Source: Thermus neutrinimicus (GTDB taxonomy: Bacteria; Deinococcota; Deinococci; Deinococcales; Thermaceae). Taken from it: 64,000 bases of DNA. The stretch's first letter is position 1, and each line of letters opens with the position of its first letter. The stretch spans positions 1-64,000 of the forward strand of contig NZ_JAKTNU010000008.1 of assembly GCF_022760955.1 (NCBI RefSeq), read 5' to 3'. This document shows positions 1 to 64,000 of the stretch, in pieces. Below the pieces are notes generated by a model, which was not told the origin of the DNA, made no database searches, and was given only the letters and a program-made list of their open reading frames with translations. The position numbers were made by a program, and so were the translations under genes.

Positions 1-1192
1 TGACGATGAGCTCCCCCACCTCCCCCAGGGGGACCTCCTGGCCCTCCTCGTCCACCACCCGTGCCTCCACCCCGGGGAAGGGTAAGCCCACGCTCCCCAG
101 CTTACGGGGGCCATGGAGGGGGTTGCAGTGGGTTACGGGGCTGGCCTCAGTGAGGCCGTAGCCTTCCACCAACTTGGCTCCCGTAAGGCGTTCAAAGCGC
201 TCGGCCACCTCCACCGGCAAGGGTGCAGAGCCCGAGATGCAAGCCCGTAGGCTCTTTAGGTTCCGTTTCTCGATTCCTGGGAAGTGGTTGAAGGCCACGT
301 AGAGGGTGGGCACCCCGGGGAAGTGGGTCACCCGGTGCTTTTCTATGGCCTCCACGATGGGCTTGATCTCAGGCCGGGGCAGAAGGACCAGCTTGGCCGC
401 TCCCGAAAGGGCCAGGTTCATGGCCACGGTCATGCCGTAGACGTGGAAGAAGGGGATGGCTCCCAACACTACCTCCTTTCCCTCCTGGAAATCGGGGATC
501 CAGGAACGGACCTGGAGGGCGTTGCTGGATAGGTTCCGGTGGGTGAGCATGGCGCCCTTGGCCACCCCGGTGGTGCCCCCCGTGTACTGCAAAAGGGCGA
601 GGTCGTCCAGGTCTAGAGGTACGGGATGGGGCTTACCTGGCTTAAGGAAAGCGCGCCAGGGGGTGCCCTCGAGGCTCCCTGGGGCTTGTCCTTTCCGGCG
701 GAGCATCAGGGGGTAGAGGAGGTTTTGGGGAAAGGGCAGGTAGTCCTGGATACCTGTACGCACCAGGACCTCCACCGGGGCTTCCCCCTTTACCTCCTGG
801 TAGCGGGGAAGAAGAAGGTCCAGGATGACCAGGGCTCTGGCCCCTGAGTCCTTGAGCTGGTGCCGTAGTTCCCGGGGCGTGTACATGGGGTTGGTGTTCA
901 CCGCCACGCCCCCCGCCAAGAGAGTGCCGTAGAAGGCGATGACGAACTGGGGGGTGTTGGGGAGCATGATGGCCACCCGGTCCCCCGGCTTCAGGCCGGA
1001 CTCCTGGAGGCCTTTGGCGAAGGCCTCCACCTGCTGCCATAGGCTTTGGTAGCTAAGACTTCGCCCCAGGAACTCCAAGGCCAGCTTGTGGGGATGGCGG
1101 CGGGCGTTTTCCCTTAGGAGCTCGGTGAGTAGCCAGGGCCTGGGGGCCTCTCTGGGGACCCCGGGGTCGTAGTGGGCGTACCAAGGACGCAT
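1..1192 (-). CDS. fadD: Long-chain fatty acid--CoA ligase (AMP-forming), 3' end outside the window
   Basis: ANL-superfamily adenylate-forming enzyme that activates fatty acids to acyl-CoA through an acyl-AMP intermediate. About 397 residues are visible from the ATG at 1192, and the frame runs open off the left edge, so the C-terminal lid domain is missing. The ATP-grasping loop TGGTTGVAKG is near residues 204-213, and GYGLTEASP (A5 motif) follows about 140 residues later. The start has an AAGGAGG ribosome site 6 bases upstream and a promoter candidate (TTGCCC, 17 bases, TAAACT). It follows an MBL-fold hydrolase on the same strand. The chain-length preference cannot be read from the sequence. 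Confidence 0.9.
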   Translation of the reverse strand, partial: MRPWYAHYDPGVPREAPRPWLLTELLRENARRHPHKLALEFLGRSLSYQSLWQQVEAFAKGLQESGLKPGDRVAIMLPNTPQFVIAFYGTLLAGGVAVNTNPMYTPRELRHQLKDSGARALVILDLLLPRYQEVKGEAPVEVLVRTGIQDYLPFPQNLLYPLMLRRKGQAPGSLEGTPWRAFLKPGKPHPVPLDLDDLALLQYTGGTTGVAKGAMLTHRNLSSNALQVRSWIPDFQEGKEVVLGAIPFFHVYGMTVAMNLALSGAAKLVLLPRPEIKPIVEAIEKHRVTHFPGVPTLYVAFNHFPGIEKRNLKSLRACISGSAPLPVEVAERFERLTGAKLVEGYGLTEASPVTHCNPLHGPRKLGSVGLPFPGVEARVVDEEGQEVPLGEVGELIV

Positions 1193-1215
1193 GGCACCTC
1201 CTTGAACCGGGTCAA

Positions 1216-1244
1216 AGTTTACCCCCACCTGCGGCGTAGGGCAA
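1216..1244 (-). promoter_or_regulatory. Candidate promoter of the fatty acyl-CoA ligase gene
   Basis: On the minus strand TTGCCC (1239-1244) is separated by 17 bases from TAAACT (1216-1221). A Shine-Dalgarno AAGGAGG follows just before the ATG at 1192. The -35 box lies next to the stop codon of the upstream gene, so the ligase probably has its own transcript. Confidence 0.5.
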
Positions 1245-1249
1245 GGGTT

Positions 1250-2203
1250 TTAGGCCCGGAAGTACCGGTAGGGGGGGCCTTCCCGCCTTACGTGCCCCTC
1301 GAGGCGCAGGTACTCCAGGTGGGCCAGGGTTTCCGCAAAGGCGAAGCGCCTGCCGGCGGCGTCCAGCTCCTGGGGGAAAAGCCTTAAGGAGAGCTCCCAG
1401 GCGGTCATGGGGGCTTGAAGGTGGAAAAGCAGGGCCTCCAGGCGCTCCTGGTGGTGGACGATGAGCTCTTGGGCCCGCTTCTCAACCTGGGGAATGGGGC
1501 CAAAGTGCCCCGCATACGCCGCCTTGGCTGGTAGTTCCCTCAGGCGCTCCAAGGACGCCAGAAAGTCCTTCAAGGGATTCTCCCGGGTGTAGGCCCAAAG
1601 GCCCACGTTGGGGGATACCCGTTCCAAGAGGGCGTCCCCTGCCAGGAGGATTCCTTCCTCCTCCAGATAGAAGGCCACGTGCCCGTCCGCATGCCCTGGG
1701 GTCCAGATGACCCTGAGCCTCTTGCCGGCTACCTCCAGCACCTCCCCGTCCTTCAGGGGCGTGGGGTTTTGGGGAGGATGGACCCGCTCCCGGGTCTTGG
1801 CCATGGTTTCCCGGATGCCCCAAAGGGCCTCCTCCGGGGTGCCGTGGTCCAGGAAAAGCCGCCAGCTGGCTTCCTCAAAGGTCTCGGGCCGGAGCCAGAA
1901 GAGGTGGCCCCGCCCTAGCTCCTCCTGGTGCAAAAAGACCCGGGCCCCAAGCCCTTCAAAAAAGCCCGCCAGGCCGTAGTGGTCCGGGTGGTGGTGGGTG
2001 AGGAGGACGGTCTTGACGTCGGCAAAGCAAAGGCCGAGCTCCGCCAGACTGAGCTCCAGGGTGCCCCGGGCGGTCTTGGTGCCCAGGGCGGTGTCCAGGA
2101 GGGCCACCTCTCCGTTGCCCCTAAGGAGGTAGAGGTTCACCGTCTTCAAGGGGTAGGGGATGGGCACGGGAAGGAGGTAGAGACCGGGAAGAAGCTCCCT
2201 CAT
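1250..2203 (-). CDS. MBL-fold metallo-hydrolase
   Basis: Metallo-beta-lactamase fold hydrolase of 317 residues, expected to bind two metals. The metal-binding signature H70-x-H72-x-D74-H75 is clear (LLTHHHPDHYG), followed by TPGHADGHVAFY, LLAGDALL and GHFGPI, which supply the remaining His and Asp ligands. The extra C-terminal region of about 90 residues (HHQERLEAL...) resembles the winged-helix tail of the MBL subfamily that acts on thioesters or small esters, but no substrate can be assigned. The ATG overlaps the stop of the upstream phosphohexomutase gene (ATGA), so the two genes are co-transcribed and probably translationally coupled. Confidence 0.85.
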   Translation of the reverse strand: MRELLPGLYLLPVPIPYPLKTVNLYLLRGNGEVALLDTALGTKTARGTLELSLAELGLCFADVKTVLLTHHHPDHYGLAGFFEGLGARVFLHQEELGRGHLFWLRPETFEEASWRLFLDHGTPEEALWGIRETMAKTRERVHPPQNPTPLKDGEVLEVAGKRLRVIWTPGHADGHVAFYLEEEGILLAGDALLERVSPNVGLWAYTRENPLKDFLASLERLRELPAKAAYAGHFGPIPQVEKRAQELIVHHQERLEALLFHLQAPMTAWELSLRLFPQELDAAGRRFAFAETLAHLEYLRLEGHVRREGPPYRYFRA

Positions 2204-3093
2204 AGGAGGACCCTGAGGAGGAGGAGGGCGGCCAGAAAGGGATCCCTTTCCGGGAGGTGCCAGGGGAAGAGGTAGCCTCCCTCGCCATCCGCCTGGACCT
2301 CCCTCCCTTCCAGGGCCTGTCCCAGCTTTTCCAGAACCCCTTCCGGGGAAAGCGGTTCCCCGCCGGGTAGGACCACGGCAAGGCGGTCCGCGTCCCCATC
2401 CAGGGCCAGGCCCACCGCCGGGGGTTCCACCGCCCTCATGAGGGCGAGGAGGGTGGGGAGGTTTTCCGGCTTGGGGTCGGGGTCCACCCCGTAGAAGAGG
2501 GGGTGGGGGAGGGGGTGGAGTTCCCTAAGCTCCGCCTCGAGGCCCAAAAGCTTCCAGACCCCGGGCAACACCCCCCCGCCTGCTCCCCCCAGGGTGTCCA
2601 GGTAAACCACGCCCCCTTTCCCCTGGGCTCCCCCTGCGCTTTGGGCCAGGTGTTCCAGATAGGCCTTTTTCCGGTCCAGTACCTGGAAGCTTCCCCGCCC
2701 TTGCGGGGCCTCTGGGGGGAGGAGGATGCCTTCTGGGGAGAGGGGCTTTCCCGGGCCCAGGCGGAGCTTTACCCCCTGGTAGCGGGGGGGCTTACGGCTG
2801 GCGGTGAGGTAGAACCCGGCCGCCTCCAGTTCCTCCAGGGCGAAGCCGAAGAGGGGCAAGGGGGAAGGGCCTTTCAGGAGGAAGGTTTCCAGGCCCATTC
2901 CCCCAAGGATCCCCGCCGCCTCCTCGGCCATCTCCTTGGCCAGAAAACGGGTGTCGTGGGCCACCACCACCCGGCGGACCCCTTCCGCCTCCAGCCGGGC
3001 GCCAAACCCCGCCGCCACCCGGGCCAGTTGGGCGAAGGTGAACCCCTTGGCGATCTCTCCCAGGAAGCCGTCTTGGGTGGAGTAGAGCTCCAT
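2200..3093 (-). CDS. Short alpha-D-phosphohexomutase-like protein lacking domain 4
   Basis: Belongs to the phosphoglucomutase/phosphomannomutase superfamily but is only 297 residues; the family is usually 450-500. The catalytic serine loop is present as LTASRKPPRYQG (Ser99), with Arg in place of the usual His of TASHNP. The metal loop is LDGDADRLAV (Asp232, 234, 236). The protein ends with HLPERDPFLAALLLL, which matches the end of domain 3. The C-terminal phosphate-binding domain 4 is therefore absent, and the middle domains are compressed. No frameshifted continuation is visible before the next gene, which overlaps its stop. It may be a non-classical mutase, phosphatase or regulatory protein. 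Confidence 0.75.
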   Translation of the reverse strand: MELYSTQDGFLGEIAKGFTFAQLARVAAGFGARLEAEGVRRVVVAHDTRFLAKEMAEEAAGILGGMGLETFLLKGPSPLPLFGFALEELEAAGFYLTASRKPPRYQGVKLRLGPGKPLSPEGILLPPEAPQGRGSFQVLDRKKAYLEHLAQSAGGAQGKGGVVYLDTLGGAGGGVLPGVWKLLGLEAELRELHPLPHPLFYGVDPDPKPENLPTLLALMRAVEPPAVGLALDGDADRLAVVLPGGEPLSPEGVLEKLGQALEGREVQADGEGGYLFPWHLPERDPFLAALLLLRVLL

Positions 3094-3095
3094 GC

Positions 3096-3120
3096 CCTAA
3101 AGTCTACCCCGTGGTACACT
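3096..3120. promoter_or_regulatory. Divergent leaderless promoters for the phosphohexomutase gene and uvrD
   Basis: The two start codons (ATG at 3093 minus, GTG at 3128 plus) are 34 bases apart. On the minus strand TAGACT (3101-3106) lies 7 bases before the ATG. On the plus strand TGGTACACT contains an extended -10 (TACACT, 3115-3120) 7 bases before the GTG. Neither start has a Shine-Dalgarno, so both transcripts are probably leaderless. CCTAAAGTCTAC at 3096-3107 recurs in the ddrA promoter at 50302. Confidence 0.5.
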
Positions 3121-3127
3121 CTCCCCC

Positions 3128-5287
3128 GTGGAGCTGGAGGACAAGCGCGGTTCCTCGAGGATGCAGGGACCCCAAAGCAGCCATCCTGGAGACGAGCTCC
3201 TTCGCTCCCTAAACGAGGCCCAGCGCCAGGCGGTCTTGCACTTTGAGGGGCCGGCCCTGGTGGTGGCGGGAGCAGGGAGCGGCAAGACCCGCACCGTGGT
3301 GCACCGGGTGGCCTACCTCATCGCCGAAAGGGGCGTCTTTCCCTCGGAGATCCTGGCGGTTACCTTCACCAACAAGGCGGCGGAGGAGATGCGGGAGCGC
3401 CTCAGGCACATGGTGAAGGGGGCGGGGGAACTTTGGGTTTCCACCTTCCACTCCGCCGCCTTGCGCATCCTGAGGGTATACGGGGAGAGGGTGGGGTTGA
3501 GGCCGGGGTTCGTGGTCTACGATGAGGACGACCAGACCGCCCTCATCAAGGAGGTGCTGAAGGAGCTGGGCCTCGCCGCCAGGCCTGGGCCCCTCAAGGC
3601 CCTTTTGGACCGCGCCAAGAACCGGGGGGAGGCCCCCGAGTCCCTCCTCTCGGAGCTTCCCGACTACTACGCCGGGCTCAGCCGGGGGAGGCTTCTGGAC
3701 GTGCTGAAGCGCTACGAGGAGGCCCTCAAGTCCCAGGGGGCCTTGGACTTCGGGGACATCCTCCTCTATGCCCTGCGCCTTCTGGAGGGGGACCCTGAGG
3801 TCCTAAGGCGGGTTAGGAGGCGGGCCCGCTTCATCCACGTGGACGAGTACCAGGACACTAATCCCGTGCAGTACCGCTTCACCAAGCTTTTGGCGGGGGA
3901 GGAGGCCAACCTCATGGCCGTGGGGGACCCGGACCAGGGCATCTACTCCTTCCGCGCCGCGGACATCAAGAACATCCTGGAGTTCACCCGGGACTTCCCC
4001 GGGGCCAAGGTGTACCGCCTCGAGGAGAACTACCGCTCCACCGAGGCCATCCTGCGCTTTGCCAACGCCCTCATCGTGAAGAACGCCCTGCGCCTGGAGA
4101 AGACCTTGAGGCCCGTGAAGCCGGGCGGGGAGCCCGTGCGCCTCTACCGGGCCCGGGATGCCCGGGACGAGGCCCGCTTCGTGGCGGAGGAGATCGGGCG
4201 CCTGGGGCCCCCCTTTGACCGGGTGGCGGTCCTCTACCGCACCAATGCCCAAAGCCGCCTCCTGGAGCAGGCCCTGGCCTCCCGGGGGATTCCCGCGCGG
4301 GTGGTGGGCGGGGTGGGCTTCTTTGAACGGGCGGAGGTGAAGGACCTTTTGGCCTATGCCCGCCTGAGCCTGAACCCCCTGGATGGGGTGAGCCTGAAGC
4401 GGGTGCTGAACACCCCTCCCCGGGGCATCGGCCCCGCCACGGTGGAAAAGGTGGAGGCCCTCGCCAAGGAGAAGGGACTTCCCCTTTTTGAGGCCCTTAA
4501 GGTGGCGGCGGAGGTGCTTCCTCGCCCTGCCCCCTTGCGCCACTTCCTGGCCTTGATGGAGGAGCTCCAGGAACTCGCCTTTGGCCCAGCTGAGGCATTT
4601 TTCCGCCACCTCCTCGAGGCCACCGACTATCCCGCCTACCTGCGGGAGGCTTACCCGGAGGACCACGAGGACCGCTTGGAGAACGTGGAGGAGCTTCTCA
4701 GGGCGGCCAAGGAAGCGGAGGGGCTCATGGAGTTTCTGGATAAGGTGGCCCTCACCGCCCGGGCCGAGGAGCCGGGGGAGCCCGCGGGCAAGGTGGCCCT
4801 CATGACCCTGCACAACGCCAAGGGGCTGGAGTTTCCCGTGGTCTTCGTGGTGGGGGTGGAGGAGGGGCTTTTGCCCCACCGCTCCTCCTTGAGCACCCTG
4901 GAGGGCCTCGAGGAGGAGCGCCGCCTCTTCTACGTGGGGGTGACCCGGGCCCAGGAGAGGCTTTACCTCTCCCATGCCGAGGAGCGGGAGGTCTATGGGC
5001 GCACGGAGCCCACCCGGCCAAGCCGTTTCCTGGAGGAGGTGGAGGGGGGGCTTTACCAAGAGTACGACCCCTACCGGTCCTCGGCCAAGGCTTCCCCCTC
5101 CCCTGTCCCCGGCGGGGCCCGGGCCGCCAAGCCCGGGGCCTATAGGGGCGGGGAGAAGGTGGTCCATCCCCGCTTTGGCTTGGGAACGGTGGTGGCGGCC
5201 ATGGGGGATGAGGTGACCGTGCACTTTGAAGGGGTAGGCCTAAAGCGGCTTTCCCTCAAGTATGCCGACCTAAGGCCCGTGGGGTGA
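3128..5287 (+). CDS. uvrD: UvrD/PcrA-family superfamily 1 DNA helicase
   Basis: ATP-dependent 3'-5' DNA helicase of nucleotide excision and mismatch repair. Walker A AGAGSGKT is near residues 47-54, followed by TFTNKAAEEM (Ia), VDEYQDTNP (II), GDPDQGIYSFRAAD (III), YRSTEAIL (IV), MTLHNAKGLEFPVVF (V) and YVGVTRAQERL (VI). The C-terminus has the UvrD Tudor-like domain (VVHPRFGLGTVV). The GTG at 3128 is chosen because a -10 element sits 7 bases upstream; this adds an N-terminal extension. Initiation at the in-frame ATG at 3161 would give a length closer to T. thermophilus UvrD. The downstream unknown gene begins 4 bases after the stop. Confidence 0.95.
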   Translation: MELEDKRGSSRMQGPQSSHPGDELLRSLNEAQRQAVLHFEGPALVVAGAGSGKTRTVVHRVAYLIAERGVFPSEILAVTFTNKAAEEMRERLRHMVKGAGELWVSTFHSAALRILRVYGERVGLRPGFVVYDEDDQTALIKEVLKELGLAARPGPLKALLDRAKNRGEAPESLLSELPDYYAGLSRGRLLDVLKRYEEALKSQGALDFGDILLYALRLLEGDPEVLRRVRRRARFIHVDEYQDTNPVQYRFTKLLAGEEANLMAVGDPDQGIYSFRAADIKNILEFTRDFPGAKVYRLEENYRSTEAILRFANALIVKNALRLEKTLRPVKPGGEPVRLYRARDARDEARFVAEEIGRLGPPFDRVAVLYRTNAQSRLLEQALASRGIPARVVGGVGFFERAEVKDLLAYARLSLNPLDGVSLKRVLNTPPRGIGPATVEKVEALAKEKGLPLFEALKVAAEVLPRPAPLRHFLALMEELQELAFGPAEAFFRHLLEATDYPAYLREAYPEDHEDRLENVEELLRAAKEAEGLMEFLDKVALTARAEEPGEPAGKVALMTLHNAKGLEFPVVFVVGVEEGLLPHRSSLSTLEGLEEERRLFYVGVTRAQERLYLSHAEEREVYGRTEPTRPSRFLEEVEGGLYQEYDPYRSSAKASPSPVPGGARAAKPGAYRGGEKVVHPRFGLGTVVAAMGDEVTVHFEGVGLKRLSLKYADLRPVG

Positions 5288-5291
5288 AGCC

Positions 5292-6017
5292 GTGCGCCCG
5301 GAGTACCAGAAAGTCCGTCCCCTGGTCTACCTGGAGCGGGCGCCTTCTGGCCTTTTTGACCGCCTGGTGGCCGAGGTGACCACGGCCAGGCTTCCCCTTT
5401 TCCCCTATCCCGTGGAGGCCCAGGACCCCATTGCCCTCTTCCCCTGCTTAGCCCCCTTGGGCCTGGCCGGGGCGGTGCTGGCGGAGGCCTTGCCCCCTCC
5501 CAGGGACTTAGCCCTAGGCCTTTCCCTGGAGGCGGAGGCCCGGGAGGCAGGGCTTTTGGACCTGGTGGTCCCCCGGGTGCGAGGGCTCGTGGGGCAGTAC
5601 ACGGAAGGGGTGGCCTTGGAGCGGTTTCTCTCCGTCCACTTCCCCGGGGCTAAGGGGTTATGGCTTGGGCCTTTGCGGCCCTCCCTAGCCCCCTTCCTCC
5701 GGCCCTTGGGCCAGGTTTCCGTGGTGGCCGGGAGCTTCGCCGAGGGGGATGGTTTTCTCTCCCGCCTGCCGGAACGGGCCCGGGGGCACGTGGCCCTGAG
5801 GCCCGAGGAGGCCCGGGCCCTTTCCTTGAGGGTGGACCTCCTCCTCTATGCGGGAGGGCGGCTTAGCCTGGATCTACTTCAGCCCTTTCACGCCCTGGTG
5901 GCCATGGCCCAGGTGGAGAGGGGGGTTTGGGAAAGGGTGCAGGTGGTCTACCCTCCGGAGGACCTCCTGGGCTATCGGGTGCGGGCGGTCCTCGAGGGCC
6001 TCGGTTACCCCCTTTGA
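5292..6017 (+). CDS. Conserved hypothetical protein, uvrD operon
   Basis: Protein of 241 residues starting with GTG, 4 bases after the uvrD stop, so co-transcribed. It has no signal peptide, no membrane segment and no motif I recognise with confidence. The middle region (GLVGQYTEGVALERF) and the C-terminus (LQPFHALVAMAQ) loosely recall the shape of shikimate dehydrogenase, but neither the catalytic Lys/Asp motifs nor a clear dinucleotide-binding glycine motif is present, so no function is assigned. Composition matches its neighbours, which argues for a real gene. The last 13 bases overlap the 3' end of convergent dsbB. Confidence 0.7.
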   Translation: MRPEYQKVRPLVYLERAPSGLFDRLVAEVTTARLPLFPYPVEAQDPIALFPCLAPLGLAGAVLAEALPPPRDLALGLSLEAEAREAGLLDLVVPRVRGLVGQYTEGVALERFLSVHFPGAKGLWLGPLRPSLAPFLRPLGQVSVVAGSFAEGDGFLSRLPERARGHVALRPEEARALSLRVDLLLYAGGRLSLDLLQPFHALVAMAQVERGVWERVQVVYPPEDLLGYRVRAVLEGLGYPL

Positions 6018-6415
6018 CGGGCCTCTCGGGCCAAAAGCCCCATGCTGAGGGCGATGAGGAGGAAGGCGATCAGGGCCTGCAAGGGGATGGGAAACTGGGG
6101 GATGTACTCCGCGGAGCAGGGCACCGGGGGCTTGCAGGCCAGGGTGAAGAGGTCGGGGAAGCGTTGCTCTAAAAGGTGCAGGGTGCTGAACCCGGCTCCC
6201 ACCAGGGAGAGGGCCAGGCTGTAGGGCCAGATGGCGAAATCCTGCCGCCAAAGGGCCAGGCCCAGGAGAACCGCCTGCGGGTACATGAAGATGCGCTGGT
6301 ACCAGCAGAGTTCGCAGGGCAGGAAAAGGCGCACCTCGGAGTAGTAGAGGCTTCCCAGGGTGGCCACCAGGGCCACCAGCCAAGCGAAGGCCAGGAGGAA
6401 AGGGGCGCGCTTCAT
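6005..6415 (-). CDS. dsbB: Disulfide bond formation protein B (DsbB/BdbC family)
   Basis: Inner-membrane quinone reductase that reoxidises a periplasmic DsbA-like thiol oxidase. It has 136 residues with four predicted membrane helices. The first periplasmic loop carries the redox pair CELC (FLPCELCWYQRIFMYP), and the second carries two cysteines in ACKPPVPCSAEY. The motif WYQR-F-YP is typical of the BdbC/DsbB group, which is short like this protein. No dsbA partner lies next to it. It converges on and overlaps the unknown gene downstream of uvrD by 13 bases. Confidence 0.9.
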   Translation of the reverse strand: MKRAPFLLAFAWLVALVATLGSLYYSEVRLFLPCELCWYQRIFMYPQAVLLGLALWRQDFAIWPYSLALSLVGAGFSTLHLLEQRFPDLFTLACKPPVPCSAEYIPQFPIPLQALIAFLLIALSMGLLAREARQRG

Positions 6416-6444
6416 GGGGAGAGCATACTGCGAGACTGGGACCC

Positions 6445-6571
6445 ATGGGGGAAGCGGACCTTAGGGAGGGGGAGAACTTTTATTGGGAGGAGGGGTGTGG
6501 GGTTTCACGGAGGCCCACCTTCACCTTGGGGGTTTTGCTGGGGCTCGGGATGCCGCTATTGCCCTGGGCAA
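6445..6571 (+). pseudogene. Frameshifted remnant of a DUF5522-like small cysteine protein
   Basis: The gap between dsbB and ftsY carries pieces of one short protein in three frames, in the right order. From the ATG at 6445, frame 1 reads LREGENFYWEE. From 6501, the next frame reads GFTEAHLHLGG. From 6530, the third frame reads GFCWGSGCRYCPG. Joined, they follow the DUF5522 pattern (G-x-DFYxE...VFTxxYHLxRGYCCGSGCRHCPY). Both frame changes fall in or beside runs of G, so sequencing error is possible. Some conserved residues have also drifted (YHL to LHL, CCG to CWG, HCPY to YCPG), which favours a decaying gene. The function of the family is unknown. Confidence 0.5.
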
Positions 6572-6587
6572 AAAGGAGAAGGGAGGT

Positions 6588-7502
6588 TTAGCCCTCCAAT
6601 AGCGCCTCCACGAAGGCCTCGGGGTCAAAGGGCTGGAGGTCGTCGGGACCTTCTCCCACCCCGATGAAGCGGATGGGCACCTTGAGGGTGCGCACGATGG
6701 GGATGAGGACCCCGCCCTTGGCGGTTCCGTCCAGCTTGGTGACGATGACCCCGGTGAGGCCCACCGCCTCGTGGAAGCGCTTGGCCTGCTCCAGGCCGTT
6801 TTGCCCGGTGACGGCATCCAGGACCAGCCAGACCTCCTTGGGTTCCTGGGGGTTGGCCTTGGCGATGGCCCGCTTCACCTTCTTCAGTTCCTCCATGAGG
6901 TTGTGCTTGGTGTGGAGGCGGCCTGCGGTGTCCACCAGGAGGAGGTCGTAACCCCTGGCCTTGCGGGCGCTTGCCGCATCAAAGGCCAAGGCGGCGGGGT
7001 CGGCTCCCTCTGGCCCTTGGATGACGGGGATGCCCAGGCGTTTCCCCCACTCGGAAAGCTGGGCGCCCCCGGCGGCGCGGAAGGTATCCCCGGCGCAGAA
7101 CATCACCTTCTTGCCCAGGCCCTGGTAGTAGCGGCCCAGCTTGGCGATGGTGGTGGTCTTGCCCACCCCGTTCACCCCCACCACCAGGACCACATGTCCT
7201 TGGGGCTCCACGGGCTTGGGGTTTTGCGGGCGGAAGCCCAGCTTCCTCAAGGTGGCCCGGCGCTCGTCCGGCTCCAGCATCTGCACGAGCTTCTCCTTAA
7301 CCGCCTCCTTCAGGTCCTTCCGCCTCGAGGCCCTTACCTCGGCCAGGAGTTCCTCGGTGGCCTCGAGGCCCACGTCGGCGGAAAGGAGGGCCATCTCCAG
7401 CTCCTCCAGGACCTCCTCGGGGTTGCCGCCCCAGGGGATAGCGTTGAGGAGGGTTTCCCGGGTCTTGGCGAGGCCGGCCTTCAATCGGTCGAAGAAGCCC
7501 AT
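6588..7502 (-). CDS. ftsY: Signal recognition particle receptor FtsY
   Basis: SRP-receptor GTPase that docks ribosome-SRP complexes at the membrane for co-translational insertion. The ATG at 7502 (MGFFDRLKAGLAKTRETLL) gives 304 residues, the length of T. aquaticus FtsY; a start at 7529 would add residues that do not belong. The NG core shows GVNGVGKTTTIAKLG (G1), DTFRAAGGAQL (insertion box), DTAGRLHTKHNLM (G3) and VTKLDGTAKGG (G4), and ends FVEALLEG. The acidic A domain of E. coli FtsY is absent, as is usual in Thermus. Confidence 0.97.
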   Translation of the reverse strand: MGFFDRLKAGLAKTRETLLNAIPWGGNPEEVLEELEMALLSADVGLEATEELLAEVRASRRKDLKEAVKEKLVQMLEPDERRATLRKLGFRPQNPKPVEPQGHVVLVVGVNGVGKTTTIAKLGRYYQGLGKKVMFCAGDTFRAAGGAQLSEWGKRLGIPVIQGPEGADPAALAFDAASARKARGYDLLLVDTAGRLHTKHNLMEELKKVKRAIAKANPQEPKEVWLVLDAVTGQNGLEQAKRFHEAVGLTGVIVTKLDGTAKGGVLIPIVRTLKVPIRFIGVGEGPDDLQPFDPEAFVEALLEG

Positions 7503-7544
7503 GGTTTCCCTATTGTGCAAGCTCCGCACCCCGCCTTGGGGCCT

Positions 7545-7985
7545 TTAGCGGAAGCTTACCCCCAGGGCAAGATGCCAGACCTTGGGGAAGTCGGCGAAGC
7601 CGTACACGTAAGTGGCCTCGGCAAAAAGGCCCGTGTAGGGGTCCAGCAGGCCCTCCACACCCCCGGTGAAGCTCACCCCGGCGGTGAGGCTTGGCCCCAC
7701 CACGGCGCTGAGCCCGCCGCCGAAGTAGGGGAGGAAACCCTTTAGGCTAGGGTCGTACTGTCCCAGGTCGGGTTTGAAGAGGAGGGCAGCCTCGAGGGCC
7801 ACCCCCGGCGCTTTCGGGGCCAGCATGGCGGAGATCCGGCCCGAGAGGTTTTGCCTCAGGTGGCTTTCCAGCCCTGCCCCGAAGGTGAGGCCCAGGGCTT
7901 CCCCATGGCCAAACCGCATCTGAATGGCACCCTGGGCGCTGGCCATCCCCAAAAGCAGCAGGAGGGCAAGGAAAAGTCGCTTCAT
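7545..7985 (-). CDS. Small secreted beta-rich (outer-membrane-like) protein
   Basis: Protein of 146 residues with a clear signal peptide (MKRLFLALLLLLGMASAQG, cleavage after the Ala-x-Ala-like ASA). The mature part alternates hydrophobic and polar residues and is rich in Gly and aromatics (FGAGLESHLRQN, YFGGGLSAVV, GLFAEATYVYGF). It ends in ...HLALGVSFR, the aromatic-terminal strand pattern of small outer-membrane barrels. The start at 7985 is chosen because TATACT ends 7 bases upstream and a signal peptide begins exactly there. The precise family is not recognised. Confidence 0.7.
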   Translation of the reverse strand: MKRLFLALLLLLGMASAQGAIQMRFGHGEALGLTFGAGLESHLRQNLSGRISAMLAPKAPGVALEAALLFKPDLGQYDPSLKGFLPYFGGGLSAVVGPSLTAGVSFTGGVEGLLDPYTGLFAEATYVYGFADFPKVWHLALGVSFR

Positions 7986-7991
7986 GCTTCC

Positions 7992-7997
7992 AGTATA
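7992..7997 (-). promoter_or_regulatory. Leaderless -10 box of the small secreted protein
   Basis: TATACT on the minus strand, 6 bases before the ATG at 7985, with no ribosome site between them. No convincing -35 box is seen. Confidence 0.5.
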
Positions 7998-8016
7998 CCC
8001 GGCCTTGTGGGGTGTT

Positions 8017-9435
8017 TCACGAAGCACCCCCTTCAAGGGCCCGGGCCAGCCGGGCGAGGACCCGCTCCTTGCCGAGGAGGGCCATGATCTCAAAAAGGCC
8101 CGGGGTTTCCAGGCTCCCCGTGAGGGCCGCCCTCAGGGGCTGGGCCACCTGGCCCAGCTTCAGGCCCCGTTCCTGGGCGAAGCCCCGGAGGAGGGCATCC
8201 AGGGCAGCCTCGCTCCAGTCCGCCTGGGCCCGTAGGAGGGGTTCCACCTCCCGTAGCACGGGAAGGCCTTCCCGCAACTTCTCCAGGGCCTTTTCCGTGA
8301 AGGGGTAGTCCTCGCTGAAGAGGTAGGGGGCTTTTTGCGGAAGCTCCTTTAGGGTGTCAAACCGGGGGCGCATGAGCTCCACCGCCCGCCTTAGGTAGGC
8401 CTCGCTGGGCCAGGAAAGCCCCGCTGCCTCTAAAAAGGGCTTTGTCCGCTCCACTACCTCCTCCAGGGGGAGGACCTCGCGGATGTACTTGCCGTTAAGC
8501 CAGCGGAGCTTCTCCAGGTCGAAGACCGGGCCTCCCAGGGAGACCCGCTCCCAGGTGAAGGCCTCGATGAGCTCCTCCAGGGTGAAGATCTCCCGCCCAT
8601 CGGGCATGGAAAAGCCCATGAGGGCCAGGTAGTTGCGCAGGGCCTCGGGCAAGAACCCCTCGGCGCGGTACCACTCCAAGGAGGTATGGCCCATCCGCTT
8701 GCTGATCTTGGTCTTATCGGGGTTTCTCAGGAGGGGCATGTGGTAGAACTTGGGCACCTCCCAGCCGAAGGCCCGGTAGAGGAGGACATGGATGGGGGTG
8801 GAAACCAGCCATTCCTCGGCCCGGATCACATCCGTCACCCCCATGAGGTGGTCGTCCACCACGTTGGCCAGGTGGTAGGTGGGGTACCCATCGGACTTGA
8901 GGAGGACCACGTCGGGGATCTCCCCGTTGTCGTAGACCACCACTCCCCGGAGCTCGTCCTTTACCTCGGTGGTGCCGGGCCTCGGCACCTTGAGGCGGAT
9001 CACGTGGGGCTCGCCCCTCCTCGCCCGTTCCTCGGCCTCCTCGAGGGGGATGTTGCGGGCGCGGCCATCATAGCCACCCTTTTCCTTGCGGATTCTTTCC
9101 AGCTCCTCTGGGGTCTCAAAGGCGCGGTAGGCCCACCCCCGCCTGAGGAGCTCCTCGGCGTGCTTTTGGTAGAGGGGTAGGCGTTCCGACTGCCGGTAGG
9201 GGCCGTGGGGCCCGCCGATATCCGGTCCCTCGTCGTAGGAGATGCCAAGCCACCTAAGGGCGGCCAGGATGCGCTCCTCCGCCCCCGGCACATAGCGGGT
9301 GCGGTCGGTGTCCTCAATGCGCACCAGGAAGCGCCCCCCGTTCTTCCTGGCCCAGACGTGGTTGAAAAGGGCGATATACGCCGTCCCCACGTGGGGGTCC
9401 CCCGTGGGGCTTGGGGCGATGCGGGTCACCACCAT
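8017..9435 (-). CDS. gltX: Glutamate--tRNA ligase
   Basis: Class I aminoacyl-tRNA synthetase of 472 residues that charges tRNA-Glu; the T. thermophilus enzyme has 468. The HIGH-equivalent is [11 protein letters not shown] near the N-terminus and the KMSKS-equivalent is DKTKISKR near residue 245. The stem-contact and anticodon-binding domains follow to the C-terminus. A -10 box (GATAAT, 9445-9450) lies 9 bases before the ATG, so the leader is very short or absent. It is transcribed away from lptB. Confidence 0.97.
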
Positions 9436-9444
9436 ACCTCGCCC

Positions 9445-9450
9445 ATTATC
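9445..9450 (-). promoter_or_regulatory. -10 box of gltX
   Basis: GATAAT on the minus strand, 9 bases before the gltX ATG. The distance predicts a leader of only a few bases. Confidence 0.45.
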
Positions 9451-9489
9451 TCACCCGGGGCTAAAGGTTGGGGCTTAGGCTTTAGGGTA

Positions 9490-10218
9490 ATGGACGGGGA
9501 GCTTCTGGCTAAGGGATTGCGCAAGCGCTATGGGCCCAGGGAGGTGGTGCGGGGGGTGGACTTGAGCCTGAAGCGGGGGGAGATCGTGGCCCTCTTTGGC
9601 CCCAACGGGGCGGGGAAGACCACCACCTTCTACATGATGGTGGGCTTCATCCGTCCCACGGGAGGGCGGATCTTCCTTAAGGGGCAGGAGGTGAGCCGCC
9701 TTCCCATGTACCGCCGGGCCCGGCTGGGCCTGGGGTATCTCCCCCAGGAGCCCTCCGCCTTCCGCAGGATGACGGTATTGGAAAACCTCCTGGCCGTCTT
9801 GGAGTTCCAGCCCCTTTCCCGGGCGGAGCGCCTGGAGAAGGCCAAGGCCCTTTTGGAGGAACTGGCCATCTACCACCTCAAGGACCAGATGGCCTACGCC
9901 CTCTCCGGGGGGGAGAGGAGGCGGCTGGAGATGGCGCGGGCCCTTTGCACCGACCCCGATTTCATCCTCCTGGACGAGCCCTTTACCGGGGTGGATCCAA
10001 AAAACGTGAAAGAGATCCAAAAGGTCATCGCCGAGTTAAGGGAAAGGCGGGGGGTGGGGGTCTTCATCACCGACCACGCGGTGCGGGAGACCCTGGCCAT
10101 CACCGACCGGGTCTACGTGATGTACGACGGGCAGATTCTTTTCCACGGGGATCCCGATACCTTCGCCCGGGACCAGGGGGTGAGGAGGCACTACCTGGGA
10201 GAGGACTACGAGCTTTAG
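9490..10218 (+). CDS. lptB: LPS-export-type ABC transporter ATP-binding protein (LptB family)
   Basis: ATPase subunit of 242 residues. Walker [11 protein letters not shown] is near residues 37-46, the Q-loop is in [14 protein letters not shown], the signature is [16 protein letters not shown], Walker B is [13 protein letters not shown] and the H-loop is [10 protein letters not shown]. The sequence around [12 protein letters not shown] and DHNVRE-like HAVRE is the LptB signature. In LPS-producing bacteria LptB powers LptFG; Thermus does not make classical LPS, so the cargo is probably another envelope lipid or glycolipid. The DUF3084 gene begins 3 bases after its stop. Confidence 0.88.
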
Positions 10219-10221
10219 GCC

Positions 10222-11628
10222 ATGACCTTCTGGGCCCTTCTCATCCTGATCCTCCTCCTTGCCGCCTTGGTGGCCTACCTGGGGGACAAGGTGGCCAAGT
10301 GGGCGGGGAAGCGGCACTACCGCCTTTTTGGCCTGAGGCCCCGGCAGACCGCCACCCTGGTGGCGGTCCTCACGGGGGTGGGGATCGCCCTCTTCAGCTA
10401 CCTGGGGTTTCTCCTGGTGTTCCGGGAGGCCCGGGAGGTGATCCTCGAGGCCCAGGCCATCCGCGCCGAACGGGACCAGCTTAGGAGGGAGCAGCAGGTC
10501 CTCTTGGAAGCCAAGGCGGCCATGGAGGCCGAGGCCAGCAGGGCTCTGGCGGAGCTCAACGCCCTAAGGGAGGAAAGGAGAACCCTGGCCCAGGCCCTGG
10601 AGCAGGCCGGGGTTGTGAGAAGCCGCCTGGAGGAGGAGGCCAAGGCCCTAGCCTCCCAGGTGAAGGCCCTGGAGAGGGAGAAGGAGACCCTGGCCAAGGA
10701 GCGGGCGGCCCTCGAGGCGGAGCGCCAGGCCTTAGCCGAAGCCTTGGAGAAGCGGAATCAGGAGCTGGCTCAGAAGGCCAAGGAGGTGCGGGTTTTGGAA
10801 AAACGGCTGGCAGCCCTCCAGGAGGCGGCCAGGCGGGCGGAGGCGGAAAGGGCGCGCTTAACCGAGGAAAAAGGGCGCCTGCAGGAAGACGTGCTAAAGG
10901 CCCTAGCCCGCTTGGAGGAAACCCGGCGGCAACGCCAGGCCCTCTTCCAGGAGGTGGAGGCCCTTAAGGCCAGCCTAGCCAAGGCCCGGGAGGAGCTTCG
11001 CCAGACGGAGGAAAGGGTAAGAAACCTCTTGGTGCAGGCGGAGGTGCTCCAAGGGGAGAGGGGCCAGCTTTCCCAAAGCCTGGTCCGGCTCAGCCAGGGC
11101 CTCTACCTGGGGGAGGTGCGCCTGGGGGCGGAGGAGGGAAGGGAGGCCTTGGAGCGGGTGGCCGAGCGCCGGGTCCTTTTCCAGGGTTTCCGGGGAGTGG
11201 AGCTTTTGGACGCTCCCCAAGGCCCAGGGCTTGCGGTGCTGGAGGGGGCGGGGTACCGGGAGGGAAGGCTCTTGGTTCGGGTGCGCTTTTATCCCGAGCG
11301 CAAGGCCTTCGCCGCCGGGGAGGTTCTGGCCGCCCGCACCTTCCGCCTTTCCACCCAGGCCCGCAACCAGGAGGTCCTCGAGGGCCTGGGGGAGGCCGTG
11401 CGGCAAAGGCTTTTGCAGGCGGGGTACGCCCCGGAGTACGCCACCTTTCCCTCCCCTGAGGAGCTGGCCCGCGGGCTTTCCCTCCTTCAGGGGAGAAGGG
11501 GGGTGGTGCGGGTGGGGGTGGTGGCGGCCAAGGAGCTATGGACCACGGAGAGGCCCCTTCTCTCCTTCCAACTCCTGGGGGGGCCTCCGGGCCCGGAGGT
11601 ACCGGTCCCGACCCGCCAAATCCCTTAG
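10222..11628 (+). CDS. DUF3084 membrane-anchored coiled-coil protein
   Basis: Protein of 468 residues. Two hydrophobic segments (about residues 2-20 and 47-68) anchor it, with YLGDKVAKWAGKRHYRLFGLRPRQTA between them, a motif typical of DUF3084 proteins. A long heptad-rich coiled coil (about 70-300, Glu/Lys/Arg/Ala-rich) follows, then a globular C-terminal domain (about 300-468; VRFYPERKAFAAGEVLAART...). DUF3084 proteins occur in cyanobacteria and Deinococcus-Thermus, and their function is unknown. The placement directly behind lptB suggests an envelope role (inference). The last 93 bases overlap convergent prmC. Confidence 0.82.
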   Translation: MTFWALLILILLLAALVAYLGDKVAKWAGKRHYRLFGLRPRQTATLVAVLTGVGIALFSYLGFLLVFREAREVILEAQAIRAERDQLRREQQVLLEAKAAMEAEASRALAELNALREERRTLAQALEQAGVVRSRLEEEAKALASQVKALEREKETLAKERAALEAERQALAEALEKRNQELAQKAKEVRVLEKRLAALQEAARRAEAERARLTEEKGRLQEDVLKALARLEETRRQRQALFQEVEALKASLAKAREELRQTEERVRNLLVQAEVLQGERGQLSQSLVRLSQGLYLGEVRLGAEEGREALERVAERRVLFQGFRGVELLDAPQGPGLAVLEGAGYREGRLLVRVRFYPERKAFAAGEVLAARTFRLSTQARNQEVLEGLGEAVRQRLLQAGYAPEYATFPSPEELARGLSLLQGRRGVVRVGVVAAKELWTTERPLLSFQLLGGPPGPEVPVPTRQIP

Positions 11629-12393
11629 CACCTCTACTCCCTCCCAGCCTGCGGCTTGCAGTTCCCGGGCCAGAAGCCCCACGTTTTCCGGGGCAAGTTC
11701 CAGGAGGAGGAACCCCCCTGGCCTTAGGGCCTTCCAAGCCTCCTGGGCCAGGGGCCGGGCCACATCCAGCCCTTCCCCTCCCGCGTAGAGGGCCTGGGGG
11801 CTTTCAAAGGCCAGCTCCCTGGGGGCCTGGGACCGGTAGGCCTCGGGAAGGTAGGGGGGGTTGGCAAGGATCAGGTCCAGATCCCTCACCCCACCGGTGA
11901 GGGGCGCCAGGAGAAGGGTTACCTCCAGCCCCAGCCTGCGGGCGTTTTCCCGGGCTAAGGCCAGGGCCTTGGGATCGGTATCCGTGGCCCACACCTGGGC
12001 CTCCGGAAGGTGTTTTTTCAGGGCTAGGGCGATGGCCCCCGTGCCCGTGCCCACATCCAGGATGCGGGGGGCCTTGGGCAGGGGAAGCCTTAGGGCCAGC
12101 TCCACCAGGCCCTCCGTCTCGGGCCGGGGGATGAGCACCCCTTCGGCCACCTTTAGGGGCAGGCCGAAGAACTCCACCTCCCCCAGCAGGTACTGCAAGG
12201 GATAGCCCTCGAGGCGCTTTTCCAAGAGGGCCAGGGCCCTGGCCTCGGTGCCCGGGGGCGGGGTTTGGGATAGGCCGAGGAGGAGGTCCTTCCGGGAAAG
12301 GCCCGAGGCCAAGGCCAGGAGGTCCCAGGCTTCCCTTTCCGGGAGCCCCTTGGCCTTAAGCCTCCTCTCCAGTTCCCGGAGGAGCCTGATCAC
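11536..12393 (-). CDS. prmC: Peptide chain release factor N5-glutamine methyltransferase
   Basis: SAM-dependent methyltransferase that methylates the Gln of the GGQ motif in RF1/RF2. It has 285 residues: a helical N-terminal domain with EYPLQYLLGEVEFFG-type substrate contacts, then the SAM site ILDVGTGTGAIALAL and the catalytic LILANPPYLPEA (NPPY). The GTG start at 12393 lies inside the 3' end of khpB, a 38-base same-strand overlap, so translation is probably coupled. The C-terminal tail beyond RDRYLRARRP looks like an extension and overlaps the convergent DUF3084 gene for 93 bases. Confidence 0.93.
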   Translation of the reverse strand: MIRLLRELERRLKAKGLPEREAWDLLALASGLSRKDLLLGLSQTPPPGTEARALALLEKRLEGYPLQYLLGEVEFFGLPLKVAEGVLIPRPETEGLVELALRLPLPKAPRILDVGTGTGAIALALKKHLPEAQVWATDTDPKALALARENARRLGLEVTLLLAPLTGGVRDLDLILANPPYLPEAYRSQAPRELAFESPQALYAGGEGLDVARPLAQEAWKALRPGGFLLLELAPENVGLLARELQAAGWEGVEVLRDLAGRDRYLRARRPPQELEGEKGPLRGP

Positions 12394-12946
12394 GGGGATA
12401 GACCACCACGTGCCTCTCCTCCCCCTCCCCCTGGCTTTCCGTGGTCACCTGGGGGTGGTTTTTGAGGAGCATGTGGATGATGCGCCTTTCCGAGGGGCGC
12501 ATGGGGGGGAGGTGGAGGGGTTCCTTGGTCATGGCCACGGCGAGGGCGGCCTCCTCGGCGATCCTGCGGATCCTCTCCTCCTGGCGCTTGCGGTAACCGG
12601 CGGCGTCCAGAACCACCCGGTAGGCCCCGCCGAAATGCTTGGCCAGCACCACCCCTGCCAGGTACTCCACCGCCTTTAAGGTGCGCCCCTCCTTGCCGAT
12701 GAAGCGTCCCAGATCCCCCCCCTTGACCTCCGCCTTGAGGAGGTTGCCCTCCTGGCGGATCTCCACGTAGTGGGCGGGGTCCAGGCGGAGCAAGAGGCCC
12801 ACCAGAAAGTTTTCCAAAACCTCCTTGGGCCCTTTCTGTGCGGGGCCCGCCTTCCCAGCTTCTTTAAGCTCCACCTCCACCGGGGCTTCCTCCAAAACCC
12901 CCAGGTCGGAGAGGAGGTCGTCGATGCTCTTTTTCCTTTCGTCCAT
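12356..12946 (-). CDS. khpB: KhpB/Jag RNA-binding protein (KH and R3H domains)
   Basis: Protein of 196 residues with a short Jag-N-like start (MDERKKSIDDLLSDLG), a KH-II domain containing the GxxG loop GRFIGKEGRTLKA, and an R3H domain (MRPSERRIIHMLLKNHPQVTTES) in its second half. KhpB/Jag proteins bind RNA, and their genes regularly follow yidC, as here, 9 bases after the yidC stop. The ATG at 12946 is the only reasonable start. The acidic, proline-containing tail overlaps the start of prmC. Confidence 0.93.
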   Translation of the reverse strand: MDERKKSIDDLLSDLGVLEEAPVEVELKEAGKAGPAQKGPKEVLENFLVGLLLRLDPAHYVEIRQEGNLLKAEVKGGDLGRFIGKEGRTLKAVEYLAGVVLAKHFGGAYRVVLDAAGYRKRQEERIRRIAEEAALAVAMTKEPLHLPPMRPSERRIIHMLLKNHPQVTTESQGEGEERHVVVYPRDQAPPGTGEEA

Positions 12947-12955
12947 GCCCTCAGT

Positions 12956-14251
12956 TTACGCCGCCAGGGGCTTGAGGCTTTTGTTGATCAGCCACTGCTG
13001 CACCAGGCCGATGAGGTTGGAGAGCACCCAGTAGAGGGTCACCCCTGAGGGGAACTGCAGGACCAGGAAAATGAAGATCAGGTTCATGAAGAGGCTTTGC
13101 CGGATGAGGTCCTTGTTCCCGTGGGCGGAAAGCCAGGAGGAGAGGAAGGTGGAGGCCACGTAGAGGGCGGGGAGGATGTAGAAGGGGTCGGGGAGGGCCA
13201 GGTCGGGGATCCAGAGGAGGCCCTGGCCGAACTCGTAGTTGGCGATCACCTTCCAGAGGATGAAGAGGATGGGCATCTGGATGAAAAGGGGGAGGCAGCC
13301 GGCGGCGGGGTTCACCTTGTGCTCCTGGTAGAGCTTCATGGTGGCCTCCGCCCGCTTGTTGGGGTCGTCCTTGTACTTTTCGTTGATCTTCTGGATGAGG
13401 GGCTGGAGGCGTTGCATCTCCGCCATGCTCTTGAACTGCTGGTGCATGAGGGGCCAAAGGAGGAGGCGCACCACCAGGGTCAGGAAGAGGATGGCCAGGC
13501 CCCAGCTACCCGTGTAGCGGAAGGCCACCTCCATGAGCCAGAGAAGCCCCAAGGAAAGCTGCCCCCAGATGTTGGGGGAAAAGAGCCCGGGAAGGGGGAG
13601 AAGGCCCTCCACGTGGAAGCGCACCAGCTCGTTCTGGCCCCCGTAGACCCTCAGGGTTTCCCCGGGAGCCAGGGTAAGGGTGGCCTCCTTGCCCACCAGC
13701 TTCCCCGATAGGGGCCCCTGGGCGAAGGCCACCAGGGCATAGCCCGCCTTGGGCCTGGTCTGCCAGGCCAGGTAGGCCAGCTGGCCCTCCCCGCTAGGGG
13801 TGGGCTCCTTCTGGCCCTCTAGGAGCACCTTGGGGCTTCCCTGGGCGGAAAGCCTTAGGGTGAGGGGGAAGTCGGCGCTGATCTGGACGGTGTACCGCCC
13901 CTTTTCGATGCGGTAGGTGAGGGTACCCTCCCGACCCTGGAAGCGGGCCAGGAGGCGGCCATCCTCCACCTGGTACTCCGCCTCCTCCGGGGTAAAGCCC
14001 ACCGGGGCCACCACGGGGCCGTTGCCGCTCAGGTTGGGGGCGCGGGTGTAGTCGTGGAAGGCGGTGCCCTTGTAGGTCTTCACGTACCAGCCCACCACCT
14101 GGCCCTTCTGGTCGAAGGCCAGGTCCATGAGGTTGGTGACGGCGATCTTCTCCGGAACCCCGTCCCCGTTTACGTCCTGGTCCTTGAAGCCCGCCTCGAG
14201 GGCCAGGGCGCCTAAGCCCAGCAGGAAAAGCAGGGATACGAGCCTTTTCAT
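12956..14251 (-). CDS. yidC: Membrane protein insertase YidC
   Basis: Inner-membrane insertase of 431 residues. The N-terminus has a signal-anchor ([20 protein letters not shown]), then a periplasmic beta-sandwich domain (about 25-225) that includes a DxNGDGxPE calcium-like loop ([16 protein letters not shown]). The conserved five-helix core (about 230-425) has the charged cytoplasmic hairpin [25 protein letters not shown], with the groove arginine preceding the conserved KYK region, and [17 protein letters not shown]. Its ATG overlaps the yidD stop (ATGA). Confidence 0.97.
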
Positions 14252-14502
14252 CGGGCCTCCTTTGGGTTAGCGGGTTTTCGGGGCGGGAAGACCAGGGGCA
14301 CCGGGTCCAGCCCGCCGGGGTGCAGGGGATGGCATTTCAGGATGCGCCTGACGGCCAGGTAGCTTCCCCAGAAGGCCCCATGCCGCTCGAGGGCCTCGAG
14401 GGCATAGGCGGAACAGGTGGGGTGGAAGCGGCAGGTCTTGGGTTTCAGAGGGGAGATGAACCTGCGGTATGCCTTGACCAGAAGGATCAGTAAGCCGCGC
14501 AC
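14248..14502 (-). CDS. yidD: Membrane protein insertion efficiency factor YidD
   Basis: Small amphipathic protein of 84 residues that assists YidC. It shows the family core [27 protein letters not shown] and the [21 protein letters not shown] motif with the conserved cysteines. It starts with GTG at 14502, 5 bases after the rnpA stop, and its stop overlaps yidC. This is the usual rpmH-rnpA-yidD-yidC-jag order. Confidence 0.95.
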
Positions 14503-14507
14503 GCCGC

Positions 14508-14996
14508 CTATTGTATCAGTCCGCTCCTCTTGAGGGCGCGGATGAGGTCTTGGAAGAGCTCGGCGTAAGGGGCCTCCCGAGCCTCGGGGTTGGCGATCAC
14601 CAGGAGGTGGGCCTTGGGAAGGTGGAGGCGGCGGAGGATCTCCTTTAGGCGGCGCTTGATGCGGTTGCGCACCACCGCCTTGCCCACCTTCTTGGACACC
14701 ACGATCCCCACCCTAAGCTCGGGGGCGGGGAGCCACTTGACGCTTAAAAAACGGCCCCGCCCCATGCGTCCTTGGCGGAGCCTTTGGAATGCCCGGTCGC
14801 CCTTAAGGGAAAGGAGTTTACCCCCCGCCAGAGGGGGGGGCTGGCTCAGGTGTTCACCCTGGGGGTGAGGCGCCAGCGGCCCTTCTGCCTTCTCCGCTTC
14901 AACACCTTCCTGCCGCCTGGAGTCCTCATGCGGGCCCGGAAGCCGTGGGTCTTGGCCCGCTTCCTCCGGTTGGGTTGCCAGGTCCTTTTCATCCAT
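14508..14996 (-). CDS. rnpA: Ribonuclease P protein component, with N-terminal extension overlapping rpmH
   Basis: Protein subunit of RNase P for 5' maturation of tRNA. The ATG at 14996 gives 162 residues. The first ~50 residues ([19 protein letters not shown]...) are translated from the same DNA as rpmH in another frame. The conserved domain begins with [15 protein letters not shown] and contains [20 protein letters not shown] with the RNR signature. This rpmH-within-rnpA arrangement, with start codons 4 bases apart, is established for Thermus species. Upstream in-frame codons to 15023 exist, but the ATG at 14996 has the GGGAGG ribosome site. Confidence 0.95.
14846..14992 (-). CDS. rpmH: 50S ribosomal protein L34 (nested inside rnpA)
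   Basis: Highly basic 48-residue ribosomal protein ([20 protein letters not shown]..., [20 protein letters not shown]) almost identical to other L34 proteins through its core. The last residues (TPRVNT) differ from the usual RKR-type ending. Its ATG at 14992 lies 4 bases downstream of the rnpA ATG in a different frame, and the whole gene lies inside rnpA. One ribosome site (GGGAGG near 14998-15004) serves both starts. Confidence 0.95.
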
Positions 14997-15038
14997 TTCC
15001 CTCCCTGGGGCCTTGGCCCCCAATACCCTAAAGAGTGT

Positions 15039-15066
15039 AGCATAAGAAGGGCTGTACGGGGTCTAA
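15039..15066 (-). promoter_or_regulatory. Promoter of the rpmH/rnpA operon
   Basis: On the minus strand TTAGAC (15061-15066), a 16-base spacer and TATGCT (15039-15044). The leader of about 35 bases contains a GGGAGG ribosome site before the paired starts. It sits back to back with the livG promoter. Confidence 0.5.
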
Positions 15067-15094
15067 CGGTTTTTTACACCCTGGCAAGAGAGCG

Positions 15095-15124
15095 TTGACA
15101 TTCCTCTGGGCTTTCCCCTATACT
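15095..15124 (+). promoter_or_regulatory. Strong promoter of the liv-type transporter operon
   Basis: Consensus TTGACA (15095-15100), an 18-base spacer and TATACT (15119-15124), followed by a leader with GGGAGGAGG just before the GTG at 15156. It is the best sigma-A-type promoter in the window, with no operator recognised. Confidence 0.7.
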
Positions 15125-15155
15125 TCCCCCCAAACGGCTGTTAGGGAGGAGGTCT

Positions 15156-15917
15156 GTGGCCCAGCTTTTAGTGGAGAACATCACCCTAACCTTTGGCGGC
15201 GTGGCTGCCCTTTCCTCGGTTTCCCTGGCGGTGGAAGAGGGGGAGCTGGTTTCCGTCATCGGCCCCAACGGGGCGGGGAAGACCAGCCTCTTAAACTGCA
15301 TATCCGGCTTCTACCATCCCCAGCGAGGTCGCATCCTCTTTGAGGGGCACGAGATCACCCGGGCAAGCCCCCACGAGGTGACCCGTCTGGGCATTGCCCG
15401 CGCCTTTCAGAACATAGAGCTGTTCTCGGGCCTCACGGTGCTGGAAAACCTCATGCTGGCCCGGCACACCCATCTGGGCTACAACCTGCTCCAAGCCGGG
15501 GTCTTTTACGGCAAGGCCTTGGCCAAGGAGGTGGACAACCGTCGGGTGGTGGAGGAGGTCATCGACTTCATGGAGCTGGAACCCTACCGCAAGGCCTTGG
15601 TGGGTAACCTTCCCTACGGGGTCAGGAAGCGGGTGGAGGTGGCCCGGGCCCTTTCCCTTTCCCCCAGGCTCCTCCTTCTGGACGAGCCCATGGCCGGGAT
15701 GACCCTCGAGGAGAAGGAGGACATGGTCCGCTTCATCCTGGAGATCCGGGCCCGGGGTACCACGGTGATCCTCATCGAGCACGACCTTTCCGTGGTCATG
15801 GACATCTCCGACCGGGTCTATGTGCTGGACTTCGGCCAGGTGATCGCCGAGGGGGCCCCGGAGGAGGTGGCCAGGAATCCCAGGGTCCAGGAGGCCTACC
15901 TGGGGGTGGAGGCATGA
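15156..15917 (+). CDS. livG: Branched-chain-amino-acid-type ABC transporter ATP-binding protein LivG
   Basis: ATPase of 253 residues. Walker [10 protein letters not shown] is near 36-44, the Q-loop region is GIARAFQNIELF, Walker B is RLLLLDEPMAG and the H-loop is VILIEHDLSVVM. The insert RASPHEVTRLGIARAFQ and the ending VARNPRVQEAYLGVEA are typical of LivG. The C-loop reads NLPYGVRKRVEVARAL rather than the canonical LSGGQ-type sequence; LivG proteins often have SYGxQR here. It starts with GTG behind GGGAGGAGG. Its stop overlaps the acyl-CoA synthetase start. Confidence 0.9.
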   Translation: MAQLLVENITLTFGGVAALSSVSLAVEEGELVSVIGPNGAGKTSLLNCISGFYHPQRGRILFEGHEITRASPHEVTRLGIARAFQNIELFSGLTVLENLMLARHTHLGYNLLQAGVFYGKALAKEVDNRRVVEEVIDFMELEPYRKALVGNLPYGVRKRVEVARALSLSPRLLLLDEPMAGMTLEEKEDMVRFILEIRARGTTVILIEHDLSVVMDISDRVYVLDFGQVIAEGAPEEVARNPRVQEAYLGVEA

Positions 15918-17848
15918 AGGCCCTAAGGCCCTCCCACGAGATGAAACGCTACACCCTGCCCCAGCTTCTCCGCCTCAGGGCGGAAAAGGAGGGGGACCGG
16001 GTGGCCCTGAGGGAAAAGGACTACGGGATCTGGAATGAGATCACCTATGCCCAGTACTATGAGCAGGTTCTCCTCTTCGCCCACGGCCTCCTTGCCCTGG
16101 GGTTCCAGCCCGGAGAGAGGCTGGCCATCATCGCCGACAACATCCCGGAGTGGCTCTACGCGGAGCTGGGGGCCCAGGCGGTGAGGGGGATCAGCGTGGG
16201 GGTTTACCAAAGCAGCCTCCCCGCGGAGATCGCCTACATGCTCCAGTACACCGGGGCCAGGGTTGTTCTGGCGGAGGACCAGGAGCAGGTGGACAAGCTC
16301 TACGAGATCCGAAGCGAGATCCCCACGGTCCGCCACGTGATCTACGAGGACCCCAAGGGCATGCGGGGCTACCGGGACCCTTGGCTCCTTTCCTTTGAAG
16401 AGGTGCTGGAGCGGGGCCGGGAGCACCGGAGGAAAAACCCCGACGCGGTGGAAAGGCTCCTCCTCGAGGCGAGCCCCGAGGAGGTCTGCCACCTCTCCTC
16501 CACTTCCGGCACCACGGGCCGGCCCAAGGCGGCCATGCTCCGCCACCGCAACCTCATCCACATGGGGGTGGCCCTGCAGGAGGTGGACCCCCTCTTGCCC
16601 ACGGACGATTACCTCTCCTTCCTGCCCCTGGCCTGGATCGGGGAGCAGATGATGTCGGTGGCCATGGCCCTCACAGGGGGTTTTGCCGTGAACTTCCCCG
16701 AGGCGGTGGAAACCGCCATGCAGGACCTGAAGGAGATCGGACCCCACGTGATGTTCAGCCCTCCCAGGGTCTGGGAGAGCATCCAAAGCGGCATCTGGGT
16801 GCGCATGTCGGAGAGCTACGCCTTCAACCGCTTCGTTTACGAGAAGCTCCTCAAGATAGGCTACCGGGCGGCGGAGTACCGCATGCGGGGAAAGCCCATG
16901 CCCCTGGGGCTTCGCCTTTCCTACTGGCTGGCGGACCAGGTGCTTTTCAAGCCCTTACGGGACCAGCTGGGCTTCTTGCGCCTAAGGCGGGCCTATACGG
17001 GGGGTGCCGCCCTGGGCCCCGATGTCTTCCGCTTCTTCCACGCCATCGGGGTGAACCTCAAGCAGATCTACGGCCAGACGGAGATCATCGGCATCGCCTT
17101 TGTCCACCGGGACGGGGACGTGCGCCACGATACCGTGGGCCTGCCCATCCCCGGCACCGAGGTCCGCATCAGCGAGGAGGGGGAGATCCTCTGCCGCTCC
17201 GATGCGGTCTGCGCCGGGTACTGGGAGCGCCCCGAGGCCACGGCGGAAACCTTCCGGGATGGCTGGCTCCACACAGGGGATGCCGGCTACCTCACGGAGG
17301 ACGGGCATCTGGTGGTGATCGACCGGCTCTCTGACGTGATGCGCACGGAGAAGGGCACGGTCTTTAGCCCCCAGTTCGTGGAGAACAAGCTGAAGTTCTC
17401 CCCCTACATCAAGGAGGCGGTGGTCTTCGGGGACCGCAAGCCCTACTTGGCGGCCCTCATCAACATAGATCCCCAGACGGTGGGCAAGTGGGCGGAGGAC
17501 CGGGGGCTGGTCTACACCACCTATTTGGACCTCTCCTTGAAGCTCGAGGTGGCTGAACTCATACGCCAAGAGGTGGAGAAGGTGAACAGGGAACTTCCCG
17601 ACGACCTCAAGATCCGGCGCTTTGTCCTGCTCTACAAACTTCTGGACGCCGACGATGAGGAGCTCACCCGCACCGGCAAGGTGCGCCGGGGGCTCATCGC
17701 CAAGAAGTATGCGCCCCTGGTGGAGGCCTTGTATTCCCAGACCCAGGCGGTGGAGGTGGAGGCGGAATACCGCTACCAGGACGGGACCGTCCAGCGGGTG
17801 CGGGCCCGGGTACCGGTTTTGGACCTGAGGGAGGAGGTGGCGGTGTGA
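15914..17848 (+). CDS. Long-chain-type acyl-CoA synthetase within the liv operon
   Basis: AMP-forming CoA ligase of 644 residues of the long-chain FACS type. It has the ATP loop LSSTSGTTGRPKAAM, the A5 motif IYGQTEIIG, the A7 motif WLHTGDAGYLTEDGHLVVIDR and a full C-terminal lid (DDEELTRTGKVRRGLI). The gene is locked between livG and livH by ATGA and GTGA overlaps, so ligase and importer are made together. This implies that the imported solute is a carboxylic acid trapped as its CoA ester (inference). The exact substrate is unknown; branched, aromatic and medium-chain acids are all possible. Confidence 0.88.
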   Translation: MKALRPSHEMKRYTLPQLLRLRAEKEGDRVALREKDYGIWNEITYAQYYEQVLLFAHGLLALGFQPGERLAIIADNIPEWLYAELGAQAVRGISVGVYQSSLPAEIAYMLQYTGARVVLAEDQEQVDKLYEIRSEIPTVRHVIYEDPKGMRGYRDPWLLSFEEVLERGREHRRKNPDAVERLLLEASPEEVCHLSSTSGTTGRPKAAMLRHRNLIHMGVALQEVDPLLPTDDYLSFLPLAWIGEQMMSVAMALTGGFAVNFPEAVETAMQDLKEIGPHVMFSPPRVWESIQSGIWVRMSESYAFNRFVYEKLLKIGYRAAEYRMRGKPMPLGLRLSYWLADQVLFKPLRDQLGFLRLRRAYTGGAALGPDVFRFFHAIGVNLKQIYGQTEIIGIAFVHRDGDVRHDTVGLPIPGTEVRISEEGEILCRSDAVCAGYWERPEATAETFRDGWLHTGDAGYLTEDGHLVVIDRLSDVMRTEKGTVFSPQFVENKLKFSPYIKEAVVFGDRKPYLAALINIDPQTVGKWAEDRGLVYTTYLDLSLKLEVAELIRQEVEKVNRELPDDLKIRRFVLLYKLLDADDEELTRTGKVRRGLIAKKYAPLVEALYSQTQAVEVEAEYRYQDGTVQRVRARVPVLDLREEVAV

Positions 17849-18738
17849 GCTTCTTCTTGCAGCTCCTTTTTTCCGGCATCGTCCTGGGTTTGGTCTACGC
17901 CTTGGCGGCCCTGGGCTTTGTGCTCATCTACAAGGCCAGCCGGGTGGTGAACTTCGCCCAGGGGCAGTTCATCGCCATCGGGGCCTTTTTGGCCTACTGG
18001 GCCATGGTGTCCCTGGGGGCACCCTTCCTCCTGGCCGCAGCCTTGGCCTTGGCCTTGACCGCCCTTTTGGGCTTTGGGGTGGAGCGGGTTTTCCTCAAGC
18101 GCTTGGTGGGCCAGCCCATCATCTCGGTCATCATGGCCACCATCGGCTTGGCCTCCCTGCTGGACGGCCTCATCCACCTCACCCCCTACGGGGCGGGGAA
18201 CTTTAGCTACCCCAGCTTCCTTCCCGCAGGGGGCCTCACCCTTCTGGGCGTCCAGATCTCTTACGCCCAGCTCCTTGCGGTGGCCTTCACCCTGCTTTTC
18301 CTCCTGGCCTTCACCTGGTTTTTCCAGCGCTCCACCCTGGGCGTGGCCATGCGCAGCGTGGCCGACGACCAGATGGCGGCCATGAGCCTGGGGGTTTCCG
18401 TGGAACGGGTCTTCGCCCTGGCCTGGGCGGCGGCGGGGCTTACGGCGGCGGCCGCGGGGATGGTGGTGGGGACCATCTCCGGCCTCAACCTGGACGGCCT
18501 GGTGCACATCGGCCTCAGGGTTTTCCCCGTGGTGATCCTGGGAGGGCTGGATTCCATCCCGGGGGCGGTGGTGGCGGGGATCCTCATCGGGGTCTTGGAA
18601 AACCTGGCCGCGGGCTTTCTGGACCCCTTTATCCCCGGTGGGGGCACCCGGGACGTCTTCCCCTTCCTGGTGCTGCTCTTGGTCCTTTGGTTTAAGCCCC
18701 ATGGCCTTTTCGGCACGGAGGAGATCGAGCGCGTATGA
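17845..18738 (+). CDS. livH: Branched-chain-amino-acid-type ABC permease LivH
   Basis: Integral membrane permease of 297 residues with about eight hydrophobic helices. It carries the family sequence NFAQGQFIAIGAFLAY near the N-terminus and MRSVADDQMAAMSLGVSVERV in the cytoplasmic coupling loop, then PGAVVAGILIGVLENLAAGF. It starts with GTG overlapping the ligase stop (GTGA), and its own stop overlaps livM (ATGA). Confidence 0.92.
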   Translation: MSFFLQLLFSGIVLGLVYALAALGFVLIYKASRVVNFAQGQFIAIGAFLAYWAMVSLGAPFLLAAALALALTALLGFGVERVFLKRLVGQPIISVIMATIGLASLLDGLIHLTPYGAGNFSYPSFLPAGGLTLLGVQISYAQLLAVAFTLLFLLAFTWFFQRSTLGVAMRSVADDQMAAMSLGVSVERVFALAWAAAGLTAAAAGMVVGTISGLNLDGLVHIGLRVFPVVILGGLDSIPGAVVAGILIGVLENLAAGFLDPFIPGGGTRDVFPFLVLLLVLWFKPHGLFGTEEIERV

Positions 18739-19802
18739 GAAACCCCTGGGCCCAGACCGGAAACTACCGCACCTCGTACCAACAGGACACCAGCATCTTC
18801 GCCACCCATCGGGAGCTGGTCTCCCTTCTCCTCTTCCTGGGTTTTCTCCTGGTTTTGCCCCAGTTCCTCTCCCGCACCCAGGTCTTTATCCTGGACCTGA
18901 TCCTGGTCTACAGCATTGCGGTGTTGGGGCTGAACATCACCACCGGCTACGCCGGCCTCATCAACATCGGCCAGGCGGCCTTCATGGGGGTGGGGGCCTA
19001 CACCGCGGCCCTTCTTGCCCCCCAGGGGCTCCCCTTTTGGCTGGTGGTCCCCTTGGGCGGGGGGGTGGCGGCCTTTTTCGGCTTTCTGGTGGGGATTCCG
19101 AGCCTCAGGGTGAAGCACCTGTACCTGGCCCTGGCCACCTTGGCCTTCCAGGTGGTGTTTGAGTGGACCGTGGGCCACATGCCCCTTCTCAAACAGGGCG
19201 GGGCCATGGACATGCCCCGGGCCAGCTTTTTGGGTTACGAGGCGGGTTTTCGCACCCACTTCCACTTCTGGTACTATGTTTCCCTGGTGGTTTTGGTCCT
19301 CCTTGCGGTCTTCTTCCGCAACCTCCTGCGCACCCGTTACGGGAGGGCCTTGGTGGCGGTGAGGGACAACGACCGGGCCGCAGACGCCATGGGCATGGAC
19401 CCGGGCCGCACCAAGCTCTTCGCCTTTGCCCTGGGGGCCTTTTACGCGGGGGTGGCGGGGGTGCTCTACGCCTACCTTTCCCGGGCTGTGGTCATAGAGG
19501 ATTACACCTTCGCGGTTTCCATCAAGCTTTTGGCCATGGCCATCGTGGGGGGGTTGGGTACCCTGGTGGGAAGTTTTCTGGGACCGGTTTTCCTGGAGCT
19601 TTTGGACGTGAACATGGAAGCCCTTTCCCACCTCATCAAGGGCCTGGGCTTCAGCATGGCCGGGGTGGATGTGGCCAGCGCCCTGAGGCCCTTGGCCTTC
19701 GGCCTTATCATCGTGCTCTTCCTGATGTTTGAGCCCCGGGGGCTTTACAACTGGTGGCGGATCGTGCGAAGCTACTTCCGCACCTGGCCCTTCAAGTACT
19801 AG
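18735..19802 (+). CDS. livM: Branched-chain-amino-acid-type ABC permease LivM
   Basis: Second permease, 355 residues, with a ~35-residue hydrophilic N-terminus (MRNPWAQTGNYRTSYQQD) before about ten hydrophobic helices. It shows LNITTGYAGLINIGQAAFMGVGAYT and the coupling loop VAVRDNDRAADAMGMDPGRTKLFAFALGAFYAG, both typical of LivM. The C-terminus (GLYNWWRIVRSYFRTWPFKY) is basic and aromatic. A 7-bp hairpin separates it from the binding-protein gene. Confidence 0.92.
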   Translation: MRNPWAQTGNYRTSYQQDTSIFATHRELVSLLLFLGFLLVLPQFLSRTQVFILDLILVYSIAVLGLNITTGYAGLINIGQAAFMGVGAYTAALLAPQGLPFWLVVPLGGGVAAFFGFLVGIPSLRVKHLYLALATLAFQVVFEWTVGHMPLLKQGGAMDMPRASFLGYEAGFRTHFHFWYYVSLVVLVLLAVFFRNLLRTRYGRALVAVRDNDRAADAMGMDPGRTKLFAFALGAFYAGVAGVLYAYLSRAVVIEDYTFAVSIKLLAMAIVGGLGTLVGSFLGPVFLELLDVNMEALSHLIKGLGFSMAGVDVASALRPLAFGLIIVLFLMFEPRGLYNWWRIVRSYFRTWPFKY

Positions 19803-19803
19803 G

Positions 19804-19823
19804 CAACCCCCCTTATGGGGTTG
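19804..19823 (+). other. Intercistronic hairpin livM / binding protein
   Basis: CAACCCC (19804-19810) pairs with GGGGTTG (19817-19823) around a 6-base loop. No U-run follows, so it is more likely a processing or stabilising hairpin than a terminator. A GGGAGGTGAGG ribosome site follows. Confidence 0.5.
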
Positions 19824-19842
19824 GCAATGGGAGGTGAGGCAG

Positions 19843-21045
19843 ATGCGAAAACTCTGGTTCGGTCTACTGGCGATGGCGGGGCTGGCCTTGGGCCAGCAGC
19901 AGGTGACCATCCTGTGGTCGGGGGCCATCACCGGCCCCACCTCGGATGCGGGGGCTCCTTACGGGGCAGCGGTGGAGGACTACTGCAAGTACGCCAACGA
20001 GAGGAAGCTGATCCCTGGGGTGGTCCTAAACTGCCTAGTGCGGGATGACCAGTACAACAACGCCAACACCCAGCGCTTCTTTGAGGAGGCCCTGGACCGC
20101 TTCAAGATCCCCGTGTTCCTCTCCTACGCCACCGGGGCCAACCTGCAGCTCAAGTCCCTGATCCAGGAGGTGAAGGTACCCACCATTCCTGCTTCCATGC
20201 ACGTGGAGCTCATCGACCCACCCAACAACGACTACTTCTTCATCCCCACCTCCACCTACTCCGAGCAGGTGGTGGCCCTTTTGGAATACATCGCCAAGCA
20301 GAAGAAGGGGGCTAAGGTGGCCTTGGTGGTGCACCCTTCCCCCTTCGGCCGGGCCCCGGTGGCCGATGCCCGGAAGGCGGCGGCCCAGCTGGGGCTTCAG
20401 ATCGTGGATGTTCAGGAGGTGGGGGCGGGCAACCTGGACAACACCGCCCTCCTGAAGCGCTTTGAGGCGGCAGGGGTGGAGTATATCGTCCACCAGAACG
20501 TGGCCGGCCCCGTGGCCAACATCCTGAAGGATGCCAAGCGCCTGGGTCTGGACAAGAAGATGAAGCAACTGGGGGCCCATTACACCGGTGGCCCCGACCT
20601 GGTCAAGCTGGCGGGGGATGCGGCGGAGGGATTCCTCTGGGCTACCAGCTTCTACATGTTCCACGAGGATGCCCCGGGTATCCGCTTGCAGAAGGAGCTC
20701 GGGCAGAAGTACGGGCGGCCACAGGCCATCGTGGAGAGCGTGAACTACACCAACGGCATGCTGGCCACCGCCATTGCCGTGGAGGCCATGCGCCGGGCCC
20801 AGGAGCGGTTCAAGCGCATCACGGGGGAAACCGTCTACCAGGCCCTCGTGGGGATGAACGGGCCCAACGCCTTCAAGCCGGGGTTTGCCGTTTCCACCAA
20901 GCAGGGCATTGAGATCGACTTCACCAAGAGCGAGCACACCGGGGCGGAGGGCTTGCGGATCCTCGAGGCCAAGGGTGGCCGCTTCGTCCCCGTGACCGAG
21001 CCCTTCACCTCGGCCCTCTTCCGCAAGGTGCACTACGGCAAGTAA
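19843..21045 (+). CDS. Branched-chain-amino-acid-type ABC substrate-binding protein
   Basis: Periplasmic binding protein of 400 residues, type 1 fold (Peripla_BP_6). The signal peptide is MRKLWFGLLAMAGLALG, cleaved near AxG-QQQ. The mature start QQVTILWSGAITGPTSDAGAPYG is the ligand-loop region of LivK/AmiC-like proteins. The ATG at 19843 is chosen for the signal peptide and the ribosome site; upstream codons in frame are not plausible. Hairpins flank the gene on both sides, which is common for binding-protein genes needing higher expression. The ligand is probably not a plain amino acid, given the ligase in the operon. Confidence 0.9.
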   Translation: MRKLWFGLLAMAGLALGQQQVTILWSGAITGPTSDAGAPYGAAVEDYCKYANERKLIPGVVLNCLVRDDQYNNANTQRFFEEALDRFKIPVFLSYATGANLQLKSLIQEVKVPTIPASMHVELIDPPNNDYFFIPTSTYSEQVVALLEYIAKQKKGAKVALVVHPSPFGRAPVADARKAAAQLGLQIVDVQEVGAGNLDNTALLKRFEAAGVEYIVHQNVAGPVANILKDAKRLGLDKKMKQLGAHYTGGPDLVKLAGDAAEGFLWATSFYMFHEDAPGIRLQKELGQKYGRPQAIVESVNYTNGMLATAIAVEAMRRAQERFKRITGETVYQALVGMNGPNAFKPGFAVSTKQGIEIDFTKSEHTGAEGLRILEAKGGRFVPVTEPFTSALFRKVHYGK

Positions 21046-21053
21046 ACCCTTTA

Positions 21054-21075
21054 GCCCGGGGGGATTCCCCCGGGC
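21054..21075 (+). other. Intercistronic hairpin binding protein / livF
   Basis: GCCCGGGGG (21054-21062) pairs perfectly with CCCCCGGGC (21067-21075) across GATT. Only ATTCCCC follows, so full termination is unlikely. It is expected to stabilise the upstream message or reduce livF read-through. Confidence 0.6.
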
Positions 21076-21087
21076 ATTCCCCTCGCC

Positions 21088-21918
21088 ATGAGCCTGAACC
21101 CCACGCGCCCCGAAGACTTAGGCTCCACCCTCCTCTTGGTCAACAACATCGAGGTGGTCTACCACGACATCATCCAGGTCCTGCGGGGGGTTTCCCTGAA
21201 GGTCCCTGAGGGGCGCATCACCGCCCTCCTGGGCCCCAACGGGGCCGGGAAGACCACCACCTTAAGGGCCATCTCCGGCCTCCTAATCCCCGAGGACGGG
21301 GGGGTGGTGAGGGGGGAGATCCTCTACCAGGGGAAGCCCATCCATAACCGCCCCCCCGAGGAGATCGTGAGGATGGGCATTGTCCAGGTGCTGGAGGGCC
21401 GGCGGGTCTTCAAGCACCTCACGGTGGAGGAGAACCTGCGGGTGGGCACCTTGACCCGTAAGGACACCCACCTGAGGGAGGACCTGGACCGCATCTACCA
21501 CTACTTCCCCCGCCTGGCTGAGCTCAGGAACCGTCTGGCCGGTTACTGTTCGGGAGGCGAGCAGCAGATGATCGCCATCGGCCGGGCCCTTCTGGCCAGG
21601 CCCCGGCTTCTCCTTCTGGACGAGCCCTCCTTGGGCCTGGCTCCCCTTTTGGTGCGGGAGATCTTTGACATCGTGGCCCGGGTGAACGCCGAGGAGGGGG
21701 TCACGGTCCTGGTGGTGGAGCAAAACGCCCGGGTGGCCCTTTCCATCGCCCACTACGGGTACATCATGGAAACCGGGCGGATCGTTCTGGAGGGGGACCG
21801 GGACTACCTTCTGGAGAACCCCGACGTGCAGGAGTTCTACCTGGGGGTGGCCAAAGGGGGCGGGCGCAAGAGCTTCAAGGAGGTAAAGGCCTACAAGAGG
21901 CGGAAGCGGTTCATGTAG
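21088..21918 (+). CDS. livF: Branched-chain-amino-acid-type ABC transporter ATP-binding protein LivF
   Basis: Second ATPase, 276 residues. Walker [12 protein letters not shown] is near 49-58, the signature is YCSGGEQQMIAIGRAL, Walker B is RLLLLDEPSLGLAPLLV and the H-loop is VLVVEQNARVAL, which has the LivF-specific VEQN in place of His. There is a ~15-residue N-terminal extension and a basic C-terminal tail (KSFKEVKAYKRRKRFM) beyond the usual LivF end at EFYLGV. It is the last gene of the operon and is followed by a GC-rich hairpin. Confidence 0.92.
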   Translation: MSLNPTRPEDLGSTLLLVNNIEVVYHDIIQVLRGVSLKVPEGRITALLGPNGAGKTTTLRAISGLLIPEDGGVVRGEILYQGKPIHNRPPEEIVRMGIVQVLEGRRVFKHLTVEENLRVGTLTRKDTHLREDLDRIYHYFPRLAELRNRLAGYCSGGEQQMIAIGRALLARPRLLLLDEPSLGLAPLLVREIFDIVARVNAEEGVTVLVVEQNARVALSIAHYGYIMETGRIVLEGDRDYLLENPDVQEFYLGVAKGGGRKSFKEVKAYKRRKRFM

Positions 21919-21930
21919 GCCCCTAGGGTT

Positions 21931-21956
21931 CCCGGCGTGGCGGAAGCCGCGCCGGG
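21931..21956 (+). terminator. GC-rich hairpin after livF
   Basis: CCCGGCG (21931-21937) pairs with CGCCGGG (21950-21956), extended by CGG/CCG around an AAG loop after a small bulge. There is no U-run, so termination would be weak or factor-assisted. Confidence 0.4.
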
Positions 21957-21965
21957 GTTCGTATC

Positions 21966-22889
21966 ATGGAGGGCGTGGTGCGCTTTCGCATGGAGGGGGT
22001 GCGCCTGGACCAGGCGGTGGCCGAGGCCTGCGGGGTGAGCCGAAGCCGGGCCCAGGAGTGGATCGCCCAGGGACGGGTCCAGGTGGGGGAGAGGGTGGTG
22101 GAAAAGCCCTCCTACCGCCTCAAGGGGGAGGAGGTTCGGGTACTTCCCCCGGAGGAAAAGCCCTTCGTAGCCCCCCAGGACCTGGCCATTCCGGTGCTCT
22201 ACGAGGATGAGGACCTCCTGGTCCTCAATAAGCCCGCGGGGCTTCTTACCCATCCGGCTCCTGGGGTGTACACGGGCACCGTGGTCAACGCCCTGTTGGG
22301 GCGGTACTTCCCTCCCCAGGAGGCGGAGCGGCCCGAGGAGGTGCGCCCCGGCATCGTGCACCGCCTGGATAAGGAGACCAGCGGGGTCCTGGTGGTGGCC
22401 AAGCATGGGGGGGCCCTCGAGGCCCTGGCCCGGGCCTTCCGCGATAGGCTGGTGATGAAGCGCTACCTGGCCATCACCGAAGGGCATCCCAAGGAGGGCA
22501 CCCTCATCGCCCCCATAGGCCGGCATCCCGTGGAGCGGCACAAGATGCACGTGGGGGGGATCGCGCCCCGCTATGCGGAGACCGATTTCCGGGTCCTGGC
22601 CACGGCCGGGCCCTACGCCCTGGTGGAGGCCAGGCCCCACACCGGCCGCACCCACCAGATCCGGGTCCACCTGAGGCATCTGAAGGCTCCCATCCTGGGG
22701 GATGCGGTCTACGGCCGGGAAAGCCCCCACATCCCGCGGCAGGCCCTGCATGCCTACGAGCTTCGCCTTCCCCATCCCCGCACCGGGCGCATCCTGGAGT
22801 TTTTGGCCCCGGTGCCCCTGGATATGGTCCAGGCCTGGGAGGCCTTGGGGGGGAGATGGCCGGAGGAGATTTCCAGGGCACTATACTGA
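21966..22889 (+). CDS. RluA/RluD-family 23S rRNA pseudouridine synthase
   Basis: Protein of 307 residues with an N-terminal S4 RNA-binding domain (about 8-70; GVSRSRAQEWIAQGRVQVGERVV) and a catalytic domain. The active-site motif is GIVHRLDKETSGVLVVAK with the catalytic Asp. The second motif is EARPHTGRTHQIRVHLRHL, with ILGDAVYG after it. It resembles RluD, which modifies the 23S helix 69 loop, but the exact site is an inference. The 3' end contains the promoter of the following methyltransferase. Confidence 0.9.
   Translation: MEGVVRFRMEGVRLDQAVAEACGVSRSRAQEWIAQGRVQVGERVVEKPSYRLKGEEVRVLPPEEKPFVAPQDLAIPVLYEDEDLLVLNKPAGLLTHPAPGVYTGTVVNALLGRYFPPQEAERPEEVRPGIVHRLDKETSGVLVVAKHGGALEALARAFRDRLVMKRYLAITEGHPKEGTLIAPIGRHPVERHKMHVGGIAPRYAETDFRVLATAGPYALVEARPHTGRTHQIRVHLRHLKAPILGDAVYGRESPHIPRQALHAYELRLPHPRTGRILEFLAPVPLDMVQAWEALGGRWPEEISRALY
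22882..22887 (+). promoter_or_regulatory. -10 box of the DNA methyltransferase gene
   Basis: TATACT lies inside the last codons of the upstream pseudouridine synthase gene, 8 bases before the methyltransferase ATG. No Shine-Dalgarno is visible, so the R-M pair may have its own nearly leaderless transcript. Confidence 0.45.
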
Positions 22890-22895
22890 CAGTAA

Positions 22896-23822
22896 ATGAG
22901 CTCTTTAAAGGAACTTGTTTCTAGTAGCAAGGTGGGAATGGTGGGGGAAAAAGAGGAGGCTCCCCTAACTTTTCCTGCGAGCCGCCACCGCCTCCTCATA
23001 GGGGACGCCCGCAGGGCCCTTTCCTCCCTGCCTCCGGATTCCGTACACCTGGCGCTCACCTCTCCCCCCTACTGGAACCTGAAGCGCTACGAGGACTTGC
23101 CGGGACAGCTTGGACACCTGGAGGACTATGAGGCCTTTCTGGATGCCCTGGATGAGGTCTGGCGGGAAGTCTACCGGGTGCTGGTTCCCGGAGGGCGCCT
23201 CATCGTGGTGGTGGGGGATGTGGCCGTGTCCAGGAGGCGGTTTGGCAGGCATTTGGTCTTCCCCCTGCACGCGGACATCCAGGTGCGGTGCAGGCGGTTG
23301 GGCTTTGACAACCTGAACCCCATCCTGTGGCTCAAGCACACCAACGCCCACCTCGAGGCGGGCCGCCCCGGCTTCTTCCTGGGGAAGCCCTACGAGCCCG
23401 GGGCCATCATCAAAACCGAGGTGGAGTACATCCTCATGCAGAGAAAGCCGGGGGGGTATCGGAAGCCCACTCCTGAGCAGAGAGAGAAGAGCCGCATCCC
23501 CAAGGAGCTTTTCGGGCGGTGGTTCCGGCAGGTTTGGGACGATATCCCCGGCGAAAGCACCAAAGCCCACCCAGCCCCCTTCCCCCTGGAGCTGGCAGAG
23601 AGGCTTGTCCGCATGTTCTCCTTCGTGGGGGATGTGGTGCTAGACCCCTTTGCGGGCTCCGGCACCACCCTCATAGCCGCCGCCCTGCACGGGCGCCACG
23701 CAATAGGCGTGGAGCTGGTGCCCAGCTACGGAAGGCTGGCCCAGGAGCGGTTTGCCCGGGCGGTACCCCGGGGGCGCCTGGTCTTGGAGGTGGTGGATGG
23801 AGCTGAACGCCTTAGCCCATGA
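22896..23822 (+). CDS. Type II DNA methyltransferase, beta class (probably N4-cytosine)
   Basis: SAM-dependent DNA methyltransferase of 308 residues. Motif IV TSPPYW is near 55-60, ahead of motif I DPFAGSGTT near 250. This order defines the beta class, and the Ser in SPPY favours N4-cytosine over N6-adenine methylation (family knowledge, not proof). The stretch between (about 100-240) should hold the target-recognition region. It is followed with a 26-base overlap by a probable restriction endonuclease gene, so it likely protects host DNA from that enzyme. The recognition sequence cannot be read. Confidence 0.9.
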   Translation: MSSLKELVSSSKVGMVGEKEEAPLTFPASRHRLLIGDARRALSSLPPDSVHLALTSPPYWNLKRYEDLPGQLGHLEDYEAFLDALDEVWREVYRVLVPGGRLIVVVGDVAVSRRRFGRHLVFPLHADIQVRCRRLGFDNLNPILWLKHTNAHLEAGRPGFFLGKPYEPGAIIKTEVEYILMQRKPGGYRKPTPEQREKSRIPKELFGRWFRQVWDDIPGESTKAHPAPFPLELAERLVRMFSFVGDVVLDPFAGSGTTLIAAALHGRHAIGVELVPSYGRLAQERFARAVPRGRLVLEVVDGAERLSP

Positions 23823-24462
23823 GCTGGAAGGGGTACTCCAGCGGATGCTCGGATCAGCAGTTACCAGCAGTAGACGCCAGGATCCCTTGGCGGATTACCT
23901 TTTGAGTAGGTTAGGCCAACGGTTACCGTCACACCTCTTACCATATCTACAAAAAGAAGCAAAGGTGCCTGGCTTAGCCCGGGAGAAGTCTTGGGACCTG
24001 GGCTTAATCTACCCTGGAGGAAAGGGAATCTTGAAAAAACCCCGCATCCTGATATCCCTTAAATCCATTTTGGCTAATCCCTCGGGAGCTTGGCCCAACC
24101 GCTTGGACGACCTTATAGGTGAGGTATCCTCGGTACAGATGCTTTTTCCTGAGGTAGTGGTGGGATATGTGGCGGTTTTGGACCGCGGAGCTCCTAGGGA
24201 GGGCAAGCGGCCCATAGGCAATGAGCTGGAGCCTCTTTATAAACGCTTCAAGCAGGGCCTGGCAGCGCTTTCCAAAAGGGAGCCTCCTCTATGGGCGCAG
24301 GGGCTGATTGAAGGGCATTGGGTGGTGGAGATAGACACGCGGAGCCAGCCGAGTTTGCTGGACCCAGAGGAAACGGTAAGAAAGGGTGAGGTCTTTGTGG
24401 ACGCCTTGGTGGATGCCCTTCGTAAGAGGGAGCCTTTGCTGTTCTTAGGCAGAGGCGAGTAG
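23797..24462 (+). CDS. Probable type II restriction endonuclease
   Basis: Protein of 221 residues from the ATG at 23797, which overlaps the methyltransferase by 26 bases behind a GGAGG. It has no close resemblance that I can name. A weak PD-(D/E)xK-like site is seen as D67 (SWDLGLIY) and ISLKS (86-90, Lys89), followed by GEVSSVQMLFPEVVVGYV, the kind of amphipathic stretch seen in such nucleases. Base composition departs sharply from its neighbours: 59 of 120 bases at 23941-24060 are G or C. Codon use is correspondingly AT-richer, a sign of recent transfer. The last 18 bases overlap convergent lysN. Confidence 0.72.
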   Translation: MELNALAHELEGVLQRMLGSAVTSSRRQDPLADYLLSRLGQRLPSHLLPYLQKEAKVPGLAREKSWDLGLIYPGGKGILKKPRILISLKSILANPSGAWPNRLDDLIGEVSSVQMLFPEVVVGYVAVLDRGAPREGKRPIGNELEPLYKRFKQGLAALSKREPPLWAQGLIEGHWVVEIDTRSQPSLLDPEETVRKGEVFVDALVDALRKREPLLFLGRGE

Positions 24463-25638
24463 ACCCTTTAAGGCTCTAGCCAGCCCCTGGATTCCTTCTG
24501 CTATCCGCTCCTCGTCCATGGTGGCGTAGGAGAGCCTCAGGGTATTCTCCCCACCCCCGCCCGCAAAGAAGGGGCCTCCGGGCACGAAGGCCACGTTCTC
24601 CTCCATGGCCCTTTGGAAGAGGGCCTCGGCGGAAAGCCCTTCGGGGAGGGTCATCCACACAAACATCCCCCCCTTGGGCCGGGTGTAGACGACCTCTTTG
24701 GGCATCTCCCGGTCCAGGGCCTCCAGCATGGCCTGGGCCTTGGCCTTGTAGGTGGCGCGGATTCTTTCCAGGCGTTCTGGGAAGCCCTCCTTCACCAGCT
24801 CGTGCACCAGGATCTGGTTGAGGACCGGGGTGTGCAGGTCCACCCCCTGCTTGGCCTGGGTGAGCTTGAGGATCACCTCGGGCTGGGCCACGGCGAAGGC
24901 CACCCGTAGGCCCGGGGCCAGCACCTTGGAGAAGCTGCATAGGTAGATGACCCCGGGATACCCTGCTTCCCGGGCCAGCTCAAAAAGGCTTGGCAGGCGG
25001 CGTTCCCCGAAGTAGAGCTCCCGGTAGGCGTCGTCCTCCACCACCACCAAATCCCGTTCCATCGCCATCTCCAGAAGGCGCTTGCGGGCCTCGAGGGGCA
25101 TAAGCCCCCCGGAAGGGTTCTGGAAGGAGGGGATGAGGTAGAGGAAGCGGGGGCGTTCCCGCTCCAGGACCTCCTCCAGGGCTTGAAGGTCCGGCCCCTC
25201 CTCACCCGCCGGCACCGTGAGGAAGCGGGGGCCATAGGCCCGGAAGGCCTGGATGGCCCCCATGTAGCTGGGGGCCTCCAACAGAACCGGGCTTCCCTCG
25301 TCCAAAAAGACCTTGCCCAGGAGGTCCAGGGCCTGCTGGCTTCCCGTGGTGATGAGGACCTCCTCGGGGCTTACCCCAACCCATTCCGCCACCCAGGCCC
25401 TTAGGGGGAAGTAGCCCTCCGTGGGCCCGTACTGCAGGGCCACCTCGCCTTGGCTACTTAGGATCTCCGCCGCTTTCCTTGCCGCCTCCTCCTTGGGGAA
25501 GAGCTCAGGGGCGGGAAGCCCCCCGGCGAAGCTGAGGACACCGGGGCGCTGGGTGAGCTTTAGCAGCTCCCGGATGGTGGAGGCTTGGATGCGCCTGGCC
25601 CGCTCGCCCAAAAGGGTATTCCAGTCCAGGGTTTTCAC
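24445..25638 (-). CDS. lysN: 2-aminoadipate transaminase LysN (PLP-dependent, class I/II)
   Basis: Fold-type I aminotransferase of 397 residues, closely resembling T. thermophilus LysN of the alpha-aminoadipate lysine pathway, which also accepts leucine and aromatic substrates. It shows FAGGLPAPELFP, TTGSQQALDLLGKVFLDEG, SFQNPSGG, the PLP-binding lysine in YLCSFSKVLAPGLRVAF and the carboxylate-binding arginine near the C-terminus (ENTLRLSYA). The GTG at 25638 is preceded by TAAAAT 6 bases upstream, fitting a leaderless start. No other lys gene is adjacent. Confidence 0.93.
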   Translation of the reverse strand: MKTLDWNTLLGERARRIQASTIRELLKLTQRPGVLSFAGGLPAPELFPKEEAARKAAEILSSQGEVALQYGPTEGYFPLRAWVAEWVGVSPEEVLITTGSQQALDLLGKVFLDEGSPVLLEAPSYMGAIQAFRAYGPRFLTVPAGEEGPDLQALEEVLERERPRFLYLIPSFQNPSGGLMPLEARKRLLEMAMERDLVVVEDDAYRELYFGERRLPSLFELAREAGYPGVIYLCSFSKVLAPGLRVAFAVAQPEVILKLTQAKQGVDLHTPVLNQILVHELVKEGFPERLERIRATYKAKAQAMLEALDREMPKEVVYTRPKGGMFVWMTLPEGLSAEALFQRAMEENVAFVPGGPFFAGGGGENTLRLSYATMDEERIAEGIQGLARALKGLLASA

Positions 25639-25644
25639 CTACCC

Positions 25645-25650
25645 ATTTTA
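25645..25650 (-). promoter_or_regulatory. Leaderless -10 box of lysN
   Basis: TAAAAT on the minus strand with 6 bases (GGGTAG) before the GTG start at 25638. It lies in the 25-base gap after dgt, which converts the GTG from an odd choice into the expected one. Confidence 0.5.
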
Positions 25651-25663
25651 GCCCCTGGGGCCC

Positions 25664-26794
25664 TTAGGGAAAGAGCTTGCGGTAGGCCTCGAGGGCGTAC
25701 CGGTCCGTCATGCCCGCGAGGTAGTCGCACACCGCCCGCTCCAATCCCTCCTCGGGGATGCGGGCTTGGACCTCCTTGGGCAGGAGCTCAGGGTAGCGGG
25801 TATAGGTGGAGAAGAGGTTTTCCAGAACGATCTCCGCCTTACGCCTTTCCCTTAAGACCTCGGGATGGCGGTAAAAGCGCTCCATGAGAAAGGCCTTGAG
25901 TTCCCGGTGGGCCTGTTCAGCCTCGGGGGTGAGGGCAGCCAGGCGTTTAGGGTGCCGGCGCACGTCCTCGGCGTTCCTTACCCACGACCCCTCCACCGCC
26001 GCGTGGGTGGCCTCTATGGCGGCGGTGATGAAAAAACCCAGAAGCTGGCGCACCAGGATGCGGCGGGAGAGCTCGGTGAACCTCTGGAGGTCCAAGCCCT
26101 CCTCCCGGGCCAGCTCCTGCAAAAGGGTCACCCCGTTGAGCTCCTCGGGGCGCAGGAGGCCGCTACGGAGCCCATCGTCCAGGTCGTGGGCCGCGTAGGC
26201 GATGGCGTCCGAGAGGTCCACCACCTGGGCCTCGAGGGTGCCCCTGCCCTCGTACTCCGGTTTGAAGCCCGGGGCGTAGGCGGCCTCGTGGGTGGCGATC
26301 CCCTCCAGGACCTCGTGGGTGAGGTTCAGGCCCTTGAAGCCGGGGTAGCGCACCTCCAGCTGGGTGAGGATCCTAAGGGCCTGGGCGTTGTGCTCAAACC
26401 CCCCGTGGTCCCGCATGAGCTCGTTCAGGACCTTCTCCCCCGTGTGGCCGAAAGGCGGGTGGCCCAGGTCGTGGGAGAGGGCGATGGCCTCGGTGAGGTC
26501 CTCGTTGAGTCCCAGGGCACGGGCGATGGAGCGGGCCACCTGGACCACCTCGAGGGTGTGGGTCAAGCGGGTGCGGTAGTAGTCCCCAGCCCAGTTGGGA
26601 AAGACCTGGGTCTTGTATTCCAGGCGGCGGAAGGCGGTGGTGTGGAGGATACGGTCCCGGTCCTTCTGGTAAGGGGTGCGATAGGGGGACTCGGGCTCTG
26701 GGTGTTTCCGCCCCCGGGTGTCCCGGGCCTTTTGGGCGTAGGGGGCGAGCCTCTTGCTTTCCTCCTCCAAAAGCCTTTCCCGGCCTATCAGCAT
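25664..26794 (-). CDS. dgt: Deoxyguanosinetriphosphate triphosphohydrolase (dNTPase, HD domain)
   Basis: HD-superfamily dNTP triphosphohydrolase of 376 residues. The metal site is formed by RLTHTLEVVQVARSIAR (His), ALSHDLGHPPFGHTGEKVLNEL (HD) and the later VDLSDAIAYAAHDLDDGLR (Asp). The N-terminal SPYRTPYQKDRDRILHTTAFRRLEYKTQVF is the family signature. T. thermophilus dNTPase has about this length, and Thermus enzymes hydrolyse several dNTPs and need multiple dNTPs for activity. The ATG lies immediately after the fabF stop with no gap, so it is likely co-transcribed with the fab genes. Confidence 0.95.
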   Translation of the reverse strand: MLIGRERLLEEESKRLAPYAQKARDTRGRKHPEPESPYRTPYQKDRDRILHTTAFRRLEYKTQVFPNWAGDYYRTRLTHTLEVVQVARSIARALGLNEDLTEAIALSHDLGHPPFGHTGEKVLNELMRDHGGFEHNAQALRILTQLEVRYPGFKGLNLTHEVLEGIATHEAAYAPGFKPEYEGRGTLEAQVVDLSDAIAYAAHDLDDGLRSGLLRPEELNGVTLLQELAREEGLDLQRFTELSRRILVRQLLGFFITAAIEATHAAVEGSWVRNAEDVRRHPKRLAALTPEAEQAHRELKAFLMERFYRHPEVLRERRKAEIVLENLFSTYTRYPELLPKEVQARIPEEGLERAVCDYLAGMTDRYALEAYRKLFP

Positions 26795-28021
26795 CTAAAC
26801 CCGCTTGAAGAGCAGGACGGCGTTCTGGCCGCCGAAGGCGAAGGAGTTGGAGAGGGCGTAGGCCACCCTGGCCTCCCGGGGCTCGGGCACGAAGTCCAGG
26901 TCCAGCTCGGGGTCGGGGTCCTCCAGGTTGATGGTGGGGGGGATGATCCCATGGTAAAGGGCCTGCACCGTGGCGATGGCCTCGATGCCCCCGGCAGCCC
27001 CCAGGAGGTGGCCGGTCATGCTCTTGGTGCTGGAGACCATGAGCCTCTTGGCGTGCTCCCCAAAGACCTCCTTGATGGCCAGGACCTCCGCCCGGTCCCC
27101 CACGGGGGTGGAGGTGCCGTGGGCGTTGATGTAGCCCACTTCCTCGGGGTTAACCTTGGCGTCCAATAGGGCGCGGCGCATGGCCAGGAGCGCTCCTTTG
27201 CCCTCTGGGTGGGGCTCGGTGATGTGGTGGGCGTCGGCGCTCCGGCCAAAGCCCACCAGCTCGGCGTAGATCCTGGCTCCCCGCCTCTTGGCGTGCTCGT
27301 ACTCTTCCAGGACCAAGACCCCGGCCCCTTCCCCCATCACGAAGCCGTCCCGGCTTAGGGTGAAGGGGCGGCTGGCCTTGGTGGGCTCCTCGTTCCGGGT
27401 GGAAAGGGCCCGCATCACCGCAAAGGCCCCGATGGCCATGGGGGTGATGGCGGCCTCCGTGCCCCCGGCGAGGACCACGTCGGCCTCCCCCAGCTGGATC
27501 ATGCGGAAGGCATTTCCCAGGGCATCCGACCCCGTGGCGCAGGCGGTGACGGCCGTGGAACTGGGCCCCATGAAGCCGTAGCGCATGGCGATGTGGGCCG
27601 AGGCCATGTTGGCGATCATCATGGGGATGAAGAAGGGGCTTATTCGGTTTGGGCCCCGTTCCAGGAAAACCTTGCTCTGGGCCTCCCAGGTCTCCATGCC
27701 CCCAATGCCCGTGCCCACCAGGGTGCCCACCCGCTCGGGGTCCAGGGCGCCTGGCTCCAGCCCCGCGTCCCTCAGGGCCAGCTCGGCGGCGATCAAGGCG
27801 TACTGGACAAAGCGGTCCAGGCGCCTCAGCTCCTTCTTATCGATGAACTCCTCTGGATTGACGTCCACCTCGGCGGCGATGCGCACCGGCAGGGCCGAGG
27901 CGTCAAAGCGGGTGATGGGGCGCACCCCGCTCTTTCCCGCCAACTGGGCCTTATGGTAAGCCTCCGCCCCCATCCCGATGGGGGTGAGGGGTCCTAGGCC
28001 GGTAACCACCACGCGTCGCAT
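26795..28021 (-). CDS. fabF: 3-oxoacyl-[acyl-carrier-protein] synthase II
   Basis: Condensing enzyme for chain elongation in type II fatty acid synthesis, 408 residues. The catalytic cysteine is in [12 protein letters not shown], with the histidines in [11 protein letters not shown] and [13 protein letters not shown]. The end [14 protein letters not shown] is canonical. TATACT lies 6 bases before the ATG, so fabF also has a leaderless start of its own, separate from the upstream acpP message. Confidence 0.97.
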
Positions 28022-28027
28022 GGGGGT

Positions 28028-28033
28028 AGTATA
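28028..28033 (-). promoter_or_regulatory. Leaderless -10 box of fabF
   Basis: TATACT on the minus strand followed by ACCCCC and the fabF ATG. No -35 consensus is apparent. Confidence 0.5.
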
Positions 28034-28060
28034 CCCTGCCCACCCCTGAAAGCGGGAAAC

Positions 28061-28079
28061 GGGGCGCCTTTGGCGCCCC
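28061..28079 (-). terminator. Hairpin between acpP and fabF
   Basis: GGGGCGCC and GGCGCCCC form an 8-bp perfect stem around TTT/AAA. On the minus strand GTTTCCC follows, a weak U-run. It probably gives partial termination so that acpP is expressed more than fabF. The longer T-run lies on the plus strand, where no gene would use it. Confidence 0.45.
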
Positions 28080-28101
28080 CTTTTTCCCTACGGGCTTGGG
28101 C

Positions 28102-28344
28102 TTAACCCAGCTTGGCCTGGATGTAGGCCACCGCATCCTTCACGGTGCGGATCTTTTCCGCCTCCTCGTCGGAGATCTCCAGGCCGAACTCATCCTCGAG
28201 GCCCATGATGAGCTCCACGGTGTCCAGGCTGTCCGCCCCCAGGTCCTCGATGAAGCGGGCCTCGAGGGAGATCTTCTCGGGTTCTACCGAGAGCTTTTCC
28301 GCAATAACCGCCTTGACCTTTTCAAAGATTTCCTGCTCCGTCAT
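28102..28344 (-). CDS. acpP: Acyl carrier protein
   Basis: Acidic 80-residue carrier protein holding growing acyl chains on phosphopantetheine. The attachment serine is in [21 protein letters not shown]. The ATG at 28344 ([18 protein letters not shown]) has a GGGAGG ribosome site and gives the standard length. A -10-like TAAAAT is 17 bases upstream. Confidence 0.97.
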
Positions 28345-28361
28345 GAAAACCTCCCTTGGGG

Positions 28362-28367
28362 ATTTTA
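28362..28367 (-). promoter_or_regulatory. -10 box of acpP
   Basis: TAAAAT on the minus strand, in the 53-base gap after fabG. Unlike many starts in this window it is followed by a real leader with a ribosome site. Confidence 0.4.
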
Positions 28368-28397
28368 CCACGGGGTCTGGCCATGGGCCTGGCCCCT

Positions 28398-29135
28398 TCA
28401 GTGGGGGGTGAGCCCCCCGTCCACGCAAAGGGTTTGGCCGGTGATGTAGCCGGCTGCCTCGGAGACCAAAAAGGCCACCGCCTCGGCCACGTCCTCGGGC
28501 CGGCCGAAGCGGCCTGCGGGGATGCTTTTCAGGTAGGCTTCCCGCACCTCCTGCGGGAGCTTTTCCGTCATCTCCGTTTCGATAAACCCGGGGGCCACGG
28601 CGTTCACCGTGATCCCCCTGGCGGCATACTCCTTGGCCACCGCCCGGGTAAAGCCGATGAGCCCTGCCTTGGAGGCCACGTAGTTGGCCTGGCCGGGGTT
28701 GCCCAGAAGGCCCACCACGCTGGTGATGTTGACGATGCGCCCGAAGCGGGCCTTCATCATGAGCTTGATGGCCTCACGGGTAGTGCGGAAGGCCGCGGAG
28801 AGGTTGGCCTCCAGCACGGCCTCCCAGTCCTCGTCCTTCATGCGGATGAGGAGGGTGTCCCGGGTGATGCCGGCGTTGTTCACCAGGGTGTCCAACCCCC
28901 CCAGGATCTCCGCCGCCCCGTGGACCAGGCTCGTGGCGGCTTCCGCCTCCAGGAGGTTGGCCCCCAAGACCCCCACCAGGGGGCTCCCCAGCCTCCTGGC
29001 CTCCTCTGCCACCTCCTCCGCCTTCTCCCGGTTCTGGCCGTAGTGGATCACCAGGGCGTAGCCCTCCCGGGCCAGCCTGAGGGCGATGGCCCGGCCGATG
29101 CCCCGGCTGGCCCCTGTCACCAACGCCTTACGCAT
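28398..29135 (-). CDS. fabG: 3-oxoacyl-[acyl-carrier-protein] reductase
   Basis: NADPH-dependent SDR enzyme of 245 residues reducing beta-ketoacyl-ACP. The cofactor loop is [14 protein letters not shown], with NNAGITRD, the catalytic Ser in NITSVVG and the Tyr-x-x-x-Lys in [11 protein letters not shown]. The end CVDGGLTPH is typical. It overlaps the end of fabD by 8 bases. Confidence 0.96.
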
Positions 29136-30045
29136 CCTCCACCTCCAACGCCTTCCTTACCCCTTCCGGGTCCCCCACGGAAAGGGCCTGGGCTTCCTTC
29201 AGGGTGCGGGCCACGAGGCCCTTCAGCACCTCCCCGCTTCCGAACTCCAAAAAGCGCCGGATGCCCCTCTTTTCCATATCTTCTAGGATCTCCACCCAGC
29301 GCACCGGGGCGGTGATCTGCTCCAGGAGAAGCGCGCGGATGCGCTCGGGGTCCTCCTCGGGCCTGGCGGTCACGTTGGAGTACACGGGGAAGCGGGGCTT
29401 CCTCAGGATCACCTGGGCCAGGTCCTGGGCCAGGCGCTCCCTGGCGGGAGCCATCAAGGAGGAGTGGAAGGGGGCGGAAACCGGCAGGACGACCACCCGG
29501 GCCCGTTTTTCCCTTAACCTTTCCGCTGCCTCCTCCACCGCCTCCTTCTTGCCGGAGATCACTGTCTGCTCAGGGGCGTTTAGGTTGGCCACCTCCACCC
29601 CCTCTAGCCCCGCCAAGGCCTCCTGGATGGCCTCTAGGGGAAGCTTTAGGATGGCGGCCATGGCTCCCTCCCCTGGGGGGACCGCCTCCTGCATGTACCG
29701 CCCCCTCAGGCGCACCAGCCTCAGGGCGTCCTCCAGCTCCAGGGTACCCGCGGCCACGTGGGCGGTCCATTCCCCCAGGGAGTGCCCCGCGGCCAGGGAG
29801 GGCTCCTTTCCCCCTTCCGCCAAAAAGGCCCGGTAGGCGGCGTAGCCCACCGCCAGGAGGGCGGGTTGCTGGTTTTCCGTGAGGGTAAGGGTTTCCTCGG
29901 GGCCTTCCCACATGAGCTTGAGGAGGCCGGGCAGGGTGGCCTCGGCCCTGTCCAGCACCTCCTTGGCGGCGGGCGAGGCCTGGTAGAGGGCTTTCCCCAT
30001 CCCCACCCGCTGGGAGCCCTGTCCCGGGAAAAGGGCAGCGTACAT
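29128..30045 (-). CDS. fabD: Malonyl-CoA--ACP transacylase
   Basis: Transfers malonyl groups from CoA to ACP; 305 residues. The start [17 protein letters not shown] is standard, and the nucleophile is the Ser in [12 protein letters not shown]. Gln and His contacts appear in FPGQGS and SAPFHSSLM. The ATG shares a base with the fabH stop, and the end overlaps fabG. Confidence 0.96.
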
Positions 30046-31013
30046 CAGGCCCCCCCCCAGGTGACCACCGCGGCCGCCCAGGTGAGCCCGGCCCCGAAGG
30101 ACACCAGGAGCACGTGGTCCCCCTCTTGGATGCGCCCCTCGTCCACCGCCTCCTTAAGGGCCAGGGGGATGGAGGCGGTGGAGGTGTTGCCGTAACGGTC
30201 CACGTTCACCACCACCCGCTCCCAGGGAAGGCCCAGGCGCTCCCGGGCGGCGTCGATGATCCTGAGGTTCGCCTGGTGGGGCACGAAGACCTTGATCTCC
30301 TCCGGGGTGAGGCCGGCCTTCTCTATGGCCTCGAGGGTGGCGGTGTTCATCACCCGCACGGCGAACTTGAAGACCTCCCGCCCGTTCATGTAGAGGCGGT
30401 TACGCATGGAGGTGCCGTCGGGAAGCCTGGGGGCCACGCAGGCGTGGTAGAGCTCCTTGGCTCCGCTGCCGTCCGCTCCCAGCACAAAGGAGCGGAAGCC
30501 GAAGCCTTCCCGCACCCTCCCCACCACCGCCGCGCCCCCGGCGTCCCCGAAGAGGACCGCGGTGGCCCGGTCATTCCAGTCCACGATCTTGGAGAGCGCC
30601 TCGGCCCCCACCACCAGGACCTTGCGGGAAAGGCCTGCCTCCACCAGGGCGTGGGCCTGGGCCAGGGCGTAGAGCCACCCCGGGCAACCCGCCAACAGGT
30701 CGTAGGCGAAGCCCTGGATGCCAAAGCGGGCCTGGACCAGGGCGGCGGTGTCAGGGAAAAGGGCGTCAGGGGTGTTGGTGGCCACGATGACCCCGTCCAC
30801 GCCTTCCAGGGCTCCTGGGTGCCGCCTGAGGAGGTCCTCCACCGCCTTAAAGGCCAGGTCCGAGGTGTACTCGTCCTCGGCGGCGATGCGCCGTTCCCGG
30901 ATGCCCGTGCGGGTTACGATCCACTCGTCCGAGGTATCCAGGTAAGCCTCAAACTCCTCGTTTTTCATGACCCTCTCGGGGGTGTAGGCCCCCAGGGCCA
31001 GGATGCCGCTCAT
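30045..31013 (-). CDS. fabH: 3-oxoacyl-[acyl-carrier-protein] synthase III
   Basis: Initiating condensing enzyme using acyl-CoA and malonyl-ACP; 322 residues. The catalytic Cys is in LLAGCPGWLYALAQAH, the His in VFVPHQANLRIIDA and the Asn in NVDRYGNTSTASIPLAL. It has a start-proximal -10 (TATAGT) and follows rpmF, after a terminator hairpin. Primer preference for branched starters is likely in Thermus (family knowledge) but is not readable here. Confidence 0.96.
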   Translation of the reverse strand: MSGILALGAYTPERVMKNEEFEAYLDTSDEWIVTRTGIRERRIAAEDEYTSDLAFKAVEDLLRRHPGALEGVDGVIVATNTPDALFPDTAALVQARFGIQGFAYDLLAGCPGWLYALAQAHALVEAGLSRKVLVVGAEALSKIVDWNDRATAVLFGDAGGAAVVGRVREGFGFRSFVLGADGSGAKELYHACVAPRLPDGTSMRNRLYMNGREVFKFAVRVMNTATLEAIEKAGLTPEEIKVFVPHQANLRIIDAARERLGLPWERVVVNVDRYGNTSTASIPLALKEAVDEGRIQEGDHVLLVSFGAGLTWAAAVVTWGGA

Positions 31014-31037
31014 GCCTGACCTCCCGTCATGGGCTCC

Positions 31038-31043
31038 ACTATA
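31038..31043 (-). promoter_or_regulatory. -10 box of the fabH operon
   Basis: TATAGT on the minus strand, 24 bases before the fabH ATG and just downstream of the rpmF terminator. An upstream TCAACT could act as a -35. Confidence 0.4.
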
Positions 31044-31057
31044 CCGGTCTATGCCGC

Positions 31058-31086
31058 AAAAAGTTGAGACCCCGGAAGCCGGGGTC
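31058..31086 (-). terminator. Rho-independent terminator of yceD-rpmF
   Basis: GACCCCGG (minus strand) pairs with CCGGGGTC around CTT (31068-31086), followed by TCAAC and a run of five T (31058-31062). It ends the short yceD-rpmF unit before fabH. Confidence 0.65.
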
Positions 31087-31105
31087 CCTTAAGTCTTGAC
31101 CGGGT

Positions 31106-31288
31106 CTAGACTTCTAGAACCTTGCGCCCATCGTAGTAGCCGCACTCCGGGCAGACGGTGTGGGGGGGCTTCATCGCCTTGCACTCGGGGCAAGGCACCA
31201 GGGTCGGAGGGGTCAGGGCGTGGTGGCTCCTGCGGGCATCGCGCCGCGCCTTAGAGGTCTTCTTCTTGGGTACAGGGTGCTTGGCCAT
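31106..31288 (-). CDS. rpmF: 50S ribosomal protein L32
   Basis: Zinc-ribbon ribosomal protein of 60 residues from the ATG at 31288 ([20 protein letters not shown]). Metal ligands are the CPEC ([10 protein letters not shown]) and CPEC (TVCPECGYY) pairs, the full C4 form. It follows yceD, the conserved pairing in many bacteria. An internal -10 (TATACT) and a small hairpin lie between the two genes. Confidence 0.97.
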
Positions 31289-31302
31289 CTCCAATCCTCC
31301 AG

Positions 31303-31337
31303 GGGGGCTTAGCCCCCGCTAAACCCCAGGTAGTATA
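31303..31337 (-). promoter_or_regulatory. Intercistronic -10 box and hairpin before rpmF
   Basis: TATACT (31332-31337, minus strand) lies within the yceD-rpmF gap, followed by a hairpin GGGGGC-TTA-GCCCCC (31303-31317) just ahead of the ribosome site. The hairpin is close enough to the start (15 bases) to influence rpmF translation. Confidence 0.4.
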
Positions 31338-31346
31338 GCAGACCCG

Positions 31347-31883
31347 CTAGAGTTCGGGAAGGAGGTCTTTAAGTCCCAGGAAGGGGTGGTGGACCTCCGG
31401 CTCGTGGCCGCAGTCCACCAGGTTGCGGTCCGCCCCGCACACCGGGCAGAGGCCCTTGCACCCCTCCTCGCAGAGGACGGTGTAGGGCATCTCCGTGACG
31501 AAGGCCTCGGTGAGGAAGGGGAGAAGGTCCAGGTCGGGCTCGCCGAAGGCGTAGTACTCCTCCTCCGCCTCCTCATGGAAGACGAGCCCATCCAAGCCCT
31601 GTTGGTAACGGAGAAGGTGCTGGAAGTGGGCGTGGATGGGGGTGGGGGTGGGCTTGAGGCAACGGCGGCACTCCATGAGGACCACGCCCTCCACCTCCCC
31701 CGAGAGCCAGTATTCGTTCCCGCCCACCGAGGAAACCGTCACCTTCCAGGAAGCCTCTCCTTCCAGGGGGAAGCGCTCCTCCCCGACCCAGAAGGCCTCC
31801 TGCACCACGCCCGTAGCCTTGGCGGTGCCTCCTTCCCGCAGGAGGCGGGCTAGGTTGATGCTTGCCACCTTGCGGTGTTCCAT
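31347..31883 (-). CDS. yceD: YceD/DUF177 family protein with zinc-site cysteines
   Basis: Protein of 178 residues of the DUF177 family, encoded beside rpmF in most bacteria and linked to 23S rRNA or ribosome biogenesis. It has LECRRCLKPT-like MECRRCLKPTPT in the middle, and the C-terminal VLCEEGCKGLCPVCGADRNL with four clustered cysteines, a metal-binding pattern. TATACT ends 8 bases before the ATG at 31883, indicating a leaderless message. It is divergent from arginase. Confidence 0.88.
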   Translation of the reverse strand: MEHRKVASINLARLLREGGTAKATGVVQEAFWVGEERFPLEGEASWKVTVSSVGGNEYWLSGEVEGVVLMECRRCLKPTPTPIHAHFQHLLRYQQGLDGLVFHEEAEEEYYAFGEPDLDLLPFLTEAFVTEMPYTVLCEEGCKGLCPVCGADRNLVDCGHEPEVHHPFLGLKDLLPEL

Positions 31884-31890
31884 CCTTTTA

Positions 31891-31896
31891 AGTATA
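31891..31896 (-). promoter_or_regulatory. Leaderless -10 box of yceD-rpmF
   Basis: TATACT on the minus strand followed by TAAAAGG and the yceD ATG; no ribosome site at the standard distance. Confidence 0.5.
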
Positions 31897-31976
31897 GCGC
31901 CCAGGGTTCCTTTCTCCTAGGGGGCTGGCATAAAGTTCCCAAGCGGTGCATGGGGGTTTCTGCTAGCATGCCCCCC

Positions 31977-32858
31977 ATGGAGCGGGTGACCATCCTGGGC
32001 GTGCCCATGGACTTGGGTGCGGGCCGGCGTGGGGTGGACATGGGGCCCTCCGCCTTGCGCTATGCCCGGTTGGCGGAGGAGCTCGAGGCCCTGGGCTTGG
32101 CGGTGGAGGACCTGGGGGATGTGCGGGTACCCGTGGCGGAAACCCTGAGGCGAAAGGGCTTGCGCCCGGGTGGGGAAACCTACCTGGAGGAGATCCGAAA
32201 GGCTTCCCTCGAGCTCAAGGAGCGGCTCCGTTCCCTGCCAGAAGGGGTGTTTCCCATCGTCTTGGGCGGGGACCATTCCCTGAGCATGGGCTCGGTGAGC
32301 GGGGTGGCCAAGGAGCCCTTGGGGGTGGTCTGGGTGGACGCCCATGCGGACTTCAACACCCCCGAAACCAGCCCTTCGGGAAACATTCACGGCATGCCCC
32401 TGGCGGTGCTCTGCGGGCTTGGGCACCCCCGCCTCACCGAGGCCTTTCAGGCGGTGGACCCCAAGAGGGTGGTCCTGGTGGGGGTGCGGAGCCTGGACCC
32501 TGGGGAGAAGCGGCTGCTTGGGGAAATGGGGGTCAGGGTTTACACCATGCACGAGGTGGACCGCCTGGGGGTGGCCCGTATCGCCGAGGAGGTTTTGGAA
32601 AGGCTCGACGGCCTTCCCCTCCACGTTTCCCTGGACGCCGACGTCCTGGACCCCACCCTGGCTCCCGGGGTGGGGACCCCGGTGCCCGGAGGTCTTTCCT
32701 ACCGGGAGGCGCACCTCCTCATGGAGATCCTGGCCCAGTCGGGCCGGGTGCGGAGCCTGGACCTGGTGGAGGTAAACCCCATTCTGGACGAGCGCAACCG
32801 CACGGCGGAGATGATGGTGGGGTTGGCCCTAAGCCTCCTGGGAAAGCGCATCCTTTAA
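31977..32858 (+). CDS. rocF: Arginase
   Basis: Binuclear manganese ureohydrolase of 293 residues converting arginine to ornithine and urea. Metal ligands are in LGGDHSLSMGS, WVDAHADFNTPETSPSGNIHGMP and SLDADVLDPTLAPGVGTPVPGG. The SPSGNIHG loop identifies arginase rather than agmatinase. The start at 31977 (MERVTILGVPMDLG) matches T. thermophilus arginase; an ATG 9 bases upstream is also possible. The 93-base gap to divergent yceD contains no obvious operator. Confidence 0.93.
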   Translation: MERVTILGVPMDLGAGRRGVDMGPSALRYARLAEELEALGLAVEDLGDVRVPVAETLRRKGLRPGGETYLEEIRKASLELKERLRSLPEGVFPIVLGGDHSLSMGSVSGVAKEPLGVVWVDAHADFNTPETSPSGNIHGMPLAVLCGLGHPRLTEAFQAVDPKRVVLVGVRSLDPGEKRLLGEMGVRVYTMHEVDRLGVARIAEEVLERLDGLPLHVSLDADVLDPTLAPGVGTPVPGGLSYREAHLLMEILAQSGRVRSLDLVEVNPILDERNRTAEMMVGLALSLLGKRIL

Positions 32859-32861
32859 GGA

Positions 32862-32890
32862 TTGACGCCAGCGTCTATACTGGCTAGAGT
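32862..32890 (+). promoter_or_regulatory. Leaderless promoter of the DUF2939 gene
   Basis: TTGACG (32862-32867), a 17-base spacer and TAGAGT (32885-32890), then 6 bases and the ATG at 32897. The predicted transcription start coincides with the ATG. This is the best complete example of a leaderless promoter in the window. Confidence 0.6.
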
Positions 32891-32896
32891 AGCCCC

Positions 32897-33376
32897 ATGA
32901 AAGCCCGCTGGTGGGTGGGGATCCTCCTCCTGGCTTTGGGAGGCTACCTGGTTTTTTCCCCTTACTTTGCCCTACGGGGCCTTCAGAAGGCCATCGAGGG
33001 CCGGGATGCGGTGGCGTTGGAGCGGTACGTGGACTTTCCCCGGGTTAGGGAGGGCCTCGAGGCGGATCTCCATGCCGCCATGGTTAAGGAGCTGGAAAGG
33101 ACCCAGGAGGACCCCTTTGCGGCCTTGGGAGTGCTCTTGGCCGGGGGTTTAATCCGGGCCCTGGTGGATGCCCTGCTTACCCCTGAGGGCCTTGCCAGCT
33201 TGGGCACGGGGAAAGACCCGGGGGAGGTGGGTCTGGAGGAGGTGCGCCAGTGGCGGCTCAAACGGCAGGGGCTATCCCGGGTTTTGGTCCACCACGGGAA
33301 TGACCCGCAAACCGGTTTGCTGATGGAGCTTCAGGGGTTAAGGTGGCGGGTGGTGCGGGTAGTGGTTAACCCCTAG
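32897..33376 (+). CDS. DUF2939 membrane-anchored protein
   Basis: Protein of 159 residues with one N-terminal hydrophobic segment (WWVGILLLALGGYLVFS), either a signal-anchor or an uncleaved signal. It is followed by YFALRGLQKAIEGRDAVALERYVDFPRVREGLEADL, which matches the DUF2939 family. The rest is soluble and probably periplasmic. Function is unknown. It converges on a small unknown gene and overlaps it by 11 bases. Confidence 0.8.
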   Translation: MKARWWVGILLLALGGYLVFSPYFALRGLQKAIEGRDAVALERYVDFPRVREGLEADLHAAMVKELERTQEDPFAALGVLLAGGLIRALVDALLTPEGLASLGTGKDPGEVGLEEVRQWRLKRQGLSRVLVHHGNDPQTGLLMELQGLRWRVVRVVVNP

Positions 33377-33749
33377 CCTGGCTCCGCAGGTACCGCCCCA
33401 GCTTTTGCCCTCCGTGGAAGGCCAGGGTAAGACTTTCCCAGGGAGGTTCCTTCTTGCGGTGGAGAAGGGGGTCCAGGGCCTCCCTCGCCCACTCGCTCAC
33501 CAACACGGGGAAATCTAGGCCCGTTTCCAGGAAGTACGCCTCCGCCTCCCGCCAGGCTCCCTCGCTGCGGCGGAACAAGGCGGAGAGGTCCTTGGGCGCA
33601 GGGGCCTCCGGCCAAAGGAAGCCGCTCACCACCCCTAGGAGCCAGGCTCCCCGAAGCTCCTTGGGCAGGGTCTGGGCTCCCCGGGCCACGTAGCCCAGGG
33701 GATCCTTGTGCAAAAGCTCCCGCGGCAGATGGGCCAGGGGGTCCTCCAT
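33366..33749 (-). CDS. Hypothetical protein, 127 residues
   Basis: Soluble, tryptophan-rich small protein (MEDPLAHLPRELLHKDPLGY..., ALFRRSEGAWREAEAYF, LTLAFHGGQKLGRYL) with no recognised domain. The ATG at 33749 is selected because TACACT lies 6 bases upstream, and this start gives a sensible N-terminus; the longer frame to 33797 runs through a hairpin. It shares its 3' end with the DUF2939 gene on the other strand. Confidence 0.65.
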   Translation of the reverse strand: MEDPLAHLPRELLHKDPLGYVARGAQTLPKELRGAWLLGVVSGFLWPEAPAPKDLSALFRRSEGAWREAEAYFLETGLDFPVLVSEWAREALDPLLHRKKEPPWESLTLAFHGGQKLGRYLRSQARG

Positions 33750-33755
33750 GCCTTG

Positions 33756-33761
33756 AGTGTA
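33756..33761 (-). promoter_or_regulatory. Leaderless -10 box of the 127-residue gene
   Basis: TACACT on the minus strand, CAAGGC, then the ATG at 33749. A palindrome TGGGACAAGTCCCA (33771-33784) lies directly upstream and could be an operator or part of the terminal hairpins of the nuo operon. Confidence 0.45.
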
Positions 33762-33784
33762 AACCTGGGATGGGACAAGTCCCA

Positions 33785-33815
33785 GGTCCCGGGGCACGGA
33801 AGGTGCCCTGGGACC
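33785..33815 (-). terminator. Long hairpin downstream of the nuo operon
   Basis: GGTCCCGGGGCAC (33785-33797) pairs over 13 bp, with one G-U, with GTGCCCTGGGACC (33803-33815) around GGAAG. It stands 34 bases after the nuoN stop. No U-run follows, so it may be a 3'-end stabiliser or a factor-dependent stop. Confidence 0.5.
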
Positions 33816-33849
33816 CTCGAGGGATGCCCTATGGCCGGCAAGCCCCGGC

Positions 33850-35130
33850 TTAGCCCGCGGCCAGGGCGGGCAGAACCGCCCCGGGGATGAGGCCTAGCAG
33901 GATGAGGAGAAGCGCCACCCCCAGGGCCACGCTCCGGGCCAAGGGGCGGGGGTGGGCCTCGGCGGCCCCCTTCTGGAACACCGCCAAACCCAGGGCCAGG
34001 TAGTAGTAGGCGCTTACCGCGCTGGTGATCAGGGCCAGGACCAAAAGCCCCCAGGCCCCTGCCTTGGCGGCCTCGCTGAAGACCAGGTACTTGCCCCAAA
34101 AGCCCGCCAGCGGGGGCAGGCCCAAGAGGGAGAGGGAGGAGACGAAGAGGCCAAGGCCCAGGAGGGGGTCTTGGTGGAAGAGGCCCTTTAGCCTCTCCAG
34201 GGGCACGCGGTCGGGGGAGATCTCCGAGAGCACGGCAAAGGCCAGCCCCGTGGCCAGCACGTAGGTGAGGAGGTAGAAGCCTAGGGCCTGCAGGTTCCCC
34301 GTGTACAGGGCCAAGGCCATGTACCCGGCGTGGGCGATGGAGCTGTAGGCGAGGAGCCGCTTGGCCTCCTTCTGGCCCAAGGCCGCCAGGTTCCCCAGGA
34401 TCACGGAGAGGGCGATGAGGAGGGCCAGGGCATCCAGGGCCCCCGGGCCCACCACCCGGAGGAGGGCGGCGAAGGCCGCCGCCTTCACCCCCGTGGCCAT
34501 GAAGAGCACCACCGGGGTGGGGCTACCCTGGTAGACATCCGGGGTCCAGAAGTGGAAGGGGGCCAGGGCCACCTTGAAGCCAAGCCCCACCAAGAGGAGG
34601 CCTAGGGCCAAGGCGTAAAGGGGACCCTCGCCCGGGGTTCCCGCCAGGAGGCTTCCCGTGGCCCCGTAGTGGAGGGCGGTGCCGTAGAGGAAGAAGGCGG
34701 CCGCCAATGCCCCCAGGAGGAAGTACTTTAGGGCGGCTTCCAGGCCTTCTCCCCGCCGCCAGGTGGCCAGGGCGTAGAGGGGGAGGGAGAGGGCCTCGAG
34801 GGCCACCAGCATCAGGATGAGGTTTTTGGTGGAGGCGAGAAGGTGCATCCCCAAGGCGGCGTAGAGGACCAGGAGGTAGAACTCAAACCGCCGGGTGCGC
34901 ACCAGCCCCACGGTCCAGAGGGCTCCCAAAAGGGCGAGCAGGGTGAAGACCTGGGCGATGCCGTCCACCTGGTAGGGGCCAAGGGCGAAGGGCGTTCCCC
35001 AAGTGAGAAGGAGGGAAAGAAGGGCCAAGGAGAGCCCCAGGATGGTGAGGCGCTTGAAAAGGGGTACGGAAACGAAGAAGCCCAAAAGGGTGAGGACTAC
35101 GGCAAAGAAGCTCAGCAGCAAAAGGGTCAT
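33850..35130 (-). CDS. nuoN: NADH-quinone oxidoreductase subunit N (Nqo14)
   Basis: Antiporter-like membrane subunit of complex I, 426 residues (T. thermophilus Nqo14 has 427) with about 14 helices. The proton-channel signature is seen in LLGALAAAFFLYG and GLGFKVALAPFHFWTPDVYQGSP, where the Lys and the HFWTPDVY loop are conserved, and in AYSSIAHAGYMALAL. It is the last gene of the 14-gene operon, and its ATG overlaps the nuoM stop. Confidence 0.97.
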   Translation of the reverse strand: MTLLLLSFFAVVLTLLGFFVSVPLFKRLTILGLSLALLSLLLTWGTPFALGPYQVDGIAQVFTLLALLGALWTVGLVRTRRFEFYLLVLYAALGMHLLASTKNLILMLVALEALSLPLYALATWRRGEGLEAALKYFLLGALAAAFFLYGTALHYGATGSLLAGTPGEGPLYALALGLLLVGLGFKVALAPFHFWTPDVYQGSPTPVVLFMATGVKAAAFAALLRVVGPGALDALALLIALSVILGNLAALGQKEAKRLLAYSSIAHAGYMALALYTGNLQALGFYLLTYVLATGLAFAVLSEISPDRVPLERLKGLFHQDPLLGLGLFVSSLSLLGLPPLAGFWGKYLVFSEAAKAGAWGLLVLALITSAVSAYYYLALGLAVFQKGAAEAHPRPLARSVALGVALLLILLGLIPGAVLPALAAG

Positions 35131-36536
35131 GCGCCACCTCCAAGGATCTTGGCGAAGGCCTCCGCCAGAGGCTCAAGGCCCTTTACGAAGAACCCGGGGA
35201 AGACGCCCATGAGGACCAAGGCGGCCACCGCCAGGAAGGCGAAGGGCCATTCCGCCCCCTTAAGGTCCTCCGCTCCCCTTTGACCCTCCTCCCAGAAGAC
35301 CTTCTGGAAGGCGGTGAGGGCGTAGGCGGCCCCGGCGATCACCGAGAGGAAGGCGAGGGCGGTGAGCCAGGGGCTGGCCTTGTAGGCCCCAAGGAGGGTC
35401 ATAAGCTCTCCCGGAAAGCCGGAAAGCCCGGGAAGCCCCACCATGGCCAGGAAGAGGAAGAGGGCCAGGGCGCTCAGCCCGGGGGCGCTTTCCGCAAGGC
35501 CCCGGAAGCGCCCCATCTCCAGGGTGTGAAGCCTTTCGTAAAGCCTACCCGCCAGGAGGAAAAGCCCCCCCGTGTAGACGCCGCTCGCCGCCAGCAGGTA
35601 AAGCCCCCCCATGGCCCCTTCCGGGGTGCCGGAGAAGACCCCTAAGGCGGCCACCCCCATGTGGGAAACCCCGGCGTAGGCCAAAAGGGTCTTGAAGTCC
35701 TTGGCGGAGAAGGCCACCCAGGCCCCGTAGAGGGCGGAGATGGCCGCCAGGAAGAGGAGAAGCCCCTGAAGCTCCGCAAATCCTCCCGGGGCTAAGGGGA
35801 TGGCGAAGCGGAAGAAGGCGAAGACCCCCACCTTGTAGAGGGTGCCCAGGGCGTCGGCCAGCCCCGAGGGATGGTTTTCCTGGTGGAAGAGGGGAAGCCA
35901 GGCGTGCAGGGGGAAAAGGGGTGTCTTGATGGCAAAGGCCAGGGCAAAGCCCAAAAACACCCAGAAGGCGGCGCTTCCCCCCACCGGGTGGGCCAGGAGG
36001 TCCTCGAGGAGGAAGCTGGGGCTTTCCCCCAGGGCCTTCACCGCCAGGATGGCGGCCAGCATGGGCAAGGAGCCCGCCAGGGTGAAGAGGAGGAAGGTGT
36101 AGAGGGCCCTAAGCCGACCCTCACCGCCATAGAAGAGGAGCATGAGGAGGGCGGGGATCAGGGCCGCTTCAAAGAACAGGTAGAAGACCAGGAGGTCCCG
36201 GGCGGCGAAAAGCCCCAGGAGGAGGCCGGACATGAGAAGGGCAAGTCCCAAAAACCGCCCCTCCACCTGGGCCACCAAAGCCCCCAGGAAGACGGTAAGG
36301 CCGATGGTGAGGAAGAATAGGGCGCTAAGCCCATCCAGCCCAAAGGCCCAGTAAACCCCGAACCCGGGAAGCAAGGGAAGGGTTACCTCGTGGGCCATCC
36401 CGCCTGGGTGGGTGAGGAAGAGGTAGAGGTTCAGGAGGAAGCCCAATCCCGCTCCCCAAACCCCCAGGGTGCGGGGAAGGCCCAGGAGGAGGAGGAGGCC
36501 GAAGAGGATGGGTAGGAGGATCGCCAGGACTACCAC
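35127..36536 (-). CDS. nuoM: NADH-quinone oxidoreductase subunit M (Nqo13)
   Basis: Antiporter-like proton-pumping subunit, 469 residues, same length as T. thermophilus Nqo13. It shows the channel Glu region [49 protein letters not shown], and [16 protein letters not shown]. It starts with GTG, overlapping the nuoL end. Confidence 0.97.
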
Positions 36537-38350
36537 CGCATCACCCCCAACAACACCAGAACGCCCAGCACGAAAAGCAGGGCGTAGACTCTTAGATAGC
36601 CGGTCTGCAGGCGGGCGATGCCCTGTCCCAGGTTCCGCACCGTCCCGCCCAGGCCAAAGTAGCCGCGAAGGAGGCCGGTGTCCCCGTAGAAGAGGGCCTC
36701 CGCCAGGGCCTTCAAGGGGTTCACCAAAAGGGCGTTGTAGACCCGGTCCGCATAGAAGCTTTCCCGGCTCCAGGCCTCAAAGGTGACGTACCAGGTGGGG
36801 AAGGTCCTCCTCTGGAAGAAGGTGTAGCCCAGCCAGAGCCCCACGAGGGCCACCACCCCCGAGAGGGCGATGAGACCCCACTCTGCTCCCAAGGAGAGGT
36901 GGTGGGCCTCCACCTCCGCCAGGGTGGGCTTCAAGAAGGGCTCGAGGAGGTTGGGTAAGGGATGGGGCAGGGCCAGGTACCCGGCCAGCACCGAGCCCAG
37001 GGCCAAAAGGTGGTTGGGCCAGAGCATCACGGGAGGGGCCTCGTGGGGATGGTGGTGGCCCCGTTCCTCGCCCAGGAAGACCAGAACGAACCAGCGCATG
37101 GCGTACATGGCGGTGAGGATCGCCACGAAGAGGGCCCCCAGGTAGAAGCCCAGGCCGCCAAAGGGGTAGGTGAGGGTGGCGGTGAGGATGGCGTCCTTGG
37201 ACCAGAAGCCCGAGAGGAGGGGCAGGCCCCCTAAGGCTAGGGCCCCGATGAGCCCGTGCCAGCGGGTTAGGGGCAGGTGCTTCCAAAGGCCGCCCATCTT
37301 GCGCACATCCTGTTCCCCACCCAAAGCGTGGATCACGCTCCCCGAGGCCAGGAAGAGGAGGGCCTTAAAGAAAGCGTGGGTGAAGACGTGGAAGAGGGCC
37401 ACCCAGTAGGCCCCTACCCCGGCGGCCAGGAACATGTACCCCAGCTGGCTGATGGTGGAGTAGGCCACGATCTTCTTGATATCGGTCTGGCCAAAGGCGG
37501 AAAGGGCCCCGTAAAGGGCGGTGATGAGCCCGATGACGGCGATGGTGTAGGAAACGTCGGGGAGGTTGGCGTAGAGGAAGGAGCTGCGGGCGATGAGGTA
37601 GACCCCGGCGGTCACCATGGTGGCCGCGTGGATCAAAGCGGAAACCGGGGTGGGACCGGCCATGGCATCGGGAAGCCAGACCATGAGGGGCACCTGGGCG
37701 CTTTTGCCCACCGCCCCCAGGAAGAGGAGGAGGCCCGCCAGGGCCAGGAGGCTGGGGTTCTTCAAGGGGCCTTCCAGGGCCTCTTGGAGCTCGCTGATGG
37801 AAAGGGTGCCGTAAAGGGCCCACAGGATGGCCATGCCCAACATGAAGCCCAGGTCGCCGATGCGGTTCACGATGAAGGCCTTGCGGGCGGAGTCGGCGTA
37901 CTGGGTGTTCTTGTACCAGAAACCGATGAGGAGGAAGCTGGCCAAGCCCACCCCTTCCCAGCCGATGAACATCACCGGGTAGGAGTCGGCCAGGACCAGG
38001 GTGAGCATCATGGCGATGAAGAAGTTGAAGTAGGCGAAGAAGCGGCTATAGCCCGGATCCTCGGCCATGTAGCCGATGGCGTAAACGTGGATGAGGAAGC
38101 CCACCCCGGTGACGATGAGGAGCATGAAGCCAGAGAGGTTGTCCAGAAGCAGGCTAAAGGGGATCCCGGGTAGCCAGCCTACCTCGAGGCGGGCCCCGCC
38201 CGAAAGGAGAAGGCCAACCCCCACCAGGAAGGAGGCCAGGACCAGGGCCGAGGCCAGGACCCCGGGGAGGGGTTCTCTCATCCGCTTTCCGAAAAGCCCG
38301 AGAAGGGCGAAGCCCAAAAGGGGCAGGAGAATGGTCAGAAGAAGCCACAT
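36530..38350 (-). CDS. nuoL: NADH-quinone oxidoreductase subunit L (Nqo12)
   Basis: Distal antiporter-like subunit, 606 residues. The core has [56 protein letters not shown] and [11 protein letters not shown]. The C-terminal part forms the last helices and the lateral amphipathic helix that runs along subunits M and N. It begins 2 bases after nuoK. Confidence 0.97.
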
Positions 38351-38352
38351 GC

Positions 38353-38640
38353 TTACCCCCTAAGCTCCGAGAGGTCGTCCACCGCGGTGCTCTCCCGGTG
38401 GCGGAAGATGGCCACGATGAGGCCTAGCCCCACCGCCACCTCGGCGGCGGCGATGGCGATGACCATGAGGGCCGCCACCTGGCCTTCCAGGCCGAAGGCC
38501 CGGGCAAAGCCCACCAGGGAGAGGTTGGCGGCGTTCAGCATGAGCTCGATGGAGAGGAAGACCAGGATGGCGGTCCTGCGGGTCAAGACCCCATAGACCC
38601 CCAGGGCGAAGAGGAGGGCGGAGGCGAACAGGTAGCTCAC
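38353..38640 (-). CDS. nuoK: NADH-quinone oxidoreductase subunit K (Nqo11)
   Basis: Three-helix membrane subunit of 95 residues with the conserved buried Glu residues in [21 protein letters not shown] and [16 protein letters not shown]. It starts with GTG overlapping the nuoJ stop. Confidence 0.97.
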
Positions 38641-39176
38641 CGCACCACCTCCTTTTCCTCCTTGCGCTCCTCAGGGCTTAGGGCATCCAAGGGGCGGGCA
38701 GGTTGCACCAGGGCCACCGCCACCACCGTGGCCGCCATGAGAAGGAAGCCCACCGCCAGCAGGACGAAGAGCCAGTCCCCGTAAAGAAGGGGTCCCAGGG
38801 CCTGGGGCAGGCCCCCCCGCAGGTCCTGGGTAAAGGCCAGGTTCAGGCCCCAAAGCCCGGAAAGGAGGGTCAGGGCCACCCCCAGGGCCAGAAGGGCGGC
38901 CAGGGGGCGGCTTCGCACCAGGGGGTCAAAGCCCACCTCGCCCTGGGCGGCGTAGAGGAGCATGATCACGAAGAGAAAGAGGACCACGATGGCCCCGGCG
39001 TACACGATGATCTGGATGAAGCCCAGGAAGCGGGCCTCGAGGGCCACGTAGATCCCGGCCAGGATCAGGAAGTTGCCGATGAGGGCCAAGGCGGCGTGGA
39101 TGGCGTTTTTCAGGGTGACCACCAGGACCCCGGTGAAAAGGATTAGCAGGAGGGCAAAGGCTTCCCAGGGGCTCAT
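38637..39176 (-). CDS. nuoJ: NADH-quinone oxidoreductase subunit J (Nqo10)
   Basis: Five-helix membrane subunit of 179 residues. The conserved third-helix region [22 protein letters not shown], site of the pi-bulge, is present. The C-terminal cytoplasmic tail is charged ([11 protein letters not shown]). Both ends overlap neighbouring nuo genes by 4 bases. Confidence 0.97.
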
Positions 39177-39721
39177 CGTTCGCCTCCTTTGGTGGGGGCT
39201 TTGACCCCTTCCAGCTCCGGGCGGACGTAGGGCACCACGTAGCCGGGCTTCACGGGTTTGCCGGTGATCTTGGCCTCCCGGCGCTGGGGCTTGGTGCCCA
39301 CCACGTCCACCAGCATGTCCTCCTTGCTGTAGATGAGGTCAGAGTACTCGTAGTCGGCCATTTCAAAGTCGTAGCCCAGCACGATGGCCCCGGTGGGACA
39401 GGCCTCCTCGCAAAGCCCGCAGAAGATGCACCGCAACATGTTGATCTCGTAGACCTTGGCGTAGCGCTCCCCCGCCGAAACCGGGTTCTCCGGGTCGTTT
39501 TCCGCGGGCTCCACGTAGATGGCATAGGCGGGACAGGCGGCCGCGCACAAGGAGCAACCGATGCACTTTTCCAGGCCGTTAGGGTGGCGGGTGAGCACGT
39601 GCCGTCCGTGAAAGCGGGGCTTAAGGGCCACGGGGGCATCGGGGTAGGGAACGGTCACCGGCTTGGAGAAGAGGTACTTGAGGGTGATGCCGAGGCTTTG
39701 GGCCAGGGCCTTTAGGGTCAT
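39173..39721 (-). CDS. nuoI: NADH-quinone oxidoreductase subunit I (Nqo9), 2x[4Fe-4S]
   Basis: Peripheral subunit of 182 residues carrying clusters N6a and N6b. The two ferredoxin motifs are [15 protein letters not shown] and [15 protein letters not shown]. An N-terminal amphipathic helix ([19 protein letters not shown]) docks on subunit H. Confidence 0.97.
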
Positions 39722-40812
39722 GCGCCACCTCCTTTGCGGGCGGGTTTGGGGCTATAGATCACCGCTCCCAGAAGGACCAAGAAGGCGACCAGGGAAAGGT
39801 AGAGGAGGTAGGAGCGGGGAAGGTCTAAGGCCACCACCAGGGCGGTCACCAGGAACCAGATCAGGGCCACCGGGAAGAGGAACCCCCAGCCAAAGCGCAG
39901 GAGCTGGTCGTAGCGCAACCGGAACCAGGTGGCCCGGATCCAGATGAAGAGGAAGAGGAAAAAGGCGATCTTGAGGAACATCCAGAGGTAGGGGATGTTG
40001 AGGAAGGGCATGGTCCAGCCCCCCAGGAAGAGGGTGGGGATGAGGGCACTGGCGGTGATGAAGTGGATGTACTCGGTCATTTGGAAGAGGGCCCACTTGA
40101 TGGAGCTGTACTCCGTGTGGTACCCCCCCACCAGTTCCTGCTCCGCCTCGGGTAGGTCAAAGGGGGTGCGGGCGGCTTCCGCCAAGGCGGCGATGCTGTA
40201 GATGAGGAAGGCGGGGAAGGCGTAAAGGGCCAGCCAACCGTGTTCCTTTTGCCAGTTCACGATGTCGTTCAGGTTGAGGCTTCCCACCAAGAGCACGGGG
40301 GAGAGGAGGGCGATACCGAGGCCCAGCTCGTAGGAGATGAGGCTGGCCGAGGAACGCAAGGAGCCCAGGAGGCTATACTTGCTCCCCGAGGCCCAGCCCG
40401 CCAGGAAGATGCCGTAGATGGCCATCTCGCTCACGGCGAAGAGATAGAGGAGGCCCAGGTCCAGGTTCAATACCCAGGGCTGGTAGCCGAAGAAGCTTCC
40501 CGGGGGGCCGAAGGGAATGGCCCCGAAGGCCAAGAGGGCGAAGATCACCCCGATCAAGGGAGCCAGGACAAAGAGTACCTTGTCCGCCCGCTCCACCACC
40601 AGGTCCTCCTTGAAGATGCTCTTGATGGCGTCGGCCACGGGCTGAAAGAGCCCCAAGGGCCCCACCCGGTTGGGGCCCAGGCGGATCTGGAAGCGGGCCA
40701 GGAGGCGGCGTTCGATCAGGGTCATGAAGGCGAAGGCGGTGAGGAGGCCCACCACCACCAAGAAGGCCTTCAGGGCCACCATCCAGTAGGGATCCAAGGG
40801 GTAGGGGTTCAT
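39718..40812 (-). CDS. nuoH: NADH-quinone oxidoreductase subunit H (Nqo8)
   Basis: Membrane subunit forming the quinone chamber, 364 residues. It shows [59 protein letters not shown] (the conserved acidic E-channel loop) and [21 protein letters not shown]. Confidence 0.97.
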
Positions 40813-43157
40813 GCCTCACCTCCCGTGGGAACCAACACCTTGGCCTCCGCCCGGCGACCCGCAAAGGGACCCAAGGCGGAAAGGTAGAGGAAGCCCTTGG
40901 GCACGTCCTCCCGGTGGACCACCTGGGCCAAGACCGGGCCCAAGGGGCCCTCCACCTCCACCTGGGCCCCCTCCAAGAGGGCCTCGGCCTTGGCGGTTTC
41001 CGGGTGGACCCAAAGCTCGGGGCGCACGGCCTCCTTCACCTTGCCCGTAAGCTGCCAGGCCCTCCACATGGTGGGCCTGAGGTAGAGCCTTCCCTCCTGG
41101 GCCTTGGGCCGGAGGCGCTGGGTGCGGTGGACGAGGAGGCCGTTGGGGGCGGGCACCTTTTTCTTGAGTTCCCGCTCCACCTCGAGGCCCAGCCTGAAGG
41201 GCGGCCTAACCCCCAGGGCCTCGGCCAGCAGGGCCAGGGCTTGGATGGCTCCCTCCGCCTCGCCGTTTTCGATGGGGGCGGGGTTGAGGTAGAGGACCCG
41301 CCCTTCCAGATTCACCACGCGCCCCCGCTTCTCGTAGAAGGTGGGGGCGGGGAGGACCACATGGGCGTACCGCTCCGCCAGGGGGTGGAGGTGGCTTAGG
41401 TGCATCACCAGGAAGCGCTTGTCCCTAAGGGCTCCTTCCGGGGGCACGTAGCCGTAGTAGGCGTAGGGGCTTCCGGGCTCGTCCCAGGCCGCCCCCTTCT
41501 CCCCGGGCCAGACCCCCAGGGCCTCGAGGCCCCGGGCGTTCGCCGCCGGGGTCATGGGAAGCACCTTGGCCCCCTTGCGCTCCGAAAGGAGTCTTGCCCT
41601 TTCCGCCGCCACCGCATCCTGCAGGACCCCGGCCCCCAGGATGAGGACGGGGTTTTGGGCCTTCTCCCAGGCCTCCTTGGCCTGGGCCACCGCCTTTCCT
41701 CCCTCCTTTTCCCCAAGAAGGGCCAGGAGGATTTCCCGCTCCTCCCCCGGGGCGTGGACCTCTTTGATGCCGGCCCATCTCATCAAGGGGGCGCGGTAGG
41801 GGGCGAAGAGGGCCATCTTGTCGGTGCGGCGGGGCATCCTCTCCTTGATGGCCAGGTCGGCAAAGGGGGTGCCGTGGGCGAGCCTGGGGGCGGGCTTTAG
41901 GTCCCGCACGAACTCGCTCAGGCGGAGGTGGAGGATGGGGGCCTCCTCCGTGGGGTCACCCAGAACCAGGGCGAAGTCGGCCAAGAGGAGGTCCTCCAAG
42001 GTGGCGGCGGGGAAGAGGCTTGCCGGGGCGGCGGTGCGGCCCTGGAAGTCCAGGTGAGGGGTGCCTAGCGCCCGGGCCAGCTCGGCCGCCATGAGGCCCT
42101 CCTCGAGGGTGGCGTCGTGGGCCAGATAGATGCCCACCTCCTCCTTCCGGGCCCCCTTAAGGCCCTCCCGCAGGGCGGCGAAGGCCTCCTCCCAGGTGGT
42201 CTCCACCAGCTTTTCCCCTTTCCGCACCAGGGGGTATTTGATCCGGTTCTCGTCCGCCCACTCGTGCCCGAACCGGCCGGCATCGCAAAGCCAGATCTCG
42301 TTCACCTCGGGGACTTCCCGGGCGCGGATCCTTAGGAGCTCGCCGCTACGGGTGTCCGCGGTGATCCCGCACCCCACGGGGCAGAGGGCACAGTGGCTCG
42401 GGGTTTCCTCCATCTCCCAGTTGCGGGCCCGGAAGCGGGCGGTGAGGTCCAGAAGGGCCCCCACCGGGCAAATGTCGGTGATGTTCCCGGAAAACCCCGA
42501 GGGAAGCCCGAAGTCCATGGTGCCGATGAAGGTGTGCCCCCCCCGCTCGATGAAGTCCAGGACCTCGTCCCCCGGGATCTCCTCAAAGTAGCGCACGCAG
42601 CGCTTGCAGTGGATGCACCGCTCCCGGTCCAGCACCACGAAGGGAGACAGGGGATGGTGCTTGTCCACGTGGCGGCGGGTGAACTCAAAGCGGGTGTAGG
42701 TGGGAAGCTGGAGGGGGGCCTTCTGGTAGTACTTCTCGTAAAGCCCGTACTCCACCGTGCGGTCCTGGAGCTCGCAGGCCCCGCCCTTGTCGCAGGTGGG
42801 GCAGTCCAGGGGGTGGTTGAGGAGGGTGAACTCCACCATCCCCGCCTGGGCCTCCCGCACCACCTCCGAGAGGGTGTCCACCACCATGCCCTCCGCCACG
42901 GCGGTGACGCAGCTGGCCGCCAGCTTGGGTTGCCAGGCGATCTCGGGCTCTCCCTGGTCGTTCAGGACCGGCTTGCCGTCCGGACCCCTTTTGGGCAGGC
43001 CGATGCGCACCAGGCACATGCGGCAGGCCCCGATGGGGGAGAGGTGCTTTTCCGAGCAGAAGAGGGGCACGTCGTACCCCGCGTGGAAGACCGCGTCCAT
43101 GACGCTGGTCCCCGGGGGCACCTCCACCACGCGGTCGTTGACCTTGACCTTAACCAC
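40809..43157 (-). CDS. nuoG: NADH-quinone oxidoreductase subunit G (Nqo3)
   Basis: Largest peripheral subunit, 782 residues. The N-terminus binds the [2Fe-2S] cluster N1b and N4/N5: [17 protein letters not shown], then [13 protein letters not shown] and H-x3-C-type ligands, then [13 protein letters not shown]. The [18 protein letters not shown] motif plus a further Cys binds cluster N7, which is present in Thermus and absent from many complex I enzymes. The rest is a molybdopterin-oxidoreductase-like domain without cofactor. It starts with GTG, 3 bases after nuoF. Confidence 0.97.
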
Positions 43158-43160
43158 CCT

Positions 43161-44474
43161 TCACCTCCAGAGGTTCACCCTGGGCACGGGCTTCTTTTCC
43201 CGCACCAGGGCCAGGTACTGGTCCTTAAAGTGCTTCAAGGAGCCTTTCACCGGCCATACCGCCGCATCCGCCAGGGGGCAGAAGCTCCGGCCCTCGATGA
43301 GGGGCAGAAGGGCCTCCAGGTTCTCCACGTCCTTCTCCTCCCCTTCCCCGGAGCCGATCTTGGCGAAGAGGTTCACCATGAAGCCCGCTACTCCCTCCCG
43401 GCAGGGAGTGCACTTGCCGCAGGACTCGTGGGCGTAGAAGCGGGTCACGTTCCACATGGCGTCCACCATGCTGACCCTTTCCGGGATGAGGATTACCCCT
43501 CCCGTGCCCAGCATGGAGCCCTTGGCCTGCAGGTGCTCGTAGCTCATGGGGGTGTCCAGGACCTCATCGGTGAAGGGCAAGGGCGGGGTGGAGGAGCCGC
43601 CGGGGATGAGGGCTTGGATGGGTTCCAGAGGTCCTCCCGCCCAATCGTAGATGAGTTCCCGGAAGGTGGTGCCCATGGGGAGCTCATAAACCCCGGGCCG
43701 CCTCACGGGGCCGGAGATCTGGTAGAGCTTCATCCCCTTGGACCCCTCGGTGCCCATGCTGGCGAACCAGTCCGCGCCCCGCTCCAGGATGGGCACCACC
43801 GAGGCCAGGGTTTCCACGTTGTTGATGGTGGTGGGCTTGCCCCAGAGGCCGGACTGGGCGGGGAAGGGCGGCTTCAGGCGGGGGTTGGCCCTTAAGCCCT
43901 CCAGGGAGTTCATGAGGGCGGTTTCTTCCCCGCAGATGTAGGCTCCGGCCCCCCGGTGCACGTGCACGTGGAAGGAGAAGCCGCTGCCGAAGAGGTTCTC
44001 CCCCAGGTAGCCTCGGGCGAGGGCCTCCCGGATGGCGGCCTCGAGGCGGTCCGCGGCCTTGCGGTACTCCCCCCGCACGTAGATGTACCCCACCGTGGCC
44101 CTTATGGCGTAGCCCGCCAGGATCATGCCCTCGAGGAGGAGGTGGGGCACGTCCTCCATGATGTAGCGGTCCTTAAAGCTGCCCGGCTCGGACTCGTCGG
44201 CGTTGCAGATCAGGTAGTGTTGCTTCCCATCCTTGGGCATGAAGCCCCACTTCACCCCCGTGGGAAAGCCCGCCCCGCCCCGGCCCCTGAGCCCCGAGCG
44301 CTTCACCTCCTCGATGACCTCCTCCGGGGTCTTCTCCCTTAGAACCCGCTTGGCGGTCTCGTACCCCCCGTGCCTCAGGTAATAGTCCAGGGTCCAGCTT
44401 CCCTCCTGGCCCACGTGGGCGTAGAGGGTTTTTTCAAAACGGGGGTCGCGTCCGGAAACGATGGGCCCGGTCAT
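43161..44474 (-). CDS. nuoF: NADH-quinone oxidoreductase subunit F (Nqo1), NADH/FMN site
   Basis: NADH-oxidising subunit of 437 residues. The FMN/NADH region is [17 protein letters not shown] and [14 protein letters not shown], and the N3 cluster motif is [12 protein letters not shown] with a later Cys in [10 protein letters not shown]. The ATG at 44474 ([20 protein letters not shown]) overlaps the nuoE stop by 4 bases and matches the Thermus Nqo1 start. The longer frame to 44504 is not supported. Confidence 0.97.
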
Positions 44475-45016
44475 ACCTCCACCTCGTGCACGTGGTGCCC
44501 GCATTTGCCGGGAAGCTGGATCTCCTCGAGGCGCTTGCCCGCCTTAAGGCCTTCCAGGAGCGCCTCAAGCCTCGCCCGGGTCACGCACTCCACGTAGGGT
44601 TCGTCGTTCACCTGCACCACAGGGGCCGTGTGGCAGCTTCCCAGGCACTCCACCTTCTGCACGCTGAAAAGGCCATCCGGGGTCACCTCCCCCGGGCCGA
44701 TGCCCAGGGTTTCCGTGAGGTAATCCCAAAGCTCGTCGGCCCCGGCTAGCTTGCAGCTCAAGGTGGCGCACACCTGAAGGTGGTAACGCCCCGTGGGCAC
44801 GAACTGGTAGTAGGAGTAGAAGCTTGCCACCCCCAGGACCTCCGTGGCCGTGGTGCCCACCAGGCGGGCAATCTCCTCCACGCGTTCGGGACGGATCCAG
44901 CCCTCCTCTTGTTGCACCCGCCTCAAGAGGGGCATGATGGCGGAGCGTCGCCCCTCCGGTGGATACTTGGCGAAGGTTTCCTCCAGGAAGTCCTGCTTGT
45001 CGTCAAAGAACCCCAT
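44471..45016 (-). CDS. nuoE: NADH-quinone oxidoreductase subunit E (Nqo2), [2Fe-2S]
   Basis: Peripheral subunit of 181 residues with cluster N1a. Ligands are in [13 protein letters not shown] and [17 protein letters not shown]. It begins with ATG behind a good GGGAGG ribosome site. The 185 bases upstream, where nuoD should abut, are filled by tandem repeats. Confidence 0.97.
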
Positions 45017-45200
45017 CTTTCCTCCCTAGCCAACCTAGCCCCTTCGGGGCCCTTTTATCCCCTAGCCAACCTAGCCCCTTCGGGGCCCTTTTATCCCCTA
45101 GCCAACCTAGCCCCTTCGGGGCCCTTTTATCCCCTAGCCAACCTAGCCCCGGGCTCCTTGTGGTCCTCAGCCAACCTAGTCCCTTCAAGGCCCTTTTCAT
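45003..45200 (-). CDS. Putative repeat-encoded bridging ORF between nuoD and nuoE
   Basis: Open frame of 65 residues starting with ATG 1 base after the nuoD stop (TAG-G-ATG) and stopping 14 bases inside nuoE. It is largely made of the 12-residue unit GLGWLGDKRAPK, whose 36-base DNA repeat keeps frame. An alternative ATG at 45215 overlaps the end of nuoD. No nuo subunit of this type is known. It may be a true peptide, a translational bridge between nuoD and nuoE, or just an accident of a frame-preserving repeat. Confidence 0.35.
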   Translation of the reverse strand: MKRALKGLGWLRTTRSPGLGWLGDKRAPKGLGWLGDKRAPKGLGWLGDKRAPKGLGWLGRKDGVL

Positions 45201-45203
45201 CCT
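45027..45203. repeat. 36-bp tandem repeat array inside the nuo operon
   Basis: Three identical 36-base units (45027-45062, 45063-45098, 45099-45134), a diverged fourth (about 45135-45167) and a partly conserved fifth (about 45168-45203). Each full unit contains GCCCC-TTC-GGGGC, a stable 5-bp hairpin, followed on the plus strand by CCTTTTAT. In the direction of nuo transcription the hairpin is preceded by AAAAG and followed by TAGGTTGGCTAG. The array exactly fills the nuoD-nuoE junction. Confidence 0.9.
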
Positions 45204-46422
45204 ATCGGTCCACATCCCCCATCACCGGGTCCAAGCTGGCGATGATGGCCACCATGTCGGCCACCTGTTCCCCCTTGCAGGCGTAGGGGAGGCTTTGCAG
45301 GTTCACGAAGCTCGGGGCCCGCACCTTGACCCGGTAGGGCATGCTTCCCCCGTCGGAGACGATATAGTAGCCCAGCTCACCCCGGGCGGATTCCGTGGGC
45401 ACGTACACCTCCCCCTTGGGGGGATGGAAGCCCTCGGTGTAGTGCTTGAAGTGGTAGATGACCGCCTCCATGGAGGTTTCCAAAAGATGTCTGGGAGGCG
45501 GGGTGATCTGGGGGTTGGGGTCCCGCACCGGCCCTGGCTCCAGCCTCTCCAGGGCCTGCTGGATGATCCTCACCGACTCCCGCATCTCCCGGATGCGGAT
45601 GAGCATGCGGTCGAACACGTCCCCATGTTCCCCCAGGGGCACGTCAAAGCGGTAGGTGTCGTAGCCCGCATAGGGGTAGGCCTTGCGCACGTCGTAGTTG
45701 ACCCCACTGGCCCTCAGGGAGCCCCCGGTGAGGCCCAGGTGGATGGCCACCTCGGGGGGAATGACCCCCACGCCCCGGGCCCTTTCGTGGAAGATGGGGC
45801 TTTCCGCAAAGAGGGCCTCGTACTCGTCGATGCGGTGGGGCAGCACCTGCAAAAGCTTTTTAAGCTCGGGTACGAACTCCTCGGGAAGATCCTCCTTAAC
45901 CCCACCGATACGGATGTAGTTGTGATGGAAGCGCTGGCCCGTAACCCACTCGAAGAGGTCCAGGATGGTTTCCCGCTCGCGGAAGGCGTAGAAGAAGGGG
46001 GTAAGGGCCCCCAGATCCAAAAGCCCGGTGCCCAGGAAGACCAGGTGGCTGGCCAGACGGGAAAGCTCGTTCAAGATGATGCGGATGGTCTCGGCCCTTG
46101 GGGGCACCACCGCCCCCACCAGCTTCTCCACCGCCAGGGCATAGGCCAGGTCGTGGGCGAAGGAGTGGAGGTAGTCCATCCGGGGCGTATACGTGATCAC
46201 CTGCGTATACGTCCGGTTCTCCATGTTCTTCTCAAACCCGGTGTGGAGGTAGCCGATGTGGGGGACGAGGTCCAGGACCTCTTCGCCCGACAGGGTCACC
46301 ACCACCCGCAACACCCCGTGGGTGGAGGGGTGCTGGGGCCCCACGTTGAGGGTCATCACCTCCGTGCGGAGCTCCTTGGGCTCCTCCGCCACCCTTGGGT
46401 CTAGGTCCAGATAGTCCTTCAT
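45202..46422 (-). CDS. nuoD: NADH-quinone oxidoreductase subunit D (Nqo4)
   Basis: 49-kDa-type subunit lining the quinone site, 406 residues. It has [14 protein letters not shown] near the N-terminus (the His loop at the quinone head), the conserved Tyr in [18 protein letters not shown], and the ending DPVMGDVDR. The start at 46422 ([19 protein letters not shown]) overlaps the nuoC stop by 4 bases. Its stop is followed by the repeat array rather than directly by nuoE. Confidence 0.97.
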
Positions 46423-47039
46423 TTGACCTCCTTGGCCTTCATGAGGTCGGCCCACAGGGCCCGGTACCCCTTGCGGCTACCGCCCCGGTACATGGTGAGG
46501 CCGGGGTTTTTGCCGGTTAAGGCGGCCCGGAACTCGCTGGGCACGATGAAGCGCCCCTCGCGGAAGAGGGTGGGGGTTTCCCCAAGGGGGAAGTCCTTGC
46601 GCAGGGGGTGGCCCTCGAGGTCCTCCGGGGTCAGGATCTTGCGCAGATCCGGGTGGCCCTCAAAGACGATCCCAAAGAGGTCGTAAACCTCCCTCTCCAG
46701 GAAGTTGGCGCTTCCCCAAAGGTCGGTGACGCTGGAAAGCCTGGGGTCCTTCTCCGGCACGTAGACCCTCACGAAAAACCGGCTGCCGTCCCCATCCTGC
46801 CACCCGGGAAGGGAGACCAGCTCGTAGACCACGGCGAAGCGCTCCGGGCGGGGATCAGGATATTCCAGGTAGTCCAGGCCCACGATGTCCGCCAGGTAGT
46901 TAAACCCCAGGGCCTTGTAGTGGGCCATCTCCTCCTTGAAGGCCTCCCGGGGTATCACCACCCAGAGGTTGCCAAGGCCGTTGTCCTCCAGGGCGTAACC
47001 CTTGGCCCGGGCTTCTTCCAGCACCCTATTGAGCCGCAT
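46419..47039 (-). CDS. nuoC: NADH-quinone oxidoreductase subunit C (Nqo5)
   Basis: 30-kDa-type peripheral subunit, 206 residues. The signature [37 protein letters not shown] is present. It follows nuoB with a 3-base gap and overlaps nuoD. Confidence 0.97.
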
Positions 47040-47042
47040 ACC

Positions 47043-47588
47043 TCACCCCCTGGTGCGCTTCCAGGCAGCCACAGGGGGAAGCCTCTCGCCCCGTTCGTTG
47101 ACCGCCTGGCCCCGCACCTTTTTCTGTAGTTGCATCACCGCGTAGATGAGGGCCTCGGGGCGTGGGGGGCAGCCGGGTACGTACACGTCCACCGGCACCA
47201 CCGAGTCCACGTTCTGCACGATGGCGTAGTTGTTGAACATGCCCCCCGAGCTGGCGCAGGCCCCCATGGAGATCACCCACTTGGGGTCGGGCATCTGCTC
47301 CCAGACCCGCCGCATGACCGGGGCCATCTTTTTGGAGAGCCGGCCCGCCACGATCATCACGTCCGCCTGGCGGGGGCTTGCCCGGAAGACCTCGCTCCCG
47401 AAACGGGCCAGGTCGTTTCTGGCGTCGGTGGAGGCCATCATCTCGATGGCGCAACAGGCCAGGCCAAAGGTGGCGGGCCATAGGGAGTTGGAGCGCCCCC
47501 AGGCCACCAGCTTCTCCAGGGTGGTGAAGAGGATGCCCTCCCGCTCCAGCTCCTGTACATCCCGCTCAAAGAGGTCCTTCAGTGCCAC
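47043..47588 (-). CDS. nuoB: NADH-quinone oxidoreductase subunit B (Nqo6), cluster N2
   Basis: Subunit of 181 residues carrying the terminal [4Fe-4S] cluster N2. Ligands are the adjacent cysteines of [10 protein letters not shown], then GACASSGG and [11 protein letters not shown]. The GTG at 47588 ([18 protein letters not shown]) gives the exact Thermus Nqo6 length; it overlaps nuoA by 10 bases. Confidence 0.97.
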
Positions 47589-47938
47589 CGCATCACCCCC
47601 TTCCACCACTCGTAGAGGAAGCCCACGAAGAGGAGCAGGGTGAAGCCTGCCACGCCCAAGAAGCCGTACAGGCCGAGGGTGCCTGCGCTCACCGCATAGG
47701 GCCAGAGGAAGGCCACCTCCACGTCAAAGAGGATGAAGAGCATGGCTACCACGTAGAAGTGGACGGGAAAGCGCTTGACCTCCCCCGCTGGGTCGTTCCC
47801 CGACTCGTAGGGCATTAGCTTGGCCTTCCCCGGTTTCTTGGGACCCAGGAGGGCCCCCACCACCAGGGCCGCCACCCCGATGAAAAGGGCCACCCCCAGG
47901 TAGATCAGGATGCTCACGTACTCCGCGATCGGCGCCAA
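47579..47938 (-). CDS. nuoA: NADH-quinone oxidoreductase subunit A (Nqo7)
   Basis: Three-helix membrane subunit of 119 residues. It has the conserved loop [42 protein letters not shown]. It starts with TTG at 47938, supported by AGGAGGGG 5 bases upstream and by agreement with T. thermophilus Nqo7. It is the first gene of the operon. Confidence 0.96.
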
Positions 47939-48010
47939 GGTCCCCTCCTTTCGTGCCTCTTGTCACGAGGAGGAGGTCCAAAACCCAAACCCCCTCCCCA
48001 TTTCCCGCCC

Positions 48011-49658
<1,648 letters not shown>

Positions 49659-49662
<4 letters not shown>

Positions 49663-50300
49663 CCCTTGAGTAGAGCCCTGAGCTCCCCGTAAAGCCGCTT
49701 GGTTTCCTCGGGGGTCTTGCCGTAACCGGCGTACTTGGTGACGATCCGGGCGGCCTCCTTGCCCAGGCCCTTTTCCTTAAGCCTTTCCAGAAGCTGGTCG
49801 ATGAGCCGGTGGGCCTCGGGCTTTTCCTCTTCGGGTGGGGTTTCCTCCCCCGTGGGTTCGGGGAGCCTAGGCGGGGTGAAGCGCCCCTTTTCCGGGTCGT
49901 AATCCACCCACTGCTTCTCGAGGCGGTAGAGGTACCGGCCCACCCCGAACTTCACCGCAGCCCGCTTCAGGGCATCGGAGAAGGCGGCTTTCAGGGAATC
50001 CCCCTCCCCCACGTCCTCCTTGGTCACCCCCAGGACCGTGAGGCGGCACTTCACCTCCACCAGGCGTTCCCGGCGCTCCCCCCGCTCGTCCTTCACCGTG
50101 CGCTCGGCGTCGGCCAGCACCTCGTAGGCGTCCTGCCACCCCTCCGGGCCCACCACCCGGTCCAGGCGGTCCAAAACGGTGCGGGCGTCCACGTAGGGGA
50201 CCACCAGGGCCCGCTTTCTGTCCCGGGAGAGGGCTTCGATGCGCCACTGTACCTCCCCTGGGGGAAAGGGCTCGGCCAGCTTTTGCCAGACTTCGTCCAT
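49659..50300 (-). CDS. ddrA: Rad52/22-family single-strand DNA protection protein (DdrA-like)
   Basis: Protein of 213 residues of the Rad52/Rad22 family. The N-terminal ~120 residues (LAEPFPPGEVQWRIEALSRDRKRALVVPYVDARTVLDRLDRVVGPEGWQ and EGDSLKAAFSDALKRAAVKFGVGRYLY) match the DNA-binding Rad52 core as found in Deinococcus DdrA, which protects 3' ends after radiation or desiccation. An acidic linker and a small helical C-terminal domain (about 165-213; AHRLIDQLLERLKEKGLG) follow. It is the first gene of a ddrA-phosphoesterase-ksgA operon, with a palindrome over its leaderless promoter. Confidence 0.85.
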
Positions 50301-50301
50301 A

Positions 50302-50319
50302 CCTAAAGTCTACTTTAGG
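50302..50319 (-). promoter_or_regulatory. Palindrome overlapping the ddrA promoter
   Basis: CCTAAAGTCTACTTTAGG is an 8+2+8 perfect inverted repeat ending 2 bases before the ddrA ATG. It contains the -10 hexamer TAGACT (50307-50312, minus strand), 6 bases before the ATG, so transcription is probably leaderless. An upstream CTGACC at an 18-base spacing could be the -35. A protein bound here would block the promoter. Confidence 0.55.
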
Positions 50320-50350
50320 CGGCGCTCAGGGGTCAGGGGGAGGGGTGGGT

Positions 50351-50356
50351 TAAGCT
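50351..50356 (+). promoter_or_regulatory. Leaderless -10 box of the small secreted protein at 50363
   Basis: TAAGCT, then 6 bases, then ATG at 50363, with no ribosome site. It supports the start used for that gene over the ATG at 50357. Confidence 0.4.
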
Positions 50357-50362
50357 ATGGGC

Positions 50363-50725
50363 ATGCGTAGGATGCTTGGGATGCTACCCCTGCTCCTTTT
50401 AGCCTGGGCCCTCGAGGTGAATCCCTCCAGCCCTCTGGAGCTCCGCATCACCGCAAGCCTCTCCTTTAACCTCTTTCCCCAGGCGGTGGTGGTGGAGCGT
50501 TTTCCGGAGCCCCAGGGTCTGGTGGTGGTCTACCGCTACTCCCAGGCCGAGGCCATCTTCCGCCACCACGACGAGGACCTTCGCCGCCGGGGCTGGGTGC
50601 GGGTGAAGTACGAGGTGAAGAAGGACGAGTGGAAGGCGGAGTACAAGAAGGGCAAGGCCAAGGCCAGGCTTTCCGTAAAGGACAAGAAGGGCCGGGTGGA
50701 GGTGCGGCTCAAGGATGGGGACTAG
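50363..50725 (+). CDS. Small secreted hypothetical protein
   Basis: Protein of 120 residues with a signal peptide (MRRMLGMLPLLLLAWA) and a mature domain with no recognised family. The first half is beta-rich (LELRITASLSFNLFP, GLVVVYRYSQAEAIF), and the second half is strongly basic (KYEVKKDEWKAEYKKGKAKARLSVKDKKG). The start at 50363 is chosen for the -10 box at 50351; the ATG 6 bases upstream would add MG. It is followed by tRNA-Ala. Confidence 0.65.
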   Translation: MRRMLGMLPLLLLAWALEVNPSSPLELRITASLSFNLFPQAVVVERFPEPQGLVVVYRYSQAEAIFRHHDEDLRRRGWVRVKYEVKKDEWKAEYKKGKAKARLSVKDKKGRVEVRLKDGD

Positions 50726-50751
50726 ACAAGGCCAGGGCCCCCGGCTACCAT
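50723..50751 (+). promoter_or_regulatory. Candidate promoter of tRNA-Ala
   Basis: TAGACA (50723-50728), a 17-base spacer and TACCAT (50746-50751), placing transcription start a few bases before the tRNA 5' end. An overlapping TATAGG offers a poorer alternative. Confidence 0.4.
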
Positions 50752-50762
50752 ATAGGGCGCGT

Positions 50763-50838
50763 GGGGCCGTGGCGCAGCTGGGAGCGCGCCTGAATCGCAC
50801 TCAGGAGGTCACGGGTTCGAGTCCCGTCGGCTCCACCA
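50763..50838 (+). tRNA. tRNA-Ala (anticodon CGC)
   Basis: Full cloverleaf of 76 bases with encoded CCA. Acceptor GGGGCCG pairs with CGGCTCC and contains G3-U70, the alanine identity pair. The anticodon stem CCTGA/TCAGG encloses the loop ATCGCAC, giving anticodon CGC for GCG codons. The T loop is GGTTCGAGTCC. The discriminator is A. GCG is well used in GC-rich Thermus. It is a single tRNA, not a cluster. Confidence 0.97.
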
Positions 50839-50843
50839 AAAAA

Positions 50844-50868
50844 CCTCCCGCCTAGGCGGGAGGTTTTT
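50844..50868. terminator. Bidirectional terminator between tRNA-Ala and the convergent operon
   Basis: CCTCCCGCC pairs with GGCGGGAGG around TA (50844-50863), with five T after it and six A before it (50838-50843). It ends the tRNA transcript on the plus strand and the comB-wecG-TPR transcript on the minus strand. Confidence 0.85.
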
Positions 50869-50873
50869 GCTTA

Positions 50874-50960
50874 CTAGTATCCGGTAGCCGAGCCAGGACC
50901 AGCACCCAGCGCTGCCAGCAACACTGCAATACCCAAACGCCAATGCCGAAGGATGCCCAT
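50874..50960 (-). CDS. Possible 28-residue hydrophobic peptide
   Basis: Small open frame of 28 codons in the gap after the TPR gene. It begins MGILRHWRLG, continues with the hydrophobic core IAVLLAALGAG and ends PGSATGY. GGAGG lies 9 bases before the ATG, a good ribosome site. It sits directly before the shared terminator and would be on the TPR-gene transcript or driven by a TAATCT at 50995-51000. It has a signal-peptide or single-helix look. It is too short for similarity-based proof. Confidence 0.45.
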   Translation of the reverse strand: MGILRHWRLGIAVLLAALGAGPGSATGY

Positions 50961-51038
50961 ACGAATACGCCTCCAATCCGGTCCGATGAGACCAAGATTA
51001 GGGTAAACCCCAGGGGCCGTTACAGGGGCGTTACCGCG

Positions 51039-52934
51039 TTACTGGCCCTGAAGGAGCCAGGCTACCAGTGCGTTCACCACGTCGTTTTCCGCCAGGAGTT
51101 CCGGGGCTTCCAGCACTGCCCGGAAAAAGGCCTGCACCATCTCCGGGGCGGGGTTTTTCAGGAGGTCCTGCACGCTCTTCCCGGCGTAGGGCCCTTGGGT
51201 GAGGGGGTTAGTGAAGCGGCTTCCCGTGGCCAGGGGGGCGGCCTGCCTTAGGGCCTCCAGGGTCCTTTCCAGGAGGAGGCGGTCCCCCTCGGCGCCCAAG
51301 GCTTCCTTGGGGTTGAGGAGCAGGGTGCCATCCAGGTCCCGCACCTCGAGGCCCAGGGCGTAGAGCTTCCGCGCCAGGCTTTCCGGCCCCACCGGCAAGG
51401 GGATGACCACCTGGGCCTCCCCGTAGCGCACCTCGAGGGCATACCGCCCGGGCTCGGGCAGGGTGACGGCGGGGGCCACCTCCTCCAGGGCGCTGGTGAG
51501 GGGGGGGAAGCCCAGGGGTTTCTTCTCCTGGGCAACCAGGGTGCCCTCCCTGTAAAGGAGGGTTTCCAGCTCCTTGCGGGGAAGGTAGGGGTCTCCCACG
51601 AGTCTCACCTCCGGGAAGACCGCTTCCCCCGCGTGGAAGGGCCGGGCCTCCAGGTCCCCGGGGATCAGGGAAAGCTTCTTCACCTCCAGAAGGGGCCTCT
51701 CCTCTTTCTGGCCCAAGGCCCTCTTGGCCGCCTGGGCCAGGGGATGCCGGGGATGGGTTTCCAGGAAGGCCTGGTACAGCGCCTTGGCCGGAAGCCCTGC
51801 CCGTTCTGACACGTAGGCCCGGAAGAAAAGGGCCAGGGGTTCGGTTCGCCCCTCCAGGTCCTTTAAGGCCTCGGGGAAGTCCTCGCCCTCGTCCAGCCTC
51901 AAGGCCCGTTGGTAAAAGGCCTTGGCCCCCAGGAAGTCCCCGTAGATGGCCTTAAAAAGCCCCAGGTTGTAGTAGGCGGTGGCGTTGGGCAGGAGCTCCA
52001 CCGCCCGCTTTGAGGCCAGGATGGCCCGGGGGAGGTCCCCCGTGAGGTAGTAGGCCCAGCCCAGGTTGGTCCAGTAAAGCCAGTGATCCGGCCTGAGCCT
52101 GAGGGCCCTGAGCAGGGCATCCCTGGCCTCTTCCCCTTTCCCTTCGGAGAAGGCGGCAAAGCTCACCTCCTCCCACGCCAGGGGAAGTTCGGGGAAGGCT
52201 TGGGCCAGGACCCGGGCCGATTCCTTCCAGCGCGGGTCCTCGAGGGCCCTAAACACCAGCTCCGCGGCGGCCTTTTCCAGGACATCCCCTTCCCGTAGGG
52301 TTTCCGCCAGCTTAAGGGCCTCCTCCCGCTTGCCCTGGGAGAGGAGGGCGAAGGCCTGGTAGGCGGGGGGAAGCTTGTCCTGCCAAAGGAGCAGGAGCCT
52401 TTCCGGCAAGAGCCCCTGCAAAAGGCCTGCACCCCGTCCTTCCCTAAGGTCCAAGGCGGATTGGTGGAGGGGATCCGGGTTTTCCCCTTGGGCCAAGGCC
52501 CTGAGCTCCTCCTCGCTGAGGGTGGGGTGGGGTAAGGGGCTAAACTTCGGGGCCAGGCCCTCCCCTTGGAGCCAGAGCCAGGCGAGGTTGGGGGTGGGGA
52601 ATAGCCCCTCCTTCACCCCATCCCTTCGGGCCAGGAAAAGCCTTAAGCCCTTTTCCTCCCCCTTGCCCAGGAGAACCCATTCGGCCCCCGTGGCCGCCTG
52701 GGCGAGCCGGGCCCCGGCCCGGGTGTAAAGCCCCCCGGCCAGATCGTAACCGCCCCGCCAGGGGGGATCGGGCAGGAGAAGGGCCAGGAGGGTGGGGGGA
52801 GGGGCCTTGAGGCCTTGGGCGAAGGCCTGGGCCAAGCGGAAGCCCTGGGGGCCCTCAAAGGGCAGGACCAGCCCTTGGGCTAGGCCGAGCCCCAGGAAGA
52901 GGAGAAGGGCAAGGAAGCGCCTTGGGGTCACCAT
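51039..52934 (-). CDS. Secreted TPR-repeat protein
   Basis: Protein of 631 residues with a signal peptide (MVTPRRFLALLLFLGLGLAQG), so periplasmic or surface-exposed. An N-terminal domain (about 20-150; VLPFEGPQGFRLAQAFAQGL...) resembles a small alpha/beta module of unknown role. Tetratricopeptide-type helical pairs follow (about 180-420), clearest at LRPDHWLYWTNLGWAYYLTGDLPRAILASKRAVELLPNATAYYNLGLFKAIYGD. A beta-rich domain (about 420-560) and a C-terminal helical segment come last. It follows a glycosyltransferase gene with a 9-base gap, suggesting envelope assembly. Confidence 0.8.
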   Translation of the reverse strand: MVTPRRFLALLLFLGLGLAQGLVLPFEGPQGFRLAQAFAQGLKAPPPTLLALLLPDPPWRGGYDLAGGLYTRAGARLAQAATGAEWVLLGKGEEKGLRLFLARRDGVKEGLFPTPNLAWLWLQGEGLAPKFSPLPHPTLSEEELRALAQGENPDPLHQSALDLREGRGAGLLQGLLPERLLLLWQDKLPPAYQAFALLSQGKREEALKLAETLREGDVLEKAAAELVFRALEDPRWKESARVLAQAFPELPLAWEEVSFAAFSEGKGEEARDALLRALRLRPDHWLYWTNLGWAYYLTGDLPRAILASKRAVELLPNATAYYNLGLFKAIYGDFLGAKAFYQRALRLDEGEDFPEALKDLEGRTEPLALFFRAYVSERAGLPAKALYQAFLETHPRHPLAQAAKRALGQKEERPLLEVKKLSLIPGDLEARPFHAGEAVFPEVRLVGDPYLPRKELETLLYREGTLVAQEKKPLGFPPLTSALEEVAPAVTLPEPGRYALEVRYGEAQVVIPLPVGPESLARKLYALGLEVRDLDGTLLLNPKEALGAEGDRLLLERTLEALRQAAPLATGSRFTNPLTQGPYAGKSVQDLLKNPAPEMVQAFFRAVLEAPELLAENDVVNALVAWLLQGQ

Positions 52935-52943
52935 GGACGCATT

Positions 52944-53648
52944 CTAGCGCCTTTCCTTGAGAACCAGGTAAGCGAAGCGGAAGAGCCTGGGGGCCCTTTT
53001 CCAGCGCTTGGGATCCAGGCCCACCCGGAGGAGCCACTCCAGGCCAAGCCTCTGGGCCCAGGCCGGGGGGCGTTTGGCCTCCCCGGCCAGCACGTCCAGG
53101 GTGCCCCCCACCCCCATGGCCACCTTGGCCCCAAGGTGGGCCTTGTGCCGGTGGATGAAGGTTTCCTGCCTTTCCCCCATGCCCACCAGGAGGAGGTCCG
53201 GGGCCTTTTGCCGGATCGCCTCCACCACCCCTTCCTCCTCCTGGAAGTAGCCGTGGTGGTACCCTACCACCTCCGCCCCTAGCCGCCCGGCCTCGAGGGC
53301 CGCCCGCATTGCCACCCCAGGCCTGCCTCCCAGGAGGTAGACCCGGATCCCGGGAAAGCGGCGGAAAAGGGCCAGGGTGAGGTCCACCCCGGTGACCCGC
53401 TCCTTAAGCTCCAGGCCCAAAAGCCTTTTGGCGGCCCAGAGGATCCCCACCCCATCCGGGGTTACCAGCTCCGCCTCGAGGATGGCTTGCCTGAGGTCCT
53501 GGTCCTCCTGGGCCCGCACGGCCATCTCGGGGTTCAGGGTGACCACCTGGTGGGTGCCCTCCTCCTCCAGGAAGCCCCCGATCCGGGCCAGGGCCTCCTC
53601 CATCCCCACGGGGTCCAGGGGAAGGCCTAAGAGCTCTACCCGTTCCAT
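52944..53648 (-). CDS. WecG/TagA/CpsF-family glycosyltransferase
   Basis: GT26-type glycosyltransferase of 234 residues that adds N-acetylmannosamine-type sugars to lipid carriers. It has VTLNPEMAVRAQED, LVTPDGVGILWAAKRL, ERVTGVDLTLAL, LLVGMGERQETFIHRHKAHLGAKVAMGVGGTLDVLAGEAKRPPAWAQRLGLEWLLRV. These are the conserved WecG/TagA blocks, including the substrate Asp. The enzyme probably contributes to cell-wall or S-layer-associated polysaccharide. It overlaps the comB end by 13 bases. Confidence 0.9.
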   Translation of the reverse strand: MERVELLGLPLDPVGMEEALARIGGFLEEEGTHQVVTLNPEMAVRAQEDQDLRQAILEAELVTPDGVGILWAAKRLLGLELKERVTGVDLTLALFRRFPGIRVYLLGGRPGVAMRAALEAGRLGAEVVGYHHGYFQEEEGVVEAIRQKAPDLLLVGMGERQETFIHRHKAHLGAKVAMGVGGTLDVLAGEAKRPPAWAQRLGLEWLLRVGLDPKRWKRAPRLFRFAYLVLKERR

Positions 53649-54352
53649 GCCACAAACCTCTGGGCGTAACGGTCCTGGGTTAGGCCAAAGGCCACCTTGG
53701 GGAAGAAGCGCACCCCGGCGAGCCTGGGTACCACGGGGTCCACCCCGATGAGGCTGGCCCGGGCCAGTTCCTCCGTGCGCCCTTCCTTGTGGAGGGCCTG
53801 GCCCTCCGGGCTTTGGAAAAGGGCCTCCTGGGGGTCGGGGAAGGCCTTGAGGAGGGCGGTGGCTAAGGTGGCGGAGGACTCGGGGAAGAGGCGTTTCTGC
53901 AAGAATCCCGCTGCCACCACCGCGGAGAGAAGGGGGTTGGGGGCGCCGGAAGGCCTAAGGACCAGCCCCTCCAGGCCGCGGAAGGCCTCCAGGACTGCTT
54001 TGGCGTTGCGGAAGCCCGCCACGTACACCTCCTCCTCCCCGGGCAGGAGGCTCGCGTTGAGGAGAGGGGCTACCAGGATGGCCCTTTTCCCCTCCACGCG
54101 GGTCCTTTCCAGGTCCACCAGGGAGAGCCGGCCGTGGAAGCCCTCGGGGGGGAAGCCCTCCACCTCGCCCAGGAGGAGAACCCCTTGGCCCAGCTCCTGG
54201 GCTAAAAGGCGGGCCACCTTGGGCCCTGGGGCTACCCAGACCTCCGCGGCCCCCTGGGCCAGGAGCTGGCTGAGGAGGCTGCCTGCGGGAAGGACCTCCA
54301 CCAGGACCAGGGGGCCACGGGCCGGCGTGAGGCAAAGGTCAACCCGGCACAC
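53636..54352 (-). CDS. comB: 2-phosphosulfolactate phosphatase family protein (ComB-like)
   Basis: Protein of 238 residues resembling ComB, a Mg-dependent acid phosphatase first described in coenzyme M synthesis but widespread in bacteria lacking coenzyme M. It has LVLVEVLPAGSLLSQLLAQGAAEVWVAPG near the N-terminus, and the ending FPKVAFGLTQDRYAQRFVAWNG. GTG at 54352 is taken as the start because TATCAT lies 6 bases upstream. The frame stays open across the divergent thiL gene, but that is antisense. The true substrate in Thermus is unknown. Confidence 0.72.
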   Translation of the reverse strand: MCRVDLCLTPARGPLVLVEVLPAGSLLSQLLAQGAAEVWVAPGPKVARLLAQELGQGVLLLGEVEGFPPEGFHGRLSLVDLERTRVEGKRAILVAPLLNASLLPGEEEVYVAGFRNAKAVLEAFRGLEGLVLRPSGAPNPLLSAVVAAGFLQKRLFPESSATLATALLKAFPDPQEALFQSPEGQALHKEGRTEELARASLIGVDPVVPRLAGVRFFPKVAFGLTQDRYAQRFVAWNG

Positions 54353-54358
54353 CCCGCC

Positions 54359-54364
54359 ATGATA
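54359..54364 (-). promoter_or_regulatory. Leaderless -10 box of comB
   Basis: TATCAT on the minus strand, 6 bases before the proposed GTG start. The 27-base gap to divergent thiL must also hold the thiL promoter, so the two probably interfere. Confidence 0.4.
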
Positions 54365-54379
54365 CCCTAGCCTGGGCAT

Positions 54380-55315
54380 ATGCGGCTTAAGGACTTGGGC
54401 GAGCGGGCGCTTCTTGGGAAGCTTGCCCCCATCGGTTATCCCCCGGAGGCTCCCCTGCCCCCCGGGGATGACGCCGGGGGGGTTTGGGTGGGGGAGGTGG
54501 CCTGGCTTTTGAAGACGGACGGTTTCCTCTACCGGGAGGTGGCCCTTTCGGGCATGGGGCCCTTTGAGGTGGGCTTCCGGGGGGTGGCGGCCACCGCCTC
54601 GGACCTGATAGCCAAGATGGGGAGGCCCTTGGGGTTTACCCTGGGGCTCTTCCTGCCCCCGGACCTCGAGGAGACGTTCGCCCTGGAGCTGGCAAGGGGG
54701 GCGGCGGAGGCGGCCAGGCGGCTTCAGGCCCCTCTTTTGGGGGGCGATACCAACGCTGGGCAGGAGGTGGCCCTCACCGTTTCCGGCTTCGCGCGGGCGG
54801 AGGCTCCCTTGCCCCGCAGGGCCCTTCCCGGGGACCTCCTCTACCTGGCCGGGGACCGCTGGGGCAGGACGGGGGCGGCCATCCGGGCCCACTACCAGGG
54901 CAGGGACCTGGGGGCCTACCCCAGGATCCGCCAGGCGGCCTTCTACCCCCTGCCCCGGCTGGAGCTCCTGAGCCTCCAGGGCCTCCTCCGGGGTAGCCTG
55001 GACTCCTCCGATGGCCTGGCGGAAACCCTCTGGCAGCTGGCCGAGCTCGGGGTGCGGGTGGACCTCGAGGCCCTTCCCCTTTACCCCGATGTGCTGGCCT
55101 TTGCCGGGGATAAGGCCCAAGCCCGCGAGCTGGTCCTCTATGGGGGAGAGGAGTTTGAGGCGGTGCTGGCGGTTCCCCCCGAGCGGGAGGCCCAGGTCCT
55201 GGCCCGGGCGAAGGAGGCGGGGCTTCCCCTTTTCCGTGCCGGACGGGTCTCCGAGGGGGAGGGAGTGTACCTCCTGGGCGCGCCCGTAGAGCGGCGGGGT
55301 TACGCCCACTTCTAG
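54380..55315 (+). CDS. thiL: Thiamine-monophosphate kinase
   Basis: ATP-dependent kinase of 311 residues making thiamine pyrophosphate from thiamine phosphate. It shows LPPGDDAGGVW, LKTDGF, the central VAATASDLIAKMGRP, PLLGGDTNAG, GSLDSSDGLAETLWQLAE and VLYGGEEFEAVLAV, all ThiL motifs. The usual metal and ATP-site aspartates are present. It is followed 13 bases later by hisC, which has its own -10 inside the thiL 3' end. Confidence 0.94.
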   Translation: MRLKDLGERALLGKLAPIGYPPEAPLPPGDDAGGVWVGEVAWLLKTDGFLYREVALSGMGPFEVGFRGVAATASDLIAKMGRPLGFTLGLFLPPDLEETFALELARGAAEAARRLQAPLLGGDTNAGQEVALTVSGFARAEAPLPRRALPGDLLYLAGDRWGRTGAAIRAHYQGRDLGAYPRIRQAAFYPLPRLELLSLQGLLRGSLDSSDGLAETLWQLAELGVRVDLEALPLYPDVLAFAGDKAQARELVLYGGEEFEAVLAVPPEREAQVLARAKEAGLPLFRAGRVSEGEGVYLLGAPVERRGYAHF

Positions 55316-55316
55316 C

Positions 55317-55322
55317 TATACT
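55317..55322 (+). promoter_or_regulatory. Leaderless -10 box of hisC
   Basis: TATACT, TGACCC, then the hisC ATG at 55329, with no ribosome site. The histidine genes can therefore be transcribed apart from thiL. Confidence 0.55.
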
Positions 55323-55328
55323 TGACCC

Positions 55329-56381
55329 ATGCGGGCCTTTAAGGCACACCTCCGGGGTATCCCCCCCTATCCCTACAAGAAGGTGGAGGCCCCGGTGAAG
55401 CTGGACCAGAACGAAAGCCCCTTTGACCTTCCCCAGGCCCTGAAGGCGGAGGCCCTGAGGCGCCTGGCCCTTCTTCCCTGGAACCGGTACCCGGAGATCC
55501 ACGCCGAGGCCTTGCGGCAAAGGCTTGCCGCCCAGGTGGGGTGGCCGGAGGAGGGCATCGTCCTGGCCCCGGGTTCCAACCTCCTCATCCTGGCCCTGGC
55601 GGCGGCGGCGGAGGAGGTCTTGGACGTAAGCCCCTCCTTTCCCCACTACGCCCACGCCGCCCGGGTGACGGGCACCCCTTACCGGGCCCTGCCCTTGGAG
55701 GCAGGGGAGGAGGGATTCGCCTTGCCCTTGGAGGCGCTTCTTTCCGCCTTCCAGGGCGGGGTCCTATTCCTGCCCAACCCCCACGCCCCCACGGGGGCCC
55801 TTTTCCCCGAAGAGGCCCTTTGGGCCTTGGCCGAGAGGGCCAAGGAGGTGGGGGGGCTTCTGGTGGTGGACGAGGCCTACCGGGAGTTCTCCGGCACCGA
55901 CCTAAGCCTTCTGGGCCGGGGAAACCCCCATGTGGCCTTCCTGCGCACCTTCTCCAAGGCCTTTTCCCTGGGGGGGATTCGGGCTGGGTACCTGCTTGCG
56001 GCCTCGGAGGTGGCCCAGGTGGTGCGGGAGGTGCTTCCCCCCTTTGTCCTGCCCGCCCACACCGGGGCCATCCTGGAGGTGGTCCTGGAAAACCCCGGCT
56101 ACGCGGAGGCGGTGGCGGCCCACGTACGGGCCGAGCGGGAGCGGGTTTATGCGGAGCTTAAGGGCCACCCCACCTGGCGGCCCTATAGGAGCTACACCAA
56201 CTTCCTCCTGGTGCGCACCCCTGATGCGTCCGAGGCCTATGGCCACCTCCTTTCCCAGGGGATTCTGGTACGCCGGCAGGACCGGTACCCGGGGCTTTCG
56301 GGGTGCATCCGGGTCACGATAGGCCTTAAGGAGGAGATGGATGCCTTTTTGAAGGCGGCCTTTGAGGTGGCGTATGCGTGA
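55329..56381 (+). CDS. hisC: Histidinol-phosphate aminotransferase
   Basis: PLP enzyme of 350 residues in histidine synthesis. It has KLDQNESPFDLP, NRYPEIHAEALRQRLA, APGSNLLIL, FLPNPHAPTGALF, VVDEAYREFSG and the lysine loop RTFSKAFSLGGIRAGYLLA. The end overlaps hisB by 8 bases. Confidence 0.95.
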   Translation: MRAFKAHLRGIPPYPYKKVEAPVKLDQNESPFDLPQALKAEALRRLALLPWNRYPEIHAEALRQRLAAQVGWPEEGIVLAPGSNLLILALAAAAEEVLDVSPSFPHYAHAARVTGTPYRALPLEAGEEGFALPLEALLSAFQGGVLFLPNPHAPTGALFPEEALWALAERAKEVGGLLVVDEAYREFSGTDLSLLGRGNPHVAFLRTFSKAFSLGGIRAGYLLAASEVAQVVREVLPPFVLPAHTGAILEVVLENPGYAEAVAAHVRAERERVYAELKGHPTWRPYRSYTNFLLVRTPDASEAYGHLLSQGILVRRQDRYPGLSGCIRVTIGLKEEMDAFLKAAFEVAYA

Positions 56382-56958
56382 GGCCACGGTGGAGCGGGCC
56401 ACGGCGGAAACCTGGGTGCGGGTGCGCCTGGGCTTGGACGGGCCCACAGGGGGTGGGATCGCCACGGGCCTCCCCTTCCTGGACCACATGCTCCTGCAGC
56501 TTCAGCGGCACGGCCGCTTCCTCCTGGAGGTGGAGGCCAAGGGGGACCTCGAGGTGGACGTGCACCACCTGGTGGAGGATGTGGGCATCACCTTAGGCCA
56601 GGCCTTGAAGGAGGCTTTGGGGGAGGGAAGGGGTGTGGAACGCTACGGGGAGGCCTTTGCCCCCATGGACGAAACCCTGGTGCTTTGCGTCTTGGACCTC
56701 TCGGGGAGGCCCCACCTGGAGTATTGGCCAGAGGAGTGGCCCGTGGTGGGGGAGGCGGGAGGGGTAAACCATTACCACCTGCGGGAGTTCTTGCGGGGGT
56801 TCGTCAACCACGGCCGCCTCACCCTGCACCTAAGGCTTCTTTCCGGCAGGGAGGCCCACCACGTGCTGGAGGCCAGCTTCAAGGCCCTGGCCCGGGCCCT
56901 ATCCCGGGCGACCCGGATCACGGGGGAGGGGCTTCCCAGCACCAAGGGGGTGCTTTAG
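56374..56958 (+). CDS. hisB: Imidazoleglycerol-phosphate dehydratase
   Basis: Monofunctional HisB of 194 residues from the ATG at 56374 (MREATVERATAETWVRVRL). Metal-binding signatures are LPFLDHMLLQLQRHG, DVHHLVEDVGITLGQAL, and NHYHLREFLRGFVNHGRLTLH with HHVLEASFKALARAL. The start within the hisC 3' end suggests coupled translation. Confidence 0.96.
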   Translation: MREATVERATAETWVRVRLGLDGPTGGGIATGLPFLDHMLLQLQRHGRFLLEVEAKGDLEVDVHHLVEDVGITLGQALKEALGEGRGVERYGEAFAPMDETLVLCVLDLSGRPHLEYWPEEWPVVGEAGGVNHYHLREFLRGFVNHGRLTLHLRLLSGREAHHVLEASFKALARALSRATRITGEGLPSTKGVL

Positions 56959-56961
56959 GGC

Positions 56962-57558
56962 ATGAAGGCCCTGCTCATCGACTACGGCTCGGGGAACCTC
57001 CGAAGCGCCGCCAAGGCGCTGGAGGTGGCGGGCTTCGAGGTGGCCGTCTCCTCGGACCCCCGGGCGCACCTCGAGGCCAGCCTCCTGGTCCTCCCCGGCC
57101 AGGGCCACTTCGGCCAGGTGATGCGGGCTTTCCAGGGGAGCGGCTTCGTGGAGCGGGTCCTGGCCCACGTGGAGAAGGGCCTTCCCTTCCTGGGGATCTG
57201 CGTGGGCATGCAGGTCCTGTACCCCATGAGCGAGGAGGCCCCCGGGGTTAGGGGCTTGGGCCTGGTGGAGGGGGTGGTGAGGCGCTTTACCCAAGGCCGC
57301 GTGCCCCAGATGGGGTGGAACCGGGTGCGCTTTGGCGGGGCTTTCCAGGAGCTTTCGGAGCGGCATTTCTACTTCGCCAACTCCTACTATGGCTCCCTTA
57401 CCCCCTACTCCCTGGGCCGGGGGGAGTACGAGGGCATCCCCTTCACCGCCTTGCTGGCCAAGGAGAACCTCCTGGCCCCCCAGTTCCACCCGGAAAAGAG
57501 CGGGAAGGCGGGCCTGGCCTTTTTGGCCTTAGCCCACCGCTACTTCCAGGTCCTCTAG
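56962..57558 (+). CDS. hisH: Imidazole glycerol phosphate synthase subunit HisH
   Basis: Glutamine amidotransferase of 198 residues supplying ammonia to HisF. The nucleophile loop is LGICVGMQVL, the catalytic His/Glu are in QFHPEKSG, and YGSGNLRSAAKALE is near the start. hisF is not adjacent in this window. The last 30 bases overlap the convergent kinase gene. Confidence 0.96.
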   Translation: MKALLIDYGSGNLRSAAKALEVAGFEVAVSSDPRAHLEASLLVLPGQGHFGQVMRAFQGSGFVERVLAHVEKGLPFLGICVGMQVLYPMSEEAPGVRGLGLVEGVVRRFTQGRVPQMGWNRVRFGGAFQELSERHFYFANSYYGSLTPYSLGRGEYEGIPFTALLAKENLLAPQFHPEKSGKAGLAFLALAHRYFQVL

Positions 57559-58449
57559 CCGGATGAGCCTGCCCTGGGCGCCGATGGCGGTGGCGGCCAA
57601 GGCCCCGGCCAGGTTGGCCAGCCTGCCCGCCTCCAAGGGGTTTTTCCCGCTCAGGATGGCGTGGGCGAAGGCGGCGGTGTAGGCGTCTCCGGACCCCGTG
57701 GAGTCCACGATGTCCTCCACGGGGAAGGGTTCGATGAGCTCCTCCCCTTCCGGGGTGACCACGATGGACCCCATGGCCCCCACCTTGATGACCAGGTGGG
57801 GGAAGCCCTCTTCCCGGAGGCGGGAAACCCCCTCGGAGAGGGAGGAGGCCTCCGTCAGGGCCAGAAGCTCCGTCTGGTTCATGAGAAGCCAGGTTACACC
57901 CCGCAGGTACCTCAGGAGCTCTTTGCCCGCCGTCCGTACCGCCCCGGTTCCCAGGTCGGCGAAGATGGGCATCTCCCGCTTTCTGGCGGCCTCGAGGACC
58001 TCCACCGCGTAGCTGCGGCTAGGCCCTCCCACCAGGGCGTAGGCGGAGAGGACCACGGCGTCCGCCTGGTCCAGGAAGCGGGGTTTGAAGAGGGAGGGGT
58101 CCAGGTAGCGGCTTGCCCCCTCGGCGCTCACCATGGCCCTTTCTCCCCCGGGCACCAGGAGGATCAGCACGGAGCTGGTGGTGTGGTCGGGGTCCTCCTG
58201 CAGGTGCCTCAGATCCACCCCCGCCTCCCGCACCCGGGACAGGGCCAGCTCGGCGAAGGGGTCCTGCCCCACCCGGCCGGCCAGGTAGACCCGGTGGCCT
58301 AGGCTGGAAAGCTGGGCCGCCAGGGTGGCCCCGGCGCCCCCCGGTTTCATCAGGGCACGGCGGGAAGGTATCTCCTCCCCCGGCTCCGGTATGCGCTCCA
58401 CGAAGAAGAGCAGGTCCACAGAAACGTCGCCTACCACGAAAAACCGCAT
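57529..58449 (-). CDS. PfkB-family carbohydrate/nucleoside kinase
   Basis: Ribokinase-fold kinase of 306 residues. It starts at 58449 (MRFFVVGDVSVDLLFFVERI) behind GGAGG, and has MKPGGAGATLAAQLSSLGHRVYLAGRVGQD (PfkB signature 1), and DIVDSTGSGDAYTAAFAHAIL (signature 2, catalytic Asp in GSGD). Substrate preference is not determinable. A -10 candidate TATAGT lies at 58486-58491. The end overlaps hisH by 30 bases. Confidence 0.88.
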   Translation of the reverse strand: MRFFVVGDVSVDLLFFVERIPEPGEEIPSRRALMKPGGAGATLAAQLSSLGHRVYLAGRVGQDPFAELALSRVREAGVDLRHLQEDPDHTTSSVLILLVPGGERAMVSAEGASRYLDPSLFKPRFLDQADAVVLSAYALVGGPSRSYAVEVLEAARKREMPIFADLGTGAVRTAGKELLRYLRGVTWLLMNQTELLALTEASSLSEGVSRLREEGFPHLVIKVGAMGSIVVTPEGEELIEPFPVEDIVDSTGSGDAYTAAFAHAILSGKNPLEAGRLANLAGALAATAIGAQGRLIRLEDLEVAVG

Positions 58450-58551
58450 CTTGCCTCCTTCCCACAAGGCACAGGGTTTGCCCTTACTATAGCGCAAGGG
58501 CCCCGTTGCTTTGGGAGGAGCATACCCCGGGTTTATGAGAAGAGAATAACA

Positions 58552-58577
58552 AGCCCCGGCCCTCGAGGGCCGGGGCT
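58552..58577 (-). terminator. Terminator of the PaaK-like gene
   Basis: AGCCCCGGCCCTC pairs perfectly with GAGGGCCGGGGCT, a 13-bp palindrome, followed on the minus strand by TGTTATTCTCTT. The U-run is broken, but the stem is very strong. It starts 5 bases after the stop codon. Confidence 0.6.
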
Positions 58578-58581
58578 CTCC

Positions 58582-59718
58582 TCAGAAGCGACGGTCCACC
58601 ACCAGGCCGCCTTCCAGCTCCCCCACAAGCTCCACCTCGTCCACCCTCAGGCCCGTGGCCTTGGTGATGGCCTCCAAAAGCCCCGCCGGCACCTTTTCCG
58701 CCTTAAGCCGGAGGACCAGCTTGTCCGTGCCCTCCAGCTTCCGTTCCACCACCACCTGGAAGCCCTTGGGGTCCAGGCCGAATCCCCCCAGGATGGGGGC
58801 CAGCTCCGTGGGGTAGAGTTTTACCCCCTTCACCTTCACCATCTGGTCGGTGCGGCCGAAGACCCCCCGGGGCAGGACGGTGAGCCCTTCCCGCCGCTCG
58901 GCCACGGCCAGGTCCCCGGTGCGGAAGCGCACCATGGGCATGAGGGTGCGGCTTAGGGCGGTGACCACCAGCTCCCCCTTTTCCCCGTCGGGCACGGGCT
59001 TTAGGGTTTCGGGATCCAAGACCTCCAGCACCGCCATCTCCGGGATCTCCCAAAGCCCATCCTTGCTGAGCGTCTCCCCGGCCACGATCCCCAGCTCGCT
59101 GGTGCCGTAGGCGTCCAGGGCGGTGCATCCCAAAACGGCTTCCACCTTTTCCCGGAAGCCGGGGACGGAGGTGAAGGGCTCTCCCCCCGCCAGGAGCAGG
59201 GCAAACCGCCCCCCCGCCTGGCCCACCTTGAGGGCGAAGGAGGGGTTGGTGACCAGCACGTCAAAGCCATAGGCCTGGCCGACCTCGGCGATGCGGCTGG
59301 CCTCCCCCGGCCCGTGGGGGAAGACCAGGTTTCCCGCCCGCCAAAGGGCCTGATGGAAGAGCCATCCCCCGGCAAAGACGTGGTAGCTGAAGGCCACCAG
59401 CACCTTTTTCCCCGTGAGGCCGAGCCGGCGGTAGTGCTCCGCCAGGGCCTCGGTCTGGTAACGCAGGTCCTCCTGGGAAAGGTACTCGGGCATCCAGCCC
59501 ATGAGGGGGCTTGGGGTCAGGTGCATGAGGCTTGCCCCTGTGGGCGGCCGGGGGTTTTCCTTAAGGTAGGCCACCCATTCCTCCCGGGTGGTGAGGGGGA
59601 GTTCCCCTAGGGTTTCCAGGGTGACCTCCTCCGGGTGGACGCCCCTAAGCTTCTCCCGGTAGACGGGGTGTTCCTTGGCCGCGCGCACCACCTCTTTGAG
59701 CCGAGCGTTCCGGTCCAT
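58582..59718 (-). CDS. PaaK-like adenylate-forming protein with altered ATP loop
   Basis: Protein of 378 residues resembling phenylacetate-CoA ligase (about 430) from end to end. It has YGTSELGIVAGE (205-216, A5), MVRFRTGDLA (A7) and GRTDQMVKVKGVKLYPTELAPIL (A8). The serine/threonine/glycine-rich ATP loop of PaaK (SSGTTG) is replaced by HLTPSPLMG (66-74). Without that loop, normal adenylation is doubtful; it might have another role or a modified nucleotide site. A perfect -10 (TATAAT) and AAGGAGG precede the ATG at 59718, so the gene is expressed and not an obvious relic. Confidence 0.75.
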   Translation of the reverse strand: MDRNARLKEVVRAAKEHPVYREKLRGVHPEEVTLETLGELPLTTREEWVAYLKENPRPPTGASLMHLTPSPLMGWMPEYLSQEDLRYQTEALAEHYRRLGLTGKKVLVAFSYHVFAGGWLFHQALWRAGNLVFPHGPGEASRIAEVGQAYGFDVLVTNPSFALKVGQAGGRFALLLAGGEPFTSVPGFREKVEAVLGCTALDAYGTSELGIVAGETLSKDGLWEIPEMAVLEVLDPETLKPVPDGEKGELVVTALSRTLMPMVRFRTGDLAVAERREGLTVLPRGVFGRTDQMVKVKGVKLYPTELAPILGGFGLDPKGFQVVVERKLEGTDKLVLRLKAEKVPAGLLEAITKATGLRVDEVELVGELEGGLVVDRRF

Positions 59719-59755
59719 AGCCTGCCTCCTTACCGCTCCCACAGGGAACACAGGG

Positions 59756-59761
59756 ATTATA
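59756..59761 (-). promoter_or_regulatory. -10 box of the PaaK-like gene
   Basis: Consensus TATAAT on the minus strand overlapping the end of purK, with a 37-base leader containing AAGGAGG. No -35 consensus. Confidence 0.5.
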
Positions 59762-60860
59762 CCGGTTCGGGGGCCTGGGCCAGGGCGAGGAGATGGGGAA
59801 GGTCCTGGGCCAGGTCCTCCCAGGTGTCCCGCCGCAGGGTGATGTGCCCCACCTTGCGTCCGGGGCGCACCTCCTTGCCATACCAGTGCAGGTGGGCTCC
59901 GGGGAGGGCGAGGACCTGGGCGAAGTCGGGCCTCACCCCAATGAGGTTGGCCATGGCGCTATGCCCCCGCGGGAGGGTGTTCCCCAAGGGGAGGCCCAAA
60001 AGGGCGCGGAGGTGGTTTTCAAACTGGCTGGTCTCTGCGCCTTCCAGGGTCCAGTGGCCGGAGTTGTGAACCCGGGGGGCCATCTCGTTGAAGAGGAGTT
60101 CCTCACCCACCTGGAAGAGCTCCAGGGCCAGCACGCCCACGTACCCCAAGGCCTCCATGGCCTTTTGGGCGTAGCCTTCCGCCTTTTCTTGCTGGGCTTG
60201 GGAGAGGGCGGGGGCTGGGGCCAGGGAAAGGCGCAGGATCCCCCCCTGGTGGCGGTTTTCCACCAGGGGGTAGAAGGCCACCTCCCCGGTTCGGCTCCGC
60301 ACCCCCAAAAGGGAAAGCTCCCGCCCGAAGGGAACGTACCCCTCGAGGATCAATCCCCCTCCCCCCAGGCTGTGGAAGGCCCGTTCCGCCTCCTCCCATG
60401 AGGCGAGGAGGGCTTGGCCCTTGCCGTCGTACCCGCCCCTGCGGGCCTTGAGGAGGGCGGGGAAGCCCAGGGCCTCGAGGCCTTCCCTAAGCTCCCTTAG
60501 GCTATCCACCCGGCGAAAGGGCGGGGTGGGTATCCCCAGGCTTTGCATGAAGGTCTTTTCCGCAAGCCGGTCCTGGGCCACCTCCAGGGCCTTGGGCGGG
60601 GGAAGGACGGGAAGCCATTCCCCCAGGAGGCGGGCGGCCTCCACCGGCACGTTCTCAAACTCGTAGGTGACCAGTTCTAGCCCCTCGGCAAAGCGCCTAA
60701 GGGTCTTTTCCTCCAGGAAATCCCCCACCACCAGCTCCCCCACCTGCCCGGCACAGGCCTGGGGGGAGGGGTCCAGGAAGCGGAAGGAAAGGCCCAGGGG
60801 ATAGCCGGCCAGGGCCAGCATCCTCCCCAGCTGGCCCCCGCCCAGGATGCCCAGCCTCAT
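59757..60860 (-). CDS. purK: 5-(carboxyamino)imidazole ribonucleotide synthase
   Basis: ATP-grasp enzyme of 367 residues converting AIR and bicarbonate to N5-CAIR. It starts at 60860 ([20 protein letters not shown]), and shows [54 protein letters not shown] and [26 protein letters not shown]. The ATG overlaps the purE stop. Confidence 0.96.
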
Positions 60861-61351
60861 CCTTCCTCCCGGGGGTCGGGGTGGGCCAAGACGGCCTCCG
60901 TCTGGGCCTTGCGATAGGCCTCGAGGCGCTCCATCACCTCGGGGTGGGAAAGCCCCACGATGCTGGCGGCGAGCAGGGCGGCGTTCACCGCCCCCGCTTT
61001 GCCGATGGCCAGGGTTCCCACGGGGATGCCGGCGGGCATCTGCACGATGGAAAGCAGGGAATCCAGGCCCCTTAAGGCTTTGCTTTCCACCGGCACCCCG
61101 AGCACGGGCAAGGGGGTATGGGCGGCGGTCATGCCGGGAAGGTGGGCCGCCCCTCCCGCCCCGGCGATGATCACCATAAGCCCCCGCTCCTTGGCGGTCT
61201 TGGCGTACTCCGCCATCAGGTCCGGGGTACGGTGGGCGGAGACCACCCGGACCTCGTGGGGGATGCCCAGGGCTTCTAGGGTTTCCGCCGCATGGCGGAG
61301 GGTTTCCCAGTCGGACTTGGACCCCATGATGACGCCCACCAAAGGCCGCAT
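60857..61351 (-). CDS. purE: N5-carboxyaminoimidazole ribonucleotide mutase
   Basis: Class I PurE of 164 residues. The start [18 protein letters not shown] contains the active-site GSx[13 protein letters not shown] supplies the catalytic His, and [12 protein letters not shown] binds the phosphate. The ATG at 61351 is just 8 bases after TACAAT, so the leader is minimal; an upstream in-frame ATG at 61369 is not supported. It forms an operon with purK. Confidence 0.96.
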
Positions 61352-61359
61352 CGTACCGG

Positions 61360-61389
61360 ATTGTACCAAGCCCTCCCGCCCGTGGTAAA
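61360..61389 (-). promoter_or_regulatory. Promoter of purE-purK
   Basis: On the minus strand TTTACC (61384-61389), an 18-base spacer and TACAAT (61360-61365), ending 8 bases before the purE ATG. The same 47-base gap must hold the promoter for divergent sbtA, so the two may compete. No purine-operator consensus is recognised. Confidence 0.5.
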
Positions 61390-61398
61390 AGGCAGGCC

Positions 61399-62355
61399 AT
61401 GGATGCCTTGGAGCTCCTTCGCCTCAACCTCCTTTCCCCCATGGTCTTGGCCTTTGCCCTGGGGATGGCGGCCCGGTTTCTCAAGAGCGACCTGGCCTTC
61501 CCCGAGGCCATGTACACGGCGCTTTCCATCTACCTGCTCTTCGCCATCGGCTTCAAAGGGGGGGTTGAACTTTCCAAAACCCCTTTGGCCACCGTGCTTC
61601 TTCCCGCCTTAGCCACCTTGGGCCTGGGGCTTTTTAGGCCTCTTTCTAGTTATGCCCTGGCCCGCCGCCTCCTGGCCCTGGGCCGGGTGGATGCGGGAGC
61701 CTTAGCCGCCCACTACGGCTCCGTTTCCGCGGTGACCTTTTTGGCGGCCCTCACCTTTGCCCAAGCCCTTGGCCACCGGCCCGAAGGGTTTTTGCCCACC
61801 CTGGTGGCCCTCTTGGAGGTGCCGGGTATCGTGGTGGCCCTCCTTATGGCCAAGCGGGGGGGTGGGAACCTGGGCGAGGCCTTCCAGGAGGTCCTCACCG
61901 GGAAGAGCGTGGTCCTCCTGGTGGGAGGGCTTCTCGTCGGGGCCCTAAGCGGGGAGGCGGGGATGGAGCGGGTAAAGCCCTTCTTTGTGGATCCCTTCTA
62001 CGGGGCCCTCACCCTTTTCCTCATGGACCTGGGGATGGTGGCGGCCTCGAGGTTCGCCGCCTTAAGGCAGGTGGGCTTCCGCCTGGTCCTCTACGGAACC
62101 CTCCTCCCCCTCTTCCATGGGGCCATAGGGGTCTATGTGGCGCACCTGGTGGGGTTTTCTGCGGGTGGGGCCACCGTCTTGGGGGCCATGGCCGCCAGCA
62201 GCAGCTACATCGCCGCCCCTGCTGCCGTGCGCATCGCCCTGCCGGAGGCTAACCCCAGCCTGTATCTGACGGCCAGCCTGGCGGTAACCTTCCCCTTTAA
62301 CCTGGTTTTGGGTATCCCCATCTACCACGCCTTGGCCCAATGGATAGGGGGGTGA
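61399..62355 (+). CDS. sbtA: SbtA-type sodium-dependent bicarbonate transporter
   Basis: Membrane transporter of 318 residues with about ten helices in an inverted repeat (DUF897 family). It has [26 protein letters not shown] and [41 protein letters not shown], which agree with SbtA blocks that bind bicarbonate and sodium. An sbtB gene follows 3 bases after the stop, the usual pair. In a heterotroph it could supply bicarbonate for anaplerosis, purine (PurK) and fatty-acid synthesis (inference). Confidence 0.9.
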
Positions 62356-62358
62356 AGC

Positions 62359-62661
62359 ATGGACCTGGTGCCTTTGAAGCTGGTCACCATCGTGGCGGAG
62401 AGCATCCTGGAGAAGAAGCTGGTGGAGGAGATCAAGCGCCTGGGGGCCAAGGGGTACACCATCGTGCCCGCCAGGGGAGAGGGTTCCCGGGGCGTACGGA
62501 GCCTGGACTGGGAGGGGCAGAACATCCGCCTGGAAACCATCGTTCCCGAGGAGGTGGCCCTAAGGATCCTGGCCCGCTTGCAGGAGGCTTACTTCCCCCA
62601 TTACGCCGTGATCGCCTACGTGGAGAACGTCTTTGTGGTGCGGGGGGAGAAGTACATCTAG
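62359..62661 (+). CDS. sbtB: SbtB-like PII-family regulatory protein
   Basis: PII-like protein of 100 residues (MDLVPLKLVTIVAESILEKK...) whose T-loop region reads ARGEGSRGVRSLDWEGQNIRLE, close to SbtB GEGGRGVRSxDWEG. It probably binds adenyl nucleotides and controls the adjacent transporter. The C-terminus ends GEKYI without the cysteine pair (CGPxGC) of some cyanobacterial SbtB proteins, so redox control through that hairpin is not expected. The last 4 bases overlap convergent dedA. Confidence 0.88.
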   Translation: MDLVPLKLVTIVAESILEKKLVEEIKRLGAKGYTIVPARGEGSRGVRSLDWEGQNIRLETIVPEEVALRILARLQEAYFPHYAVIAYVENVFVVRGEKYI

Positions 62662-63185
62662 GCTTTTTCGCGGCGCAGAAGGGGAAGAAGGGCGAGGAGG
62701 AGCAGGATAGGCCAAAGAAGCCAGGCGGGAAGCCTTTCCCCCAGGAAGTAGGCGAAGAGAACGAGCCCCTGGGTCCAGAGGAGGCTTCCCAAGGCGGCCA
62801 GGAGCAGGTAGGGAAACCAGGGGAAGCCCAAGGCTCCCAGCAGGAAGGGAACCGCGGTGCGCATTCCCGGCACAAAGGGGGCAAGGAGGAGGGCCGAAGG
62901 GCCAAAGCGGCTTAGGAGCCTCATGGCCCGTTCCTGGAGGCGTTTGGGAAACCGCTTTAGGGTTTGGGAACCCAGGGCCCGTCCCAGGCCGAACCCCACC
63001 CCGTGCCCCAGGTAGCTTCCCAGGAATAATAGGGGAAGTAGGGGGAAGAGGCTGAGCTTGCCCTCCCCGGCCAGGGCTCCCAAAGCCAGGAGGAGGGTAT
63101 CCCCTCCGGGCACGAGGAGGCCAAAGGGGAATCCCACTTCCAAGAAGAGGAGAAGGGCCGGCAAAAGATAAGTCCAGGAGCTCAT
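62658..63185 (-). CDS. dedA: DedA-family membrane protein
   Basis: VTT/DedA-fold protein of 175 residues with about five hydrophobic segments. It shows the re-entrant motifs LEVGFPFGLLVPGGDTLLLALG and LLAPFVPGMRTAVPFLLGALG. DedA proteins move undecaprenyl phosphate or other lipids across the membrane (family knowledge). The gene starts 1 base after the terC stop and thus belongs to the riboswitch-controlled transcript. Confidence 0.88.
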   Translation of the reverse strand: MSSWTYLLPALLLFLEVGFPFGLLVPGGDTLLLALGALAGEGKLSLFPLLPLLFLGSYLGHGVGFGLGRALGSQTLKRFPKRLQERAMRLLSRFGPSALLLAPFVPGMRTAVPFLLGALGFPWFPYLLLAALGSLLWTQGLVLFAYFLGERLPAWLLWPILLLLALLPLLRREKA

Positions 63186-63186
63186 C

Positions 63187-63882
63187 CTACGAGGGTTGGG
63201 TTGCGGGCTTGCGCAAAGCCCAGAGGCTTCCCAGAAGGAGTACCGCCAGGATGAGGAGGCTGAAGGCCTCCTTGTCCAAGCCCACGGCCAGCTCGGGGCG
63301 GTGGAGCACCTCTTTCATGAGCTTGTCCCAACCCCCCACGAGAAGCTTCACCCCCGCAAGCCCCACCACCCCATAGGCCAGGTGCTTGAACCGGGGGTAC
63401 CGGTCCAGGAGATTCACCACCAGGCTGGCCAGCATCCTGAGGGCCAGGATGCCCAGGAAGACCCCGGTGTAGATGACCCATAGCTTGTCGGAAAGGGCCA
63501 CGGCCACCAGGACCGAGTCCACGGCAAAGGCCAGGTCCATGAGCTCCACCTGGGCCACCGTTTTCCAAAACTGCGCGGCGCTCACCTCCAGAGGGGGTGG
63601 GGCATGGGCTTCCTGGGGCCTGAGGAAGTGCTTCAGGGCCACGTAAAGCAGATAGGCGGCCCCCAGCGCCTGGACCCACCAGAGCTTGATGACCAAGGCG
63701 GCGAAGAAGAGGGCGAGTCCCCTGAGCACGTAGGCTCCCAGGATGCCATAGAAGAGGGCCTTGCGCCTGAGGTGAACGGGCAGCTTTTGGACGATGACCC
63801 CCAGGATGAGGGCGTTGTCCGCGGAGAGGATGACCTCGAGGGCCACCAGGATCAGGATCACCGAGAGAACACCCGCTTCCAT
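63187..63882 (-). CDS. terC: TerC-family integral membrane protein (metal exporter-like)
   Basis: Protein of 231 residues with about seven to nine helices. The acidic metal-site motifs ALEVILSADNALILG and ELMDLAFAVDSVLVAVAL define the TerC/Alx family, which exports manganese or metalates secreted proteins. The start at 63882 (MEAGVLSVI...) follows AGGAGG by 5 bases. It is preceded by a terminator and a yybP-ykoY-like riboswitch, matching a manganese role. Confidence 0.93.
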   Translation of the reverse strand: MEAGVLSVILILVALEVILSADNALILGVIVQKLPVHLRRKALFYGILGAYVLRGLALFFAALVIKLWWVQALGAAYLLYVALKHFLRPQEAHAPPPLEVSAAQFWKTVAQVELMDLAFAVDSVLVAVALSDKLWVIYTGVFLGILALRMLASLVVNLLDRYPRFKHLAYGVVGLAGVKLLVGGWDKLMKEVLHRPELAVGLDKEAFSLLILAVLLLGSLWALRKPATQPS

Positions 63883-63893
63883 GCACACCTCCT

Positions 63894-63925
63894 AAAAGAA
63901 AAAGACCACCGCCCTTGCGGTGGTC
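63894..63925 (-). terminator. Riboswitch-controlled terminator upstream of terC
   Basis: On the minus strand GACCACCGC (63917-63925) pairs perfectly with GCGGTGGTC (63904-63912) around AAGG, followed by TTTTTCTTTT (63894-63903). Its 5' side includes GAGACC, which is part of the closing stem of the upstream aptamer. Ligand-bound aptamer should thus prevent this hairpin, turning expression on. Confidence 0.85.
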
Positions 63926-64000
63926 TCGCCCGGGCTTTTCGCCCCCAGCCTCCCGGGGCCTAGGCCCGTCCTGACGGGAGGCTGGTCTTGGGGCTACTCC
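63920..64000 (-). ncRNA. yybP-ykoY-type (manganese) riboswitch aptamer, 5' end cut by the window
   Basis: In the direction of transcription the RNA reads GGAGTAGCCCCAAG at the window edge, a long GC-rich arm with CCAGCCTCCCG pairing to CGGGAGGCTGG, and then GGGCGAGACC. GGGGAGUAG and the closing xGCxAGACC are the two conserved metal-binding/docking segments of this riboswitch class. The first strand of the closing stem lies beyond 64000. The terminator overlaps its 3' part. Confidence 0.85.

Follow-up and report, generated by a model that had tools for sequence, protein, structure and literature searches.

TerC membrane proteins are the classic targets of the Mn2+ riboswitch class. In Bacillus subtilis, TerC proteins act in Mn efflux and supply exported enzymes with Mn, and the TerC gene meeY (ykoY) is controlled by a Mn-responsive riboswitch (PMC10550928). 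The metal in these riboswitches is coordinated by phosphates together with N7 of an invariant adenosine, and the L3 loop that carries it reads UCA41AUUC in Lactococcus lactis and ACA48UACU in Xanthomonas oryzae (PMC6754395, PMC9190785). In the L. lactis yoaB riboswitch (PDB 4Y1I) the terminator arm overlaps the P1.1 helix, with Mn2+ stabilising P1.1 and forcing read-through (PMC11087558).

The leader of terC in the Thermus genome analysed here (2.06 Mb) is very probably an Mn2+ riboswitch that acts on transcription and belongs to the yybP-ykoY class, Lactococcus type. It lies on the minus strand at 63894-64000 of the window (the whole 64,000-base stretch analysed, bases 1-64000 of the 78,354-base contig C8) and runs on to about C8:64007; the window thus ends inside the element, between a switch-helix strand at C8:64001-64007 and L1, whose first base is 64000. 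Like yoaB, the leader features an L1 internal loop formed by GGAGUAG and GAGA, a seven-base L3 with the invariant adenosine, and a P1.1 helix that overlaps an intrinsic terminator and would give the same ON logic; helices P1, P3, P3.1 and P4, a platform competing with P1.1 and a TerC target are further class features that it shows. It differs from the L. lactis switch in the gene controlled (terC rather than yoaB), in L3 positions 42-44, and in the absence of P2, where yoaB has a four-way junction. The B. subtilis meeY switch is comparable by gene and class, though taxonomically distant.

A -10 box (CACAAT, C8:64013-64018, minus strand) places the likely transcription start at about C8:64006, seven bases past the box; among the 25 distinct Thermus leaders, the distance from the end of a -10-like box to GGUUGG or a variant of it is 6-7 bases. 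The 5' strand of P1.1 (CGGUUGG, C8:64001-64007, outside the window) stands directly upstream of the 5' strand of L1 (GGAGUAG, 63994-64000), which is invariant in 25/25 Thermus terC leaders and whose last G opens P1; the 5' strand of P1 (GCCC, 63991-63994) pairs with 63928-63931, and relatives have GCC/GGC or ACC/GGU at this helix. The junction CAAGA (63986-63990) between P1 and P3 stands in place of P2. P3 consists of 11 pairs between CCAGCCUCCCG (63975-63985) and CGGGAGGCUGG (63945-63955), and flanks the predicted metal-binding loop L3 (UCAGGAC, 63968-63974), whose A63972 would correspond to A41 of L. lactis, and the hairpin P3.1 (GGGC-CUAG-GCCC, 63956-63967). The P4 hairpin (GGGC-GAAAA-GCCC, 63932-63944) is followed at 63924-63931 by the 3' strands of P1 (GGGC, 63931-63928) and L1 (GAGA, 63927-63924), then by the 3' strand of P1.1 (CCACCG, 63918-63923), which either pairs with CGG-U-UGG at C8:64001-64007 or joins the terminator. 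The terminator, GAGACCACCGC-AAGG-GCGGTGGTCTT (3' arm as RNA: GCGGUGGUCUU), spans 63902-63927 with 11 perfect pairs and a U-rich tail (a T-run) reaching about 63895. A putative Shine-Dalgarno sequence AGGAGG (63888-63893) precedes terC (63187-63882, minus strand; PF03741, Pfam E = 2.5e-49), which likely starts five bases past it at ATG 63882 to give a 231 aa protein; the mechanical ORF list gave GTG 63888. TerC matches are found in 50/50 Thermaceae genomes. The original prediction, which named GGAGTAG (64000-63994) and GCGAGACC (63929-63922) as a motif pair ahead of a perfect terminator and a terC target, agrees with this anatomy, and the upstream pairing partner sought beyond the window end is the strand at C8:64001-64007.

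The CCACCG segment is common to P1.1 and the 5' arm of the terminator, so the two pairings are mutually exclusive and an ON switch would follow, as had been proposed. At low Mn2+ the CCACC(G) strand would go to the terminator and transcription would end ahead of terC; at high Mn2+, L1 and L3 would dock around Mg2+ and Mn2+ and keep P1.1 closed, which would block the terminator and allow terC, plus dedA where present, to be transcribed. The TerC product would then export Mn2+ or load it into extracytoplasmic enzymes. The Mn2+ response, the ON direction and the co-transcription of dedA are what we infer from the pairing and from the class. In folding calculations the competing forms are about equal in energy at aptamer length and the terminator form gains much once it is transcribed; ligand capture must therefore precede terminator synthesis, in line with what is described for L. 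lactis.

The Rfam model RF00080 (Manganese) describes the same motif class, yet the leader scores 10.3 bits on it (E = 1.2, exactly at the site) against a cut-off of 45, a library threshold rather than a biological feature; taken alone, such a score would count as noise. An Rfam search returned no RF00080 row at the gathering threshold or at E <= 10; the best local match, RpsF_leader (20 bits, other strand), was judged to be chance. This miss was not accepted as evidence against a riboswitch: among 16 loci put through Rfam, no leader reached the RF00080 cut-off, and as these 16/16 canonical-looking leaders fail too, the gathering score is uninformative and the low value reflects the model, not the terC leader. 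A covariance model, R2, was built from leaders of other phyla: these were gathered by the bare L1 motif, and the 35 with an L3-like loop and P1.1 were retained, none of them from Deinococcota. These leaders are well formed, with 17 pairs changed on both sides, and at least 16/35 precede a terC homologue. R2 gives the extended terC leader 49.6 bits (E = 5.2e-12 in 83 kb, 1.3e-10 genome-wide), bearing out the predicted class from independent data although the Rfam score is low. The sole further match in the whole-genome search is a leader before a PF04298 gene, and the search found no riboswitch match adjoining the other TerC paralogues (C5:99243 and C2:80193). Across the genus, the terC leader scores at least 32 bits in 27/27 Thermus genomes, where noise reaches at most 21 bits.

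In every one of the 27 Thermus genomes, terC has this leader directly before it. Over the 25 distinct Thermus sequences 92.7% of cells in the aptamer helices are paired, and 99% in P1.1; for the terminator the figure is 98% in 25 genomes. Seven pairs have changed on both sides (25 such cells), a signal equalled in 0/500 shuffles and one that collapses when the pairing partners are slid. The compensatory changes fall in P3 (three pairs), P3.1 and P4 (two pairs); P1.1 and P1 are nearly invariant within Thermus, and covariation backs these two helices across genera only. The 3' half of L1 is CGAGA in 6/25 Thermus terC leaders and CAAGA in 19/25, so that GCGAGACC reads GCAAGACC in the latter while the window keeps the canonical G; the GCAAGACC variant may place an A-A in place of the A-G sheared pair. 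In the Meiothermus-like sister genus, the leader of the terC orthologues shares L1, L3 and the arrangement of the terminator with Thermus, and RF00080 detects it (best E about 1e-6); the cut-off of that model is reached in no Deinococcota genome searched. A third leader of the class was observed in three Meiothermus-like genomes (L004, L005 and L006, near 1501-1596), before a short basic ORF (MKKIFFKLLALLVGRLLA...).

The absence of P2 does not set the Thermus leader apart. The short terC leaders of Bacillus, Halobacillus, Paenibacillus and their relatives have the same helices, an 11-pair P3, no P2 and a UCANNNC L3, and are often followed by a terminator and a terC homologue; they differ from Thermus in their AT-rich stems, in the junction sequence and in lacking a UUGGGG/CCCCAA 5' hairpin. 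A reading of the P2 loss as a new three-way-junction variant was rejected, because the helix is likewise missing from leaders of Bacillus, Listeria, Paenibacillus, Halobacillus and some Burkholderiales; leaders without P2 are frequent in Bacillus, Listeria and Paenibacillus and are not new, and P2, absent from many canonical-looking leaders, is not counted as class-defining. The short P2-less Mn-type branch (L136-L249, alignment A2) covers the same five groups; many of its leaders stand before terC, and the branch scores below RF00080 gathering. RF00080 thus overlooks these short leaders without P2, those of Bacillus and Listeria included.

That the leader is an ordinary terminator or attenuator with a chance similarity to the class would be consistent with the RF00080 miss and with the ease with which stems form in GC-rich DNA. 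This reading has a negligible probability and is already contradicted: specific loops are kept in all 27 genomes, compensatory changes are present, the independent model reaches a genome-wide E of 1.3e-10, and a count of the two-part motif over 50 related genomes gives 34 occurrences against 2 for a reversed-pattern control. The fold of the leader is also 3.4 s.d. better than that of shuffles; the resemblance is not chance. Class membership is accepted despite the RF00080 score because of the 27/27 Thermus leaders and their covariation, the Meiothermus-like leaders that RF00080 finds, and the R2 score. A different possibility, that the yybP-ykoY fold here senses another divalent metal (e.g. 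Fe2+, Co2+ or Zn2+) by an unchanged switching mechanism, draws on the proposal of Breaker's group that some yybP RNAs have probably changed ligand and are expected to sense other metals (PMC7266159). L3 positions 42-44 are GGA in the window against AUU in L. lactis; almost every Thermus terC leader has GGA or AGA there, and the gene behind the sister leader encodes a putative zinc metallopeptidase. However, UCAGGAC matches L. lactis at 39, 40, 41 and 45, so N7 of A41, the base-specific contact to Mn2+ seen in crystal structures, is retained; the Thermus loops UCAGGAC, UCAAGAC and UCAGUAC keep U39, C40, A41 and C45, and UCA...C is invariant in 25/25 Thermus leaders and in the 35 leaders of other bacteria. 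The argument from a divergent L3 to another ligand is further weakened by UCAAGAC, UCAGUAC and UCAAUAC loops in ordinary Bacillus, Listeria and Paenibacillus leaders, several of them before terC, and those TerC proteins that have been tested are manganese proteins (PMC10550928); a change of ligand is considered highly improbable, and Mn2+ is preferred as the ligand of the terC leader.

An extra element specific to Thermus is the perfectly paired 5' hairpin UUGGGG-AGUAG-CCCCAA (C8:63988-64004, reaching beyond the window end), which overlaps the 5' strand of P1.1, L1 and P1 and would compete with all three. As a real third state it would oppose the aptamer and aid the terminator, adding to the riboswitch explanation rather than replacing it. 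The hairpin is perfect in 22/25 Thermus terC leaders and appears in the best fold predicted for the complete leader, and a similar GGU(U)GG/CCACC pairing is possible in Meiothermus-like leaders; against this, members of the class do not generally have it, and it may simply follow from the P1 and L1 sequences. Its gain over the alternative OFF fold is about 3 kcal/mol at 37 °C and about 0.1 at 70 °C; since the energetic advantage is gone at the higher temperature, a functional role for the hairpin is a hypothesis regarded as doubtful. The Thermus terC leader as a whole appears to be a standard Mn riboswitch and a solid addition to a well-known class, rather than a new kind of switch.

Behind terC lies a dedA-like gene (62658-63185, minus strand, 175 aa) whose product has the VTT domain of DedA/UptA transporters (PF09335, E = 1.3e-14), a broad family. 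The terC stop at 63187 and the dedA ATG at 63185 leave exactly the one-base gap noted in the original prediction, and on this ground co-transcription is likely. The further proposal, that the two genes form one functional unit under the riboswitch which ties lipid-carrier recycling to manganese, is favoured by that same-strand spacing, by the retention of dedA behind terC in 23/27 Thermus genomes and in that sister genus whose TerC is closest, and by UptA, a DedA-superfamily protein that recycles undecaprenyl phosphate in other bacteria (PMC10216114). It is weakened by the remaining 4/27 Thermus genomes, which keep the riboswitch and terC while a whole-genome search (E <= 1e-5) found no homologue of this dedA, and in which terC meets sbtB directly or nearly so. 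The pair is also split in the two Meiothermus-like genomes searched, where the nearest dedA homologue lies elsewhere, and a search of the available literature for DedA with TerC and manganese, or DedA with a riboswitch, found nothing relevant. Such a unit is therefore regarded as very unlikely; metal regulation of dedA through the shared transcript stands as probable where the gene is present, dedA is dispensable to the arrangement, and the lipid-carrier link has adjacency as its sole support. The neighbouring sbtA-sbtB pair (window 61399-62661, plus strand), encoding a Na+/bicarbonate transporter (PF05982) and a P-II-like SbtB, is convergent with dedA and overlaps its end by four bases. The P-II gene (62359-62661) is almost identical to the PDB 2cz4 chain, named TTHA0516, a T. 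thermophilus HB8 locus tag, and this match supports the assignment to Thermus well. On the other side, a long CRISPR-like array (repeat GTAGTCCCCACGCACGTGGGGATGGCCCG) was observed outside the window at about C8:64500-68100; it adjoins an Fe-S assembly gene (PF01883) that is divergent from the terC leader.

The second yybP-ykoY-class leader of the genome (C3:117011-117113, plus strand; L003:3012-3114) scores 41.1 bits with R2 and stands directly before a gene for a PF04298 membrane metallopeptidase (E = 1.2e-81); a zinc-ribbon gene is also seen downstream. This leader has P2 and a very short P1.1, and its terminator, read from the sequence, would recruit the L1 strand CGAG. It stands before this gene in every Thermus genome with an exact motif of that type and in the sister genus. 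A search of the available literature for yybP-ykoY with a peptidase and TerC found nothing, and the association of the riboswitch with a PF04298 metallopeptidase is unexpected. It is tentatively proposed, as an unlikely reading, that Thermus has a two-gene Mn regulon of terC and the PF04298 metallopeptidase, perhaps with the 5' hairpin as a third state in the terC switch.

With the terC leader, the Mn2+ riboswitch class and its classic TerC target reach into a lineage of thermophiles where no genome searched passes RF00080; the aptamer of about 90 bases is GC-rich and probably heat-stable, and would be suited to structural and folding studies. The PF04298-linked leader adds to the manganese regulon a new candidate that can be put to the test; if the two-gene regulon is real, metal loading and quality control of membrane or exported proteins would rise together with Mn2+ in Thermus.
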